Positions 1 to 64,000 of a DNA stretch of 64,000 bases are shown in pieces. The stretch is from Levilactobacillus zymae DSM 19395 (lineage in GTDB: Bacteria > Bacillota > Bacilli > Lactobacillales > Lactobacillaceae). Position numbers and translations under genes: made by a program. Where the stretch lies: positions 1-64,000 of the forward strand of contig NZ_AZDW01000016.1 of the NCBI RefSeq assembly GCF_001434115.1. Direction: 5' to 3'. How positions within the stretch are numbered: position 1 is the stretch's first letter; each line of letters starts with the position of its first letter. The notes beneath the pieces were generated by a model that was not told the DNA's origin, made no database searches, and saw only the letters and a program-made list of their open reading frames with translations.

Positions 1-94
1 TCTTGTCAACAACTTTTTTCAATCAATTTTGAATATATATTCAAAATTTAAATTCAATTGAGAAACGCTGTTGCTCTCGTTGACAACATAAATC

Positions 95-123
95 ATTGTA
101 TCAGTTGGCCTAGCTAACGTCAA
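95..123 (-). promoter_or_regulatory. rRNA-type promoter, second of a tandem array
   Basis: Minus-strand -35 TTGACG (118-123) and -10 TACAAT (95-100) are spaced by 17 nt. The initially transcribed region carries GTTGTCAAC...GCAAC, resembling the one after the upstream promoter. A third -35, TTGACA, preceded by an A-rich tract, lies at 4-9; its -10 would be beyond the window edge. Confidence 0.6.
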
Positions 124-198
124 GCATAAATTTCAATTTGTATGTCTATCCATAAACTTGATTTTTATGCACTCGGTTGCTTTGCGACAACAGATAAT

Positions 199-227
199 AT
201 CATATCAAGCATTCCCCATCCGGTCAA
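199..227 (-). promoter_or_regulatory. rRNA-type promoter, first of a tandem array
   Basis: On the minus strand a -35 TTGACC (222-227) and a -10 TATGAT (199-204) are separated by 17 nt. It is followed by GTTGTCGC...GCAAC, a short hairpin also seen after the next promoter. It points out of the window to the left, where an rRNA operon would be expected next to dus in lactobacilli. The rRNA assignment is inference. Confidence 0.6.
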
Positions 228-237
228 GCACTTTTCC

Positions 238-287
238 CAAAAAAATTAAAATAAAACGGCGCCCTCCCCTAAATGGAGAAAGCACCG
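238..287 (-). terminator. Rho-independent terminator of dus
   Basis: A 13-bp stem (257-269 with 275-287, allowing G-U pairs on the minus-strand RNA), a 5-nt loop and a long U-rich tail directly follow the dus stop codon. It separates dus from the promoter array. Confidence 0.85.
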
Positions 288-292
288 TCCAA

Positions 293-1312
293 TCAACGAT
301 AACGGGGAACCGGCCGTTGCCGATTCCGCGCAGTCAATTTCGTTAAAAAGTCTTCAAGTAGTGTCTGCATCGTTGCTTCATCAGTCGCGTCCGTCAACGC
401 CACCTTAGTCCGTGCTGCGTGGGGAATCCCCTTCAGATAGTAGGCCACCTGATTTCGAAAATCCCGCGGACCATCTTGGGGCCCCCTAGCGACGCACAGC
501 GCGTGCAAGTGTTCCTGGGCCCACGCAATTTTCTGCTCCGGGGTCGCTTCCGGTAAGAGTTCTCCGGTCTGCAGGTACTGATTTACCCGTTTCAACAACC
601 ACGGGTTCCCCATCACGGCCCGGCCAATCATCACGGCATCCGCCCCAACCTCGGTCAACATGCGCTTCGCGTCTTCCGGGGTCCGGACATCCCCATTCCC
701 CATAAACGGAATGGTCAACCGATCGGCCACCTGCGCTAAGAGGTGCCAATCAGCTTGGCCCTGGTACATCTGTTTCCGAGTTCGCCCGTGCATCGCCAGC
801 GCACTGGCCCCCGCTCGTTCGGCAGCCAAGGCATTCTCCACCGCATACAGGTGGCGGTCATCCCAACCCGTGCGCATCTTGACCGTTACCGGCTTATGCA
901 CGGCCGCGACCACGGCACTGACCATCTGATAAACCTTGTCGGGGTCCAGGAGCCATTTCGCTCCCGCTTCCGTATTCACGACCTTATTCACGGGACAGCC
1001 CATATTGATATCAATAATGTCGGCTGCCGTGTGTTGATCCACAAATTGCGCCGCCTGCACCAACGTTTCCTGGGTGCCGCCAAAAATCTGGATACTCATC
1101 GGGTGTTCATGTGGGGCTACGGCCATCATCGCTAACGTCCGTTGGTTATGGTAATGAATCCCCTGCCCCGAGATCATCTCACATTCGACCAGTCCGGCAC
1201 CAAATTCCTTACAGATCACCCGAAAGGCTACGTTGGTCACGCCTGCCATCGGGGCGACCACGACCCGGTTGGGAATGGTCACGTCCCCAATTTGCCAAGG
1301 TGTGTTTAACAT
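293..1312 (-). CDS. dus: tRNA-dihydrouridine synthase (DusB-type)
   Basis: Flavoprotein that reduces specific uridines in the tRNA D-loop to dihydrouridine with NADPH; cytosolic. The 339-residue protein has the family TIM-barrel start (PNRVVVAPMAGVTN), the DINMGCPVNKV motif holding the catalytic cysteine, the HGRTRKQMYQG segment that binds FMN phosphate and substrate, and the NGDVRTPEDA and MIGRAVMGNPW motifs. Length is normal for the family. Its ATG overlaps the hslO stop (TAATG), so the two are translationally coupled. In related genomes lysS usually follows dus; here a terminator and rRNA-type promoters follow instead. Confidence 0.95.
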   Translation of the reverse strand: MLNTPWQIGDVTIPNRVVVAPMAGVTNVAFRVICKEFGAGLVECEMISGQGIHYHNQRTLAMMAVAPHEHPMSIQIFGGTQETLVQAAQFVDQHTAADIIDINMGCPVNKVVNTEAGAKWLLDPDKVYQMVSAVVAAVHKPVTVKMRTGWDDRHLYAVENALAAERAGASALAMHGRTRKQMYQGQADWHLLAQVADRLTIPFMGNGDVRTPEDAKRMLTEVGADAVMIGRAVMGNPWLLKRVNQYLQTGELLPEATPEQKIAWAQEHLHALCVARGPQDGPRDFRNQVAYYLKGIPHAARTKVALTDATDEATMQTLLEDFLTKLTARNRQRPVPRYR

Positions 1313-2199
1313 TACTTAGCCTGCGCTTTCGCGAGAATATCCCGAAGCTCATCCTCGGAGAATTCGTACTTGTTGCCACAGAAATGGCAAACCGCTTCCG
1401 CCCCGTGGTCTTCGTCGATCATTTCTTGGATGGCTTCTGCCGAAACGGAAGCCAAAGCCGCTGCAAACCGGTCCTTCGAGCAATCACACTTAAATTCAAC
1501 CGGTAACTTCTGCAGGATCTGAATCTCTTCATCCTTAAAGAGCAGGTTCAAGATGTCTTTCGGCTTCTGCCCGTCCAAGAGCAATTCCGAAACCATCGGC
1601 ATTTCCTTTAACCGTTTTTCCAACCGGGCGATGGCCTCGTCCGTGGCGCCTGGCATGACCTGAATCATGAAGCCACCGGCCACCTTGACCGAATTATCGG
1701 GTTCCACGAAGACCGACACCCCCACGGAACTCGGGATTTGTTCGGACTTCGCCAGATAATAGGTAAAGTCTTCGCCTAATTCTCCCGAGATAATGGGGAC
1801 TTGTCCCGTATACGGTTGGCTCAGGCCTTGGTCTTTGGTGACCGTCAGCATGCCCTGCGTGCCGACCGCCTTCTTCACGTCGATCTTATGCTTGGCGTTC
1901 AAGGGTAAACTGGTGTGGGGGTACTGTAAATACCCCTTCACCGTGCCGTTAGCGTTCCCGTCGACCACGATAGCGCCCACGGGCCCGTGCCCGTTGACCT
2001 TGACCGTCAGCTTCTCGTCCCCCTTTAAGAGCGACGTGGACAGTAACATGGTCCCAATCAACGTCCGCCCCAACGCGGCCGTGGCGGCACTCCAGGTGTC
2101 GTGGCGCCGTTGGGCTTCCGCCACCGTGTCGGTCGCATCGACCGCGTAGGCGCGAAACATCCCGTTGGCCACTAAGCTTTTAACTAAATAATCTGCCAT
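1312..2199 (-). CDS. hslO: Hsp33 redox-regulated chaperone
   Basis: Cytosolic holdase chaperone activated by oxidative unfolding. The C-terminus shows the four zinc cysteines as CDC (KCDCSK) and CHFC (VCHFCGNK), which form the redox switch in this family. I place the start at the internal ATG giving MADYLVKS, the conserved Hsp33 N-terminus, four codons inside the longest frame; AAAGGA lies about 12 nt upstream. It follows ftsH in the minus-strand block and overlaps dus by one base. Confidence 0.93.
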   Translation of the reverse strand: MADYLVKSLVANGMFRAYAVDATDTVAEAQRRHDTWSAATAALGRTLIGTMLLSTSLLKGDEKLTVKVNGHGPVGAIVVDGNANGTVKGYLQYPHTSLPLNAKHKIDVKKAVGTQGMLTVTKDQGLSQPYTGQVPIISGELGEDFTYYLAKSEQIPSSVGVSVFVEPDNSVKVAGGFMIQVMPGATDEAIARLEKRLKEMPMVSELLLDGQKPKDILNLLFKDEEIQILQKLPVEFKCDCSKDRFAAALASVSAEAIQEMIDEDHGAEAVCHFCGNKYEFSEDELRDILAKAQAK

Positions 2200-2269
2200 T
2201 CTCTGCTTCATTCCTTTCAGCGACTGTTTTCATCATGCCCTACCATACCAAAAAAACCGTTATTTGCAA

Positions 2270-2305
2270 ACAAGAAAGGGACCGGAAATAGCTTCCAGTC
2301 CCCTT
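2270..2305 (-). terminator. Terminator hairpin after ftsH
   Basis: A 13-bp stem (2275-2287 with 2293-2305) and 5-nt loop on the minus strand lie just after the ftsH stop, followed by a modestly U-rich tail. It would reduce readthrough into hslO-dus. Confidence 0.7.
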
Positions 2306-2315
2306 CAGTGGGCGA

Positions 2316-4451
2316 TTATTCAGGATCATTCGACTGATGGTCGTCCTTCGACGCGTCATCAGTAGCTGAGCTAGCCGCAGAATCCGCTGCAGAAGATGGC
2401 TGTGCGTCTTCCTGAGCGTCACTGGCCGCAGACGAGGCTAACTTAGCCTCGGTATTGGCATGACGAGCAGCTTCTCGGCGTTCCAGTTCGCGCTTAGATT
2501 CTTCGAACGTGGCCGCCTTTTCGCTAGGAAATTCGTCATTGCTGTCCTTTTCCGGCATCTTCCCGGTGTTAAACAAACTGAGAATTTGCTTTTCGTCCAG
2601 CGTTTCGTATTTCAGCAAGGCTTCCGCGATAATCTTGTGTTCAGCTTTATGCTCTTCCAGAATCTTCCGGGCAGTGTCGTGGGCTTCGTTGATGATCCGC
2701 CGCACTTCGCTGTCAATCAGATTGGACGTGTGTTCGGAGTAAGCTGGTTGGTTGTAGTAGCCGGCCCCAGCAAATGGTTGGCCGCTGCCACTTTCCAACG
2801 CCACCGTTCCGACGGCGTCACTCATCCCGTACTGGGTGACCATGGCCCGCGCAATCTGCGTGGCTTGCTCGAAGTCATTGGAAGCCCCGGACGATTCGGA
2901 ATGGAAAATCAATTCTTCGGCCGTCCGACCACCCATTAACCCGGCAATCTGTTCCATGGCATCCTTCTTGGACATCAGCATCTGATCTTCCCGTGGCAAC
3001 ATGATGGCGTACCCGCCAGCACGGCCCCGCGGTACAATCGTGACCTTGTGGACCACCCGGGCATCGTTGAGGACTAACCCCACGATGGTGTGCCCGGCTT
3101 CGTGGTAAGCCACCGTCTTGCGTTCTTGGGGACTGACCACGCGGTCCTTCTTGGCTGGCCCGGCGATGACCCGGTCTTCGGCTTCATCTAAGTCAGAAGC
3201 GTCCACTTGGGTCTTGTTACGCCGTGCCGCCAACAAGGCAGCTTCGTTCAAGAGGTTTTCCAAGTCGGCCCCGACAAAGCCGGGCGTCTGCTTGGCAATT
3301 TCCTTTAAATCAACATCGTTGGCTAACGGCTTGTTCTTGGCGTGAACCTTCAGGATGGCTTCCCGACCCTTAACGTCTGGGCGACCAACCAGAATCTTCC
3401 GGTCAAACCGACCTGGCCGTAACAGTGCGGGGTCCAACACATCGGACCGGTTCGTAGCGGCCATCACGATGACCCCTTCACTCCCGGTAAACCCGTCCAT
3501 TTCAACCAGCAATTGGTTCAACGTTTGTTCACGTTCATCGTGGCCACCGCCCATGCCGGCACCCCGTTGACGACCAACCGCATCAATTTCATCGATAAAG
3601 ATGATCGAAGGTGCGGCCTTTTTGGCCTGTTCAAACAGATCCCGGACACGGCTGGCCCCGACCCCAACGAACATTTCCACGAAATCCGAACCGGAAATCG
3701 AGAAGAATGGAACGCCGGCTTCACCAGCCACGGCCTTCGCCAGCAACGTTTTACCAGTTCCTGGCGGGCCCTCTAGTAAGACCCCGGATGGGATCCGGGC
3801 GCCTAACGATACAAACTTACGCGGATTCTTCAAGAACTCGACCACTTCGACCAGTTCTTGCTTTTCCTCCTCCTCACCAGCGACATCGGAGAACCGTACT
3901 TTGTTCTCTTTACTGTCCGCCGGCTTGGCCTTGGACTTCCCAAAGTTCATGACTCGGCCATTGCCGCCGCCTTGGCCGGCTTGACCCATCATCATGTAGA
4001 AGAAGAAGAAGAAAATTACCAATGGTGCTGCATACACTAAGAGGTTGAGCCAGAAACCACTGGATTCTTCCGCTTTGGTATTCATCTTGACATTGTGCTG
4101 CTTGGCGGTCTTGTCAATCTCAGAAACCGTCGAGTTATTGGTCAAGACTTGGGTGCTAAAGCCAGTCACAGCGGTGCTTTGTGACCCGCCAAGACTGAAA
4201 CCGGTATTCGTGGTCCGCTTTTGCGCGTTCCGGTACTCCCCGGTAATCTTGTAGACGCCCCCAGAAGGCTGAATAGAGAAGCTCTTAATCTTATTCGCAT
4301 TCAGGTCTTTGACGAACTGACTCGATTGGATTTCTTGGGATTGTGAGTTGGTGTTATTACCATTAAACAGATAAACCACACCAATGATCAACAAGAAGAT
4401 CACAATGTAAAACAGGCTGTTACGGAACAGTCCATTTCGTCGATTATTCAT
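2316..4451 (-). CDS. ftsH: ATP-dependent zinc metalloprotease FtsH
   Basis: Membrane-anchored AAA+ protease that degrades misfolded membrane proteins and regulators. The 711 residues show two N-terminal membrane segments (about 12-30 and 133-155) around an extracytoplasmic domain, Walker A GPPGTGKT (228-235), Walker B IIFIDEID (283-290), the second region of homology ending RPGRFDRK, and the zinc-protease motif HEAGH (450-454). The last 50 or so residues form an Ala/Ser/Asp-rich acidic tail, as in many lactic acid bacteria. It follows hpt in the usual tilS-hpt-ftsH order. Confidence 0.97.
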
Positions 4452-4562
4452 GTCGTGCCTCCTTACTCACAGTTCCCAGTCTAACCACAGACAGGAACGA
4501 AATTTAGAGCTTATGCCCTTTAACTAAATAAGATGTTATCACAATTGACTATCGTTGACTAA

Positions 4563-5105
4563 TTATTTATCTGCGTAAACTTCCGGCTTCAAAACACCGA
4601 CGTATGGGAGGTTGCGATATTTTTCTTCGTAGTCCAAGCCATAGCCGACCACAAACTCACTCGGCACGTTAAAACCAACGTAGTCCGCCTTGGCTTCAAC
4701 CACTCGGCCACTGGGTTTGTCCATCAACGTGCAGACCTTGATCGACTTGGCGTTGCGGTCCTTCAACAGGTCCTCTAAGTACTTCAACGTCCGGCCCGTA
4801 TCGATAATGTCTTCAACTAACAAAATGTCGCGCCCACTGACGTCCGTATCCAAATCCTTCAACAGGGTAATGGTTCCGGTTGACGCCGTCCCACCGTGGT
4901 AACTCGACACATCAATAAAATCAATTTCAGCGTAAATGTCCATGTCCCGAATGACGTCCGTCATAAACAGGATGGCCCCTTTTAACACACAGATGATCAG
5001 TGGGGTCTTCCCCTGGTAATCTTCTGCCAGCTGGGTACCGAGTCGTTTGCAGGCTGCGGCAATGTCTTCCTCACTATATAGGACCTTTTCAATATCGTTA
5101 TTCAT
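4563..5105 (-). CDS. hpt: Hypoxanthine phosphoribosyltransferase
   Basis: Purine salvage enzyme converting hypoxanthine or guanine plus PRPP to IMP or GMP. The PRPP-binding motif [13 protein letters not shown] and the C-terminal [18 protein letters not shown] are typical. I chose the start giving [11 protein letters not shown] (180 residues): it has AAAGGGGA 6-7 nt upstream, and its ATG lies inside the last codons of tilS. The 12-residue upstream extension would overlap tilS further and is unlikely. In Bacillus the HprT-FtsH-TilS neighbourhood is functionally linked. Confidence 0.95.
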
Positions 5106-6483
5106 GCTGTTCCCCTTTCGCCAATACAGGCTGTATGCCAATATAATAGTTTGTGGTGTGTTGCCGTGGTGGTAAGACCGACCACTTGACGCCCAGAGCC
5201 GCCAACACGGTTCCCTGGGCGGTGACTAAAACGGCCACTTGCGACCGTTGTTGCTGCGGGACTTTTGCGTTGATCAACGCCCGCCGCACCGACTGGTGGT
5301 GGTTCCCGGCTAACCGCAGTTGGTCACCGGAGCGCCAGGAGCGAACGGTCAACGGCCAGTCATGCACCGTTAACCCCACCGGATGTAACTGCGGCGCCGA
5401 GTTAGGAGTTGAAAAAACGCCCAACAACCAGTTGTCCCCAACCGGTTGCCATTGGTTCAAGTCTACCATAAAACTAAAATCACTCACGGATTTTTTTCCG
5501 AATTTTTCGGCTTTTTTCACGTAAAATGTCCGGTACTCTTTGCTGACCTGCCACCCGCCCCCTAAGGATACGGCCCCGGTCGCCCGTTGCCGGTTGGCCA
5601 ACAGGTGTAACGCCTGGGTCAGATGGGCCGGCCGGGCACTGACCGCGGGGGCCACCCGCTTAATCAGTCGGGTCAACAAGAGTCGTTGTTCCGCGGCTGG
5701 TCGCGCCAAGAGCGGGGCAATCTGACCGGTCACCGGTTGCCAACTAGTGACCAGCATTGCCAGCGTCGCATCCAGGGCGCGGTCCGCCACCGTTAGCACC
5801 GCCGCCAATTGTTGGCCGTAATCGCCAAGATGGTCGACGACCTGGGGATTTTCGCGCGCCAGGGCGGGCAAAATCTGGTGACGGACCCGGTTGCGACTGG
5901 CGACTAATTCTTGATTAGTCGCGTCCTCGTACCAGGGGAGCTGGTGCTGTTGGGCGTACTGCCGCAGTTGGGCCTTGGTGAAGGGCAATAACGGGTGAAT
6001 CACTTGGCCCGGCGGTAAGGGGCGACTAGCCGCCATCCCCGTGAGTTGGTCGAGTTGCCCGCCCCGAATCAACTTCAGGAGAATGGTCTCGGCCTGCTCG
6101 TCGGCCTGATGGGCCGTGGCCACCCAGTCCGCGCCTTGGACCCGCAACTGTTCGGCAAAAAAGGCGTAACGAAATTGCCGGGCCGCGGCTTCCGTCCCGT
6201 GAACGGGATGGTCGGCGACTGGCCAATGCTTGACCACCAGGGGTAACCCGTGTTGGGCACACCACCGGGTCAAAAAGGCCTCTTCCTCACGACTCTGCGC
6301 CCGTAATTCGTGATTGACGTGCACCACCGTCAATTGGGGACGTTCGGCCGCCGGCAAGTGACTCAGCAGAGCCAACAGGACCATCGAGTCGACCCCCGTT
6401 GACACGGCGACTAAGCCGTGCTGCTGGGGACCGCCCCACGCCCGGTCGTGCCACTGCTGTCGAAAGTCCGCTGCCAACGTCAT
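5098..6483 (-). CDS. tilS: tRNA(Ile)-lysidine synthetase
   Basis: Modifies the wobble cytidine of the CAU-anticodon tRNA(Ile) to lysidine using ATP and lysine, changing its reading from AUG to AUA; essential in most bacteria. The PP-loop motif is STGVDS (residues 28-33), followed by a long C-terminal region with TilS-like substrate-binding segments. The 461 residues match the family length. The start ATG has an AAGGGGG ribosome site. It overlaps hpt by 8 nt. Confidence 0.93.
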
Positions 6484-6507
6484 GTTCGTCGTTCCCCCTT
6501 AAATCTG

Positions 6508-6542
6508 GATAAACAAAAGGGCCGCAACGCGTGCGGTCCTTT
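6508..6542 (-). terminator. Terminator after the S1-domain gene
   Basis: An 11-bp stem (6516-6526 with 6532-6542, one mismatch) followed on the minus strand by TTTTGTTTAT lies between the S1-domain gene and tilS. Confidence 0.65.
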
Positions 6543-6569
6543 CTTCATTACTAAACGTTAAAATCGACG

Positions 6570-7130
6570 TTAGCTCCGCCGACCGCCACGACCGCCGCGC
6601 TTCCCTTCGGTATTGCGCTTGATCGTTGCTAACCGGTCCTCACTTTGTTTCAAGAACCCGGACATCATGTCGTCAAAATTCTCTTTATGGTTCGAGTGAT
6701 GGCCGGCAAAGCGACCGTTAGCTGAGCCATGGTGTGACCGCGACCCGTTATTCTCAAATCGCCGACCGCCATGGCCATGATCACCGTGGTCGCCCCCATT
6801 ATTATGGAAGTTTCCCCGGTGTTCATTCCCACCACGATGATCGTGTTCGCGGTGGTCGTTATTGTGTGGTCGATGCGCGTGTTCGGATGCGGGGTGATCC
6901 TGTGCTTTACGGATCGACAACCCAATCTTCCCATCATTGCCCACGGTTAACACCTTAACCGTGACCTCATCACCTACGGATAACACGTCGTGGATGTCCT
7001 TCACGTATCCGTCAGAAATTTCACTAATGTGGACTAACCCGGTCTTGTGGTCACCCAAATCAACAAATGCGCCAAAGTTCGTAATTCCAGAGACCTTTCC
7101 GGAAACCTTAGCTCCAACCTCGATTGCCAT
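6570..7130 (-). CDS. S1 RNA-binding domain protein (YabR-like) with His-rich tail
   Basis: Small cytosolic RNA-binding protein of the YabR general-stress/S1 family; precise role unknown. Residues 1-75 form one S1/OB-fold domain (GAKVSGKVSGITNFGAFVDL ... GLVHISEI ... GLSI). Residues about 79-148 are a low-complexity linker with roughly 17 histidines among Gly, Asn, Asp and Arg, then a helical segment and an RGGRGGRR end. The start giving MAIEVGAK is preceded by AAGGAGGA; 17 upstream in-frame residues are untranslated leader. It has its own promoter at 7165-7192 and lies between divIC and tilS as in Bacillus. Confidence 0.85.
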   Translation of the reverse strand: MAIEVGAKVSGKVSGITNFGAFVDLGDHKTGLVHISEISDGYVKDIHDVLSVGDEVTVKVLTVGNDGKIGLSIRKAQDHPASEHAHRPHNNDHREHDHRGGNEHRGNFHNNGGDHGDHGHGGRRFENNGSRSHHGSANGRFAGHHSNHKENFDDMMSGFLKQSEDRLATIKRNTEGKRGGRGGRRS

Positions 7131-7164
7131 AAACAAGAAGTTCCTCCTTAAAATAAGTGCTTTC

Positions 7165-7192
7165 AGTATACCACAACTCAAGCCAATCCCAA
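7165..7192 (-). promoter_or_regulatory. Promoter of the S1-domain gene
   Basis: Minus-strand -35 TTGGGA (7187-7192), 16-nt spacer, extended -10 TGGTATACT (-10 core 7165-7170), about 30 nt upstream of the start codon. Confidence 0.6.
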
Positions 7193-7418
7193 ACTGCCAA
7201 AATCTTGAATTTAACGCGAATTTAGCGGGGTTACGCCCACGTCGCTTTTTCAGAAAACTCGGGACTGTTTCCCCCTTACCAGTTCGTGATTCACGATTAT
7301 TTTCACCTGGAAATCACTTGACCTGACCACTATCTAGTCTACCATGTTTCGTCAACATTCCTCTATAGAGAATCGACTTCGCCGCAGTTATCCCGGCGGC
7401 GCAACTAATCTCAAATGG

Positions 7419-7464
7419 CTAAAAAATCCGCAAGTCCCAGCCACTAGCTGCCGACTTACGGATT
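7419..7464 (-). terminator. Rho-independent terminator of divIC
   Basis: A 12-bp stem (7425-7436 with 7453-7464) followed by a run of six U on the minus strand, immediately after the divIC stop. Confidence 0.85.
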
Positions 7465-7469
7465 CTGAA

Positions 7470-7886
7470 TCACTTGGCCGTCACATCACTCGCGTGGTCA
7501 CCGGGCAGACTGTAGATGGTCTCCCCCGTTTTCGAGTAATAGTACTTTGACCGAATTAACTGGCCCAAGTAATCTTTGTTATTTAACTGTTTGACTTCTA
7601 ATTTCAGCTTGGCATTGGTCTGCTTGGTCTGGGCCAGCTTCTGTTTACTGGTCGTGACCTGCTGATTCACGTGGTGCAAACTGGCGTTGGTCCGCACGAG
7701 TTGAATACCGAGGATCAACGCAAACACCGCAAAAACGGCTAAGATTCGGGCCATCCGCCGCACCCGGCGCCGTTTAAGCCCGTGATGCGTGTGCTTGGTC
7801 GCGACCTGTTGCCGAGCCAATCGTCGTGTGTACTCGTTTTCTAAGCGTTGCACTTTCGCCGTTTGCGGTTGTTTGCTATCCGCCAT
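7470..7886 (-). CDS. divIC: Septum formation initiator DivIC/FtsB family
   Basis: Bitopic divisome protein that, with FtsL and DivIB/FtsQ, activates septal peptidoglycan synthesis. The protein has a basic cytoplasmic N-terminus (RRVRRMAR), one membrane segment (ILAVFAVFALILGIQLV) and a coiled coil (NQQVTTSKQKLAQTKQTNAKLKLEVKQL is spread over this part), ending in the short extracellular segment usual for DivIC. I start at MADSKQPQ (138 residues), since the upstream 19 codons overlap the likely promoter zone. It sits alone between two terminator or repeat regions, with an extended -10 promoter at 7927-7935. Confidence 0.88.
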   Translation of the reverse strand: MADSKQPQTAKVQRLENEYTRRLARQQVATKHTHHGLKRRRVRRMARILAVFAVFALILGIQLVRTNASLHHVNQQVTTSKQKLAQTKQTNAKLKLEVKQLNNKDYLGQLIRSKYYYSKTGETIYSLPGDHASDVTAK

Positions 7887-7926
7887 ATCGTTCACCCCAC
7901 TGAACTTGACCAAATTAGTTAACTTG

Positions 7927-7935
7927 AGTATAGCA
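7927..7935 (-). promoter_or_regulatory. Extended -10 promoter of divIC
   Basis: TGCTATACT on the minus strand (core TATACT 7927-7932) about 40 nt upstream of the divIC start codon; no strong -35 is visible. Confidence 0.5.
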
Positions 7936-8162
7936 ACTTTCAAATTAACCGTCTAGCGGGTTAAGCATAATGTAAAACATTCGTCATATTCAATCGTCGA
8001 GCCACCCGACCATGCGCCGCTGAATCCTCTTCCCGAAGATTTAACGGGTGGGGCGAGATTCTTGTGACTAGTCTGGCTCAAAACTCAATCACCGATCAAA
8101 TAACTACTTAGTTATCGTCTAACTCGGAAAAACACATTCAAGTTACCGTCATAACGAGTGTA

Positions 8163-8318
8163 AGCTGGAGGGCCAGTCAGAAATGGGCTCAGGGGTGTCG
8201 TTTGTCTTAGCCGGCGTTTTTTTGCCGGGTTAGACAAAGGTCGGTCTTCAAGACCTGGTTTACGGGCTTGAAGCCGTACCCACCCCGTTCCAGCCCGTTT
8301 CTGACTGGCCTGGAAGCG
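8163..8318 (+). repeat. Family 1 structured element, copy 1
   Basis: A 156-nt element that recurs at 46160-46316. It folds into an outer stem P1 (8171-8189 with 8292-8310), an inner P2 (8192-8197 with 8281-8286, GGGGTG/CACCCC), a hairpin P3 (8201-8207 with 8232-8238; 8211-8215 with 8224-8228) and a hairpin P4 (8239-8241 with 8278-8280; 8243-8244 with 8274-8275; 8246-8252 with 8267-8273). Both copies share the ends AGCTGGAG and TGGAAGCG. Paired positions co-vary between copies, so structure is conserved. The T8184-G8297 pair is a wobble only if the plus strand is the RNA. Function unknown; it could be a dispersed ncRNA or a non-autonomous mobile repeat. Confidence 0.85.
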
Positions 8319-8344
8319 TTGAAATTCACTAGGTTGGCCTTTGA

Positions 8345-8617
8345 CTAGTCTTTGCGAAAGTCTTGGGCGTAGTCTTCCTTGACGATGGTGTACATCCGTT
8401 CGGCGTCTTCCTTCTTGGTGGTTTCCAGTAAGGCATCGACCTTGACCGTCAACGTTTTGTTCCCGAACTTGATGACTAATTCGTCGTTGGTCGCCACGTT
8501 ACTCGACGACTTAGCGACCTTACCGTTCACTAAGATTCGGCCCTTGTCCGCGATTTCCTTAGCGACCGAGCGCCGCTTGATGATGCGAGATACCTTTAAG
8601 AATTTATCTAAACGCAT
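8345..8617 (-). CDS. rqcP: S4-domain ribosome quality control protein RqcP
   Basis: Small RNA-binding protein (YabO/RqcP family, related to the C-terminal part of Hsp15). With RqcH it adds poly-alanine tails to stalled nascent chains on 50S subunits. The S4 fold is clear in [21 protein letters not shown] and [13 protein letters not shown], followed by a short tail. Ninety residues from the chosen start MRLDKFLK, which has GGAGG about 9 nt upstream; the four codons before it overlap the end of the flippase gene. The position next to mfd and the MurJ-like gene is as in Bacillus. Confidence 0.9.
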
Positions 8618-8618
8618 A

Positions 8619-10199
8619 TTATTTTCCTCCATGTTGGCTAATTTTTTGCCAGAACCGTAATAGTGTCGCCGCGTGGGGCAGCGTCAGCCATTCCCGAACG
8701 GTCAGCAACCGACAACTCAACGCGGTCACTAAAAAGAGACCTACGCCGACCCCAATCACCACAATCAGGGCGGCTCCTACGGCTAAACGACTGGTGTACA
8801 CCGCCGGCCAGGCCCACTGAAATAACCGGACCAGGCCCCGGACGCCGAGGGTCATCACGACCAGACAGGCCAGTAGTTTTCCCAGAAACGACCAGGTCCA
8901 AATTCCCGACCGTAACGTGGCCGCCGACCCAAACCAGATAACTAACGCCGTCACGCCCAGACTCAGGACGGTCAACGCGCTGGCTCCCAGTCCCCCGAAG
9001 GTTGCGACCGCCCAGTGGTTAGCGACCGCCTTAACGGCCAGCCCACTCAGCAGGGCCACCACGGTCAACCGGTACTGGTCCCGACTCTGAAGCACACTAT
9101 TATAAGTTTGAATCAATGTCGCGAGGATGATACTCAGCATGTAGACCGCCAGCATCCAGGCCCCCTGCGCGTTACCGAACAACAGCCGGTCGACCCAGGG
9201 CATCAGGCTGACCAATCCTGCGGTCGCGGCCGCCGCAATCACCAGTGCGATGCGCATCATGGTGGTGGTCAGCCGTTTGAAATCACGTAACCGGCCGCGG
9301 TTCAACGCCGCGGTCAGCGCCGGTAACAGCGACGTGGCAAAGGCCACCGCCACCACTAAGCCCAGTTGGACCAGCGGTTGGGCCCGGTCGTAGACCCCCT
9401 TGAGGTCCTTGGCCGCTAAATCGGAAAGCCCACCAGCGACCAGACCGTTCTTGACGGTAAACGAGTCGACCAGTTGCAGAAGGACCATCATGGCCGTCAG
9501 TAAGCAGAGCGTGCCGCCTTCTACTAGTAACCGTCGGCCCACGTGGGGCACCGGGGTCACGGGTCCCGTCAGCGGTTCGCGCCAACGTGGCAAGACCACC
9601 CAGGCCGCCACGGCCGCGATGGCTCCGCTACTCATGGCCCAGGCGCCCATCCGATAATCGGACCACCCGCGCCGGGTCGCCAGCACCGCCACCGTCAAGA
9701 TCACGACCACCCGGACGGTCTGTTCGACCACCTGGGAACGCGCCGTGGGCAGCATTTGAAAGCGTCCCTGATGATACCCCCGGTTCACGGACAGGTCGGG
9801 CATCAAGAGAAACATCCAGGCCACCATCCGAATCAGTGGCGTTAGCTGGGCATCCCCCATCCCCCGGGCTAACCCGGGCGCTCCCACCTGTAACCCAATA
9901 AAGATCACCAGGGCTAACCCCCAGGTCCAATGATAAATCTGGCGCGCGACCCGTTGTTGGCTGGGCAGGTCGGGCGCATCCGCGATGAGTTTGGAAATAA
10001 ACACGGGCAACCCACTCAACGCAAAGGTCATCCCAATGCCGTAGAGGGGATACACTTGTTGGTACACGTAGAACCCCGTGTTGCCGACTAAGTTCTGGAA
10101 GGGTACCCGGTAAACGGCACTCAACACCTTGGCGATAAACGCCGCGATCGACAACACTAGGGCGCCGCGCAGGGTCGTATTTACGTTATGGTGACCCAT
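8619..10199 (-). CDS. MurJ/SpoVB-like lipid-linked oligosaccharide flippase
   Basis: Polytopic membrane protein of the MVF/SpoVB family, likely to flip lipid II or another lipid-linked sugar across the membrane; B. subtilis YabM in the same position is a relative. The sequence from [12 protein letters not shown] (526 residues) is an alternation of hydrophobic segments with the conserved N-terminal pattern [30 protein letters not shown] split over the first two helices. The start is chosen by AAGGAGG 9 nt upstream; 37 upstream residues are unlikely to be translated. It overlaps the rqcP ribosome site. Substrate is inferred, not shown. Confidence 0.85.
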
Positions 10200-10325
10200 A
10201 GGCCGCCTCCTTCTTCCCCGATAGGGACTAGCGTGACGACCCGCAAGCGACCCGCCACCGAAATTCAAGCCCCCATTGTACCGCACCAGCGCGCCGCTGC
10301 CAACTAGCACTCGGGACGTGGTGCC

Positions 10326-13300
10326 TTATGGCTTATCCTGCTCCGAATCAGCCGGCTGCTCGGCTTTAGGCGCCACGGCTGGCACCACGATGTCGCGGAG
10401 TGCGGCGATAAACTGCCGCAATTGCGGCAACCAGTCGTCGACCGTCATCTTCGGTTGGATCACCAGTTTGACGTGCAAGCGGTCCTCGTTGATGGTGACC
10501 GTGGCCTTCAGCTTGGTGGCAGCCAACGCCTTGAAGACGTCCTCGCCACCTAACACGTCGGTCCCTTGCTTGGAGATGGTCACGAAGATGTCGCCGTTGA
10601 CCCGGCGAATCTTGTCGATCAACGCCAAGTCCGCGGCTAATTTCAACTGACCGATCGTCAGGAGCTGACCGACCGCCGCCGGATATTCGCCGAAACGGTC
10701 GATCAGGTCGGCCTGAATCTCCGCCACCTCATCGTCACTCTCCAGTTGCCGAATCCGTTTGTACATTTCAATCTTCTGTTGTTCGTCTTCAATGTAATCG
10801 CTGGGTAGGTAGGCTTCCACGCCCAATTCCACGGTGGTGTCAGTCTTGGGTTGCGTGTGTTGCCCACGTTTCTTGGCCACGGCGTCACTGAGCATCTGCG
10901 TGTAGAGGTCGTACCCCACGGAGTTGATAAACCCGTGTTGTTGCTTCCCCAGCAGATTCCCGGCGCCCCGAATGGAGAGGTCCCGCATGGCGATTTTGAA
11001 GCCCGAGCCCAGTTCGGTGAAGTCCTTGATGGCTTCCAGCCGCTTCTCACTGACCTCGGTCAACACCTTATTGGGTTGGTAGGTGAAGTAGGCGTAGGCC
11101 ACCCGGTTACTCCGGCCGATCCGCCCCCGCAATTGGTACAGTTGCGACAGGCCCATCCGGTCGGCATTTTCCACGAACAGGGTGTTGGCGTTGGGGATAT
11201 CGATCCCGGTCTCGATAATGGTCGTGGTGACCAGCACGTCGTATTCGCCGCGCAGAAAATCAAACAAGACCCCTTCGAGTTGGGCCTCGGTCATCTGCCC
11301 GTGAATGTAGCCGATTTGGGCTTCGGGCACTAAGGCCTGCAACTGACTGACCGTCTTTTCGATGTCGTCCACCCGGTTGTGCAGGTAGAAGACCTGCCCG
11401 CCCCGTTGCATTTCGCGCCGAATCCCGTCCTGAATGGCCCCCGCGTTTTGTTCCATCACGTAGGTCTGAATCGGGAACCGGTTAGCCGGTGGCGTTTCGA
11501 TCACCGACAGGTCCCGGACGCCCAGCATCGACATGTGCAGGGTCCGTGGAATCGGCGTGGCCGTCAGCGTCAAGACGTCGACGTTGGCCTTTAACTGCTT
11601 CAAGCGTTCCTTGTGCTTAACACCGAACCGTTGTTCCTCATCGACCAAAACCAACCCCAGGTTCTTGAACTTCACGTCCTTAGACAAGAGGCGGTGGGTC
11701 CCCACCACGATGTCTAATTGGCCGTCCTCGAGGTCCTTGATTGACTGGTGGATCTGCTTGGTGGTCCGGAACCGCGAGAACATCTCGACGGTGATCGGGT
11801 AGCCCTCAAACCGGTTGACCATGGTGTCGTAGTGTTGTTGGGCCAGAATAGTCGTGGGAACCAGAAAAGCCACCTGTTTGCCGGCTTCGACCGCCTTAAA
11901 GGCCGCGCGTAGGGCCACTTCGGTCTTCCCGTAGCCCACGTCACCCACTAACAATCGGTCCATCGGCCGGGGCTTTTCCATGTCGTGCTTCACTTCGTTG
12001 ATGGAGCGCAACTGATCGGGCGTCTCGGCGTACGGAAAGCTGTTGTCGAAGTCTTCCTGTAAACTATCATCGGCGGGAAAGGCGTACCCCTTCTCGGCCG
12101 CCCGTTTGGCGTACAGGTCAACCAATTCGTCGGCGATGTCTTCAATCTTGGCCGCGACCTTGCGCTTGGTCTTGGCCCATTCGGACCCGCCCAGCTTGTT
12201 GATGCGCGGTTTCTTGTCCTCGGACGACACGTACTTTTGAATCAGGTTCAGCTGGGTCACCGGAATGAATAACTGCGCGTTGTCTTGGTAATCGATGGTC
12301 ATGTAGTCCTGGTGGACCCCATCGACCGTTAACGTTTGCATCCCGATGAACTTCCCGATCCCGTGATTGACGTGTACCACGTAGTCGCCGGGTTTCAAAT
12401 CGGTATAGCTCTTCAACCGCTCGGCATTAGCCATGCTCTGCCGCCGCGGTCGTTTCTTGGTGATCTTCTGGAACATCTCGGCTTCGGTGATCACCACCAG
12501 CTTGGCTTCGGGGAGTTCAAATCCCGTCTGCAGGCGTTCCGGCACCAGCTGGGTCAAGCCCGGCTGGAGGTTCTCGCGCTTAGTCAACACGACTTGAATC
12601 TCGAAGTCGTCGAGCGTTTTTTCGATCTTCGCGAGCCGTTCCTCGTCTTGGACTAAGAGGACCACCGTTTGTCCCTGCTGATGCCAGCGGTCGATTTCGG
12701 TCTTCATCACCGGTAACTGACTGAAGAACTGTTGCATCGCGCGGGTCGTCACGTTGGTGATCTCGGTAAACCGCAAGCTCCCCATCCCCTTCTGGAACAG
12801 GGATAACATGATTTGGGCGTGCCGGTCGTCGCGAACGATGGGACGCAATTCGCCGCCAAAGGTCTGCTTGGCAAAAATCTGGTGGTGTGCCAACTTGTCG
12901 GTCGCCCAGTTGGCTTCGTCTTCTAGGAGTTGGCGTTCGCCGTCCTGGAGCCGCGCATAGTCGCCAAAGAGCACCGTACCGGCCGCGTCCAGGTAGTCTA
13001 AGATCTGGTGATGGGCCGGGAACAGGTAATCGGCAAATTCCAGCAATTGCGGATCGACCGACCCCTTCCGCAGGCCGTCGATCAGGGGTTGCACCTGATT
13101 GGTCAACGTCTCGGCGTCTTCAGCCGTTAACGTCGCCGTTTGGGTCGCCAGCTCCTGCGTGAGCTTCACGGCCCCAGCCTGGCGTTCGTCACTGGTCAGG
13201 ATAAAGTCGGTCGCCGGTAAAATCTCGACCTGGTCGACATTTTCCACGCTTCGCTGGGTCGCCGGGTCGAAGTACCGTAAGGAATCAACTTCGGTATCGA

Positions 13301-13883
13301 AGAAATCGACACGCACCGGGTAATCCGCAGCCAACGGGTAAATATCGACAATGGACCCGCGGACCGCGAAGTCCCCGGGTGCCGCTACTAATTTTTGATG
13401 CGTGTAACCCATTGCAAAGAGCTGCTTTTGCAACTCCTCTAAATCAAAGTCGTCGCCGACCTTCACGTTGAACCGAGCCGCCGCAAAGTTCTGCGGGTCG
13501 GGCAAGAAGCGCCGTAACCCGGATAACGCGGTGACCACCACCACGGGCCGGTCGCTCTGCAGGGCGCGCAAGGCGTCGATGCGGTCCGCCCGGTATTCCG
13601 GCGAACTGGTCGCCACTTCCGCCGCTAAGAGTTCTTCGACCGGAAATTCATATAGTTCGTCTTCTCCCAGCAAGTTCGCCAAATCATCGACCAACTGCCC
13701 CGCGTGATACAGGGTATCCGTCACGTAGATCAGTGAGCGGTGTTGATCATGAAGGAGACTGGCAATGAGGAGCGTTTCGGCCGAGCCGTTTAGCCCGGTC
13801 ACCAGTTGCCGCTGGCCCGGGGCGATTGCTTGGCGAATGGCCGCGTAAGGTGCCGTTTGGGTCAAAAATCCTTCTAAATTCAC
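10326..13883 (-). CDS. mfd: Transcription-repair coupling factor
   Basis: Large DNA translocase that removes stalled RNA polymerase from lesions and recruits UvrA. The 1185 residues contain the UvrB-homologous N-terminal modules, the RNA-polymerase interacting domain (GDYVVHVNHGIGKF), helicase motif I GDVGYGKTEVA, motif II DEEQ (LVLVDEEQRFGV), TATPIPRT, and motif VI QLRGRIGRS. The C-terminal domain is followed by a short polar tail. The start codon is GTG (MNLEGFLTQ). It lies 17 nt after pth. Confidence 0.96.
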   Translation of the reverse strand: MNLEGFLTQTAPYAAIRQAIAPGQRQLVTGLNGSAETLLIASLLHDQHRSLIYVTDTLYHAGQLVDDLANLLGEDELYEFPVEELLAAEVATSSPEYRADRIDALRALQSDRPVVVVTALSGLRRFLPDPQNFAAARFNVKVGDDFDLEELQKQLFAMGYTHQKLVAAPGDFAVRGSIVDIYPLAADYPVRVDFFDTEVDSLRYFDPATQRSVENVDQVEILPATDFILTSDERQAGAVKLTQELATQTATLTAEDAETLTNQVQPLIDGLRKGSVDPQLLEFADYLFPAHHQILDYLDAAGTVLFGDYARLQDGERQLLEDEANWATDKLAHHQIFAKQTFGGELRPIVRDDRHAQIMLSLFQKGMGSLRFTEITNVTTRAMQQFFSQLPVMKTEIDRWHQQGQTVVLLVQDEERLAKIEKTLDDFEIQVVLTKRENLQPGLTQLVPERLQTGFELPEAKLVVITEAEMFQKITKKRPRRQSMANAERLKSYTDLKPGDYVVHVNHGIGKFIGMQTLTVDGVHQDYMTIDYQDNAQLFIPVTQLNLIQKYVSSEDKKPRINKLGGSEWAKTKRKVAAKIEDIADELVDLYAKRAAEKGYAFPADDSLQEDFDNSFPYAETPDQLRSINEVKHDMEKPRPMDRLLVGDVGYGKTEVALRAAFKAVEAGKQVAFLVPTTILAQQHYDTMVNRFEGYPITVEMFSRFRTTKQIHQSIKDLEDGQLDIVVGTHRLLSKDVKFKNLGLVLVDEEQRFGVKHKERLKQLKANVDVLTLTATPIPRTLHMSMLGVRDLSVIETPPANRFPIQTYVMEQNAGAIQDGIRREMQRGGQVFYLHNRVDDIEKTVSQLQALVPEAQIGYIHGQMTEAQLEGVLFDFLRGEYDVLVTTTIIETGIDIPNANTLFVENADRMGLSQLYQLRGRIGRSNRVAYAYFTYQPNKVLTEVSEKRLEAIKDFTELGSGFKIAMRDLSIRGAGNLLGKQQHGFINSVGYDLYTQMLSDAVAKKRGQHTQPKTDTTVELGVEAYLPSDYIEDEQQKIEMYKRIRQLESDDEVAEIQADLIDRFGEYPAAVGQLLTIGQLKLAADLALIDKIRRVNGDIFVTISKQGTDVLGGEDVFKALAATKLKATVTINEDRLHVKLVIQPKMTVDDWLPQLRQFIAALRDIVVPAVAPKAEQPADSEQDKP

Positions 13884-13900
13884 TCGAATAACTTCCTATC

Positions 13901-14458
13901 TTAGTTGTACCGGTTCATCAATTGGGCAAAGTCCATCCCGGCCACCCAGTCTTCCAGCGCGGCGACCGCGTGATCGCTTGCCTGGTTAAAAACTGGTTGC
14001 TGATCCGCCGTGAAGCGCCCCAGCACGTAATCCACCACGGTGTGTTGTTGGGGATGCGCGATGCCGACCTTGATCCGGGCAAAGTCCTGGGTCCCCACGT
14101 GGGCAATCAGACTCTTGATGCCGTTGTGCCCGCCCGCGGAACCATGATTCCGTAAGCGAATGCGCCCCAACGGCAAGTCCATGTCATCTTGCACGACGAT
14201 CAGGTCTTCCACGGCTACCTTGTAGTACTGCATTAACGGGTGTACGGCCCGGCCCGATTCGTTCATAAACGTGGTCGGCTTCACAATCATGACCTTTTCG
14301 CCGTTGATCATGCCCATGCCGTAACGGGCGTCCATCTTCCGGGTCGTCAGGTCAATCTGGTGGGCCTGCGCCAAGGCGTCGACCACCATGAAACCGGTGT
14401 TGTGCCGGGTATTATCGTATTGGGGACCAATGTTTCCCAAACCAACAATCATTTTCAT
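13901..14458 (-). CDS. pth: Peptidyl-tRNA hydrolase
   Basis: Recycles peptidyl-tRNAs released from stalled ribosomes. All family signatures are present in 185 residues: GLGNIGPQYDNTRHNTGF with the catalytic His in RHN, KPTTFMNESG, and DDMDLPLGRIRLR followed by SAGGHNG. It starts the pth-mfd-flippase-rqcP transcription unit and diverges from ldh. Confidence 0.96.
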   Translation of the reverse strand: MKMIVGLGNIGPQYDNTRHNTGFMVVDALAQAHQIDLTTRKMDARYGMGMINGEKVMIVKPTTFMNESGRAVHPLMQYYKVAVEDLIVVQDDMDLPLGRIRLRNHGSAGGHNGIKSLIAHVGTQDFARIKVGIAHPQQHTVVDYVLGRFTADQQPVFNQASDHAVAALEDWVAGMDFAQLMNRYN

Positions 14459-15722
<1,264 letters not shown>

Positions 15723-15739
15723 TCACTTCAGATTACGGT

Positions 15740-15770
15740 AAAAAGGTCATCCCGCGGGATGGCCTTTTTT
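15740..15770 (+). terminator. Rho-independent terminator of ldh
   Basis: A 13-bp stem (15741-15753 with 15756-15768) of AAAAGGTCATCCC type followed by six T, 18 nt after the ldh stop. Confidence 0.9.
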
Positions 15771-15980
15771 GTGTCACGATTTGTCTTGGTTCCAATTTTT
15801 AGCCGTTCTGGCGGTGCCCAGAACTCTCGGGGGTAACGCCCTCATTAGGGGAAAGTGTCCCCCAACAATTCAGGCCGTTAAAGTTTTTAAAAACCGGTAA
15901 TTTCCCTGTAACGTCAACGATGAAACCCCTCTCAAAAATTGCTTTTCCATTGTCTTTTAAGGCTATTTGAAGTAACCTGA

Positions 15981-15989
15981 TGATATGAT
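15981..15989 (+). promoter_or_regulatory. Extended -10 promoter ahead of the transpeptidase leader
   Basis: TGATATGAT (core TATGAT 15984-15989). The predicted start of transcription falls just before the structured region at 16001. Confidence 0.45.
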
Positions 15990-16000
15990 ATCGGTGATTG

Positions 16001-16090
16001 AACGAGTTGTCGCGCAAGACCTTAATTGGTCGTCGGGCTGATTGATCAGGGGATTGGCTGATCGGTCCGGTGGTGACGCGTCAGCTCGTT
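16001..16090 (+). promoter_or_regulatory. Structured 5' leader of the L,D-transpeptidase gene
   Basis: A 14-bp closing stem (16001-16014 with 16077-16090, one T-T mismatch) encloses three hairpins: 16018-16021/16028-16031, 16038-16041/16046-16049 and 16051-16057/16062-16068. Several pairs are G-U only when the plus strand is the RNA, matching the direction of the downstream gene. It matches no riboswitch class I recognise. It could be a regulatory leader or a small RNA. Confidence 0.5.
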
Positions 16091-16185
16091 AACTTACCTA
16101 TTTAGACCCTTGGGTGCACTGATCTCATTAATTTTGTCATCGGAAACGAACTTACGTTCACAAGGGGCTTCACACTATTTAATCC

Positions 16186-16218
16186 AGGAGGTGAACCGGG
16201 TTGCTCTGCGAAGGTTAA
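16186..16218 (+). other. Strong Shine-Dalgarno and 5-codon mini-ORF upstream of the transpeptidase
   Basis: AGGAGGTG (16186-16193) lies 9 nt before TTG CTC TGC GAA GGT TAA (16201-16218), in frame with but stopped before the transpeptidase start at 16246. The annotated ATG itself has no good ribosome site, so translation by coupling from this mini-ORF is possible. Confidence 0.4.
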
Positions 16219-16245
16219 ACGACCGGAGCAGCTGACCCGAACTTA

Positions 16246-17634
16246 ATGAAAAAGCGAAAAGCAGTCGTTATCGGCATCGTCACCGCCTGCGTGGCGGTCG
16301 GTGCAATCTACGTCGGACAAGCACTCCACTATTCGTCAGCCAACGTCTTCTTTAAAGATACCCAAATTGCTGGCGTCAACGTCGGCGGGAGCACGGCCAA
16401 ACAAGCCGCGACCAAGTTAAAGGCCGCCATGCAAGATCAGCAACTGACCTTAAAGGACGGCAAAAAGACGGTCGCGTCGTTTAATACGCAGCAGGCCGAC
16501 CTCAAGGTAACGTCGACCAAGGCCCTCCAACAACTGATCAACAAGCAAAACGCTTGGAGTTGGCCGACCCACGTGACGACGGCCACGGCGGACAGTATCA
16601 AGCTCAACGCCAGCAACGAGAACCACCAAAGTATTTTAGCGCTGGCTAAGCAAATCACCACCAAAGCCAACCGGACGCGGACGGCCTCCAAGGACGCCTC
16701 GTTCACTTACCAAGACGACCAGTTCCAGGTCACCAAGGAGACCAACGGAAATCAGTTGGATACCGCCAAGGTCGCCAGCTCGATTACCGCGGCCATCGAA
16801 CAGGGCCACACCACGGTCAACGTCGACCGGGACTACATCAAACCCCAGGTCACCACGACCAGTGCTAGTTTCAAGACGGCCAAAGCCAAGGCCGAAGCCA
16901 TCACCAAACAAACCTACGTTTATAAATTGAGTAACCATAAGATCACCCTGTCCGCGAAGACGCTGGGTAATTGGTTGACCCTGAAGAATGGCCAACTGAC
17001 CACCAACCAAACGGCCATCAAGCAATACCTGACCAAGCTCAGTCATCAGTATGGCACCATCAACAAGACCCGGACGTTCAAGTCCACGAAGCGGGGCACG
17101 GTCAAGGTCAAGGCCGGCCTGTACGGGTGGAGCATCAACGTTAAAAAAGAAACGCCGGCGCTCAGTAAGTTAGTCTTGGCGGGCAAGGGCATGAGTCGCA
17201 CGCCCGTCATTCAGGGTTCCGGGTACCACAGTAACGGAACGGATATCGGCAACTCCTACGTGGAAGTCGATAAGACCAACCAGCATATGTGGGTCTACAA
17301 GAACGGTAAGGTCGTCGTTTCGACCGACGTGGTCACCGGCTTACCAACTACGGCCCACCACACCCCGACCGGTGTTTGGGTCATCTGGAGTAAGCAACGG
17401 AATACCACGTTACGGGGCCAAAACGACAACGGTTCCAGCTACGCGTCGAAGGTCAAGTACTGGATGCCAATCGACGATACCGGTGTTGGGATTCACGACT
17501 CCTCGTGGCAACCACAGTACGGGGGCACCTGGTACAAGAAACACGGTTCCCACGGTTGTGTCAACACGCCACCTTCTCAAATCGCCTCAGTTTACGCGAA
17601 CGTCAAGGTCGGCACGCCCGTCATTGTCTTTTAA
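16246..17634 (+). CDS. L,D-transpeptidase (YkuD family), membrane anchored
   Basis: Cell-wall enzyme expected to form 3-3 peptidoglycan crosslinks or attach proteins, acting outside the membrane. An N-terminal signal anchor (AVVIGIVTACVAVGAIYVG) is followed by two repeats of the PG_binding_4 type (residues about 30-330) and a C-terminal YkuD domain whose catalytic motif is SHGCVN near residue 440, with the upstream GIHDSS histidine. 462 residues, common length for Gram-positive members. The ATG has no strong Shine-Dalgarno at normal distance. It ends with a terminator at 17652-17691. Confidence 0.92.
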   Translation: MKKRKAVVIGIVTACVAVGAIYVGQALHYSSANVFFKDTQIAGVNVGGSTAKQAATKLKAAMQDQQLTLKDGKKTVASFNTQQADLKVTSTKALQQLINKQNAWSWPTHVTTATADSIKLNASNENHQSILALAKQITTKANRTRTASKDASFTYQDDQFQVTKETNGNQLDTAKVASSITAAIEQGHTTVNVDRDYIKPQVTTTSASFKTAKAKAEAITKQTYVYKLSNHKITLSAKTLGNWLTLKNGQLTTNQTAIKQYLTKLSHQYGTINKTRTFKSTKRGTVKVKAGLYGWSINVKKETPALSKLVLAGKGMSRTPVIQGSGYHSNGTDIGNSYVEVDKTNQHMWVYKNGKVVVSTDVVTGLPTTAHHTPTGVWVIWSKQRNTTLRGQNDNGSSYASKVKYWMPIDDTGVGIHDSSWQPQYGGTWYKKHGSHGCVNTPPSQIASVYANVKVGTPVIVF

Positions 17635-17651
17635 AATTTAATCATTTTCTC

Positions 17652-17691
17652 AAAAAACGGTCCGTCGCGCTTCTGCGATTGGCCGTTTTTT
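17652..17691 (+). terminator. Terminator of the L,D-transpeptidase
   Basis: AAAAAACGGTC pairs with GGCCGTTTTTT around an inner GTCGC/GCGAT stem, ending in a T run. Confidence 0.85.
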
Positions 17692-17805
17692 GGGGCCGCC
17701 ACGGGCCGCGGATTGGTTGACCAAGCGGGAAAACGACCGCCAAAACTTAAGGTTGCATTTACCACCTTTATTAAAAATAAACTACCTAATAATCGCCGAA
17801 TATGG

Positions 17806-17811
17806 TATCAT
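17806..17811 (+). promoter_or_regulatory. Possible extended -10 for the CBS-domain gene
   Basis: TGGTATCAT (core 17806-17811) about 45 nt upstream of the start codon. The -35 is weak. Confidence 0.4.
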
Positions 17812-17857
17812 TAGAAAAGATTATGAGAAGTTTTCTAATTTTAGGAGGTCATCTGCT

Positions 17858-18499
17858 ATGTTGCTTAAATCCCTAGTGAAACCGAAGGAACGCTTAGTGA
17901 CGGTTCGCGAGGATATTACCCTGGAACAGGCCTTAAAAGTCCTTGAAGATTCCGGGTACCGTTGTGTGCCGATTCTAGATGAAACGGGGCAAATCTTCCG
18001 GGGAAACATCTACAAGATGCACATTTACCGCCACAAATCACGGGGCGGCGATATGCAGTTACCAGTGACGTCCCTGTTGAAAAATGCCACTAAATTTATT
18101 TCCGTCAACGCTGCTTTCTTCAACGTCTTCTTCTCGATTAAGGACTTACCTTACATCGCGGTGTTAGACGACAAGAACGCCTTTTACGGCATTCTGACCC
18201 ACACCCGGTTGATGGACATGCTGTCCCAATCCTGGAACGTGAACATCGGTAGTTACGTCTTGACCGTTGTTTCGGCGGGCGAACGCGGCGACCTAGCCGG
18301 CATGGCAAAGGTCATCACCAAGTACACCTCGATTGCCAGCGTGATCAGTTTGGACGCCCAGGAAGGCGAACTGGTTCACCGGACCATGTTCACCCTGCCT
18401 GCCGAAGTCGACGAAGAAAAGCTCGACCGGATTGTCCACGCACTGGAACGCAAGGAATTCCACGTGCCCGAAATTGAAGATTTACGCCACGAAAATTAA
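17858..18499 (+). CDS. cbpA: CBS-domain protein, probable c-di-AMP-binding CbpA
   Basis: Two CBS motifs occupy residues about 10-145 (RLVTVREDITLEQALKVLED ... RCVPILDE ... GNIYK; YIAVLDDKNAFYGILTHTRLM), followed by an ACT-like C-terminal region. This architecture matches the cyclic-di-AMP-binding CbpA proteins of Firmicutes, whose partners are mostly unknown. I start at MLLKSLVKPK (213 residues), with TTAGGAGG 9 nt upstream; the longer frame to 17690 runs through the promoter region. It stands alone between terminators. Ligand is inferred from family, not from a diagnostic residue set. Confidence 0.8.
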   Translation: MLLKSLVKPKERLVTVREDITLEQALKVLEDSGYRCVPILDETGQIFRGNIYKMHIYRHKSRGGDMQLPVTSLLKNATKFISVNAAFFNVFFSIKDLPYIAVLDDKNAFYGILTHTRLMDMLSQSWNVNIGSYVLTVVSAGERGDLAGMAKVITKYTSIASVISLDAQEGELVHRTMFTLPAEVDEEKLDRIVHALERKEFHVPEIEDLRHEN

Positions 18500-18510
18500 A
18501 CATTTCCGTG

Positions 18511-18548
18511 AAAACGGGCGGCTCCCCCGAGGGAACCGCCCGTTTTTT
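18511..18548 (+). terminator. Rho-independent terminator of the CBS-domain gene
   Basis: AACGGGCGG-CTCCC pairs with GGGAA-CCGCCCGTT and is followed by six T, right after the stop codon; convergent with the mazF terminator. Confidence 0.9.
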
Positions 18549-18564
18549 GAGCCACCAACACGCC

Positions 18565-18595
18565 AAAAAACGCGCAGCATCACTGCACGCGCGTT
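18565..18595 (-). terminator. Terminator overlapping the mazF stop codon
   Basis: On the minus strand, stem arms at 18569-18579 and 18584-18595 are followed by TTTTTT. The mazF stop codon (18580-18582) is in the loop, so the last codons of mazF form the 5' arm. Confidence 0.75.
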
Positions 18596-18996
18596 TGTCG
18601 ATTACTATGTACTTTTTTAGTTGGTCGTTTCTTCCGGGACCGATCCGCCAGACCGATGCTGGTGGCCAGTGCCGCGTCAACCGCGGCCATGGTCTTAACA
18701 TCTAAATGTGTCACCTGATCTTTTAATCGTTGCTTATCAATCGTCCGGATTTGTTCAAGCAAAATGACGGAATCCCGCTCAATGCCGGTATTGTCCGCCG
18801 AAATGCCGACGTGCGTCGGCATTTTCGGTTTCTCAATCCGGGCGGTGATTGCCGCCACGATTACGGTCGGACTGTAGTGGTTCCCCACGTTGTTTTGAAT
18901 AATCAACACGGGGCGCATGCCACCCTGTTCCGAACCAACGACCGGTGATAGATCGGCGAAGAATACGTCACCGCGTTTAACTTCAACACGGGCCAT
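18580..18996 (-). CDS. mazF: MazF/PemK-family endoribonuclease toxin
   Basis: Sequence-specific mRNA interferase (EndoA type) that inhibits growth when freed from its antitoxin. The fold signature is clear: [30 protein letters not shown] is the N-terminal region spread over residues 5-34, then [10 protein letters not shown] and an IRTIDKQRL motif holding the conserved Arg/Thr region. After residue 118 a basic tail ([18 protein letters not shown]) extends beyond the typical 115-120 residues. It lies downstream of alr and a small antitoxin candidate, the standard Firmicute arrangement. Confidence 0.92.
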
Positions 18997-19022
18997 GGGC
19001 CGCCATCCCCTATCTTATTGTA

Positions 19023-19250
19023 TTAATGTTGCGTCATGCGAAATTGAGTCAACCGGCGCTCCGCTTCTTCCTCGCAGGGCGTAAAAGCCCGCGTCAAATC
19101 ACGATTAATCAACGCCATTGCCTGGTAACCAATAATCAAGGCCAACTGCTGCGCATCCGCCGCCGGTAGGGGCACTAACGCCTGTTGCCGAACATTCCGA
19201 GAGATCTGAACCCGAAACTTGGGGTGAACTGCTTGCTGAGAACGGATCAT
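19023..19250 (-). CDS. Small protein, probable MazE-type antitoxin
   Basis: 75 residues, 26 nt upstream of mazF and downstream of alr, exactly where the antitoxin gene of the alr-mazEF arrangement lies. The sequence itself is not a clear ribbon-helix-helix match: FRVQISRNV could be a strand followed by helices around AADAQQLALIIGYQAMALIN, then a charged C-terminus (CEEEAERRL). Identification therefore rests mainly on context. A plain hypothetical protein is the alternative. Confidence 0.6.
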   Translation of the reverse strand: MIRSQQAVHPKFRVQISRNVRQQALVPLPAADAQQLALIIGYQAMALINRDLTRAFTPCEEEAERRLTQFRMTQH

Positions 19251-19332
19251 GGTAACCCTCCTAGTGGTTAATCGACTCTTCTCATACAGTTTACCACGAA
19301 TCAGTTACCCTTGAAACGACAATCCATATAAA

Positions 19333-20460
19333 TTAATTGAGATAGTGCCGGGGCAAGCGACTGGTGAAGCCACACGCGATTTCGTAATGAATCGTGCCAC
19401 AGTAGTCCGCCACGTCCTGTAACGTAATTTGCTGCCCGCCATTGGCGCCGACCAGGGTTACCTTGGTGCCCCGCACGTAGTTTTGCGGTAACCGAATCAT
19501 CAGTTGGTCCATGCAGACCCGCCCGACGATTTCACAGAATTGACCGCCGACCAGCACGTGAAAGCCCTGTAACCGGCGTTCGTAGCCGTCCGCGTAACCA
19601 ATCGGAACCGTGCCGATCCATTCATCAGTCTGCGCCGTGTAGGTCGCGCCGTAACTCACGGATTCTCCCGCGTGTAACCGCTTGGTGTACACCAGCTCGC
19701 TGACTAACTGCATTGCGGGGCGTAACGGGTAAGGCGTTTCCGGAATGGCCGTGCCAGACGGGTTCAGGCCATAACCGGCGACGCCAAACCGGACCATGTT
19801 GTCGTTGCAGGCCGCGTGCCACAGACTGGTCGCGGAATTCGACACATGTACGTACCGGGGCCGGAACGGTAAGACCGCCGTTAATTCTTGCCACTTCGCG
19901 ACCTGTTGTTTGAAGTACGTGTCGTCCGGATCGTCGGCCGTGGAGAAGTGGGTAAAGATCCCTTCAAAGTTAAAGTCGTCGACCTTGACGCCCAGAAAGT
20001 TCAGCGCCGCTTTTAAGTCGTCGGTAGTCCGAAACCCGATGCGCCCCATCCCGGTATCTAAGCCCAGGTGGACGTTGAGTGGCCGATTATGGTGCGTGAG
20101 TTCCAGGTAACGACTGGCTTCTTGGAGCCACTTCAGATCCGCGACTACGGTCGAGACCCGGGCCTGGGCCATTAAAACGGCATCTTCCGGCCGGGTGACT
20201 CCTAAGACCAGAATTGGTTCGTCAAACCCGGCGGCCCGTAATTCCAGGGCCTCGTCTAAAATGGCCACACAAAATCCCGTGGCCCCCGCATCCTTGGCGG
20301 CTTGCGCGACCTGCGCGGCACCGTGGCCGTAACCGTTCGCCTTGACCACCATGAACAGTTCACAATCTGACTTTAAGCGTTTAACTTCTGTTTGAATGTT
20401 GTGCCGTAGGGCTTGGCGATCAATCACCAAGCGCGTTGGCCGATGTTCCCCTACTGCCAT
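19333..20460 (-). CDS. alr: Alanine racemase
   Basis: PLP enzyme that makes D-alanine for peptidoglycan and teichoic acids. The PLP lysine is K40 in [10 protein letters not shown]. The C-terminal domain carries the catalytic Tyr in [10 protein letters not shown], followed by [14 protein letters not shown] and [10 protein letters not shown]. 375 residues is normal. Its ATG overlaps the acpS stop (TAATG). Confidence 0.97.
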
Positions 20461-20822
20461 TAGGATTGCCCTCTTTCTAGAATAACCTGTGTCATGACCA
20501 CGCTCGCGGTGTGGGAAATCGACACGTGAGCCATGCCCCCAAACGGGTGAAACTTGACGACGGGACGGCCCGCGGCGTTATCGCGCACCTCGAGGTCTTG
20601 AAACCCGAAGTCGCGCCCGATTCCGGTCCCCAGAGCCTTCCCATAGGACTCCTTGACCGACCAGCGGCCCCCCAGATACTCGATGGCACGCTGACCACTC
20701 AATTGCTGATAATCGGCTAGCTCGCCGGGTGTTAAGACCCGCGTTAAGAAATTGGGATACTTGGTCACCACTTCCTTGACCCGCGCTAAATCCGTAATAT
20801 CAATGCCGGTGCCGTAAATCAT
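20460..20822 (-). CDS. acpS: Holo-[acyl-carrier-protein] synthase
   Basis: Transfers 4'-phosphopantetheine from CoA to ACP, activating fatty acid synthesis. The family start [14 protein letters not shown] and the [15 protein letters not shown] motif with Mg-binding Asp and Glu are present. The chosen start MIYGTGID (120 residues) has GGGGG 8 nt upstream; the 13-codon longer frame lacks support. acpS-alr is the conserved order in Firmicutes. Confidence 0.95.
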
Positions 20823-20957
20823 GGTATCGCCCCCTAAAACGTCTAAGCCATATTTTAACACAGCAGCGGATTGATGGGTGGGCCGTTTAACTGGTTAGCC
20901 TAAAATGTTACCAAATCGCTAGGAATCCCGTGGCTAAGGTGCTGAGCGGCCACATTA

Positions 20958-20976
20958 ACGTGAAAACTTTTCACGT
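20958..20976. repeat. 19-bp palindrome between acpS and puuD
   Basis: ACGTGAAAA-C-TTTTCACGT, a perfect inverted repeat in the divergent acpS/puuD region. It looks like a dimeric operator. No regulator can be assigned. Confidence 0.4.
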
Positions 20977-21039
20977 ATCCCCGCCATTTTTCGGTTTGAT
21001 TCCTTGCCGACCCTAGGCGCTTAGCGGGGCAACCCCCAG

Positions 21040-21067
21040 TTGACAATCCGGGGGCTTCCGCTAGAAT
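21040..21067 (+). promoter_or_regulatory. Promoter of the class I amidotransferase gene
   Basis: TTGACA (21040-21045), 16-nt spacer, TAGAAT (21062-21067); start codon at 21109 behind GGGAG. Confidence 0.7.
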
Positions 21068-21108
21068 TAGCCCTATACTATAACCCAAGCATAAGGGAGT
21101 TGGCTTGA

Positions 21109-21825
21109 ATGCATAAACTTATCGGTATCACGGCGGACGTCTTCTTCACCCCCTCGTCCGTCATCAACGAAAACCACGCCGACTTCGTTCCCCGCGATGC
21201 GGTCAACGCGGTCCTGGCGACCGGCGGGATTCCCGTTAGTCTGCCCCACTTACCGGCGGACCAAGTGGACGGTCTGCTCAGTCGACTAGACGGCATCATC
21301 TTCACCGGCGGCCCGGACATCGACCCGACGCTGTTCGGCGAGGACCCGGTCCCGGCGTTAGGCCTCACCTACCGGCCCCGTGACCTGTTCGAAGTTGCCC
21401 TGGCCCAACACGCCGTGGCGCAGCACATCCCCATCTTAGGCATCTGCCGGGGAATGCAAATCATCAACGTGGCCTTAGGCGGGACGCTCTACCAGGACCT
21501 CGCCACCCAGTACCCCAGCGACTACCGGATTCAACACCACCAGCACGCGCCGGGGAACCTACCGACCCATCACGTGACGGTGAGTCCCTCGGCCCTCCAA
21601 CGGGCGGTGGGTGCGCACCCCTTCGTTAATTCGCGGCACCATCAGGCCATCAAGACCCCGGCGCCGGGCGTGCGGGTGGTGGCTCGCGCCAACGACGGCG
21701 TGATCGAAGGCATCGAAACGCCCAACGTCAACGTACAGGGCGTCCAGTGGCACCCGGAAAACATGTGGGCGGAAGACCCGCGGCAACGGGCCCTGTTCCA
21801 AGCTTTCGTGGACCGGTTGAAATAG
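21109..21825 (+). CDS. Gamma-glutamyl-gamma-aminobutyrate hydrolase family protein (class I GATase-like)
   Basis: Class I glutamine-amidotransferase fold, PuuD/peptidase C26 type. The nucleophile is in LGICRGMQIINVALGG, and the His-Glu dyad is GVQWHPE near the C-terminus; the FTGGPDIDPTLFGE oxyanion/metal loop is typical. In E. coli PuuD cleaves gamma-Glu-GABA; the substrate here is unknown because no putrescine-pathway gene is nearby. 238 residues, monocistronic, own promoter. Confidence 0.88.
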   Translation: MHKLIGITADVFFTPSSVINENHADFVPRDAVNAVLATGGIPVSLPHLPADQVDGLLSRLDGIIFTGGPDIDPTLFGEDPVPALGLTYRPRDLFEVALAQHAVAQHIPILGICRGMQIINVALGGTLYQDLATQYPSDYRIQHHQHAPGNLPTHHVTVSPSALQRAVGAHPFVNSRHHQAIKTPAPGVRVVARANDGVIEGIETPNVNVQGVQWHPENMWAEDPRQRALFQAFVDRLK

Positions 21826-21846
21826 TCTTTAAATAATCTGGCATCA

Positions 21847-21887
21847 CTAATAGGGGACCTTCGCAACTTGCGAGGGTCCCCTATTAG
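21847..21887 (+). terminator. Long hairpin after the class I amidotransferase gene
   Basis: A 41-nt near-perfect inverted repeat (20-bp arms, one central base, one T-G pair) 22 nt after the stop. It lacks a strong T run, so it may act as a terminator or mRNA end-protecting hairpin. Confidence 0.6.
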
Positions 21888-21914
21888 TCTGGTCTAAATT
21901 TATTTAATGAGGAA

Positions 21915-21947
21915 TACCCAGTTCGGCGATCACACGCCAACCGGGTA
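21915..21947 (-). terminator. Hairpin downstream of asd
   Basis: Arms at 21915-21928 and 21935-21947; the one irregular position is a G-U on the minus-strand RNA. The weak U tail makes it a tentative terminator for the lysine operon. Confidence 0.4.
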
Positions 21948-22032
21948 GCCCTTTTCTACCGTTTCGTTTGGGTCACCGGTGCCCGTTTTGCCCACACACA
22001 CCGGTCAAACTCTCTTCACTTTAAGGTCATCC

Positions 22033-23085
22033 CTAGACTAACTTTTGGGCGACCAAGCGTTCCGCGATTTGGACCGTGTTCCAGGCCGCGCCTTTTAACA
22101 GGTTATCGGAGACCGCCCAGAGGTTGAACGCCCCCGGATTTTCCAGGTCGGCGCGAATCCGCCCCACGAAGGTCTCGCGCTTGCCCGTCGCGTTGATGGG
22201 CTGCGGGTAAACTTGATGGGCCGGGTCGTCTTGTAAGACCACCCCGGGCGCCGCCTCGATGGCCGCGCGCAGTTCGTCGACCGTGGCGTCTGGATCACCG
22301 GTATCGATCCAGATGGATTCCCCGTGACTGATTGGGACGGGGACCCGCACGCAGGTCGCCGTGACCTTGATGTCGGGCGCGTCCATGTCGTCTAACATGA
22401 TCTTCTTGGTTTCGTGAATCATCTTCCACTCTTCGTGCGAGTAGTAATTATCTTCCAACACGTCGATTTGCGGCAATAAGTTAAAGGCTAACGGGTAGTG
22501 CTTGGGTTCCCCCTTGGTCGGGAAGATCTCCGCTTGCATATCCTTGTGATCCAGGTAATCCTGCGCTTCGCTGTACAGTTCGTTCAACGCGGATTGGCCG
22601 GCGCCGGAAGCCGCCTGGTAGGTCGACACGATGATCTGCTTGAGCCCCACGGCCTGCCGAATCGGTTCTAGGGCCACCATCATCATGATGGTCGAACAGT
22701 TCGGGTTGGCGATGATGCCGTGATGCCGCGGTAACACGTTTTCGTTGACTTCGGGGACCACCAACGGCACGTCCGGTTCCATCCGAAAGGCACTGGTGTT
22801 GTCGACACAGACGGCGCCGCGCTTGACGGCTTCGGGCAGAAACTTCTTGGACACGCTACCGCCCGCCGAGGCTAACACGATGTCGACCCCGTCAAACGAC
22901 TCCGGCTTGGCTTCTTCCACCGTTACCGGCTGACCCTTAAACGTCAGCGTCTTGCCCGCCGACCGTTGGGAGGCCAATAACTTTAACTTGGCGACCGGAA
23001 TCGTTGAAGCGGCTAACTGTTGAATCATCCGCGTTCCCACGGCACCCGTCGCGCCTAAAATTGCCACTGTATACCCTTCACTCAT
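22033..23085 (-). CDS. asd: Aspartate-semialdehyde dehydrogenase
   Basis: Reduces aspartyl phosphate to aspartate semialdehyde, the shared precursor of lysine, DAP, threonine and methionine. NADP motif [12 protein letters not shown], catalytic Cys in [11 protein letters not shown], and YQAASGAG are present. I use the start MSEGYTVAI (350 residues), with AAAGGGTGA upstream. Last gene of the minus-strand lysine cluster, 39 nt after patA. Confidence 0.95.
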
Positions 23086-23124
23086 AAAACTGTCACCCTT
23101 TCTCATTGCCGCGCTTCACTTGCT

Positions 23125-24321
23125 TTAAGCGTGTTGTGTTAACTTCTCCGTAAAGACGGCCAAACGTTCCATGGCCGTTTGAATGTCACTCATTGATGCC
23201 GCGTAGGAAATCCGGAAATAGCCTTCGCCGCTCTCGCCGAAACAGTTCCCCGGCGTCACACCCACCTTGCCCTCTTCGGCCAACTTCTCGGCAAATTCAA
23301 CCGAACTCAACTGAAATTCGGCTGGAATTTTCGAGAAGGTGTAGAAGGCCCCGGCGGGTTTTAAGGTTTGATACCCCAAGTCGTTAAGCTTGGCCACCAC
23401 AAAGTCGCGTCGTTGTTGGTAAGCTTCGCGCATGGGTTTAGCGTCATCCCGACCAGTGGTCAATGCCGCTAGCGCCGCGTACTGGGCCGGATTCGACACG
23501 CTGGTCACGGCAAACCCGTGGACCTTGGTGGCGTTAGCGATAAAGTCGGCTGGGCCCACGAAATACCCCACCCGGTAGCCGGTCATGGCGTGGGACTTGG
23601 ATAACCCGTTGACCAGGATGCTCTTGCCCGGCAGGAGTTCGGCCATCGAAACGTGCGGCTGACCGTACGTCAATTCAGCGTAAATTTCGTCGGTCATCAC
23701 GTACATGGACTGGTCGCGGACCACGTTCGCAATCTCTTCTAGCTGTGGTCGGGTGTATTCGAAGCCCGTGGGGTTGCCCGGGAAGTTCAAGACCAGTGCC
23801 TTGATGTTCTCGGCCCCTTCACGGTCGATCACGGCCTGTAAATGTTTCCCGGTCAACTGGAACCCGTCGGCCGTGGTGTCGATTTCCACCGGAATCGCCC
23901 CGAAGAGCTTGACCACCGCCATGTATAACGAAAACGTTGGCGTGGGGATCAGGACCTTGTCACCGGGGTTTAAAATGGCACCGAACGCCGCGAAGATGGC
24001 TTCCGTGGCCCCGACCGTGACCACGACTTCACTTTCGGGGTCGTAGTGGACGCCGAACCGGTCGTCCAGGTAATCACTGATGGCCCGCCGCAGGGGTAAG
24101 ATCCCCTTTTGTGGCGCGTAATGGGACTTATTAGCTTGAATGCTCTCAATGGCGGCCTGCTTAACGTGTTCGGGCACGTTAAAGTCGGGTTCGCCTAACG
24201 TTAACTTGATTAAATCAGGAATCTTCGCGAATTTCTGGGCGAAGTACCGAATCGGGGAAATCCCGATGGGAGCTACGGTTTGGTTCACGATATCCTTGAC
24301 GTTTGCATCTAATTGGGGCAT
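23125..24321 (-). CDS. patA: Class I aminotransferase, probable N-acetyl-LL-diaminopimelate aminotransferase PatA
   Basis: PLP-dependent fold type I enzyme. Substrate-binding LTLGEPDFNVP, the PNPTG-like LNFPGNPTGFEYTR, and the PLP lysine in SKSHAMTGYRVGY are present in 398 residues. In B. subtilis PatA supplies the amino-transfer step of the acetyl-DAP branch. Its place between dapB and asd, in a cluster that has dapH and dapL but no other aminotransferase, supports this role. A broader aspartate or aromatic aminotransferase activity is also possible. Confidence 0.88.
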   Translation of the reverse strand: MPQLDANVKDIVNQTVAPIGISPIRYFAQKFAKIPDLIKLTLGEPDFNVPEHVKQAAIESIQANKSHYAPQKGILPLRRAISDYLDDRFGVHYDPESEVVVTVGATEAIFAAFGAILNPGDKVLIPTPTFSLYMAVVKLFGAIPVEIDTTADGFQLTGKHLQAVIDREGAENIKALVLNFPGNPTGFEYTRPQLEEIANVVRDQSMYVMTDEIYAELTYGQPHVSMAELLPGKSILVNGLSKSHAMTGYRVGYFVGPADFIANATKVHGFAVTSVSNPAQYAALAALTTGRDDAKPMREAYQQRRDFVVAKLNDLGYQTLKPAGAFYTFSKIPAEFQLSSVEFAEKLAEEGKVGVTPGNCFGESGEGYFRISYAASMSDIQTAMERLAVFTEKLTQHA

Positions 24322-24503
24322 GCGCCCTCACCTCATTCATTAAATTTTAGCTGGTGTGGTTCGGTGTTGGTTATTGTCGGGCTCACTGACCCAAAACGAT
24401 AAAGCTAACCAGCATGTTACTAGCATACCCTGAAACCGTTCACTTGTCTGCGTTTTCACAAATTGTTCATTTTTCTGCCGGAGCAGCGCCAGACCTGCTG
24501 ACC

Positions 24504-25280
24504 TTAAATCAACTGTTCCAACCCCACGATCAGCTCGTCACGCGTCATGACCGCGTCTAAAGCCAACCGCACGCCGGTCATGAACGAGGCCCGGTCGGTA
24601 GTACTTTGCTTGATGGTCAGCGTTTCGCCGGGGCCGCCAAAGATGGCCTCCTCGTCAGCCACGAAACCGGGTAAGCGAATCGCGTGGATCTTGATACCGT
24701 GGTAATCACCGCCGCGGGCACCCAACGGGTCTTGTTCTCTGGGGTTCCCTGGTTCGTCGTGACCCTGAGCATCGTAGATCAACTTCGCCGTGTTCAACGC
24801 GGTCCCGGATGGGGCGTCGCGCTTATCGTCGTGGTGGTATTCCACCACCTCGGCGTGGTCGAAGTATTTGGCGGCCAGCTGGGCGAACTTCATCATTAAG
24901 ACGGCCGAAACACCAAAGTTAGCAGCGATGATCCCGCCCACGTGCCGTTGATTGGCTAATTGTTGCAGCTCGGCGATCTGAGCCTCGCTCATCCCGCTGG
25001 TCCCGATGACCGGGCGAATCCCGTGCTCAATGGCGAACTGAGTGTTGGCAAACGCTCCGCTAGGCGTGCTGAAATCGAGCCACACGTCGGCGCCAATCGT
25101 GATTTGATCGAGCTGGTTAAAGACCTGTACGGTCGGAGCCAGGTCGTACGTGGCGGGCGTCAAATCCGTCACGGACGGGTTATAGACCCCGACCAGTTGG
25201 AGTTGCGCATCCGCTTGAATCATGGCCAGGACCTTTTGCCCCATGGCGCCGGTAAAGCCGGACACAATCGCTGAAATCAT
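24504..25280 (-). CDS. dapB: 4-hydroxy-tetrahydrodipicolinate reductase
   Basis: Reduces the DapA product to tetrahydrodipicolinate with NAD(P)H. N-terminal nucleotide motif [12 protein letters not shown], the catalytic [15 protein letters not shown] segment (His/Lys region), and the C-terminal tetramerisation part are intact; 258 residues. Its ATG overlaps the dapA stop. A 180-nt gap to patA follows. Confidence 0.96.
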
Positions 25281-26167
25281 TCCTGAACCTCCTCTTCGTC
25301 ACCTAACGCCCGGTACAGCTGGGCCTTTTCGTCCGCCGTCAACGCCTGAATCGGCAACCGACAGCCGCCGACCTGGTAGCCCCGGTCGTTTAAGACGGCC
25401 TTGACCGGAGATGGGGACGGGTACATGAACAGGGCCGCCATCTTAGGCGTCAATTGCCGCTGTAGCGCGCCAGCGTGCTGAACGTTGCCGGTCGCTAGAC
25501 TGTGGTACATCGCGGCCATCTGGTCACCGTAAAGGTGGGAAGCCACGGAAACCACTCCGGTCGCCCCAATCACCTTGGCAAACAAGGCCTGGGCGTCCTC
25601 GCCGGTGTACACCAGAAAGTCCTGCGGCGCGTGTTCGACGATATATTCCAAATCACTCAGCGAGCCACACTGCTTGATGCCCGCCACGTTGGCGACCTGG
25701 GCCAGTTCCACCACGGTTTCCTTGGTCATGGTGACGCCGGTCCGACCGGGAATGTTGTAAATGATGATGGGAAGCCCCGCCGTAGCCGCGATGGCCTTAA
25801 AGTGGGCAATCATCCCCCGTTGATTGGGTTTGTTATAGTACGGTACGACTTCCAAGGCGTAGTCGATACCCGGAATCTGGGCGACCTTTTGGGTAAAGTC
25901 GATGGTCGCCTGGGTGTTGTTACTCCCACAACCCGCAATGATCATGGCCCGACCGGCCACGATTTTAGCGAACCGGGTGTAAAGTTCGAGTTTCTCCGCT
26001 TCGGTCAACGTAGGGGTCTCTCCCGTAGTCCCCCCAATAACGAACCCGTTAGTCCCCGTGGCCAATAACCGGTTGGTCAGGTGTTCTAGGGCCTCGTAAT
26101 TGATGGCCGTTGCGTCAGCGTTAAACGGTGTGATGATCGCCGTGATTAAATCTGCTGTTTTCACCAT
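25277..26167 (-). CDS. dapA: 4-hydroxy-tetrahydrodipicolinate synthase
   Basis: Condenses pyruvate with aspartate semialdehyde, first committed step of DAP/lysine synthesis. TIM-barrel with [27 protein letters not shown] with the catalytic Tyr, [10 protein letters not shown], and the Schiff-base Lys in [13 protein letters not shown] start at ATG (MVKTADL, 296 residues), 5 nt after AAAGGAG, rather than the in-frame GTG six bases earlier. Confidence 0.96.
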
Positions 26168-26179
26168 GTCCACTCCTTT

Positions 26180-27328
26180 TTAAGCTTGCATACGATATTC
26201 TAAAAATCCGGTCATGGCCGTCACGCCCGCCATGATGGCCGCTTCGTGCGGTACAAAGTTGGCGGCGTGAAGCGCGCCGGGACTGTCCACGCCCAACCAG
26301 AACATGGTCCCCGGAATCTGCGCGAGCAGGTAGCCGAAATCCTCGCCCGTCATGGCCGGTCGCGTCTCCTGAAAGGCCACTTGCGGTGCGTGTTGCATAT
26401 AGTCGATGAAGCGTTGGGTCAATTCCGGATTGTTTTCGACGGGGTAATACCCGCCCTGATTGAAGTCGACGTCGATGGTCGCGTTGTAACTGGCGGCCAC
26501 CCCGTTGGCGACCTCCTGGACCCGTTGCCGGATGCGCAACAGCATCTCCTGGGTCAGTCCGCGAATCGTGCCTTCCAACCGGGCCTCCCCGGCGATCACG
26601 TTCCGAATCGTACCGGCTGTGACCTTACCAAACGTAATCACACCACAGCGCGTGGGGTCGATGTCCCGCGAGATGATGGTCTGTAACTGGAGGATCAACG
26701 CGGCGGCAATCACCACGGCATCGGTCGCCTCGTGGGGAAAGGCCGCGTGGCCACTCTTACCGTGAACGGTCAGGTTGACCTCCGTGGTTCCGGCAAACAA
26801 CGTGCCGTTGCGACACCCAATCGTCCCGGTAGGCAGGTCGGGGTTGTCGTGCAGCCCGTAAAATTCGTCGACCTGGTACTCGCCGGTCAAGAGCCCCAAA
26901 TCATAGGCCTGTTTACCCCCGCTTTCGCTTTCTTCGGCGGGTTGGAAGAAAAAGACCAGGTTATCTACCGGCTGATGGTCCGCAAAGTAACTCAGGATAC
27001 CCAGCGCCACACTCATGTGAATGTCGTGACCGCAGGCGTGCATCACGCCGGGATGGTGGGAACGCACCGCGTGGTCGGCCGGCTCACTGACCGGTAAGGC
27101 GTCGATGTCGGTCCGGTAACCGATGGTCCGTTGCGGCCGACTACCGGCGACCCGCACCAGTAAAGCCGTGGGTAACCGCGAATCCTCGTGAACGGTCAGG
27201 TAGGTCTGCGGCAAGCCCGCAATAACTTCCTTTAAATAGGCGTGCGTTTTAGTCTCGTGTAGCGCCAGCTCCGGGATCTGGTGGAGGTGGCGGCGAATCT
27301 GGATGAGTTGGTCTGCCGTTAAACTCAT
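26180..27328 (-). CDS. dapL: N-acetyldiaminopimelate deacetylase
   Basis: M20-family metallohydrolase that removes the acetyl group in the acetyl-DAP branch. Metal-binding motifs [19 protein letters not shown] and PAEESESGG are present, plus the dimerisation domain ([16 protein letters not shown]). 382 residues. Other M20 amidohydrolases (hippurate or amino-acid hydrolases) look similar, but the dapH neighbour, with 4-nt overlap, fixes the likely role. Confidence 0.92.
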
Positions 27329-28029
27329 AGGCGCCGCAGATCCTGTTCGATGTGGGTCTTGTCGACGGTCTGTTGGTCCTTGACCTTTAAGATCCGCGCG
27401 GGTACCCCGGCAACGACGGCGTTAGGCGCCACGTCCTTGGTGACCACGGCGCCGGCCCCGACCACGGCGTTATCGCCGACTTCGACGCCTTCCAGGACCA
27501 CCGCGTTGGCACCCACCGTGACGTTGTTGCCGATGGTGACCGGCTTAGCGGAAGCGGGTTCGACCACGCCGGCAAGCACGGCGTTTGCCCCGATGTGGGA
27601 ATTCTCACCGACCGTAGCCCGGCCGCCCAAGACGGCCCCCATGTCGATCATGGTCCCCGCCCCGATTTCGGCCCCGATGTTGATCACGGCCCCCATCATG
27701 ACCACCGCGTTATCGCCAATCGTGACCTGGTCGCGAATGATGGCACCCGGTTCGATGCGGGCGTTGACGTGTTCGATTGGGAGTAACGGGACCGCGGAGT
27801 TCTGCGCGGTCACTTCTAGATGGTAATCGGTGGCATCCCGGTCGGCGAGTAGTGGGGCAATGGCTCGGTAATCGCCGTAGAGAATGGCGAAGTCCGCCGT
27901 CAGGAAGCTCTGCACGTCTGCCGGAATATCGGCGGTCGTGAAGTGACCCTTCACTGTGACCTTGACCGGCGTGACCTTCTGGGCGTTACCAATGTAGGCA
28001 ATAATTTCTTCAGCACTTAACTTTTGCAT
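27325..28029 (-). CDS. dapH: Tetrahydrodipicolinate N-acetyltransferase
   Basis: Acetyl-CoA-dependent enzyme starting the acetylase branch (called dapD or dapH in Firmicutes). The N-terminal helical part is followed from about residue 85 by left-handed beta-helix hexapeptide repeats ([35 protein letters not shown] and similar), ending [11 protein letters not shown]. 234 residues, as expected. Starts 15 nt after lysA. Confidence 0.94.
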
Positions 28030-28044
28030 CTCATTCTCTCCTAT

Positions 28045-29346
28045 CTATAGGTACGGTTGATCCAACCGTGTCAAATCGGCGTAACTTTCGCGTTGGACCA
28101 CGCACTTGGCCTGGCCATTTTCAACGAAAACGACGGCCGGTCGCGGATTACGGTTATAATTCGAGGCCATCGAGTACCCGTAAGCCCCGGTCGCTAGAAC
28201 CGCCACCAGGTCTCCCGGCACCACGGCGGGTAATTTAGCCTGGTCGATCAGGATGTCGCCGGATTCACAGTACTTGCCCGCCAAATGCACGGGTTCGATC
28301 GTTGGCGCGTTCAGGTGATTGGCACAAACCGCTTCGTATTTGGCTTGATAGAGGGCCGGCCGGATGTTGTCGCCCATCCCCCCATCGACCGCCACGTACG
28401 GGGTCAGTTCCGGAATATCCTTCCGCGACCCCACGGTGTACAGGTTGTAGCCGGCCGGGCCGACGATCGACCGCCCGGGTTCGATCCACACTTCCGGCAA
28501 GTCGAGTTGGCGTTGTGCGACCCGCTTCTTGAGGGCGTTTGCGATGTCATCGATAAACGTTTCGGGGCCTAACGGGTGGTCGTCTTGGGTGTAACGAATC
28601 CCAAAGCCCCCGCCCAGGTTCAAGATCTGGGGCACGTAATGGAACTTCGCCCGCCAGTCGGCGGAAATGTCCACCAGCTTGTTGACCAACATCTCGAAGC
28701 CTTCGGGGCCAAAAATCTGGGACCCGATGTGGGCGTGAATGCCAATCAGGTGCATCTGTTCAATGTTCAAGACCGCTTGCACGGCTTGGTCGGCCTGCCC
28801 GGAATCGACGTCGAACCCGAACTTACTGTCGACCTGCCCGGTCTGGATATACTTGTGGGTGTGGGCCGAGATGCCCGGCGTCAACCGCAACATCACATCG
28901 GCGTTCGTGTTCTTTTCCAATAAAATCTCGTGTAAGAGTTGAATCTCATAAAAGTTATCTAGGATGATGACCCCGATATGGTGATCGACCGCCATTTCCA
29001 GCTCGGCGCGGGACTTGTTGTTCCCGTGGAAGCTAATCCGGCTGGCCGGTAACCCCGCCTGCAAGGCCGTGTAGAGTTCCCCGCCGGACACCACGTCCGT
29101 GTGGATCCCCGTTTGGTTGACCAGTTGGTACATCGCTACCGTGGCGAAGGCCTTGCTGGCATAACTGATTTGGTACCGTAGCCCGTTAGCCACTAAACTA
29201 TCTCGAAAGGCTTGAATCTGTTGGCGAATCGCCGCCACGTCGTAGACCACCAGTGGCGTCCCAAATTGGTGGGCCAACTCGACGGTGTCCACCCCGCCAA
29301 TCATTAAATGTCCCGCGGCACTCGCGGTTAAGTCTGGATTCTTCAT
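28045..29346 (-). CDS. lysA: Diaminopimelate decarboxylase
   Basis: PLP fold type III enzyme converting meso-DAP to L-lysine. The PLP lysine is in YQISYASKAFAT; GIHAHIGSQIFGPEGF, EPGRSIVGPAGY and the substrate motif KYCESGDIL are conserved. 433 residues. First gene of the cluster, behind the lysine riboswitch; GGAG 8 nt before the ATG. Confidence 0.96.
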   Translation of the reverse strand: MKNPDLTASAAGHLMIGGVDTVELAHQFGTPLVVYDVAAIRQQIQAFRDSLVANGLRYQISYASKAFATVAMYQLVNQTGIHTDVVSGGELYTALQAGLPASRISFHGNNKSRAELEMAVDHHIGVIILDNFYEIQLLHEILLEKNTNADVMLRLTPGISAHTHKYIQTGQVDSKFGFDVDSGQADQAVQAVLNIEQMHLIGIHAHIGSQIFGPEGFEMLVNKLVDISADWRAKFHYVPQILNLGGGFGIRYTQDDHPLGPETFIDDIANALKKRVAQRQLDLPEVWIEPGRSIVGPAGYNLYTVGSRKDIPELTPYVAVDGGMGDNIRPALYQAKYEAVCANHLNAPTIEPVHLAGKYCESGDILIDQAKLPAVVPGDLVAVLATGAYGYSMASNYNRNPRPAVVFVENGQAKCVVQRESYADLTRLDQPYL

Positions 29347-29381
29347 CTGCTGCTCCTACCTTTCACCTTAGCCCGGGAACG

Positions 29382-29425
29382 AAAAAAGGGATCTCTTTGT
29401 TTGCTCACGTAAACAAAGAGATCCC
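29382..29425 (-). terminator. Riboswitch-controlled terminator ahead of lysA
   Basis: A perfect 15-bp stem (29388-29402 with 29411-29425), 8-nt loop and six U on the minus strand, the expression platform of the lysine riboswitch. Confidence 0.93.
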
Positions 29426-29429
29426 AGAT

Positions 29430-29640
29430 CTGATCAGAGTCTGTATCTTTTATCGTCGTAAGCGCCCCGTAGCCGACTATTTTTTGCTACGACAGTTCGG
29501 ATCCTCTTGGTGACCCGTCCCAGCTCACTAGGCCCTGTATGACCTAGCGCTTCGGCAACCGCCCCTTTCTCCCCGGTCGGCGTTCATACAGGAACTCGCG
29601 GAGATACTCATGTTGGTTGCAACCTCTATCATTCAATTGT
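29430..29640 (-). promoter_or_regulatory. Lysine riboswitch (L box)
   Basis: On the minus strand the leader shows the L-box signature segments in order: AGAGGTTGCAACC, ATGAGTA, GAGAAAGGGGCGGTTGCCG, a pair of arms (CTGTATGA / TCATACAG) and GAGCTGGGACGGGTCACC, then the terminator. Lysine binding stabilises the aptamer and promotes termination, so it should repress the whole lysA-to-asd cluster when lysine is plentiful. Confidence 0.9.
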
Positions 29641-29647
29641 GTTTTAG

Positions 29648-29674
29648 ATTATAACAGTTCTCATAATTCGTCAA
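29648..29674 (-). promoter_or_regulatory. Promoter of the lysine-biosynthesis cluster
   Basis: Extended -10 TGTTATAAT (core 29648-29653) with TTGACG (29669-29674) 15 nt upstream; the transcript starts just before the L box. Confidence 0.7.
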
Positions 29675-29811
29675 GGGGTCTCATCGTTTTTCCAAATGTT
29701 TTCTAACTTTACGAATCAAATTTAAAATTCTGCGCTTGATTTAATCCCAAAAACTGATAAAGTCGTCATTAAAAATAGATGAGTCTTTTTTAATTCTTTG
29801 AGGTGATGAAT

Positions 29812-31188
29812 GTGAAAGTCGTTAAGTTTGGTGGGAGTTCATTAGCCACCGGCCAACAGGTTAATAAGGTTATTAATATCATTAAGGCCGATCCGGATCG
29901 GCGGGTCGTGGTGACCTCCGCTCCCGGTAAACGGTTTGCTGGAGACATCAAGGTCACCGACCTGTTAATCCAATACGCGACCCAGGTCCAACAGGGAAGT
30001 GATTACCAGCCAACCGTGACGGCAATCAGTGACCGGTACCAAGAAATCAGTGACTACTTCGAACTCCCCGCCACCACGTTAACGCTGATCCAACAAAAGT
30101 TGACCGCGTTAGCCACCACCACGTTCAGCGACGACGACCATTTAATGGCGGCCTTCAAGGCCCACGGCGAGTTGCTCAACGCGATCCTATTGGCGGCCGT
30201 CTTGAATCAACAGGGGATTCCGGCTAAGTTCATGGATCCCCGCACCGCCGGCATCCTGGTCACCGGCCAACCCAACGACGCCGACGTCTTGCCCGCTACC
30301 TACGCCAACCTGGCCCAGCTGCAACCGCAGGATACCCGCCTGGTCTTTCCGGGCTTCTTCGGCTACACGCCGGACGGTGACATTTATACGTTTGCGCGCG
30401 GCGGGTCCGACATCACCGGCGCCATTCTGAGCCGAGGGTTAAGCGCCGACCTCTACGAAAACTTCACCGACGTCGACGCCATCTACGCGGCGAACAATCA
30501 CGTGGTCGACCACCCCGCCGTCATCCAGAAGATGTCCTACCGGGAAATGCGGGAACTGTCCTACGCCGGTTTCTCCGTCTTCCAGGATGAAGCCATCATT
30601 CCCGCCGTGCAGGGGCAGGTCCCGGTCAACGTCAAAAACACCAATAATCCCAGCGCGCCCGGGACGTTAATCGTGCCGTCCCAGTTCGTGTTCAACCCGG
30701 CCTCACCTATCACGGGGATCGCCAGTTCGAACCGGTTCTCGGCCCTGTACCTCCACCGTTACCTGCTCAACAAGGAAGTCGGGTTTACCCTGAAACTGCT
30801 CGAGATTTTCCGGCGCTATAATATTTCCTACGAACACATGCCGTCCGGGATCGACGACCTGACCATCATCTTCGACCGGTCCAAATTGGACAGTGCCACC
30901 ATCAAGGCCCTGTGCAACGATGTCCGCCAAACGTTGGCTCCTGATTATCTGGAATGGATCGACGATTACGCCATCATTATGGTGGTCGGCGAAGGCATCG
31001 CCCACAACATCGGCACCATCGGCAAGGTCATCGATTCGTTGACCGAACACAACATCGCAATCCACATGATCAACCAGGGGGCCTCACGGATCTCCATCAT
31101 GCTCGGCGTTCAATCCAAGGACGCCGATAACGCGGTGCGTCGCATCTATCAGACCTTCTTTCAACCTAGCGAGGTGACTAATCAATGA
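29812..31188 (+). CDS. lysC: Aspartate kinase (single-subunit class)
   Basis: Phosphorylates aspartate, the entry step to lysine, DAP, threonine and methionine. KFGGSSLA near the N-terminus, VVVTSAPGKR, and FARGGSDITGAILSRG form the kinase domain; two ACT regulatory domains follow (VGFTLKLLEIFRRYNISYEHMP; IGKVIDSLTEHNIAIHMINQG). At about 458 residues it resembles B. subtilis YclM and E. coli LysC rather than the alpha-beta type. The GTG start (MKVVKFGG) is best spaced from GAGGTG; ATG or GTG 6-9 bases earlier are alternatives. It overlaps dapF by 4 nt. Confidence 0.94.
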   Translation: MKVVKFGGSSLATGQQVNKVINIIKADPDRRVVVTSAPGKRFAGDIKVTDLLIQYATQVQQGSDYQPTVTAISDRYQEISDYFELPATTLTLIQQKLTALATTTFSDDDHLMAAFKAHGELLNAILLAAVLNQQGIPAKFMDPRTAGILVTGQPNDADVLPATYANLAQLQPQDTRLVFPGFFGYTPDGDIYTFARGGSDITGAILSRGLSADLYENFTDVDAIYAANNHVVDHPAVIQKMSYREMRELSYAGFSVFQDEAIIPAVQGQVPVNVKNTNNPSAPGTLIVPSQFVFNPASPITGIASSNRFSALYLHRYLLNKEVGFTLKLLEIFRRYNISYEHMPSGIDDLTIIFDRSKLDSATIKALCNDVRQTLAPDYLEWIDDYAIIMVVGEGIAHNIGTIGKVIDSLTEHNIAIHMINQGASRISIMLGVQSKDADNAVRRIYQTFFQPSEVTNQ

Positions 31189-32186
31189 GCACCCTAACCA
31201 AAGCCCACGGCTCCGAAAACCAATTCTTCATCCTGGACCAGACCCAACTCGACCAACCGTTGAACGACGGTGAGTTAAGTCAGCTGGCCATTCAAATCTG
31301 TAACCCCGCCCACCACGTGCTCGACGGTGCGGACGGCGTGCTGGTAGTCAACACCACCACCCACCCCGACTGTCTGGGCGAAATGCGCATCATCAACGCC
31401 GATGGGAGTGAAGCCAAGATGTGCGGTAACGGGCTTCGGACCGTGACGCGCTACTTAGCCGAGAAGTTCCAACAAACCAAGTTTAAAATCGCCACCCCGT
31501 TCATGGATTTGGCCGTCGAACAGGCTCCGGCCTTGGCGCCCAAAGTTCCGGCCTACAGCGTGCAAATTGCGCCGATTTCCATGGCCGCAGCCGACCTGCC
31601 ACTACACTACCACGACCAACCCGTGCTCGATAACCAACTCGTGCCCGAGTTTCTCCCGGAACAGCGCTTTACGGCCATCGCCGTGCCCAACCCGCATTTG
31701 ATCAGCTTCGTCGACCAGATCAATCAGGCCGACCTCGGCCAACTCGGTCAGGGCTTAAACGCAACTAATCCCTACTTTACGGAGGGCGTCAACGTAAGCT
31801 TCGCGGTCATTGAAGGGCCCAACCAGCTCTTCGTGCAGACCTACGAACGCGGCGTGGGCTTCACCAACGCCTGCGGGACGGGAATGTCGGCCACCAGTCT
31901 GGCCTTCGCCCGTCAATTTGCTGACCAGTTCGATCCGGCTCACCCGATTACGGTCCGGAATCCGGGCGGCTTAGTTCAGGTCCGCGTGGTGTTAGGCGCT
32001 ACGGCGGCAACCAGCCAACTCCACCTGATTGGCAACGCGACGTTTACCGCTAAGCTCGACCTCCCCGAAGCCGATTTACACCACGTCAACTTGACGCACC
32101 TGACGAGTCGACCGACCGACGAGGAGGCCGCCTACCAGGCCTTCGTCCAAGCGGCCAACGACCACGCTGCGTCGTCTGAAAATTAA
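31185..32186 (+). CDS. dapF: Diaminopimelate epimerase
   Basis: Converts LL-DAP to meso-DAP with two catalytic cysteines, seen here in AKMCGNGLRTVTRYL and TNACGTGMSATSLAF. N-terminal AHGSENQFFILD is typical. 333 residues, slightly long because of a C-terminal extension of about 20 residues. Co-transcribed with lysC, away from the other lysine genes. Confidence 0.95.
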   Translation: MSTLTKAHGSENQFFILDQTQLDQPLNDGELSQLAIQICNPAHHVLDGADGVLVVNTTTHPDCLGEMRIINADGSEAKMCGNGLRTVTRYLAEKFQQTKFKIATPFMDLAVEQAPALAPKVPAYSVQIAPISMAAADLPLHYHDQPVLDNQLVPEFLPEQRFTAIAVPNPHLISFVDQINQADLGQLGQGLNATNPYFTEGVNVSFAVIEGPNQLFVQTYERGVGFTNACGTGMSATSLAFARQFADQFDPAHPITVRNPGGLVQVRVVLGATAATSQLHLIGNATFTAKLDLPEADLHHVNLTHLTSRPTDEEAAYQAFVQAANDHAASSEN

Positions 32187-32200
32187 AATTATGACCTTCG

Positions 32201-32232
32201 ACTCACCCAACTTACCGTTGGGTGAGTTTTTT
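32201..32232 (+). terminator. Rho-independent terminator of lysC-dapF
   Basis: ACTCACCCAAC (32201-32211) pairs with GTTGGGTGAGT (32217-32227), followed by TTTTTT-rich sequence. Confidence 0.9.
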
Positions 32233-32259
32233 GCTTGGGCGTAGAACGTTGACCGTCGC

Positions 32260-32292
32260 AAAAAAGGGGTTGCCCACTTCGGCAACCCTTTC
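32260..32292 (-). terminator. Rho-independent terminator of the matrixin-like gene
   Basis: On the minus strand AAAGGGTTGCC pairs with GGCAACCCCTTT, followed by a U run; convergent with the dapF terminator. Confidence 0.85.
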
Positions 32293-32315
32293 GATCTGCT
32301 ATAGTTGATGCTTGA

Positions 32316-32912
32316 CTACTTCACGTTCGCGTAGGCCTTCGCCAAGCCTAACTTATCGGCTTTCGTTAAATTTCCATTCCACCAACCAGTCTCATTCACC
32401 AAACTCCTCTTAATAGTAGTGGAGTTGTCAAGACCTAATCCGACCGCAATCGCTTCTGCTGCATTTACGGTCTCCATGGTTTGACCATCAACTACCATAT
32501 TATCGTTGGGATAAAAAGCTTGTTTGCCGCAGACTTTTCGATTCAACCGTAGCCTTACATGCTTAAAGACGTGTGTTCCATCATCTTTATTCCGCAAAAA
32601 ATCCCAATCCGCAGTCGCATACTTACCTTTAAATTTTGCGACAGTGGTCAGCGTCATTTTGGCCTTTTTCTTTGAAGTGGCTTTTAATTTAATAGTACCA
32701 TTGTGGTCGAACTTATGTATGGCCTTTTTCCAAACCTTTTGCCAATGCTTGGATGACGAGTTGATATGATAGGTGACGGTGCGCGAAGCAAAATGGCCCC
32801 CGACATTGGGCGTAACCGCACTAGCACTGGCTGACGTGCCGCCACCAAAGGCGAACATGCCGATGACCACGGCACCGCTCACGGCAATTTTCTTAATCAA
32901 ACTGTTCTTCAT
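32316..32912 (-). CDS. Secreted matrixin-like protein with a lost zinc site
   Basis: 198 residues from MKNSLIKKIA, with a signal peptide (AVSGAVVIGMFAFGGGTSASA) and then a region like small secreted matrixins of lactobacilli (TVTYHINSSSKHWQKVWKKA). Where those enzymes have HExxHxxGLxH, this protein reads E153-A154-I-A-V157-G-L-G-L-D-N163, so all three zinc ligands and the catalytic Glu are replaced. It is therefore probably not a protease. It may bind surfaces or peptides, or be decaying, although the frame is intact. Assignment to the family is by pattern and is moderately sure. Codon use is more AT-rich than that of its neighbours. Confidence 0.65.
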   Translation of the reverse strand: MKNSLIKKIAVSGAVVIGMFAFGGGTSASASAVTPNVGGHFASRTVTYHINSSSKHWQKVWKKAIHKFDHNGTIKLKATSKKKAKMTLTTVAKFKGKYATADWDFLRNKDDGTHVFKHVRLRLNRKVCGKQAFYPNDNMVVDGQTMETVNAAEAIAVGLGLDNSTTIKRSLVNETGWWNGNLTKADKLGLAKAYANVK

Positions 32913-33112
32913 GCTGATAATTCCCCTTTTTGTAAGTAATGTGCCAAGTGTAGCATAGTGCCACGACACATTATGGCGTCACCTGCTAAACGGGATAACT
33001 TTTTTAAATAAACATGTTTTTGTGGGTCATTTTTATCATGGCTATTATTCCCCCTTAGAAAACCAGCTTATATGGTCTCAACTCCGAGCCCGTCCCGTTC
33101 CAGTCAACTGCT

Positions 33113-33150
33113 AAAAAAATCCCGCATCGGCCTAACGCCAATGCGGGATT
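33113..33150 (-). terminator. Rho-independent terminator of cshA
   Basis: AATCCCGCATTGG (minus strand) pairs with CCGATGCGGGATT and is followed by seven U; arms 33118-33130 and 33138-33150. Confidence 0.92.
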
Positions 33151-33176
33151 CCCTAATCATTCTCTTTTAAATGAAA

Positions 33177-34742
33177 CTAGTCTTTTTTCCGAATCGTGAA
33201 GCCGTGCTTGGCCCCTTCGGAACGCCGACCACCATTGCTGCGCCGGTCGCGATTACCGCCCCGGTTCCGATCATTCCGGTCGTTGCGGTCGTTACCGCCC
33301 CGCCGGTTACGGTCGTAGTGCCGATGTTCGCCACCGCCACGGTGACCGCCGTTACCACCACGATGGTAACCGCCACCACGGTGATAACCACCACCGCTAC
33401 CGTGACGCTTGCCACCGCGCTTAGGCAGTGGCCGTTCCGGCGTAATCTTAACGGGTACCTGGCTGTTGTCATCCTTAGTGACTGCGTTTAATAACGCCGC
33501 CGCTAAGTCTTCAGCATCGTACTCGTCCAGTAAGCTCTTCGCTGCGTCCGCGTACTTTTCGGTATCCGTCTTGTTGATCAGATCAGAAACGGCTTCCTTA
33601 GCCACGCCCAATTGACCGACAAAGGCTTCTTCGGCCGAAGGTGGCTTCAGAGGCAGCATCCGCACTTTGGTCAACTTTTCGATTTCGCGTAAGTAACCCA
33701 TTTCGTTTGGCGTCACGAAGGTCATGGAGACCCCGTGCTTCCCGGCACGGCCCGTCCGGCCGACCCGGTGAACGTAACTATCTGGATCTTGCGGAATATC
33801 GTAGTTGTACACGTGGGTCACGTCGTTGATATCGATCCCCCGGGCAGCCACGTCGGTTGCGACCAGGATATCCAACTTCCCGTGACGGAATTCGTTCATG
33901 ATTTGGGTCCGGCGCTTTTGCGTCAAGTCCCCGTGAATTCCGGCGGCGTTATACCCGCGGGCTTGTAACCCGTTGGAGATTTCGTCGACCCGGCGCTTAG
34001 TCCGCGTGAAGACGATGGTCAAGTCTGGGTCTTGCACGTCGAAGAACCGCGTCATGATGTCAAACTTTTCAAAGTCCCGGGAACGCACGTAGTATTGGTC
34101 GATCAGATCCGTAGTCAATTCCTTGGCCTTGATCTTCACGTGCTTCGGGTCTTGCATGAATTGCACACCGACCCGCTTGATTTCGGGTGGCATAGTGGCG
34201 GAGAACAGCATGGTTTGCCGTTCTTCTGGTAATTGCTTGATAATGTCTTCAATGTCGTCCAAGAAGCCCATGTTCAGCATTTCGTCGGCTTCATCTAACA
34301 CCAACATTTGAACGTGGTCCAGCTTCAAGGTCCGCCGCCGGATGTGGTCTAATAACCGACCGGGCGTCCCAACGACGACTTGGGGGTGGTTCTTTAAGCT
34401 CTTGATTTGACGCCGGATATCCGCCCCACCGTAAACCACTTGGACGTTGGCCCGTTCGTTACGGCCTAACTTATAGATTTCTTCTTGGGTCTGGATGGCC
34501 AGTTCCCGCGTTGGGGAAACCACTAAGGCCTGAACGTTCGGATTGTTTTTATCAATCTTTTCCAGAATGGGGAGTGCGAAGGCCGCCGTCTTACCAGTCC
34601 CGGTTTGGGCCTGGCCAATCACATCTTGGCCAGCCAAGACCATCGGGATGGTTTCGGCTTGAATTGGGGTCGCTTCTTCGTAACCTGCTTCAGTAACAGC
34701 TCTCAGTAGGTCCTCGGAAAGACCCAGTTCTTTAAACTTCAA
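33177..34742 (-). CDS. cshA: DEAD-box RNA helicase CshA
   Basis: ATP-dependent RNA helicase associated with the RNA degradosome and cold adaptation. Motifs: Q motif (PIQAETIP), I AQTGTGKT, Ia PTRELA, II VLDEADEM, III SAT, V ATDVAARGID, VI HRVGRTGRAG. A C-terminal domain is followed from about residue 440 by a Gly/Arg/His/Asn/Asp-rich tail (repeats of HRGGG, NDRNDRNDRNRGG). Start is TTG, with GGAGG 9 nt upstream. 521 residues, close to B. subtilis CshA. Monocistronic. Confidence 0.95.
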   Translation of the reverse strand: MKFKELGLSEDLLRAVTEAGYEEATPIQAETIPMVLAGQDVIGQAQTGTGKTAAFALPILEKIDKNNPNVQALVVSPTRELAIQTQEEIYKLGRNERANVQVVYGGADIRRQIKSLKNHPQVVVGTPGRLLDHIRRRTLKLDHVQMLVLDEADEMLNMGFLDDIEDIIKQLPEERQTMLFSATMPPEIKRVGVQFMQDPKHVKIKAKELTTDLIDQYYVRSRDFEKFDIMTRFFDVQDPDLTIVFTRTKRRVDEISNGLQARGYNAAGIHGDLTQKRRTQIMNEFRHGKLDILVATDVAARGIDINDVTHVYNYDIPQDPDSYVHRVGRTGRAGKHGVSMTFVTPNEMGYLREIEKLTKVRMLPLKPPSAEEAFVGQLGVAKEAVSDLINKTDTEKYADAAKSLLDEYDAEDLAAALLNAVTKDDNSQVPVKITPERPLPKRGGKRHGSGGGYHRGGGYHRGGNGGHRGGGEHRHYDRNRRGGNDRNDRNDRNRGGNRDRRSNGGRRSEGAKHGFTIRKKD

Positions 34743-34889
34743 GTATAATTTCCTCCTAATAATGAGTACGTCACCCTAGTGCCTTGTTCGTCTTGGAAAA
34801 AATCCGTTTCCCGTGAGGCGGCTAACAATTGGCTAGAGCGGAGTAAGTTCGATTCTTAAATTTTACAACTCAACCATCATACAACGCCG

Positions 34890-34930
34890 GATTAAAATAA
34901 GCAACTTCCAAGACTCCTGGAAATTGCTTA
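34890..34930 (-). terminator. Terminator of murF
   Basis: A 12-bp stem (34899-34910 with 34918-34929) and ATTTTAAT tail on the minus strand after murF. Confidence 0.8.
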
Positions 34931-34944
34931 CATTTAAACTATTT

Positions 34945-36330
34945 TCATTTTTTTTCAGTCGGGAGCAGTTGGGCCAGCACGTTTTCAAGGTGAATTCCGT
35001 GCGATCCCTTTAATAAAATCTGGTCGTCGGCCGTGACCGTCTCCTGTAAGGCCGCCGTGACGCCCGCCAGATCCGCGCTATCGAAGTGCGTGACGGGGAG
35101 TTCCGGTGCCTCGGCGGCTAGTGCGGCCTGCAAAGCTTTCATTTGCGGCCCCACCAGGTAGACGTGGGCAAACTTGGTCGGGTCTAAGGCGCTAGCTAAC
35201 CCGGCGTGAAGCTCGGCGGACTGATCGCCCAGTTCCAACATGTCACCCAAAACCACTAGGCGCCGGCCCTTGACCGGCGTTTGTCCGAAGGCGTGTAGGA
35301 CCTCGCGGACCGCCGTGGGGTTGGAATTATAGACGTCACTCAGGAGGCTTTCCCCCTGCGCCCCGGTCAACCATTCGGCCCGGTTCTTGGTCAACGGCAC
35401 CGTTTGCAGCGCCTTTTGCGCGTTCTCCGGCCGAATCCGGTACAGGTCAGCCACCGCCAGGGCCGCCAACGCGTTGTTGACGTTGTAATCCCCGATCATC
35501 GGCACCGTGAAGCGGACTTCGGGCCACTTGTTGGTGGTGAAGCTGGTGCTAGTCGGCGTGTCGGTCACCTCGGTAGCGTACAGGTCGTCGGTCTCGTGAC
35601 GGCCAAAGGTCACCTGTTGTTGATCGAGGTCGGCCACCCGTTGGCGTAACAACGGTTCGTCGCCGTCGTAGACGAAGAAACCATCGTCGCTCAGGCCGTG
35701 GGTGATTTCGAATTTAGCATCTGCGATTTTATCACGGGTACCGAAGAATTCGATGTGGGCCTCACCAATCATGGTGATCACGGCCACGTCCGGCGTAACC
35801 AGCTTACTCAGAAAGTCCAGCTGACCGGGACGATCCATCCCCATTTCCACCACTAACATCTCGGTGTTGGGTTCCATCGACAGCACCGTCATCGGCACCC
35901 CGATTTCGTTGTTGAAGTTGGCGTAGGTCTTGGTCACGTTAAATTGCGTGCTTAACAGCGCCGCAATCATGTCCTTGGTCGTGGTCTTCCCGTTGCTCCC
36001 GGTAATGGCAACCACCCGGGGATTGATCTTGGTCAAATAATAACGGGCTAACGTTTGTAAGGCGGTCAGCGAGTTTTCGACTTGAATTACGGGGAAATCG
36101 GCCGGGGCCTTGGCTAAATCTTGGGCCCATAAGGTCGCCGCCGCACCGTGATCAATCGCCGATTGGATAAACTGGTGACCGTCTTGTTCTCCGGTCAATG
36201 GGATAAAGAGCCCTCCTGGTTGGAGGTGCCGACTATCAAACGCCACGCTAGTCACGTTGACGCTCGCCCACTGTTCGTAATCATTGATTGCCCCGACTGC
36301 ATGGGCAATTTCCGCAAGTTGCATCTTCAT
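34945..36330 (-). CDS. murF: UDP-MurNAc-tripeptide D-alanyl-D-alanine ligase
   Basis: Adds D-Ala-D-Ala to the UDP-MurNAc-tripeptide in the cytoplasm. ATP motif GSNGKTTTKDM, GMDRPGQL, the central NNALAALAVADL and the C-terminal LGDMLELGD are clear. I start at MKMQLAEI (461 residues), 9 nt after GGGAG. ddl, its frequent neighbour, is not here. It provides the step using the DAP made by the cluster at 22-32 kb. Confidence 0.95.
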   Translation of the reverse strand: MKMQLAEIAHAVGAINDYEQWASVNVTSVAFDSRHLQPGGLFIPLTGEQDGHQFIQSAIDHGAAATLWAQDLAKAPADFPVIQVENSLTALQTLARYYLTKINPRVVAITGSNGKTTTKDMIAALLSTQFNVTKTYANFNNEIGVPMTVLSMEPNTEMLVVEMGMDRPGQLDFLSKLVTPDVAVITMIGEAHIEFFGTRDKIADAKFEITHGLSDDGFFVYDGDEPLLRQRVADLDQQQVTFGRHETDDLYATEVTDTPTSTSFTTNKWPEVRFTVPMIGDYNVNNALAALAVADLYRIRPENAQKALQTVPLTKNRAEWLTGAQGESLLSDVYNSNPTAVREVLHAFGQTPVKGRRLVVLGDMLELGDQSAELHAGLASALDPTKFAHVYLVGPQMKALQAALAAEAPELPVTHFDSADLAGVTAALQETVTADDQILLKGSHGIHLENVLAQLLPTEKK

Positions 36331-36595
36331 TTTGTCTAACTCCCATTTTCGCGTGGCACTGCCGCCACCCGTCATTAGCTTTCTCGGGCCCAGCCGGTCC
36401 GGGATAAAATTCTGATTCTCATTATACCATGAATCCCGAACGGAAAATTGAAAATCCCGAATTGGTTGGGACCGTTCCCCCGACTGCTCCCCACCGGACC
36501 GTTACCCGCCCAAGCGGTCTGGCGCCCTTCGCCTACTCAACCAGTGGCCAAAAGAAAAACCCCCGTCACGATTGACCGTGCGGGAGTCCTTTAAC
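36331..36595. other. Intergenic region upstream of murF
   Basis: About 265 nt, GC-rich in its left half. Only the terminator of the downstream-lying unknown gene (36552-36587) is recognisable. Confidence 0.5.
36552..36587 (-). terminator. Terminator of the unknown gene before htpX
   Basis: ACTCCCGCACG pairs with CGTGACGGGGGT and is followed by TTTTTCTTTT on the minus strand. Confidence 0.85.
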
Positions 36596-37381
36596 CTAGA
36601 TTAAGTCGGCAACCTCACTAAATTCCTGGTTGTCGTGAATCGTGAGTGCCCATTCGCGGGTAGTTAGATCATACCGGAGACTCGCCACTTCCTTGGAATC
36701 GGCGTACACCTCTTCTTGGGTGTGCCAGGTGGCTTGATGTTCGGGATGGTGCACGGCCCGGACCGGAATCATGTAGACCCGGTGCCGTTCCACCAATTGG
36801 TCGAAGGCAATCACCGCGCCGTCCATCAACCCTTCCGTGAGTTGTAGCAGGATTTCGTGCGGCACATCGCTGATGGCTAACGGCCGGGCAAAGACCCACC
36901 GGTTGTTGTGCATCGACCGCAGGTGCCGCTTGATGCTGACATCCAACACGTGGTTGAAGTTGCCCAGCTGACGGTAATAGATCTTATAAAACCCGTCGCG
37001 GAGGGTCAAAAAGGCGTATTCATTTTGTAACTTCGCGTAAAACGGGGTCCGGAGATGAGTCTCCATGTGCCCCAGGTACAATAGTTCCGCAATTTCTGAC
37101 GGGAGTAAAAAGTCTAAATCATCCGCGTGGACGTAATCGAGCCATTTGACCGCAGCCGTGTGCTTCGCTAGTAAGTAGCGCCGCACCTGGGCCTGGCCAG
37201 CGATGGTTTGAAAACGCGTGTGCGGATTCAACGTGACGTCGGTCCCAGCCTCCGCATTAAGCAGGAGTAGCTGATTGGGGACCTCGGGGACCCCGTTTAA
37301 AAAATCGGCGGGTGACACCCCGAGCGAGTAAACCATGTTGGTAACGGGTTCTAAACTGAGATAGACAAAATTTCCACGCAT
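36596..37381 (-). CDS. Conserved-looking protein of unknown function
   Basis: 261 residues, no signal peptide, no membrane segment, no motif I recognise. It is a soluble, His- and aromatic-rich sequence with GDGAV-like short runs but no nucleotide site; the middle part (LDYVHADDLDFLLPSEIAELLYLGHMETHL is spread over about residues 100-130) suggests an alpha-helical domain. It ends in an acidic segment (NQEFSEVADLI). It follows lemA-htpX, 75 nt after htpX, with its own terminator, so it may share their transcript. Composition and codon use are like its neighbours, so a real gene is likely. Confidence 0.7.
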   Translation of the reverse strand: MRGNFVYLSLEPVTNMVYSLGVSPADFLNGVPEVPNQLLLLNAEAGTDVTLNPHTRFQTIAGQAQVRRYLLAKHTAAVKWLDYVHADDLDFLLPSEIAELLYLGHMETHLRTPFYAKLQNEYAFLTLRDGFYKIYYRQLGNFNHVLDVSIKRHLRSMHNNRWVFARPLAISDVPHEILLQLTEGLMDGAVIAFDQLVERHRVYMIPVRAVHHPEHQATWHTQEEVYADSKEVASLRYDLTTREWALTIHDNQEFSEVADLI

Positions 37382-37456
37382 GCGCTTTACACTCTTTCTA
37401 CTAAAATTCCTTTCCCATTGTACACCGAAACACCGCCGTTTCGGTGAGTTTTTTGG

Positions 37457-38350
37457 TTACATTTTTTCGAGACGGGCGATCCGATCGGCAATTGGCGGAT
37501 GGGTCGCAAATAAGTCCGTCATTTTCCGTTTGTTTTTAAACGGATCCCCGATGTACATGGCCGCACTGCTGGGGTCGGCCTCCTGCATCGGTTCGCTGTT
37601 GTCGATCTTTTCTAACGCCGAGATCAACCCCTGAGGATTCCGCGTCAGCTCCACGCTAGACGCATCGGCCAGGTATTCACGATTCCGTGAGAGGGCCATC
37701 TGGGCAATGCTGGCCGCTAACGGCGCCAGGAAGATCAACAGGATCGACACCACCATGGCTAACGCCCCACCAGCGGAATCCCGGTCGTCATCGTCGCGCC
37801 GACCGGCCCCGAACCACATCAAATTGCTGGCCAGGTTGACCAGAAAACTGATTGCGGCCGACAGGGCCAACGCGATGGTTTGTAACCGAATGTCGTAGTT
37901 CCGAATGTGGGAGATTTCGTGCCCAATCACGCCCTCGAGCTCTTCACGGTTCAAGCGCGTCAACAACCCGGTGGTCACGGCCACGGCCGAATGCTCAGGG
38001 TTGTTCCCCGTGGCAAACGCGTTGGGACTAGCATCGTCAATGATGAAGACCCGCGGCATCGGCACTTGACCGACCATCGCCATGTCTTCGATCAGGTGCC
38101 AAAGCTGTGGCGCCTGGTCTTCATTTTTGATCTCTTGCGCGTTGTTCAGGCTCATGACCACGTCGGTCGAGTTACTGATCATGATGACCATATACACAGC
38201 CGTCACGACCACCGCCCACAGGCAACCGGTCACCCAATTGCCGGCAAACACGTCCCCTAACGCCGCCCCTAAGGCGACCACTAATAGCGTAAAACCGGCC
38301 ATGACGTAGCCGGTTCGTCGTTTGTTCATGGCAATCTGTTCATACAACAT
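37457..38350 (-). CDS. htpX: Membrane zinc metalloprotease HtpX
   Basis: M48-family membrane protease in protein quality control. Two N-terminal membrane segments, the zinc motif [14 protein letters not shown], two further hydrophobic segments after it, and the third ligand region [17 protein letters not shown]. The C-terminal [16 protein letters not shown] is a family hallmark. 297 residues. Eight nt after lemA, the usual lemA-htpX pair. Confidence 0.96.
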
Positions 38351-38358
38351 AGAATCGC

Positions 38359-38937
38359 CTACTTATTATCGTTGCCAAAGTCGTCAAAGTTCACGTTTGG
38401 CGCCGCTTTTTCTTCTTCCGGAACCTGTAAGTACGCTTCTTGCTTGAAATGGTGAATGTTCGCCACGATGTTACTTGGGAAGGACTGCACCTTCATGTTC
38501 AAGCTGGCTACGGTACTGTTATACAACTGCCGTGAGTAGGCAATCTTGTTTTCCGTGTTGGTCAGTTCTTCCATTAATTTCGAGAACTGCGTGTTGGCCT
38601 TCAAGTCTGGATAGTTTTCCGCGACCGCAAACAGGGACCGTAATGTCCCGGATAAGGCGTTGGACACTTCCATCGTTTGTTGCCGGTCGCCGGCAGGAAC
38701 CGCCGTCAATTGGTTCCGTAATTCGACAACCTTCTTCAACGTTGATTGTTCATAGTTCGCGTATCCCTTGGTCGTGGAAACCAAGTTTGGAATCAAATCG
38801 TTACGCCGTTTGAGTTGCACGTCGATTTGACTCCACGATTCTTGTACGTGTGTGCGGATTTGGATGAAGCCGTTGTACAGCATCACATACCAAATCACTA
38901 ATAAAACCACCACAATAATGGCAATAATCCAAGCCAT
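38359..38937 (-). CDS. lemA: LemA family protein
   Basis: Membrane-anchored helical protein of unclear function, often paired with htpX. An N-terminal membrane segment ([20 protein letters not shown]) precedes the helical bundle with [23 protein letters not shown] and the family NxVASLN-like [18 protein letters not shown] start at MAWIIAII (192 residues), 8 nt after GGAGGAG; the longer frame is not needed. Confidence 0.95.
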
Positions 38938-39044
38938 CGTGACCACTCCTCCAATTAAATTTGTTAGACTTATCATAACAAACGCGGTAGGGCGACACCA
39001 GCATCTACCCAGCAATTTTACCAATCCTTTAGGAGGTTCACCAT

Positions 39045-39503
39045 ATGCACCATATTTTATTCGTTTGTCTCGGTAACATCTGCCGCTCCCCCATGGCCGA
39101 AGCCATCGCCCAGCAGGTCATTGACGACCACGGTTGGCAGGCCCAGTTTTCCGTTGAGTCCGTTGCGACTAGTCCCGAAGAAGAGGGGAATCATCCCCAC
39201 CCCGGCGCGTTAAAGGCCATGCGCCACCACGGCCTTGACGCCAGTGCCCACCGCTCGCGGCCCATCACCGCGGCGGATTTCGACTGGGCCGACACCATCA
39301 TCACCATGGATCACGCCAACGTGGCCAATCTCCAACGCATGGCCCCCTCAGCCGCCGATGCCGCTAAGGTCAAGCTGTGCTTAGACATTCTCCCCGGACG
39401 GCAGGGACAGGCCATTGACGACCCCTGGTACACCCATAAATTCGAACTGACCTACCAGGAACTTGCCGCGGCGGTACCCGCCTGGTTAGAAGCGTTAAAA
39501 TAG
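39045..39503 (+). CDS. Low-molecular-weight protein tyrosine phosphatase
   Basis: Dephosphorylates phosphotyrosine; in Firmicutes often linked to stress or polysaccharide control. The P-loop is C8-LGNIC-R14-S at the N-terminus (VCLGNICRSPMAEA) and the general acid Asp lies in DDPWY near residue 125. 152 residues, complete. AGGAGG lies 8 nt before the ATG. No tyrosine kinase gene is adjacent, so its target is unknown. Confidence 0.93.
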   Translation: MHHILFVCLGNICRSPMAEAIAQQVIDDHGWQAQFSVESVATSPEEEGNHPHPGALKAMRHHGLDASAHRSRPITAADFDWADTIITMDHANVANLQRMAPSAADAAKVKLCLDILPGRQGQAIDDPWYTHKFELTYQELAAAVPAWLEALK

Positions 39504-39575
39504 CATCGCCTCTAGTATAGCCAGTCAACCGCCCAAATCTGTCAAAAAAGCTTCACCTGATTAAACCTAACACTC

Positions 39576-39614
39576 AAACGTGGTCATTTCGCACAGGAAT
39601 GGCCACGTTTTTTT
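39576..39614 (+). terminator. Terminator of the phosphatase gene
   Basis: A 15-bp stem (39576-39590 with 39596-39610, G-U allowed) and a seven-T tract. The T tract is also the beginning of a 19-bp direct repeat. Confidence 0.85.
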
Positions 39615-39625
39615 GCGTTGGTTGG
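39607..39625 (+). repeat. 19-bp direct repeat, left copy
   Basis: GTTTTTTTGCGTTGGTTGG, identical to 39797-39815. The two copies flank 171 bp that include the family 2 element. Confidence 0.85.
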
Positions 39626-39658
39626 ACAAGAGTTCTAGGCTCTTCTTCGTCTCCGAAT

Positions 39659-39796
39659 ATCTGGTGTCGAAACGTGCGCCAAAAGGCAGCTGGTTCCGCT
39701 TAACCCCTTAAATCGTTAGCCAATCCAGGACCAGGATTATCCGCCTTACGAATCGTTGTTCATGCTCGCCAGCTAACCGCCTTTCGTCCCACTCTT
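39659..39796. repeat. Family 2 structured element, copy 1
   Basis: Shares ATCTGG-TG..GAAACGTGC, GGTTCCGCTTAA, ATGCTCGCC.GCT.ACCGCC and CACTCT with 58710-58847. The arms AAAGGC-AGCTGG (39682-39693) pair with CCAGCT (39769-39774) and GCCTTT (39779-39784), leaving a conserved AACC bulge; an inner hairpin (AATCC/GGATT) sits between. No open reading frame. Strand cannot be decided. Confidence 0.65.
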
Positions 39797-39815
39797 GTTT
39801 TTTTGCGTTGGTTGG
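39797..39815 (+). repeat. 19-bp direct repeat, right copy
   Basis: GTTTTTTTGCGTTGGTTGG, identical to 39607-39625, immediately after the family 2 element. Confidence 0.85.
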
Positions 39816-39860
39816 GTCGCTAATTCTAATTTGGTTGGGGACACCCCGGATTCCCCTTCC

Positions 39861-39866
39861 TATAAT
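39861..39866 (+). promoter_or_regulatory. Probable -10 of the LysE-family gene
   Basis: Consensus TATAAT 38 nt upstream of the start codon; the -35 region (GGGGAC, 18-nt spacer) is weak. Confidence 0.5.
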
Positions 39867-39903
39867 AAGACCCAACAACTAATTCAAGTGAGGTAATTTA
39901 ACC

Positions 39904-40515
39904 ATGACTTTTCTATTTCAGGGGCTCACCATGGGGCTCGCCTACGTGGCTCCCATCGGCCTTCAAAACCTATTCGTGATCAACTCCGCGCTGGGGCAAC
40001 CCAAGCACCGTGCGCTCCTGACCGCGTTTATCGTCATCTTCTTTGACATCGCATTGTCGTTGAGCTGCTTCTTTGGCATCGGCGCGCTGATGCAGCGTTA
40101 CGCCTGGCTCCAAGCCGTGATTCTGTTGGTCGGCAGCCTGATCGTCCTGTTCATCGGCTTCGGCCTCCTGCGGACACACCCCACCACCCAGGCGCCCCAA
40201 GCAGTCGTGACCGCGTTGGGCAAGACCATTGTGACCGCGTTCGTGGTGACCTGGTGCAACCCCCAGGCCATTATCGACGGCACCATGCTCCTGGGAGCCT
40301 TCCACGTCTCTATGCCCGCCAGCAGCGCCACACCCTTCATTACCGGGGTCGCGTTAGCCTCCGTGATCTGGTTTGCGGGTATCACCCTGTTGATCTCCCG
40401 GTTTAAGACCGTCTTTAACGCGAAGCTGCTCCGCGGCATCAACCTGGTCTGTGGGGGCATCATCATCCTCTACGGCGCCAAATTACTCTGGACGTTTATC
40501 CAGTTGGTCCACTAA
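39904..40515 (+). CDS. LysE/ArgO-family amino acid exporter
   Basis: Integral membrane exporter with about six membrane segments, for basic or other amino acids. The N-terminus TMGLAYVAPIGLQNLFVINSALG is divided over the first helix and loop as in ArgO/LysE, and CNPQAIIDG matches the conserved NPxxxxD region. 203 residues, complete. Monocistronic with its own promoter; its stop codon is the first base triplet of a 52-bp palindrome. The exported amino acid is unknown. Confidence 0.88.
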   Translation: MTFLFQGLTMGLAYVAPIGLQNLFVINSALGQPKHRALLTAFIVIFFDIALSLSCFFGIGALMQRYAWLQAVILLVGSLIVLFIGFGLLRTHPTTQAPQAVVTALGKTIVTAFVVTWCNPQAIIDGTMLLGAFHVSMPASSATPFITGVALASVIWFAGITLLISRFKTVFNAKLLRGINLVCGGIIILYGAKLLWTFIQLVH

Positions 40516-40564
40516 ACCTAAAGCCCCCGCAAACTCGATCGAGTTTGCGGGGGCTTTAGGTTTA
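40513..40564. terminator. Perfect 52-bp palindrome, probable bidirectional terminator
   Basis: Two 26-nt arms (40513-40538 and 40539-40564) are exact reverse complements with no spacer. The core is GCCCCCGCAAACTCGA and its complement, flanked by TAAACCTAAA/TTTAGGTTTA that provides U-rich tails in both directions. It starts at the LysE-gene stop codon and lies between convergent genes, serving also the WxL cluster. Confidence 0.85.
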
Positions 40565-40603
40565 GCAACTATTTCAATTTTACTTGAAGCGACTTACCAG
40601 CAA

Positions 40604-41635
40604 TTAGTCCTCCTGGTTCCGGTCGCGCCGGTTGCGCCATAAGAGATACAAGATGATGGCCAGCAACAGCACAATCACCGCTCCGCCGGCAACGAACCAC
40701 CAGAAATAGCTCTTCTGTTGCGGCTGGTTGTATTTATTAGCCAATTGATTTAACTGCTTATCCGTAATGGTAAAGTTCCGAACGAAGTGCCATTTGTACC
40801 CGCCCTGGGCCGTGGCATCCAGGGTCAACGTGTAGGTCCCGGCCTTCAGATTTTTATTCCCAAACGGTAAAGCATAGTTGAAGCTACTGTTCGGGGCCAT
40901 GGCCAGGTTGGATTTTTCGTTTTGTAAAATCACCTTGTCACTACCCTGCGCGGTCACCTTGGCCTTCACCTTCAGGTTACTCATAATGCCCGGTTCCGGG
41001 TTTTGGAGCTTGGCGTTGACCTGATTTAAAGAATTACTTTGGCCGGCCTTCACGGACAACAGGGTCATGTTCGGCGCCACGTTGACCGCCGATTCGCGTA
41101 ACCGGACCCCAATCACGTACGCGAACGAATTGGTGATGTTCACACCCTTTTTCGCCTTTTGATCGGTATTCGTGACCTTCTGCACGTTGATTCCGCCCAG
41201 CACCATCCCGTTAAGTTTCTTAGCGGGCATCTTCAACTGGACCGTGACCGTTTTACTCTTCTTACCCGGTACCGTCACGGTTGGCAGGCTCTGCGTCGCA
41301 AAAATGTCCTTAATGCCGACCTTCAACGATTGGTCTAGCGTGGGGTGACTCTGGCTATAATCGATGACCCCGTTATCGTTCGTGATGGCTTGGTTCACGC
41401 TGACCTTGAACTTCGAAGCGCTCTTGGTCTGGTTGGAAATTACGACCGATAACTTTTGCTGTTGCTTGGGCTTGACCCGTAACGCGAAATACGTGGCCGC
41501 AGAATCGTCCTGATTTTTCGGCAACACGGCGTTCACGGTATACCCCACATTCTCGGCGTGCGCCACTTGCTGATAACCACAGATGGCGAGTAACAACGTC
41601 CCTAAAACTACCGTCCATTGCCAAAATCGTTTCAT
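40604..41635 (-). CDS. WxL-cluster DUF916/DUF3324 surface protein
   Basis: Secreted, membrane-anchored component of a WxL cell-surface complex. Signal peptide (WTVVLGTLLLAICGYQQVAHA), DUF916-type beta domain (residues about 30-150), a second Ig-like DUF3324-type domain, and a C-terminal membrane helix (FWWFVAGGAVIVLLLAIILYLLW) with a basic tail. In other Firmicutes these proteins tether WxL partners or bind host or plant surfaces. 343 residues. It follows the other three cluster genes, with a terminator in the gap. Confidence 0.88.
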   Translation of the reverse strand: MKRFWQWTVVLGTLLLAICGYQQVAHAENVGYTVNAVLPKNQDDSAATYFALRVKPKQQQKLSVVISNQTKSASKFKVSVNQAITNDNGVIDYSQSHPTLDQSLKVGIKDIFATQSLPTVTVPGKKSKTVTVQLKMPAKKLNGMVLGGINVQKVTNTDQKAKKGVNITNSFAYVIGVRLRESAVNVAPNMTLLSVKAGQSNSLNQVNAKLQNPEPGIMSNLKVKAKVTAQGSDKVILQNEKSNLAMAPNSSFNYALPFGNKNLKAGTYTLTLDATAQGGYKWHFVRNFTITDKQLNQLANKYNQPQQKSYFWWFVAGGAVIVLLLAIILYLLWRNRRDRNQED

Positions 41636-41722
41636 GATTCACTACCTCCAACTTGTTTAATTTGTGTACATTATAACAAATGGTGCCCCGGCCGTCCGGT
41701 TTGCACCCTTCGCGGCTTACGA

Positions 41723-41761
41723 TACAAAAGAGCGGTAGCATCTCATCGGCCACCGCTCTTT
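41723..41761 (-). terminator. Terminator inside the WxL cluster
   Basis: AAAGAGCGGTGGC pairs with GCTACCGCTCTTT on the minus strand, followed by a short U stretch, between the second WxL gene and the DUF916 gene. Confidence 0.75.
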
Positions 41762-41772
41762 GGGTTAATTTT

Positions 41773-42489
41773 TCATTGTGGTGTATCCGTTAGTAACCAG
41801 GAAAGGGTCCCCTGATAGGTCTGCTGGCGGGTGACCGCCGACGCTAAAACGTTGAGACTCGTGGGCGCCGCCGACTGCGTATTCAGGCGCAGTAGCCACG
41901 TCCCCACTCCTTGCGGTTGCGCCGGAACATCCTGAGCCTGTGCGACCAGCGAATAACTGCCGATTGGTAAGGCATTGGCCGCGACCACACTCGGGTAGTT
42001 CACCTGACCACTGTTCTCACTAGGCAAAAAGTAGCTGGTCCCTAACGACAGGGTCGCCTGGGTAAGCTTCGTTGCGTCCTGCTGACCCACCAACGGTTCC
42101 GGCTTTAGTAACAGACTCCAACCGGTCCCCGTACCCCGCCGATCGCTCACTTGCACGAAGGCCCGGGGATTGGTGGCCGTGGCTTGAATAAACGCGCCGG
42201 TCACCTGTTGCTGCTTAAACTTTAGGTTCGACACATAGTCCAACGTCAGCTGGCCCTGTGACCCCGTACCCTCATTTCCCGGGTCGAGGGGGTCCCCCGG
42301 AAAGGGATTCCCAGAACCATCGGGATTGACCGGCGCAACTGGTCCGGTCGGCGACCCCGGTTTCAGGGTCACCTGGCCCGTGGACTTTTGCATCGAGGTC
42401 GTCGACTCGGCGGCCGCCAACGTTGGGGTCAGAAAACTCCCGACTCCCAGTACTAACGAGGCCACAATCAAGAGTAAGGATCCCTTCAT
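41773..42489 (-). CDS. WxL-domain surface protein (proline/glycine-rich)
   Basis: Secreted cell-surface protein expected to bind peptidoglycan non-covalently through its WxL domain. Signal peptide at the N-terminus (LLLIVASLVLGVGSFLTPTLAAAE), a Pro/Gly/Asp-rich spacer (PTGPVAPVNPDGSGNPFPGDP), then the WxL fold with the two W motifs GTGWSLLLKP and TLSWLLTDTPQ at the very end. I start at MKGSLLLI (238 residues), behind GAGGAGG. 67 nt after the preceding WxL gene. Confidence 0.85.
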   Translation of the reverse strand: MKGSLLLIVASLVLGVGSFLTPTLAAAESTTSMQKSTGQVTLKPGSPTGPVAPVNPDGSGNPFPGDPLDPGNEGTGSQGQLTLDYVSNLKFKQQQVTGAFIQATATNPRAFVQVSDRRGTGTGWSLLLKPEPLVGQQDATKLTQATLSLGTSYFLPSENSGQVNYPSVVAANALPIGSYSLVAQAQDVPAQPQGVGTWLLRLNTQSAAPTSLNVLASAVTRQQTYQGTLSWLLTDTPQ

Positions 42490-42556
42490 CCTGTAGCCTC
42501 CTCGTCGTATTGCCTGCTTTAGTGTCCCGCTGCCTCGTCCCACTTAACCAATACGA

Positions 42557-43279
42557 TTAGTAAGCCGAAGTCTGGCCGTTTTGCGAAGCCCCTAAGCCCG
42601 CTGGTGCGTTGGTAATCGTCCACGTCAGGGTCGTACTGTAGTCGCCCGCCACGTTCCGGGGGTTCACTTGTAAGTTAGCACTTTTGTAGTTCATGTTCCA
42701 GGTTCCTAAACCACCACCGACAACCGCTGTGGCAACCGGCTGGTTTTCTGAACCTTCTGTATTTAGTTTCGCCTCATCGAAAGTCGGCGCTGCAGATAAT
42801 TGTGCCGTACTGTCACTAGCTCGCGTTGAGTTCGTATCTTCACTCCCCGCACCAGGCGTTGCGGCCCCAGGCGTCAGGCTGATCGTACTAGCCATCAACG
42901 TGGTAGCTCCCGACTTCATTGCGTCGTTGCGCACTTGAACGTTCCAACCCGTGCCAATCCCGGGGTTCACGACCGTTACCGCCTGGTTAGCCGCTTCATT
43001 GTTCCCCGACAATTTTCCGTCCAGGTTAAAGGCCGTCTTCCCATCTAACTCTTGGGCACCGAAGTCGATATTCGGCACGTTAGTTAACTTGATTCCGCCG
43101 GCGTCCCCGTTACCGTTCCCGTCGGTCGACGTGTCGCTTCCGGCCGTCAGGCTAACTTTAGCAGTCGTCGTTTGCGTCCCAGATTTTACGCCATCGTCAG
43201 CGTTAGCCGTTACCGTTGCGAGGCTCATGCCCGCAACCGCTGCCACCGTTGCCAGTAATTGTAAAGTCTTCTTAGTCAT
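42557..43279 (-). CDS. WxL-domain surface protein
   Basis: Second WxL protein of the cluster, 240 residues from MTKKTLQL. Signal peptide ends TVTANADD. The domain has GTGWNVQVRN and the C-terminal TTLTWTITNAP, followed by a short tail. Sequence between is Asn/Thr/Gly-rich and acidic. It pairs with the neighbouring WxL, DUF916 and anchor proteins to form a surface complex; the ligand is unknown. Confidence 0.88.
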   Translation of the reverse strand: MTKKTLQLLATVAAVAGMSLATVTANADDGVKSGTQTTTAKVSLTAGSDTSTDGNGNGDAGGIKLTNVPNIDFGAQELDGKTAFNLDGKLSGNNEAANQAVTVVNPGIGTGWNVQVRNDAMKSGATTLMASTISLTPGAATPGAGSEDTNSTRASDSTAQLSAAPTFDEAKLNTEGSENQPVATAVVGGGLGTWNMNYKSANLQVNPRNVAGDYSTTLTWTITNAPAGLGASQNGQTSAY

Positions 43280-43296
43280 TATATACACTCCTCATT

Positions 43297-43722
43297 CTAT
43301 GAACGCCGGTTCCTCCGGCTCAGCTTCCATACCCAAAACATTAATCCCAAAATGATCACACCGAGTAACCCGAATCCGGCCCATTGCTGTTCCGATAATT
43401 GGGGTAACCGCCCGGTCGTGGGCTTTGTCGCCGTCGCAGCCTGCGCGGCGGTGCCGGTGGTGGGCCGACTACCCGTGACGGTAGCGGCATCCGCACCCGT
43501 ACCAGCTTGGCCGTTAGTGTTGCCGGTGTTTGATTGACCGGCGTCATCTTCGTTCCCACTAACTACCGCGCTGTCACTACCACTCTGCACGCTTTTAGGC
43601 GGTGTTAATTGCACCTCGTATTGTGATCGTTGGCTGTCCGTTGCCGCGAGGACCGGAGAACTCAGTCCCCAGACTCCTATGACGACCCACGTCAATAGGA
43701 GACAGATTTTACGAATTCGCAT
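43297..43722 (-). CDS. Small cell-wall-anchored protein with LPQLSE sorting motif
   Basis: 141 residues from MRIRKICLLL, with a signal peptide (LLLTWVVIGVWGLSSPVLAA), a Ser/Gly/Thr/Ala-rich low-complexity middle, and a sortase-type end: LPQLSE, a hydrophobic segment (WAGFGLLGVIILGLMFWVW) and basic RRNRRS. Small LPxTG-like proteins of this sort head WxL clusters in lactobacilli. The motif differs from LPQTxE by Leu in place of Thr. First gene of the cluster, behind the promoter at 43871-43899. Confidence 0.82.
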   Translation of the reverse strand: MRIRKICLLLTWVVIGVWGLSSPVLAATDSQRSQYEVQLTPPKSVQSGSDSAVVSGNEDDAGQSNTGNTNGQAGTGADAATVTGSRPTTGTAAQAATATKPTTGRLPQLSEQQWAGFGLLGVIILGLMFWVWKLSRRNRRS

Positions 43723-43870
43723 AACAATCCCCATCCTAAGCACGACGGCCTAAAAACCAGTGATTTCTATCAATTCTCTCTTTAACTTAGCCGACCACTT
43801 TAGCGCTTTAAAGGGTCTACTAGTTAATCTTTTAATTACTACTTCTTGAAGTCATCGATGATTCATAAGT

Positions 43871-43899
43871 ATAATATCATGCTAATAATCTTTTGTCCA
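43871..43899 (-). promoter_or_regulatory. Promoter of the WxL cluster
   Basis: Minus-strand TGGACA (43894-43899), 17-nt spacer, TATTAT (43871-43876), about 140 nt upstream of the first gene. Confidence 0.7.
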
Positions 43900-44148
43900 C
43901 AAATTGCTAGTTGTGCAATAAAATCAACTATGACTTGATAACCCAGACTTCCAAATATGAGTTTCAGCTTATTTTAGCATTCGCTATATCCCTTGATATA
44001 GTAAGCTGCACTTCCAATTAGCAGTTTAACTAATCCGATATTGTTATTTTTATATCCAAAATTAATTCTTAATCTTCAATTTCAATATTTTAAGTTACAA
44101 TGTAAAACAGTTCTACTATAATTCAGCCCCAATTAGGCCTTTAGGCAC

Positions 44149-44187
44149 AAAAACAGCGACCCCCAATCACCTGGTGGTCGCTGTTTT
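44149..44187 (-). terminator. Rho-independent terminator of srtA
   Basis: AAAACAGCGACC (minus strand, 44176-44187) pairs with GGTCGCTGTTTT (44150-44161), ending in U residues. Confidence 0.9.
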
Positions 44188-44200
44188 CAATGACTTCAAA

Positions 44201-44908
44201 TTAATACCGGTTGTTAAAGCTCCCCGCAAACCCCTTGCGCACGCTCAACGGGGCCTGCCGGTACGGCATCTGCTTCACGTATTTCCCGCGAATCATCAAC
44301 CGGTTGGCCCCGGTCGCATCACAGGTGATCAGCGTGACCAGCTTCTGCTTGGTCTGCGCCACCACCTGCACGGCGGTCGCCGGGATAAATTTCCGCACCG
44401 TCACGCGATACTCGTAGACCTTCGAGGCGTTGGTCAGATAAATCTTTTGGCCGACCTGCGTCTTAAAGTACAGCGGACTGAATAAGATGGTGTGTGACAC
44501 CATGTGGTGCCCGGCCAGCGGATAATTCCCCTGACCCATCTTTTGGTCCGCCCGCATGGTTCCCGCGGTCAGGGCCAAGACGTCGTTACTGACCCCCTTG
44601 GCGATTGGCAAATGAATATCCGACTGGGGCATATAAATCTGGCCCACCACGTGAATGTCTTTGGAATTCAATCGTGCCTTGGCGACCGTCGAAAAGTCTA
44701 ACGATTTGACCTTTTTAAAGTCGTACGAGGCTTTTTTCTTTTGATTTTTCCGGACCGAACCGGTCGTTACCTTCGGTTGGTAAGACGACACCATCCAGGT
44801 CTTGATCTGTTCGTTGAAAATCAATCCCAGTGAGACCAGGATCAAAATCAAGAACAGCAGGGTCCCCCACCACCGACGGCGAGTCTTTTTTCTTGGCGTA
44901 TCTGGCAT
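44201..44908 (-). CDS. srtA: Class A sortase
   Basis: Membrane-bound transpeptidase that attaches LPxTG-type proteins to peptidoglycan. N-terminal basic segment and membrane anchor (WWGTLLFLILILVSLGLIF), catalytic His in NYPLAGHHMVSHT, catalytic Cys in VTLITCDATG and the active-site Arg in NRLMIRGKYV. 235 residues. It is probably the housekeeping sortase; its neighbour at 43297 is a possible substrate. Confidence 0.92.
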   Translation of the reverse strand: MPDTPRKKTRRRWWGTLLFLILILVSLGLIFNEQIKTWMVSSYQPKVTTGSVRKNQKKKASYDFKKVKSLDFSTVAKARLNSKDIHVVGQIYMPQSDIHLPIAKGVSNDVLALTAGTMRADQKMGQGNYPLAGHHMVSHTILFSPLYFKTQVGQKIYLTNASKVYEYRVTVRKFIPATAVQVVAQTKQKLVTLITCDATGANRLMIRGKYVKQMPYRQAPLSVRKGFAGSFNNRY

Positions 44909-44992
44909 CTTCTAAGCTCCTTCCCCAAGTCCCCTTGATTTTACCGCAGACGACGACCGAAAGTCCACAAGCAGCGTCCTCCCGTTAACGCC

Positions 44993-45034
44993 AACTGCCG
45001 CTCCCATCAAGAATTTCTGACGGGGAGCGGCAGC
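44993..45034 (-). terminator. Hairpin after pyrD
   Basis: GCTGCCGCTCCC/GGGAGCGGCAGTT stem with a loop of about 17 nt directly after pyrD; the U tail is short. Confidence 0.6.
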
Positions 45035-45037
45035 TTA

Positions 45038-45955
45038 CTAGGCTTGCACTTGTGCAATCAACGTTTGTAAACTCTCAATGCCGTACCGGTCCATCGCGGC
45101 GGGCAGGTCGCGCACGATGTCGGTACAGGCCGTGGGGTGCCCATAGGTCGCGGCCCCGACTTCGACCGCGTTAGCCCCCGCCAAGTAAAATTCTAGCACG
45201 TCTTCGGGCGTAAAGACTCCGCCCACCCCGATAATCGGCAACGCGGTGTGCTGGCGGACTTGGTGAATCATCCGCACGGCTAGCGGGTGAATTGCCCGTC
45301 CCGACAAGCCGCCGGTTCCGTGCGCCAAGATGGGTCGCCGGGTAGTCAGATCGATGCCCATCCCCGTCAGGGTGTTAATCATGGTCAACCCGTCGGCGCC
45401 CCCGGCTTCGGCGGCCAGGGCGATTGGGACGATATCCGTCACGTTCGGGGTCAACTTCATGAAGACCGGTTTGGTCACCGCCGTGGTGATGGCCCGGGTC
45501 AGGTCCTCGACCGTCTGGGGATTCGTGCCAAACGCCAGGCCACCGTGGGTAACGTTAGGACACGAGATGTTGATTTCCAGTAGTTTCACGTTAGGCACGG
45601 CGTCAAGTTGTCGGGCCACACTCACGTATTCCGCGACACTGGCGCCGGCGACACTCCCCACGATGGGTAAGGTCGGGTAGTGGGTGGCTAACCAGGGTAA
45701 CTTGTCACTCACCACGTTGGCCACCCCGGGATTCTTCAACCCGATGGCGTTCAACCATCCCGCGGCCGTCTCCGCCGTGGTCGGTCGGGGGTTCCCCGCC
45801 TTGGGTTGGGCCGTGGTCGACTTGATCACCAACCCGCCCAACGCGTTGAGGTCTAATTTCTGCGCCAATTCTTGACCGTAGGCGGCCGTCCCACTCGCCG
45901 GCATGATGGGGTTCTGTAGGGTTACCCCCGCTAAATTCACACTTAATCGTCCCAT
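45038..45955 (-). CDS. pyrD: Dihydroorotate dehydrogenase, class 1B type
   Basis: FMN enzyme oxidising dihydroorotate to orotate. Catalytic Cys lies in LEINISCPNVTHGGLAFGT, a class 1B pattern; FMN-binding KSTTAQPKAGNP and GVGGVFTPEDV are present. 305 residues. Class 1B enzymes normally work with the PyrK electron-transfer subunit, but no pyrK is in this window. It is separated from carB by a structured repeat and has a possible promoter of its own (46059-46087). pyrF and pyrE do not follow it. Confidence 0.93.
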   Translation of the reverse strand: MGRLSVNLAGVTLQNPIMPASGTAAYGQELAQKLDLNALGGLVIKSTTAQPKAGNPRPTTAETAAGWLNAIGLKNPGVANVVSDKLPWLATHYPTLPIVGSVAGASVAEYVSVARQLDAVPNVKLLEINISCPNVTHGGLAFGTNPQTVEDLTRAITTAVTKPVFMKLTPNVTDIVPIALAAEAGGADGLTMINTLTGMGIDLTTRRPILAHGTGGLSGRAIHPLAVRMIHQVRQHTALPIIGVGGVFTPEDVLEFYLAGANAVEVGAATYGHPTACTDIVRDLPAAMDRYGIESLQTLIAQVQA

Positions 45956-46058
45956 GGTTTCCTCCTATTATATGTGGCTCTATGTTCATTACCCTCTTAG
46001 GGTATCATGGCTTTCCATGCCAAAACATACTCGCCTCGACATGCAATTATCGGATAGC

Positions 46059-46087
46059 ATAATATTTTTCCTGTAGTCGTTTGGAAA
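46059..46087 (-). promoter_or_regulatory. Possible promoter of pyrD
   Basis: TTTCCA (46082-46087), 17-nt spacer, TATTAT (46059-46064) on the minus strand. Confidence 0.4.
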
Positions 46088-46159
46088 CTCGAATACGTTT
46101 TAACGCTCAAAATCGGGTGATTGAAAAACGCGCCAAGGTTACTATTAACTTCTAGTATG

Positions 46160-46316
46160 AGCTGGAGGGCCAGGCAGTAATGGGCTCAGGGGTGTCATTT
46201 ATCTTGGCTGGTGGGTCTTCAGCCAGCTTAGATAAAGGTCGGCCTTTGAGACCTGAACTTTGGGCTCAAAGCCGTGCCCACCCCGTTCCAGCCCGTTACT
46301 GCCTGGCCTGGAAGCG
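46160..46316 (+). repeat. Family 1 structured element, copy 2
   Basis: Second copy of the element at 8163-8318. Stems: P1 46168-46186 with 46290-46308, P2 46189-46194 with 46279-46284, P3 46198-46204 with 46230-46236 and 46207-46211 with 46223-46227, P4 46237-46239 with 46276-46278 and 46244-46250 with 46265-46271. Compared with copy 1, P1 (T-A to G-C, A-T to T-A), P3 (G-C to A-T) and P4 (C-G to T-A, A-T to G-C) show paired substitutions. T46239-G46276 is a wobble only on the plus strand. It lies 34 nt beyond the carB stop. Confidence 0.85.
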
Positions 46317-46350
46317 CTGATTTTCAACCTTTAACTTACTAAATACACTT

Positions 46351-49300
46351 TTACAACGCCTGCGTCACAAACGACCGGGATTCCAGTACCTGCAGAATTG
46401 CCGCCACGGTATCCAGTGCCGTAAACAGCGGCACCCCGTGGGCAATCGACGTGTTACGAATCACCGCCCCATCGTCGGCCGCATGACCCTCATCCGAAAT
46501 CGTGTTGATGACCACCTGAATCTGGCCGGCCTCCATTTGTTGCAGCAGGTCATGTTCGCCGGTATCGATCTTGTCAACGACCCGGACCGGCAACTGATTT
46601 TGCGTCAGGCAGGCCGCCGTCCCCGGTGTCGCCAAGAGTTGATAGCCCAGATTGTGGAACCGCCGGGCCAACTTCACGGCTTCCGGTTTATCGGCATCGC
46701 GCACGGTGATCAGCACGTTGCCGTGACTCGGTACGTGGAGTTTAGCGGCTTCGAACGCCTTGTAGAGCGCCTTGGCCAGCGTCCGGTCACTCCCCATGAC
46801 CTCCCCGGTCGACTTCATTTCCGGTCCCAACAGGCTATCCACCCGGTTGAGCTTGGAGAACGAGAAGACTGGGGCCTTCACGTGGACCAACGCGCCCGGC
46901 TGGACCAGGCCATCGTGGTACCCTTGGTCGCGTAACGATTGTCCCAGAATCACCCGGGTCGCGACCTGGGCCATCGAAATGTCGGTGACCTTGCTTAAGA
47001 ACGGCACCGTCCGGCTAGCCCGCGGGTTGACTTCGATCACGTAGACCTGGTCGTCGTGAATCACGAATTGAATGTTCATCATACCGATACAGTTCAACGC
47101 CTTGGCCAACTGTTCCGTATAGGTCACGATTTGGGCCTGGACCGCCGCCGACAGGGACTGTGGCGGATAGACCGCCATCGAGTCGCCGGAGTGGACCCCG
47201 GCGCGTTCGATGTGTTCCATGATGCCCGGGATCAGGACCGTTTCCCCGTCACAAATCGCGTCCACCTCACATTCCTTGCCCACCAGGTACCGGTCAATCA
47301 GCACCGGATGGTCGTGGGACACCTGGACCGCGTTATGCATGTAGTGGTCCAGGTCGGCGCGCTGCGTCACGATTTCCATGGCCCGGCCCCCTAACACGTA
47401 GCTGGGACGGACTAATACGGGATAGCCGATGCGGTCGGCAATCGCCAGGGCCGTGGCTTCGTCACTCGCCGTGTCCCCCGCCGGTTGGGGAATCCGCAGG
47501 TCTTCAATCACCCGGTTGAAGGCGTCCCGGTCTTCGGCCCGGTTAACGTCGGCCACACTGGTCCCCAAGATCTTGACGCCGTGACGTTCCAGCGGAGCCG
47601 CCAAGTTGATGGCGGTCTGCCCGCCGAACTGGACGATGACCCCCAACGGTTGTTCGAGGTCGATCACGTTTAAGACGTCTTCGATCGTCAACGGTTCAAA
47701 ATACAACTTGTCGGAGACGGAAAAGTCGGTCGACACGGTCTCGGGATTACTGTTCATGATGATGGCCTCGTAGCCGGCCTTTTGAATCGCCTTGACCGAA
47801 TGGACCGTGGCGTAATCGAACTCCACCCCCTGGCCGATGCGAATCGGGCCGGACCCCAGGACCAGAACGGACGGCCGGTCACTGACCGTACTTTCGTTTT
47901 CCTGCTCGTAGGTGCCGTAGAAGTACGGCGTGCTCGAGGCAAATTCCCCGGCACAGGTGTCGACCATCTTGTAGACCGGGGTCAGGTGATGGGCCGCTCT
48001 GAAGGCCCGGACCTGATCAGCGGTTTCGTGCCAGAGGTCTGCCACCGTCGCGTCGGCAAACCCGTTGCGTTTCGCCGTGGTCAGAACCGCTAAGTCGTCC
48101 ACGTGAGCGCTCAGATTGTGTTCCAGTTCGATAATGTGGAGGAGTTTATCCAGGAAGAAGACGTTGATCTGCGTCAGCTCGTGCAGACGGTCCAGTGAGT
48201 AACCGCGGCGCAGGGCTTCGGCCAGGTAAAACAACCGGTCGTCCTGAGCGTGGACCAGTTTGTCTTCGAGCGTGGCCTGGTCGACCGTGCTCAACGCCGG
48301 CTCGGCCAGATGGTGCACGCCGATCTCCAGCGACCGCACGGCCTTCAACGTGGCCTCTTCGATATTCCGGCCAATCGCCATGACTTCCCCGGTCGCCTTC
48401 ATCTGGGTCCCTAGCCGCCGGTCGGCGTGGGTGAACTTATCAAACGGCCAGCGCGGAATCTTGCAGACCACGTAGTCCAGGGCCGGCTCGAACTGCGCGT
48501 AGGTGGTCCCGGTGACCGGGTTCTTGATCTCGTCGAGGTGCAGGCCCACCGCAATTTTGGCGGCCATCTTGGCGATCGGGTACCCGGTGGCCTTCGAGGC
48601 TAAGGCCGACGAGCGGCTGACCCGCGGGTTGACCTCAATCACGTAGTACTGAAAACTCTGCGGGTCGAGGGCCAGTTGGACGTTACAGCCCCCTTCAATC
48701 TTTAACGCCCGGATGATGCGTAAGGCTGCATCCCGTAACATCTGAACTTCGCGGTCCGCCAGGGTTTGAATCGGGGCGTAAACGATGGAGTCGCCGGTGT
48801 GGATCCCCACGGGGTCGAAGTTTTCCATGCCACAGACCACCAACGCGTTATCCGCGGCGTCGCGCATGACTTCGAATTCGATTTCCTTGTAGCCGGCGAT
48901 GCTCTGTTCGATCAGCACCTGGGTGACCGGCGACAGGGCCAAGCCGTTTTCGGCAATCGTCCGTAATTCGGCGGCGTTGTTGGCGATGCCGCCTCCGGTA
49001 CCGCCCATGGTAAAGGCTGGCCGGACGATGACCGGATACCCTTCCTGTTGCGCAAAGGCCAGTGCTTCGGCCACCGTGGTCGCGCTACTCGACGCCGGGA
49101 CCGGCTCGCCCAGCTTCTCCATCAATTCCTTGAACTGTTCGCGGTCCTCGGCCTGGTCGATGGCGCTGAGTTTGGTCCCCAACAACTCAATTTTCAATTC
49201 ATCGAGGATACCCGACTTCGAGAGTTCCATGGCCATGTTCAAGCCCTGTTGGCCCCCCAACGTCGGTAGGATGGCGTCGGGGTGTTCCTTGCGCAAAATC

Positions 49301-49527
49301 TGCGAGACGAATTCGAGGGTGATGGGTTCTAGATAGACCTGGTCGGCAATTTCCTTGTCGGTCATGATCGTGGCCGGGTTGGAGTTGACCAGTACCACCT
49401 GGTACCCCAGTTCCTTCAACGCCAGGCACGCCTGGGTGCCGGAATAGTCAAATTCCGCGGCCTGACCGATGATAATCGGTCCGGACCCAATCACCATAAT
49501 TTTATGAATATCCGTGCGTTTTGGCAT
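46351..49527 (-). CDS. carB: Carbamoyl-phosphate synthase large subunit
   Basis: Makes carbamoyl phosphate from bicarbonate, ATP and ammonia supplied by CarA. 1058 residues with two ATP-grasp halves, each starting with the [20 protein letters not shown] or [20 protein letters not shown] type motif, two [20 protein letters not shown] / [15 protein letters not shown] segments, and a C-terminal allosteric domain. Its ATG overlaps the carA stop. Belongs to the pyrR-B-C-carA-carB operon. Confidence 0.97.
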
Positions 49528-50612
49528 TACTTGCGCTCCTTTTTCGTCGTCTGGTGGGCGTGCATCAAGTCGATAAAGTCATCAAAAATGTGGGCCGCAT
49601 CGTGTGGGCCCGGCGCCGCGTCCGGGTGATACTGGACGGAAAAGGCCGGGTAACGGTTGTGGCGTAAGCCTTCGACGGTCCCGTCGTTGATCTCCTCGTG
49701 GGTCACGGTCAACGCCGTCTGGGTCAACGACTCGCGCGACACCGCGTAACCGTGGTTCTGCGAGGTAAAGTCGATTTTACCGGTCGTCAGGTCCCGAACG
49801 GGATGATTGAATCCGCGGTGGCCAAACTTCATCTTGAAGGTGTCGGCCCCGTTCGCTAAGGCGAAGAGTTGGTGCCCCAGACAAATCCCAAATAGCGGCA
49901 CCTGGCGTTCAATCTCTCGAATCATCGGTAGCGCGCCGGGCACGTCCTTGGGGTCACCGGGGCCGTTGGTCAGCATCACGCCGTCGGGATTGAGCGCCAT
50001 GATTTCGCTGGCCGTGGTGTTGTACGGCAACACGGTCAGGTTACAGTGACGCTTGGCCAACTCCCGTAAGATCGAATGTTTCAGTCCGAAGTCGACCACG
50101 ACCACGTTAAGGCCGGTCGCCGGGTTGGGGTAAGCGTTGGCCGTTGAGCTCTCGGCCACCTCGTGGGTCTGGTCCACCGGTTGCTGGAGTCGTTGATGCA
50201 CAGCGTCCGTGACCGTATCGACGATGGCTGCGCGCATGGCGCCCTTGGTCCGAATATGTTTGGTGACGGCGCGGGTATCGATACCGGTGATTCCCGGAAT
50301 CTGGTTGGCCTTAAGGTAGGCGTCTAGCGACTCGTCACAGCGCCAGTTGCTGGGCCGGCGGGCGACCTCGTGGGCCACCACGCCCCGACAGGTCGGATGG
50401 ATCGACTCGTGGTCGTCGCGGTTGATGCCGTAGTTCCCGATCAACGGGTAGGTAAACATCAAGATTTCCCCGTTATAGGACTGGTCGGTGATGGATTCCT
50501 GGTATCCGCTCATCCCCGTGTTGAAGACCAGTTCGCCCATGGTCGTGGCGGGCGCCCCAAAACCGGTCCCGGGATAAACGGTCCCGTCCGCTAAAACTAA
50601 GTATCGCTGCAT
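49527..50612 (-). CDS. carA: Carbamoyl-phosphate synthase small subunit
   Basis: Glutaminase subunit delivering ammonia to CarB. N-terminal [15 protein letters not shown], then a class I GATase domain with the nucleophile in [16 protein letters not shown] and the His-Glu of [11 protein letters not shown] start at MQRYLVLA (361 residues), one base after the pyrC stop region; a 12-codon longer frame would overlap pyrC. Confidence 0.96.
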
Positions 50613-50613
50613 G

Positions 50614-51891
50614 CTAATTTTCCTTTCTATAGACGACGTTACCGGCAACTACCGTCAAACACGTGGCCCCCACCACGTGCCACCCGATAAACGGGGAATT
50701 CCGACCCTTGGAGACCATTCGCTGAGCGTCGATCGTGTAGGGATGCGCCAGGTCAAACAGCGCTAGGTCGGCGGGAGCCCCCACCTTGAGTTCCCCGGCG
50801 TTCAGGCCAAACAGTTGGGCTGGTCGGGTGCTCATCAGCTTCACTAACTGGCCTAACGTTAGGATCCGGGGTTGCACCAACTGGGTATACAACAACGCAA
50901 AGGCGGTCTCTAACCCGGTGATGCCGAAGGCCGCGGTGGCCATCGATCCCTGCTTTTGTTCGGCGGTGTGCGGTGCGTGGTCGGTGGCAATCATGTCGAT
51001 GGTCCCGTCCAGCAAGCCCGCTAATAACGCCGCGCGGTCCCGCGGAGAACGTAACGGTGGGTTCATCTTTAACATGGGATCGTCTTGGGTGATGTCCGCA
51101 TCGGTCAATAACAGGTGGTGCGGCGACACCTCACAGGTCACGTGAATCCCGGCGCGTTTGGCGTCTCTGATCAACCGCACGCTTTGGGCGGTCGACACGT
51201 GGCAGACGTGGTAGTGGACGCCACTGGCCTCGGCCAGCATCAGGTCTCTCGCCAACTGAGCGGATTCGGCAACGTTAGGAATTCCCGGTAAGCCCAATTT
51301 ATCGGCTACCGGACCGGCGTTCATCACGCCGTGGTGGGTCAACGAGTCGTCTTCGACGTGCGCGGCTAACGGTAAGCCCACCCGCGCGGCCCCACACATG
51401 GCCTGATACATGGTCTCGGCGGTCTGGACGCCGGACCCGTCGTTACTGACGGCGAAAGCCCCCGCATCCCGGACGCCGGCAAAGTCGACCAGTTGGTCCC
51501 CCGCCCGGCCCGTGGTGATGCTGGCGTACTGGGCCACGTGGACGTGCGCGCGTGCGCGGTTGCGGGCCACCATCGCGGCCACCCTAGCCGGCGTATCCGG
51601 GACCGGGTCGACGTTAGGCATCGCCCCGATGGTGGTGAAGCCACCGTGCGCCGCGGCCAAGGTCCCGGTCTCGATGGTTTCCTTAGCGGTCAACCCGGGG
51701 TCGCGCAAATGCACGTGAACGTCGACTAACCCGGAGCTCAGAAAGTGGTGGTGGGCATCGATGACCTCATCGGCCGAAGCGGTCAGCTGGGGGCCGATGG
51801 CGTGAATGCGGCCATCCTGAAGCAATACGTCAGCCGGTTGCAATTGGTCGTGTTGCAAGATCTGGGCGTTGCGAATCAAGGTCGTGGTCAT
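50614..51891 (-). CDS. pyrC: Dihydroorotase (class I)
   Basis: Zinc amidohydrolase cyclising carbamoyl aspartate to dihydroorotate. Metal motif [10 protein letters not shown], then the conserved [18 protein letters not shown] and [13 protein letters not shown]. 425 residues, the usual class I length. Overlaps pyrB by 4 nt. Confidence 0.96.
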
Positions 51892-52829
51892 AGGGATCCC
51901 TCCAATTTGTTAACGGTCAGTAGGCCGCGATGGGCCAAGAGTTGCGCAATCATGGCCATCCGGACGTACACGCCGTTGGTCATCTGTTGAAAAATGCGCG
52001 ACTGGGGCGCATCGACCAATTCGCTGGCGAGTTCGACCCCGCGGTTGACCGGGGCCGGGTGCATGATGATGGCGTGCGCCGGCATCTTAGCGGCCCGGGC
52101 CAGCGTTAAGCCGTAGCGTTGGTGATAGGCCTGCGTGTCAAAGGCGGCGTTACTGTCCTGGGTCAACCGCTCGTGTTGGACCCGTAAGAACATCAAGACG
52201 TCCATCTCCCCGACCAAGTCATCGAGCGGCCGGTAGTCCCCGTACGCCGTAAAGTCATCGGTGATCCAGTGCTTGGGCCCACTGAAGTAGACCGTGGCGC
52301 CCAGTTGGGTGAGCAGTTCCATGTTGGACCGGGCCACCCGGGAGTGACTGATGTCGCCGACGATGGCGACCTTTAGCCCGTTAAAGTGGCCGAACTCCTG
52401 GTAAATCGTCAACATGTCCAATAACGACTGGGACGGGTGTTGACCACTGCCATCCCCCGCGTTGATCAGGCTCAGGTCCAGGCCGGCCTGAACCAGCGGC
52501 CGGTAGTAGGCGTTTTGCGGGTGCCGCATCACCGCTAGGTCCACCCCGATGGCTTGGATGGTCTTTAAGGTGTCCAATAAACTTTCGCCCTTGGTCATCG
52601 AACTGGTCTTGGGGTCAAACGCCAGGACCTGGAGTCCCAAGCGCCGTTCGGCCATCTCGAAGCTGGTGTGCGTCCGGGTACTATTTTCAAAGAACAGGTT
52701 CATCGCAAACGTCGGTCGGTTTAACTGGACGGTCGCCCCTTCCTGAAACGCTTGGGCTTGCTGTAACAACGTCATCACGTCTTGATTATCGAATTGATCC
52801 ACACTTACTATGTTGTTTGCTGGTACCAC
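51888..52829 (-). CDS. pyrB: Aspartate carbamoyltransferase catalytic subunit
   Basis: Joins carbamoyl phosphate and aspartate. Motifs [43 protein letters not shown] and [12 protein letters not shown] place the start at GTG ([10 protein letters not shown], 313 residues), since AAAGGGAGA lies 8-9 nt before it and the earlier ATG falls next to the attenuator U tract. No regulatory pyrI, as in other Firmicutes. Confidence 0.95.
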
Positions 52830-52861
52830 GATTACCGTCTCCCTTTCGTTTTCATCCAAAG

Positions 52862-52980
52862 AAAAAGTCTAGCCTCCCTGTAATTGCTTACAGAAAGGCT
52901 AGACGACGGCTGCTTCAAAAAGGGCCCAGTTCAGTTAGGTCCCGGCCGTTTCGTTCCTCTCTGGAAACAATTAAATGGCT
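52862..52980 (-). promoter_or_regulatory. PyrR-dependent attenuator between pyrR and pyrB
   Basis: The PyrR-binding loop TTCCAGAGAGGAA (52954-52966, minus strand) lies ahead of a terminator (52862-52904) with arms GTCTAGCC/GGCTAGAC and inner CTGTAA/TTACAG, ending in a U run. UMP-bound PyrR should favour termination. Confidence 0.85.
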
Positions 52981-52992
52981 AATTATTCACTT

Positions 52993-53690
<698 letters not shown>

Positions 53691-53697
53691 TGCAATA

Positions 53698-53726
53698 AGT
53701 GTACGCAACTTTCCCGGAGATGTCAA
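53698..53726 (-). promoter_or_regulatory. Promoter of the pyrimidine operon
   Basis: TTGACA (53721-53726), 17-nt spacer, TACACT (53698-53703) on the minus strand, directly before the PyrR leader. Confidence 0.85.
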
Positions 53727-53762
53727 TAGGGGTTGGGGAAAGAAAATTGTTATAACCTTTAC

Positions 53763-54578
53763 TTACTTAGTCGTAATATCGCTACCGAAATACTTCACCG
53801 ACAACTTCTTCAACGTGCCGTCTTGCCGGAGTTGCTTTAATTCCCGATTGAACTTGGCTTGTAGCTTAGGCGACTTTTGGTTGAACAACGCTGAAATCTT
53901 AGCGGGCGCTTGTTCCTGATTGGTCAGCACCCGATACTTCAGGCCCTGGATGTCGTTACTCTTCTTGTAGGTCAGTAGGGCCGATTCGGCGTTGATGGTG
54001 GCGTCGGCCCGCCCTTCTTTGACCAGGTCTAACGTAGTCGCAAACTCGCCGGACGGAGAAATCGTGGCGCCTAACTTCTTGGCCACGATGGCGTTATCCG
54101 TCCCGGTCCCCTCGGCTAACTTCTTGCCCTTCACGTCGCTCAACTTTTGAATGCTGGTGTTCTTCTTAGCCGTGATCAACACGTACTTCGAGTACACGTA
54201 CGGCGTCGAGAACAGATACTTTTTCTTACGTTCCGGGGTTTGAGTGATGTTGTTGAGCACCGTGTCGAACTTCCCACTGCCCAGACCGGCGACCAGACTG
54301 TCCCACTTGGTCGGCACAAACTGCGCCTTCAAGCCCAGCCGCTTGGCAACGGTCTTGCCCAAATCCACTTCAAACCCGGTCAGCTTGCCGTTCTTGCGGT
54401 AGGAATATGGCGGGTAGGTTCCTTCCAGACCAATCGTTAAGGTCCTGCTTTGCTTTAATTCCGACTGGTAGCCCCCGTTGTTGGCGGAACTTTGTTTTGA
54501 CCCGCAGGCCGTTAGCAACGCTCCCGTCGCCAGCACCGCTAACCCTAACGTTAAAAGCCGTAATCGTTTAATCTTCAT
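53763..54578 (-). CDS. Amino acid ABC transporter substrate-binding lipoprotein
   Basis: Family 3 solute-binding protein exported as a lipoprotein: signal peptide with lipobox LLTACG. Mature part begins LTIGLEGTYPPYSYRKNGKLTGFEVDL, spread over the usual first strand, and has the conserved GKFDTVLNNITQTPERKK region. I start at MKIKRLRL (271 residues). It follows the ATPase gene by 25 nt. Given the upstream trans-sulfuration gene and methionine T-boxes, the ligand is probably cystine or another sulfur amino acid; this is inference. Confidence 0.88.
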   Translation of the reverse strand: MKIKRLRLLTLGLAVLATGALLTACGSKQSSANNGGYQSELKQSRTLTIGLEGTYPPYSYRKNGKLTGFEVDLGKTVAKRLGLKAQFVPTKWDSLVAGLGSGKFDTVLNNITQTPERKKKYLFSTPYVYSKYVLITAKKNTSIQKLSDVKGKKLAEGTGTDNAIVAKKLGATISPSGEFATTLDLVKEGRADATINAESALLTYKKSNDIQGLKYRVLTNQEQAPAKISALFNQKSPKLQAKFNRELKQLRQDGTLKKLSVKYFGSDITTK

Positions 54579-54603
54579 CCTCAAATGCCTCATTTCTCTG
54601 GGT

Positions 54604-55356
54604 TTAATCCCCGGCAAGGTCCGAAAAGGTCATTGCCGAGATAAAGTCTAAAATACGTTGATTCTGCGTGCCGAAGAAGTCCTGGTTAGGGCCGTCGAAC
54701 AGGATGTGCCCGTTTTCCACGAATAAGATCTTATCGGCGACCTGCCGGGCAAACGCTAAGTTGTGGGTCACAATGATCATCGACTGTTTCTCCTTAGCAA
54801 TCTGCAGCAAGACCTTGAGGACCCCCAGCTCCAGTTCGGGGTCCAGGGCGCTGGTGGGTTCATCCAAAAAGATGTATTCCGGGTGCATCGCTAACGACCG
54901 CGCAATGGCGACGCGCTGCGACTGCCCACCGGAAAGTTGACTCGGGTATTCGTCGGCCTTATCCGCCAATCCCACCTTGGCCAAGAGCTGCTGCGCCTCG
55001 GTCTGAGCGGTAGCCTTGTCGTGTCGCAAGACGTGGATTGGCCCCTCCGTGATGTTCTTTAACACCGATAAATGGGGAAACAGGTTATAGCCCTGAAACA
55101 CCATTTCCGTGTGGCGGCGAATCTGTAAAATCGTCGCGTTACTGATGGGCTGCGACCAATCGAGGTCCTTACCGTCGAAGTTGTAGTGACCGCTTTCCGG
55201 TCGTTCAAGGAAGTTCAACGACCGCAGCAACGTCGACTTTCCCGACCCGGACGGCCCAAGGATCACCGTGGTTTGGTGTTCCGGAAAGGTGGTGGTCAGG
55301 CCGTGTAGGACCTCCTGGTCGCCGAAGCTTTTGGTTAACTGACTGACTTTTAGCAT
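54604..55356 (-). CDS. Amino acid ABC transporter ATP-binding protein
   Basis: Polar amino acid uptake ATPase. Walker A GPSGSGKST, Q-loop MVFQGYNLFPHLSV, signature LSGGQSQRVAIARSLA, Walker B YIFLDEPTSALDPE, and H-loop IIVTHNLAFARQVAD. 250 residues. Middle gene of the permease-ATPase-binding protein unit. Confidence 0.94.
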   Translation of the reverse strand: MLKVSQLTKSFGDQEVLHGLTTTFPEHQTTVILGPSGSGKSTLLRSLNFLERPESGHYNFDGKDLDWSQPISNATILQIRRHTEMVFQGYNLFPHLSVLKNITEGPIHVLRHDKATAQTEAQQLLAKVGLADKADEYPSQLSGGQSQRVAIARSLAMHPEYIFLDEPTSALDPELELGVLKVLLQIAKEKQSMIIVTHNLAFARQVADKILFVENGHILFDGPNQDFFGTQNQRILDFISAMTFSDLAGD

Positions 55357-55371
55357 GGTGCCGGTGTCCCC

Positions 55372-56067
55372 CTATTTCGCCACGATGTACCGTGACGTGA
55401 CTTTTTCTAAGTAGCCCTGTAACCAGGTCAACAGTGTGCAGAAGACCGCGTAGTACACGGCGACTAACATGTACATCACCAGCGGTTGGTAGTTTTGCGC
55501 CGCAATCTGCTGGCTGACCTCAAACATTTCCACGATGGTGATCGACGCCGCCAACGAGGTGTCCTTGACCAGGCTGATGAAGCTGTTAGCCAGCGGTGGC
55601 AACGAAATCCGAATCGCTTGTGGCAGAATGATTCGAAACAGCGCCATGGTGCGGGTCATCCCGATGGAATACGCGGCCTCCCACTGGCCCTGATTGATCG
55701 ACAGGATCGACGCCCGGATGGTTTCGGAACAGTAGGCCCCGGTATTCAACGAGAAGGTCAGAATCCCGGCGACCACCGGATCAAGCTGAATCCCGTGCGG
55801 GGACAGGCCCTGAATCTTCAAGTACGGTAGGCCAAAGTACACAATGAATAATTGCACCAATAGTGGCGTGCTCCGAAAGACCCAGACGTAGAACCGAAAG
55901 AGGGTCTTAATGATCAGAAAGCCGCCGCGCTTTTGTGACAACCGAATCAACGCGGTCACTAACGCAATCGCTAGACCAATCGCAAAGGCAATCACCGCGA
56001 TGGGAATCGTGTACTTCAAGCCCGCCTTGATCAGCTGCGGACTAGCGGTTTGAATAATCTGCCACAC
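55372..56067 (-). CDS. Amino acid ABC transporter permease
   Basis: Polar amino acid (HisM/TcyB-like) permease with about five membrane helices and the cytoplasmic EAA loop (EAAYSIGMTRTMALFRIILPQA is spread over the signature). FRSTPLLVQLFIVYFG is the family N-terminal signature. 231 residues. Begins 13 nt after the trans-sulfuration gene, so they share a transcript. Confidence 0.93.
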   Translation of the reverse strand: MWQIIQTASPQLIKAGLKYTIPIAVIAFAIGLAIALVTALIRLSQKRGGFLIIKTLFRFYVWVFRSTPLLVQLFIVYFGLPYLKIQGLSPHGIQLDPVVAGILTFSLNTGAYCSETIRASILSINQGQWEAAYSIGMTRTMALFRIILPQAIRISLPPLANSFISLVKDTSLAASITIVEMFEVSQQIAAQNYQPLVMYMLVAVYYAVFCTLLTWLQGYLEKVTSRYIVAK

Positions 56068-56080
56068 AGGTCATTCCCCC

Positions 56081-57232
56081 TTACGCTTGGGCGACTTGGT
56101 CGAGGCCCTGCTTCAGGTCGGCAATCAGGTCGTCCGCGTCCTCTAAGCCCACCGACAACCGCACTAATTGGTGGGTGATGCCAGCCTTGAGTTGTTCTGG
56201 TTCGGACAATTCGGCGTGGGTCATCTTGTACGGTAACTCGATCAGGCTTTCCACGGCGCCCAGGCTTTCGGCCAGTAAAATCAGGTGCAAGCCTTCGACG
56301 AACTTGGTCGAATCCAACCCCGGCCGCAGGTCAAACGACACGATGCCGCCGTACCCGTCCGTCTCGTCCTTAGCAATCTCGTGGTCGGGCGTCCCGACGA
56401 TCCCCGGGTAGTAGACCTTGGCGATTTCGTCACGGGATTCCAGAAATTCAACGATCTTGCTGGCGTTGCTTAAATGCCGGTCTAACCGCACGCCCAACGT
56501 TTGAATCCCCCGGCGCACCAGGTTAGCGTCTTCCGGTGAGAGGACCCCGCCAATGCCGTTTTGGTTGAAGTAGATTTGTTCGGCCAGCGCGTCGGTCTTG
56601 GTGACCACGATGCCGGCAATCACGTCGGAGTGGCCGCCCAGGTATTTAGTCGCGGAGTGAATCACCAGGTCGGCCCCCAGGTCTAACGGCCGTTGTAAAT
56701 AGGGCGTGAGGAAGGTGTTGTCCACGATGGTCAATAAATCGTGGTCGTGGGCAATCTTGGCAATCGCCTTGACGCTGGTGACCTTCAGAAGCGGGTTGGA
56801 GAACGTTTCGAAGTAGATGGCCTTGGTGTTGGGCCGAATGGCGGCCCGCACTGCCTGTAGATCTTGCGTGTCGACCTCGGTGAACTCGAGTTGCCAGCGC
56901 TTGAAGAAGTCGTTGATCAGCCGGAAGGTCCCCCCGTAGATGGTGTCGCTGACCAGGATGTGGTCGCCGGGTTTGAAAATCGCCAGCACCGCGTGAATCG
57001 CCGCCATCCCCGAGGAAAAGGCAAAGCCGTGAGCGCCGTTTTCAAGGGCCGCTACCTGGTTTTCCAGGTAGTCGCGCGTCGGGTTACCGGACCGCGAGTA
57101 GTCCCAGGTCGACTTGTCGGCGACGCTGGGAAAGGCGTAAGTCGTCGAGGTGTAGATGGGCACGTTGACGGCCCCGGTTTGGTTGTCGTGTTGGGATTGG
57201 CTGTGAATTAATTTGGTATTGAATTTAGTCAT
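56081..57232 (-). CDS. Trans-sulfuration PLP enzyme (cystathionine gamma-synthase / lyase family)
   Basis: Cys/Met-metabolism fold type I PLP enzyme. SRSGNPTRDYLE, FSSGMAAIHAVL, and the PLP lysine in HSATKYLGGHSDVIAG are intact. 383 residues from MTKFNTKL, behind GAGAGGAAG. Sequence alone does not separate gamma-synthase, gamma-lyase and beta-lyase activities. Control by a methionine T-box and linkage with a MetE-like gene argue for a role in methionine supply. Confidence 0.9.
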   Translation of the reverse strand: MTKFNTKLIHSQSQHDNQTGAVNVPIYTSTTYAFPSVADKSTWDYSRSGNPTRDYLENQVAALENGAHGFAFSSGMAAIHAVLAIFKPGDHILVSDTIYGGTFRLINDFFKRWQLEFTEVDTQDLQAVRAAIRPNTKAIYFETFSNPLLKVTSVKAIAKIAHDHDLLTIVDNTFLTPYLQRPLDLGADLVIHSATKYLGGHSDVIAGIVVTKTDALAEQIYFNQNGIGGVLSPEDANLVRRGIQTLGVRLDRHLSNASKIVEFLESRDEIAKVYYPGIVGTPDHEIAKDETDGYGGIVSFDLRPGLDSTKFVEGLHLILLAESLGAVESLIELPYKMTHAELSEPEQLKAGITHQLVRLSVGLEDADDLIADLKQGLDQVAQA

Positions 57233-57249
57233 TAGAATTCTTCCTCTCT

Positions 57250-57465
57250 GAATTAAAAAAGTCGCCCCGGACAACTAGCTGTTGTCTCGGGACGACTGCT
57301 CGTGGTACCACCCAAGGTTCGTTCCGGTCTCCCGGAACCTCATCAGCTGTTAACGGGCGCTACCCGGTGACGTGCTTTCTCAGGACCATTTTCAACGCCC
57401 CATCCCCCTGTCTCAGCACTTCCTAGGGTCTCTGTTTGCATGGGAACGTCTCTCTTCCTGAACGT
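57250..57465 (-). promoter_or_regulatory. Methionine T-box leader upstream of the trans-sulfuration gene
   Basis: Minus-strand leader with stem I closed by CAGGA/TCCTG, specifier region GAAA-ATG-GTC (Met codon), T-box GGGTGGTACCACG with the antiterminator bulge, and a terminator AGTCGTCCCGAGACAAC/GTTGTCCGGGGCGACT followed by six U (57255-57296). Uncharged tRNA(Met) should prevent termination. It starts directly at the stop codon of the MetE-like gene. Confidence 0.87.
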
Positions 57466-57466
57466 C

Positions 57467-58591
57467 TTAAGCTTCTGGCCAAACGGACTTGGCCGTTTGC
57501 ACCACTAGATTTAATTTTTGCCACTGATCGTCTTCGGTCAGATGGTTGCCCTCTTCGGTCGACGCGAACCCGCATTGCGGGGACAAACACAACCGGTCCA
57601 GCGGGTAATACTGACTGGCCGTAGCCAATCGCTGTTTCAACGTGGTCACGGATTCCAGGGCCGGCTTTTTCGTGGTGATCAAGCCCAGTACCACCCGTTG
57701 GTCTCGCCCGTTAGCCGCAATTTTAGCTAACGGCTCAAACCCGCCAGAGCGTTCGTCGTCGTATTCCAAGAAGTACCCGTCGATGTGTAACTGGGCCAGG
57801 TAATCGGCCACGGGATCGTAGGCCCCCGCCCCGGCCCAGTTAGAATCGTAGTTGCCCCGGCACACGTGCATGGTCAGCGTCAGGTCGGCCGGCTTGTGGT
57901 CGGCAATCGCGTTGATGGCCGTGACCGCCGCTTCACATAACGGCTTGAGGTCGGGATTGATCACCTTGTCGGAGAAACTGGCCCACATCCCCCACGACGT
58001 GTCGTCGAGTTGGAGGTACCGGCACCCCAAATCGTAGAAGTGCTGGATGGTGTCCTGATAGGCCTGGATCTCATCGGCAAGAAACGCGTCAAAGTCGTGA
58101 TGGTAATACTCATCGTAAATTTCGGCGTCCTCGTTGGGGAACAGGACCGATGGGCTGGGGATGGTTTGCTTGGCGGTCACGTCATCCGGGACGATGCGGT
58201 TCAGAAACTCGAAACCCTTGAAGAACGGGTGGTCCGGATTGTACCCGATCTTTCCGGTAATCTTGATGCCGCCTTTCCGTGTTTCCTGCCCGTTGAAGAT
58301 GAAGCCGTGGTCCGGCGTGAAGAAGTCGGCCCCGGTCAAGCCGGCCAGAAAATCGAGGTGCCACCAGCTACGTCGAAACTCGCCGTCGGTCACGTCCGTC
58401 AAGCCTAAGTCGACTTCCTTGGCCACCAACCGTTTGATTTCGGCGTCTTCCACCTCAGTCAACGCGGCTTGGTCCAGCTTCCCGGCGGCAAAATCGGCGC
58501 GGGCCTGCTTGAGGCGCTCGGGCCGTAAGAAGCTCCCGACGATATCGAAACGGTTGGGATAAGTTACTTGAGTCGTGGTTGATGCTGACAT
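57467..58591 (-). CDS. MetE-like (YxjG/YxjH-type) methyltransferase
   Basis: Homologous to the C-terminal catalytic half of cobalamin-independent methionine synthase. 374 residues: N-terminal RFDIVGSFLRPERLKQAR, LQLDDTSWGMW, the zinc ligands in MHVCRGN and LSPQCGFAST. In B. subtilis YxjG/YxjH such proteins are proposed to remethylate homocysteine using a non-standard methyl donor. Leader methionine T-box, plus a family 2 repeat between the T-box and the gene. AAGGAGGATGA precedes the ATG. Confidence 0.9.
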   Translation of the reverse strand: MSASTTTQVTYPNRFDIVGSFLRPERLKQARADFAAGKLDQAALTEVEDAEIKRLVAKEVDLGLTDVTDGEFRRSWWHLDFLAGLTGADFFTPDHGFIFNGQETRKGGIKITGKIGYNPDHPFFKGFEFLNRIVPDDVTAKQTIPSPSVLFPNEDAEIYDEYYHHDFDAFLADEIQAYQDTIQHFYDLGCRYLQLDDTSWGMWASFSDKVINPDLKPLCEAAVTAINAIADHKPADLTLTMHVCRGNYDSNWAGAGAYDPVADYLAQLHIDGYFLEYDDERSGGFEPLAKIAANGRDQRVVLGLITTKKPALESVTTLKQRLATASQYYPLDRLCLSPQCGFASTEEGNHLTEDDQWQKLNLVVQTAKSVWPEA

Positions 58592-58709
58592 ACGATCATC
58601 CTCCTTGAAATTCGTGCTGAGTCAGTGTGCGTTTTCGTGATGGAACGTCATGGGATATGAGGTGGCTTGGGTTAGGGGTAATAGGATTCAGGGGAATTTT
58701 TGCGTCGCC

Positions 58710-58847
58710 ATCTGCGGCTGCTGAAACGTGCTTACCAGGGGCAACGGGTTCCGCTTAATCCCGATAACGGCTTCATCCCCAAAGACCGGGGATAAAGTCG
58801 TTATCGGCCTTAATGCTCGCCCGCTGACCGCCCCTGGACGCACTCTA
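58710..58847. repeat. Family 2 structured element, copy 2
   Basis: Shares ends and internal motifs with 39659-39796. Here the fold is near perfect: GTGC (58728-58731) with GCAC (58840-58843), CCAGGGGC (58735-58742) with GCCCCTGG (58830-58837), CGGG with CCCG, and an inner hairpin CCGATAACG (58761-58769) with CGTTATCGG (58799-58807) around ATCCCC/GGGGAT. GGTTCCGCTTAA and ATGCTCGCC remain unpaired and conserved. Confidence 0.7.
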
Positions 58848-58851
58848 CAAA

Positions 58852-59112
58852 AAAACGCCCCCGACTAATCTCTTAGTCAAGGGCGAAATTCTCGCGGTAC
58901 CACCTTAATTTTTACCCAGCTCACGCCAGATAACTCACTAAGTACAGCCAAAGCTATACTCGGGTTCGCTAATGGGAACCAGACCAATACCGCTTAACCT
59001 TAAGGCTCACCGGTATATCGCTCAAAGACCATTCTTCACGCTTGGACCGTCACCCCTTCACATCACCCAGGGGTTCTCTTGGCACGGTCGGCAGCGTTAC
59101 TCATCTTTTCAC
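58852..59112 (-). promoter_or_regulatory. Methionine T-box leader upstream of the MetE-like gene
   Basis: Stem I closed by AAAGA/TCTTT, with an AGTA bulge, specifier GAAGA-ATG-GTC (Met), T-box AAGGTGGTACCGCG (about 58891-58904), and terminator CGCCC..TTGACTAA/TTAGTCGG..GGGCG followed by seven U (58852-58885). Confidence 0.88.
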
Positions 59113-59159
59113 CGCGAAATCTCATTTAGTTTTCATTGCTGTCTCATTTGAATGTCATC

Positions 59160-59188
59160 AATTTAAAACTTATTGACCACGCTGTCAA
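59160..59188 (-). promoter_or_regulatory. Promoter of the methionine T-box leader
   Basis: TTGACA (59183-59188), 17-nt spacer, TAAATT (59160-59165) on the minus strand. Confidence 0.75.
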
Positions 59189-59284
59189 GCGTCTCTCGAC
59201 AAAATCCTAACTGATCAATCGGGTGATTCCCCCGCATAAACCGCGGCCCTAAGCCGTTAGGACCACTCCCCAATCATTTTAAAT

Positions 59285-60247
59285 TTATTTTGCTTTCCCG
59301 GGGGTCACGGGATTCTGGGGCGTGACAATCCCCGCCGAGCTGGCCACTACCCACCCGGGGGTGCCCAGCTTCTTAAACGCCGCGCTGGTCCCGGTCACGA
59401 TCACGCCAGCAAACTCTGCATTTGCCAACGACCGGTAGCGCTGCGCGTACTGACCGCCATATCGGAAAAGGGAAAAGTCATTAAACGTCAGCTCCCGCGG
59501 ATAACGTTGGGCCGCCGTGGTCAGCTTCTGCCGAAAGTCGCGGTATTGGCGCGGCGTCAACCGCCCCGTCACTTCGTCATCCTGATTACGGGACTGAACG
59601 CCCAAAAAGTCATTGTCCAGCGTCACGGCCCCGCGCGGTAACCCGATCCAGAACCAAGCAGCGGTCAGTCCGGCAGGCAGCTGTTGGCGGATTTCCCGGT
59701 AGGTCATGGGCCGCTTAAAGGTAAGGGCCACCTCCCCCACCATCCGTTGCGTCCGCGCGACCTGACCAAGTTCCTGGGTCTCCGTGATGGCCTGGGTCCG
59801 TTTTTCCCGCGTCGTCAGGTGTTGATTAAAAAACTCTGGTATCTTCTGCTGGGTCTCTACGTCGTACAGCCCGCCCTGCGGTCCCCGCGTCGCCTGGTCG
59901 ACCACCGGACTGGTACTGCCCCGCAACGCATAGTTCGCGACCGCCGGGGACCAGGCGACCGACTGCCCGGCGATACGTTTGTAACGGTGGCTCATGACCT
60001 GGCCCCCAAACGCCGTCGGGTTTACCAGGTAATGATCATTGGCCAAAATGTTCGGGGCCTTGACCTCAGCGATGGTCCATAAATAGTCACTCCGACGCTG
60101 CGAATCTCGCCCCGTCAGGTGTTGGACCAACTGGTACCCCCCCACCAACATCATCAAACTCACCCCTAACGCCACCAAAACGGTGAAAACCCACCGTTTG
60201 CGCTTGACCCGGCGAGCTAAGGTCGTTAAATCTACTTCAGTTTTCAT
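59285..60247 (-). CDS. Anti-sigma factor with Sigma_reg_N/C-type domains
   Basis: Membrane protein that should sequester the ECF sigma factor encoded just upstream. A short cytoplasmic N-terminus precedes one membrane segment (VFTVLVALGVSLMMLVGGYQLV), with an extracellular part of about 270 residues that resembles the Sigma_reg_N/C proteins next to ECF sigma factors in lactobacilli. No zinc HxxxCxxC is seen, so it is not a ZAS-type anti-sigma factor. It overlaps the sigma gene by 11 nt. Signal unknown. Confidence 0.78.
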   Translation of the reverse strand: MKTEVDLTTLARRVKRKRWVFTVLVALGVSLMMLVGGYQLVQHLTGRDSQRRSDYLWTIAEVKAPNILANDHYLVNPTAFGGQVMSHRYKRIAGQSVAWSPAVANYALRGSTSPVVDQATRGPQGGLYDVETQQKIPEFFNQHLTTREKRTQAITETQELGQVARTQRMVGEVALTFKRPMTYREIRQQLPAGLTAAWFWIGLPRGAVTLDNDFLGVQSRNQDDEVTGRLTPRQYRDFRQKLTTAAQRYPRELTFNDFSLFRYGGQYAQRYRSLANAEFAGVIVTGTSAAFKKLGTPGWVVASSAGIVTPQNPVTPGKAK

Positions 60248-60737
60248 GCTGCTGACTCCTCATCATTTTTTCTAGTTTTCGGTGCAAACGATGTAACCGC
60301 ATCTTGATGGCGGCCACCGTGGTCTGATTCAAAGCGGCTAACTGTTTGATTGAGTGCTGCGCCAGGTAACGGTCCACCAGCAGGTCTCTGTCACGGGGCT
60401 TCAAGCGGTGTAAGGCCGCGGCCAGTTCGGGTTGCGCCGTTAATGCGGCCGCATCGCTGGGCGCACTGGTCGGCAGTGCCGGTCCCAAAAACTGGGTTAC
60501 CAATTCCTGATAGCGCCGGTGCCGCCGATACCCATCCAGGTAAGTCGACCAGGCCATCCGGTACAAGTACGGCCGCAGTTGATCACGCGGTAGGAACAGG
60601 TCGGCCTCGAGAACCTTCACAAACACGTCCTGAACCACGTCTGCGGCGATTTCCGGGTCCACGCCCCGATGACGCAGATAATGCCGCAAATCGCCCGCTA
60701 GCTGGTCAAGCAGCTGCTCATATTGTCGTAAATCCAT
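60237..60737 (-). CDS. ECF-type RNA polymerase sigma factor
   Basis: Small sigma-70 relative of 166 residues. Region 2 (DVVQDVFVKVLEADLFLPRDQLRPYLYRMAWSTYLDGYRRHRR is spread over residues 33-77) and region 4 (LKPRDRDLLVDRYLAQHSIKQLAALNQTTVAAIKMRLHRLHRKL, residues about 115-160) are both present. It forms a pair with the overlapping anti-sigma gene. Targets cannot be told from the sequence. GGGGGAGGAGGA precedes the ATG. Confidence 0.88.
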   Translation of the reverse strand: MDLRQYEQLLDQLAGDLRHYLRHRGVDPEIAADVVQDVFVKVLEADLFLPRDQLRPYLYRMAWSTYLDGYRRHRRYQELVTQFLGPALPTSAPSDAAALTAQPELAAALHRLKPRDRDLLVDRYLAQHSIKQLAALNQTTVAAIKMRLHRLHRKLEKMMRSQQHEN

Positions 60738-60912
60738 GGTTCCTCCTCCCCCTACCCGAACAACGAACGACTGACGGAAAAGTAACGGTCTGGGACCAAA
60801 GTATACGAAGAAGTGGGGCTAACGGGGGAAAAACGCAAAAACGACGGGCAACTCGTTAAATTTCGGCAACCCCACGGAGCGTGGCGGTCCCGAAAAGCCA
60901 TTATTTTGGCCG

Positions 60913-60945
60913 AAAAAAAAGCCCCCTGCCAGTGGCAGGAGGACT
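60913..60945 (-). terminator. Rho-independent terminator of rpmE2
   Basis: AG-CCTCCTGCC pairs with GGCAGGGGGCT (one bulged U), three-base loop, and eight U on the minus strand. Confidence 0.92.
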
Positions 60946-60957
60946 TCAGAACTTGCT

Positions 60958-61209
60958 TTAGTTGTTGGTAAGACCGTACTTCTTGTTGAAACGGTCGACC
61001 GCACCATCGGCTTGAGTAAACTTTTGCTTACCCGTGTAGAATGGGTGAGAATCGGAAGTGATTTCAACCCGGATCAATGGGTAGGTGTTACCGTCTTCCC
61101 ATTCAACCGTTTCGTCAGACGTTGCCGTCGAACCGGACAAGAACTTGTAACCAGTAGAAGAGTCTTGGAAGACAACTTCCCGGTATTCTGGATGGATACC
61201 CTTTTTCAT
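60958..61209 (-). CDS. rpmE2: 50S ribosomal protein L31 type B
   Basis: Ribosomal protein of the zinc-independent paralogue class: [27 protein letters not shown] lies at the start and there is no CxxC pair. [18 protein letters not shown] is the usual C-terminus. 83 residues from this start, behind AAAGGAGCG; 21 upstream codons are not coding. Downstream of murA, with its own terminator. Confidence 0.95.
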
Positions 61210-61311
61210 AATGTAATACGCTCCTTTTGCCCTAGCCCATTGACTGGACCAGAGATTGATTTTAATCGTCAACCGTCACATTATAGCATGAAACGGCCTA
61301 CTCAGCAATGC

Positions 61312-62601
61312 CTAATCTTGACCGTCCTCAACTAAAGTGGCTGCGCTTTGAATACTCACGTCGGCATTCAGCGCCGTCAGTTTTTGAACGATCCGATCGT
61401 AACCCCGCAAAATGTTGTCGGCGTTATCGATCACCGTGGTGCCCTGCGCCATTAATCCGGCGATGACCAACGACGCCCCCGCCCGGATCTCGCCGGCTTG
61501 GACCTCGCTACCCACTAGATGGGTCGACGGATCGACCACAATCATGTCGTTTTCGGAGCGAATATTGGCGCCCATCTTCCGCAACTCGGCAATGTGCTTG
61601 ATGCGTTTCGGGTAGATGGTGTCGATGACCACACTACTTCCCTTGGCGCACATTAACAATGGCGTTAAGGGTTGTTGCAGGTCGGTCGCAAATCCCGGGA
61701 ACGGCATGGTTTTGACCTGAATCGGCTTTAAATTTTCTGAACGCGGCACAAAAATACTGTCCTCGTCGATTTCCAAATTAACGCCCATTTCGATCATCTT
61801 GGCCGTAAAGGACTCCAAGTGTTCGGGAATCACGTTTTTGACCACGACCCCGTCACCAACGGCCGCCGCCATGGACAGGTAGGTTCCGGCTTCGATGCGA
61901 TCGGGGATGATCGTGTGGGTGTTCATCGCCCGCAACGTGCTGACCCCTTCGATGCGAATCACGTCGGTCCCGGCTCCCCGCACGTGGGCGCCCATGTTGT
62001 TCAAGAACGTTGCGATATCAATGATTTCGGGTTCTTTCGCGGCATTTTCAATCACCGTGGTGCCCTCGGCTTTAACCGCTGCCAAAATAGAATTGATCGT
62101 GGCACCGACCGACACCACGTCCAAAAAGATCCGGGCACCGTGTAAGCCGGCGGGACCGGTGGTGATGTGGACGGTATTGTCCCGTTCACTGACCGCGGCA
62201 CCTAGCGCCTTAAAGGCCTTGATGTGCTGGTCGATTGGCCGCGGCCCGATGTTATCCCCACCGGGAAAACTCAAGGTCGCGCGTTGAAAGCGGCCCAGTA
62301 ATGAGCCCATAAAATAGTATGATGCACGTAAACTCTTAATTGCTTTACTTGGTAATGGGGCCTCCACGATTTCCGTTGGGTCAATAGTCAGGACCCCGTC
62401 TTCAAACGTCGAGTGGACGTTCATGGATTTTAAAATCAGCATCAAGTTGTGCACATCCAAGATATCCGGAACCATATCAAAACGAACCGGCGTGTCCGCT
62501 AAAATTGCGGCCGGGATGAGTGCGACTGTGCTGTTTTTGGCGCCACCAATGGTAACCTCTCCGGTTAGGCGTTGGCCGCCATGAATTATCATTTTTTTCA
62601 T
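61312..62601 (-). CDS. murA: UDP-N-acetylglucosamine 1-carboxyvinyltransferase with Asp in place of the catalytic Cys
   Basis: First committed step of peptidoglycan synthesis, transferring enolpyruvate from PEP to UDP-GlcNAc. K22-N23 in [11 protein letters not shown] and the C-terminal [10 protein letters not shown] region fit. In the catalytic loop, where E. coli has PGGC115, this protein has PGGD116 (codon GAT at 62254-62256). Cys-to-Asp variants in this family remain active but resist fosfomycin, as known for Mycobacterium tuberculosis. 429 residues. A second murA elsewhere in the genome is likely in Firmicutes but not visible. Confidence 0.95.
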
Positions 62602-63172
62602 CGTGATGCGATCCTCACTTAAACTTATCTCTCATAGATGACTCCATACAGTCAGCTATAATGATAAATAATGCGCGGCAAAAAGACAACCGTTTCCCGA
62701 GATTTCACCAAAATTGTAATATTGCGAAGCACAAAAGCCGAGCCGAAGCGGCTAAAAATCGGGTTAAAGCGGTTACACGGCCCGAACAACCGTTAAATTC
62801 TGAGAAAATGATGATAAACCGGTGGCCGGGTTTTTGTCGCGGGTTCCAGAATTAGGGTTTTAATGAGACGTTGAACGTCCCGCTACCTTCTACTATACCC
62901 GGCTGACCTTTAAAGGAGCCTAAGCGACGCTCGGTTTGATTTCCGTATGGCCGGTAACTTACCTTGCAGCGGGCGGAATCTACAAGGAAGTCATTTAGTG
63001 ACCCCAACGTTACCGGATTCGTCAAGAATAAACGGATCAAACCTGATGCCCAACAATTTAAACAACCGCAAGCAAATTAGCCAATAATCAATCGTTATGA
63101 CACAAAAGAGGCTAGGCGTCGAACAAAAACTGTCCGGCTCCTAGCCCCTTCATTTAACTTAAATCAATCGTG
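62602..63172. other. Long intergenic region between pyrG and murA
   Basis: 571 nt. It holds the pyrG terminator (63104-63150) and otherwise no supported gene; the 62-codon minus-strand frame at 62852-63040 lacks a ribosome site and has no family resemblance. No repeat shared with the rest of the window. Confidence 0.5.
63104..63150 (-). terminator. Rho-independent terminator of pyrG
   Basis: GGGGCTAGG (minus strand) pairs with CCTAGCCTC, arms 63108-63116 and 63140-63148, followed by TTTTGTGTC. Confidence 0.85.
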
Positions 63173-64000
63173 TTAGTCTTGAACTTCCTTGCTGGCCGCC
63201 GCGATAAAGTCACGGAACAGACCTTCGGGACGGTTCGGCCGAGAGAGGAATTCTGGGTGGTATTGTGCCGCCACGAAGAACTTCTTTTCTGGCAATTCAA
63301 TCACTTCAACCAGGTGATCGTCAGGTGACGTCCCGGAGAAGACCAGCCCCTTGGCCGCCATTTCGGCACGGTACTGGTTGTTGAATTCATAACGGTGACG
63401 GTGACGTTCCTGGATAATATCCTGGTTATCGTACGCCTTAGCCGCCACACTACCCTTCTTTAACTTGCAAGGGTACAAGCCCAACCGTTGCGTCCCGCCC
63501 ATTTCGTGGACGTCGGCTTGGTCGGCCATCAGGTCAATGATCTTGTGTTGGGTGTCCGGATCCATTTCCGTGGAGTTCGCGTCCTTGTAACCCAGGACGT
63601 CGCGCGCAAATTCGATGCTGGCCACTTGCATCCCCAGGCAGATTCCCAAGAATGGCACGTCTTGTTCCCGAGCGTACCGAATGGCCGTAATCATCCCTTC
63701 GATCCCCCGGTCACCAAACCCACCGGGCACGATGATCCCGTCGGTGTCGCCCAACAGGTCAGCGACATTGTCCGCCGTAATCTTTTCGGCATCGATCATC
63801 GACAAATCAATCTTGGCATCTACCGGGTAACCCGCGTGTTGTAAGGCTTCGTCGACGGAAATGTAGGCATCGTGCAAAGCCACGTATTTCCCAACCAAGG
63901 CAATCTTGATGGTCCGCTTCAGGTTCTGCATGTGATCGACCATCTTGGACCAGGCGTTCATGTCGGCCTTCGGCGCATCGACCTTGAAGTGGTCTAAGAC
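63173..64000 (-). CDS. pyrG: CTP synthase, C-terminal part (cut by the window edge)
   Basis: Converts UTP to CTP with glutamine. The visible 275 residues cover the end of the amidoligase domain ([24 protein letters not shown]) and the whole class I GATase domain: nucleophile in [19 protein letters not shown] and His-Glu in QYHPEF, with [11 protein letters not shown] between. The frame stays open to base 64000, so the gene continues beyond the edge; about half of the usual 530-540 residues are here. No internal start is needed. Confidence 0.95.

Follow-up and report, generated by a model that had tools for sequence, protein, structure and literature searches.

Two copies of one structured intergenic element are present in the window, that is, the whole stretch of 64,000 nucleotides of Levilactobacillus zymae DSM 19395 analysed here, and across a four-genus alignment one multibranched fold covaries on the + strand. 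The balance of probability is about even that the element belongs to a large Lactobacillaceae family of mobile genes for non-coding RNA, which would be transcribed and act as RNA. This reading, with a function exerted as RNA, is favoured over that of a cis-regulator.

The two copies in the window

The first-pass annotation had described an intergenic element at 8163-8318 that recurs at 46160-46316 with the same fold, and both copies were indeed found at these places, on the + strand and alignable over the whole core; open reading frames of at least 80 aa overlapping 8163-8318 or 46160-46316 were not found. Five paired differences between the copies had also been listed, and all of them were verified by eye. 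From copy 1 to copy 2 they are T-A to G-C at 8177/8304 and A-T to T-A at 8182/8299 in P1, G-C to A-T at 8204/8235 in P3, and two pairs in P4, where CTTCAAG/CTTGAAG becomes CTTTGAG/CTCAAAG. The feature at copy 1 exceeds the 156 nt noted at first, its core sitting within a mobile element of 281 bp. The features are given below with their evidence in brackets, R1 being a covariance model of 162 positions and 51 pairs whose source is 33 sequences of the genus.

8068..8348, + strand: mobile element of copy 1, a degenerate MITE, from CTAG 8068-8071 to CTAG 8345-8348, 281 bp (sequence, alignment of relatives)
8072..8100, + strand: left end of copy 1, degenerate, related to the family end RGYCTGTCTTAAAACTCAATCACCG (flanks of own-genome copies; intact ends elsewhere)
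8163..8318, + strand: structured RNA core of copy 1 (R1 match 8163-8324, 177.6 bits; fold)
8172..8189, + strand: P1 5' arm, pairs with 8292-8309; hypervariable among copies, mostly still paired (fold, covariation)
8192..8197, + strand: P2 5' arm, pairs with 8281-8286; a conserved internal loop separates P1 and P2 (fold, covariation)
8201..8238, + strand: P3 hairpin; both-sided change in 12 of 13 pairs (fold, covariation)
8239..8280, + strand: P4 hairpin; both-sided change in 12 of 15 pairs (fold, covariation)
8281..8286, + strand: P2 3' arm (fold, covariation)
8292..8309, + strand: P1 3' arm (fold, covariation)
46160..46316, + strand: structured RNA core of copy 2 (R1 match 46160-46322, 170.6 bits)

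Copy 1 is flanked by an S4-domain gene (rqcP/yabO-like, 8345-8632, - strand), whose stop codon is overlapped by the right CTAG (8345-8348) of the element, and by divIC (7470-7943, - strand), as assigned by Pfam (S4, DivIC). Copy 2 lies between carB (46351-49527, - strand) and a dihydroorotate dehydrogenase gene (45038-45955, - strand), likewise assigned by Pfam, and its terminal repeats are beyond recognition. The carB protein shows 88% identity to its counterpart in Lactiplantibacillus (Lpb.) garii and 87% to the one in Lpb. pingfangensis. Both copies are antisense to the surrounding genes. When the 64-kb window was scanned with R1, 21 rows were obtained, led by the two copies with the scores listed above and followed by the copies' own reverse strands (23 and 21 bits) and by hairpins of at most 20 bits. 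An intrinsic terminator, with a GC-rich stem and a U-run, was ruled out for the window copies, as a T-run after P1 is missing in them on either strand.

Fold and covariation

Compared with shuffles, the RNA fold of the + strand reaches z-scores of -11.2 (copy 1) and -9.7 (copy 2), and the complementary strand also folds, with z-scores of -10.1 and -7.9 respectively. The architecture comprises P1 (17-18 bp), a conserved asymmetric internal loop in which UCAG stands opposite CGUUCCAG, both conserved and unpaired, then P2, which leads into a three-way junction formed with P3 and P4. At the junction before P3 (window 8198-8200) either UCG or AAA is found according to the core, a block alternative that is present in at least two genera.

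Covariation was counted in alignments of which A2 and A7 were produced by plain MAFFT and A3-A6 are biased to the structure of R1, and the nulls, obtained by shuffling and by sliding the structure, ignore the kinship of the rows. Alignment A7 holds 63 rows of four genera and plasmid copies, counting L197, a wrong-strand noise row. The proposal that the fold is kept by compensatory change was borne out in this alignment, where 751 cells with both-sided change were counted against 220.8 +/- 14.7 on shuffling, none of 500 shuffles reaching any of five measures, and where both-sided changes occur in 46 of the 51 pairs. Paired cells amount to 93.8% of 3092 in A7, compared with 70.8% on shuffling and 33-51% for slid structures; in a 33-row alignment covariation is seen in 39 of the 51 pairs. 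It had been said that further copies breaking the pairing would speak against the fold, and here the picture is divided: wholesale breakage is not seen, yet some single cores carry many broken pairs.

In the paired cells of the + strand G-U outnumbers A-C, by 106:30 in A7 without L197 and by 131:42, 33:9 and 103:46 in three model-fitted sets, which indicates that the + strand is the folded strand. This tolerance of G-U on one strand, together with the conserved unpaired motifs, speaks for recognition of the folded strand.

Variability of P1 and pairing copy by copy

The outer helix, P1, is hypervariable among copies. In the own genome 37 distinct P1 5' arms were counted in 72 rows (window copy 1 being entered twice), in genome G022 20 in 31 rows, and in six other genomes 47 arm strings in 64 rows, one of these strings standing for three partial hits whose arm is empty. 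All 19 rows of genome G171 differ in their P1 arms; in 12 of these rows each of the 13 counted positions is paired, and the rest miss at least one. Mosaic blocks occur among the copies and suggest exchange between them.

Such variability could also have a cause at the level of DNA, namely template switching or repair templated by a hairpin, or a use of the hairpins as DNA in transposition, with no RNA function at all. The two P1 arms repeat each other in inverted form almost perfectly while their letters are unlike among most copies, as arm-to-arm copying could yield, and the mosaic blocks point in the same direction. Arm-templated repair alone could keep the P1 arms matched, but it leaves unexplained the conserved loops and the G-U asymmetry, G-U being about three times as frequent as A-C on one strand. 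Beyond P1, moreover, conserved unpaired motifs and helices of many pair types are kept, and DDE-type transposition ends, the type recognised here, do not require folded single strands, so that a DNA-level cause is judged rather improbable.

The private changes in 41 copies of family 1 in the own genome are pair-preserving in 22 of 30 cases and pair-breaking in 8, which is a raw count with no neutral expectation alongside. Ten of the 22 are both-sided, nine are wobble changes and three are changes to Watson-Crick pairs; three of the ten both-sided ones are those of window copy 2 in P1 and P3. Orthologous cores were compared with those of sister species at 15 places, seven of which were taken as true orthologues (left flank and core alignable) and eight set aside, including one with an alignable core and an unalignable flank. 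In the seven, 29 of 50 changed pairs are still paired (12 double, 17 wobble) and 21 are unpaired, eight of these 21 falling in one degenerate core, the second core of locus L070. The core is better conserved than its own left flank in three of the seven orthologues and not in the other four. As this comparison is mixed, it is not asserted that every single copy is under constant selection.

It is quite unlikely that the element is an ordinary selfish repeat of the ERIC, BOX or REP kind, in which the fold would be useful to master copies only and individual copies would be functionless and decaying. The excess of pair-preserving over pair-breaking private changes, as the raw count that it is, and the presence of R1 matches in at least 12 genera argue against such a repeat; the dispersed copies, their species-variable sites, the many broken pairs in the second core of L070 and the existence of L091, a 36-bit fragment, are what it would lead one to expect.

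Copy number and distribution

In the own genome R1 gives 72 places at E <= 0.01, 70 of them below 1e-10, which corresponds to about 70 dispersed, mostly intergenic copies; blastn with copy 1 finds at least 40 near full-length places there, among the best 40 of 63 candidates. The counts for genus, family and order are lower bounds, with 83, 14 and 9 candidates scored per genome respectively. Within the genus at least 33 of 35 genomes are matched, the own genome included, and six of them have at least 83 places. A search of Lactobacillaceae with a covariance model, which the first-pass annotation had recommended, was run with R1 and matched at least 54 of 201 genomes of the family, in at least 12 of 40 genera. 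In an order-wide draw at least 13 of 295 genomes were matched, twelve within the family and one outside it at a borderline E of 9e-6. Among 24 named lactic-acid-bacterial loci there are three with an R1 match, in Lpb. pingfangensis, Companilactobacillus hulinensis and, weakly, Lacticaseibacillus daqingensis.

Cores are carried by plasmids as well. With blastn the core of locus L286 was found in 16 plasmids of Lpb. plantarum, pentosus and paraplantarum, the two examined being confirmed by R1, and the core of L312 in two Levilactobacillus brevis plasmids, both confirmed by R1, while the core of L303 gave two partial plasmid matches. Plasmid searches with the window core and with the cores of L044, L308 and L368 gave no match, and the left half of the MITE gave one chance row only. 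The plasmid gene tables contain no RNA genes at all and are therefore uninformative on annotation of the core. A phage origin was rejected, since the phage collection gave no match and two viral pattern hits were not confirmed by R1.

Mobile element, its ends and the candidate transposase

Ten intact elements of 277-306 bp, typically 289 bp, were recognised, of which the own genome holds nine and genome G012 the tenth. The core occupies their right half, and their terminal inverted repeats RGYCTGTCTTAAAA are bordered on both sides, in all ten, by CTAG or a YTAR form; CTAG is self-complementary, end repeat and target duplication being indistinguishable. The exact end repeat is present in three of the 35 genus genomes, namely the own genome, G012 and G013. 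Genome G012, which is of a sister species, also contains seven copies of an 859-bp IS (one of them 858 bp) with the ends CTAG-GGACTGTCTGAAAA and CTAG-GGTCCGTCTGAAAA and with two overlapping ORFs, which correspond to PF13340 (IS4/5 family) and PF01609 (DDE). Between the family-1 ends and the ends of this IS there are few mismatches in the first 14 positions.

Family 1 thus shows the marks of an IS5-type MITE, with IS-like terminal inverted repeats and its own transposase gene missing, and its copies look like MITE insertions. Because the element ends resemble the IS ends, an IS5-type transposase probably moves the family-1 copies. The search for PF01609 in the own genome gave no match; the mobiliser may have been lost from this genome, or another gene may serve. 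Mobilisation as a REP element by a Y1 (RAYT) transposase is unlikely, because the ends are of DDE type. Identity with a known transposon end, which had been raised as an objection to a structured RNA, holds in so far as the copies lie within a transposable element, but the intact terminal repeats stand outside the core and no catalogued element was found. Outside this clade terminal repeats were not identified save in G022, where the left flank of some core pairs shows, by eye, YTAG and a repeat related to the family-1 end.

Two further observations concern the ends and the IS5 family. A 228-bp pair of the family terminal repeats at G000:C17:31169-31396 has no R1 core and is apparently a core-less MITE with shared ends. 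Locus L373, on a Lacticaseibacillus paracasei plasmid, was considered as an autonomous version of the element, with a core beside an IS5 transposase gene, and was rejected: at 1480-2410 an IS5-family element instead breaks a core at TTAG in the P3 stem, the remainder of the core not being seen beyond it. IS5-family elements would find a target in the conserved CTTAG of P3.

Sites without the element in relatives

The sites of both window copies are empty in the nearest relatives. Among 30 rqcP loci (29 relatives and the window) the core is missing in 27 of the 29 relatives, the nearest included, and the rqcP-divIC gap between matched gene parts measures 48-226 bp in these 27, against 404 in the window. 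Five aligned relatives without the insert of copy 1 have, by eye, CTAA (four) or TTAA (one) at the insertion point. Two other species of the genus carry cores in the same gap: G047 has a different core (L248 1092-1280, - strand, 65 bits) and G003 a divergent pair (L253 822-1010, - strand, and 1286-1465, + strand, 61 and 44 bits). These cores are either separate insertions or descendants of an old one, and the gap may accordingly be a hot spot or the site of an old insertion with losses. At the site of copy 2 the core is missing in all three comparable relatives (G012, G013 and G021), the carB end used for this site having matched four of 35 genomes, the own genome included.

About 70 bp to the left of the copy-1 element (window 8000-8067), with the inverted repeat GAATCCTC...GAGATTC, are likewise missing in the aligned relatives, and this is perhaps a second small insertion at the site of copy 1.

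Arrangement and gene context

The 50 neighbouring core pairs at most 700 bp apart comprise 43 divergent (back to back), seven tandem and no convergent ones, in loci that were picked by strong R1 matches and not at random; the loci of genomes G098 and G070 are without pairs. Family 1 may descend from an ancestral two-core unit by loss of one of the cores. Outward pairs fit either one sense core per direction of transcription or a bidirectional pair of RNA genes. In genome G128 (L366 1001-1733 and L367 1001-1596) two or three tandem cores are followed by one divergent core. In G022 the spacers between divergent cores (L095 2132-2331, L092 2166-2452, L098 1824-2000) show by eye a terminator-like hairpin, which is directed away from one type of core and towards the other and is followed by a T-run in L095 and L092.

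The gene context was taken from a purpose-written simple ORF caller. The 71 cores of the own genome lie in 25 convergent, 37 co-directional and 5 divergent gaps, with one side undefined in 4. The gene on the 3' side of the core is at a median distance of 55 nt and points to the core in 46 of the 71 cases. In co-directional gaps the own genome has 18 sense and 19 antisense cores; the respective counts are 7 and 9 for G022 and, over six other genomes, 12 and 18. Orientation toward the genes is thus unbiased, which disfavours a cis-regulator of neighbours, and a cis-regulatory leader or riboswitch was rejected on account of inconstant position and orientation. In the own genome eight of 71 cores share at least 60 nt with an ORF of 100 aa or longer; for two of these the ORF measures at least 150 aa and starts within the core. 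Cores wholly within an ORF of more than 150 aa number one of 31 in G022 (L099) and one of 64 in the six other genomes (L314), and one Levilactobacillus brevis plasmid core is inside an annotated CDS.

A sigma-A-like promoter conserved across genera was not found upstream of the cores, so that an own promoter common to the genera was rejected; the own-genome copies alone have a TATAAC-like stretch at -13 to -8. The chief gap in the case for an independent RNA gene is this absence of cross-genus conservation in the promoter signal.

This gap also bears on a different reading, in which the core would be a cis-acting device of the transcript: in either direction the last core passed would be sense, and it would fold and shield or modulate the transcript. 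The known models for such a device are HK022 put, EAR and REP RNA, which serve processive antitermination, insulation or 3'-end stabilisation. A cis device of this kind seems doubtful, with arguments on both sides. With outward pairs, transcription from either side does leave the element through one sense core, the 3'-side gene of the own-genome cores is close and mostly faces the core, divergent gaps account for only 5 of the 67 own cores with both neighbours called, and the missing promoter conservation is in keeping with it. The near equality of sense and antisense cores in co-directional gaps speaks against it, as do the antisense position of both window copies and the lack in them of a T-run after P1, by which they are not intrinsic terminators.

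Known RNA families and comparable systems

A scan of both copies against Rfam 15, as had been advised, gave nothing at the gathering threshold on either copy, the window holding elsewhere only a lysine riboswitch (29452-29636, - strand, 83.9 bits). Five sub-threshold rows fell on the two copies, with E from 0.6 to 10. In ten diverse loci of several genera Rfam 15 likewise gave no match to the core; apart from one CRISPR repeat row below threshold (E 0.2), the scan showed a T-box beside, not in, one core. This T-box leader adjoins a core in G171 (L286 1253-1464, - strand). The earlier suggestion that the element could already be in Rfam or be new can be decided within the libraries searched: the first part fell, with the ten further loci included, and the second stands. 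It is very improbable indeed that a divergent member of a catalogued family, such as a riboswitch, a T-box or a Lacto-* motif, is concerned, for all the aptamer-like size and complexity of the core, given that Rfam 15 has no match above threshold on the copies or the ten loci and that a constant linked gene was not seen among the copies examined. A description of the element in the literature was not found, in a search that most subscription journals lay outside, so prior publication is possible.

The element resembles ERIC, YPAL, NEMIS, BOX, RUP and REP/BIME, which are short, non-coding, mostly intergenic, present in tens to hundreds of copies and in many cases foldable as RNA. In contrast to ERIC/BOX/REP-like repeats, it has a multibranched fold, cross-genus covariation in one family, a hypervariable P1 and outward pairs. 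It shares with IS5-family MITEs a length of 277-306 bp, the missing transposase gene, the IS5-type terminal repeats and the CTAG/YTAR ends, and it differs from them in carrying a conserved structured RNA and in being found far beyond the clade with recognised ends. Structured RNAs tied to mobile elements are known in HEARO/omega RNA of IscB/TnpB and in the bridge RNA of IS110. These have in common with the present element a conserved multistem RNA within a mobile element, but the intact elements described here have no protein gene and their ends are of DDE type. The internal loops are nearly constant among copies, and a guide is thus not visible.

Foldable mobile intergenic repeats are common in bacteria, and families of stem-loops have been tabulated, for example Efa-1 of E. 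faecalis with 163 nt; in the accessible part of that survey L. johnsonii is the lactobacillus treated, with the family Lac-1 of 231 nt, type G (PMC2267715). The present element is set apart from these repeat families by the descriptions in that part of the survey, not by sequence. Structured RNAs of Lactobacillales have been described comparatively under the names Lacto-rpoB, Lacto-usp, Lacto-int and L17 downstream element in the accessible part of Weinberg 2010 (PMC2864571); those of them with Rfam numbers give no match, and Lacto-int, listed there with no Rfam number, is outside this comparison. As a foldable mobile repeat the element is of a known kind; what is new is the combination of a multibranched fold backed by covariation, a spread within one bacterial family, outward pairs and a clamp that varies.

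Proposed mode of action and significance

If the element is a mobile non-coding RNA, an IS5-type transposase would supply transposition in trans, and the core is predicted to be transcribed. A host factor would then read as RNA the fold and the unpaired motifs, that is UCAG and CGUUCCAG in the internal loop and UCG or AAA in the junction. Because the copies have no orientation preference toward neighbouring genes, a product acting in trans or for the element itself would be favoured over cis-regulation of neighbours. P1 would be mainly a clamp, which would be the reason why its letters drift while pairing persists. A more specific form of this reading may be put forward tentatively: a family-wide mobile RNA with outward pairs of a 160-nt structured RNA, a copy-specific paired clamp and borrowed IS5-type transposition, in dozens of copies per genome, could act as RNA on a host machine and be a bacterial equivalent of SINE-type RNA genes, the machine in question being RNA polymerase, the ribosome or an RNA-binding protein.

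The principal bacteria of foods and probiotics belong to the Lactobacillaceae, and a structured RNA that occurs by the tens in a genome, both chromosomal and plasmid-borne, and matches nothing in Rfam 15 represents an annotation gap which is checkable by RNA-seq. The strength of the covariation makes a function of the folded strand a testable question, and in its variable yet paired P1 the family offers natural compensatory mutants by the dozen.
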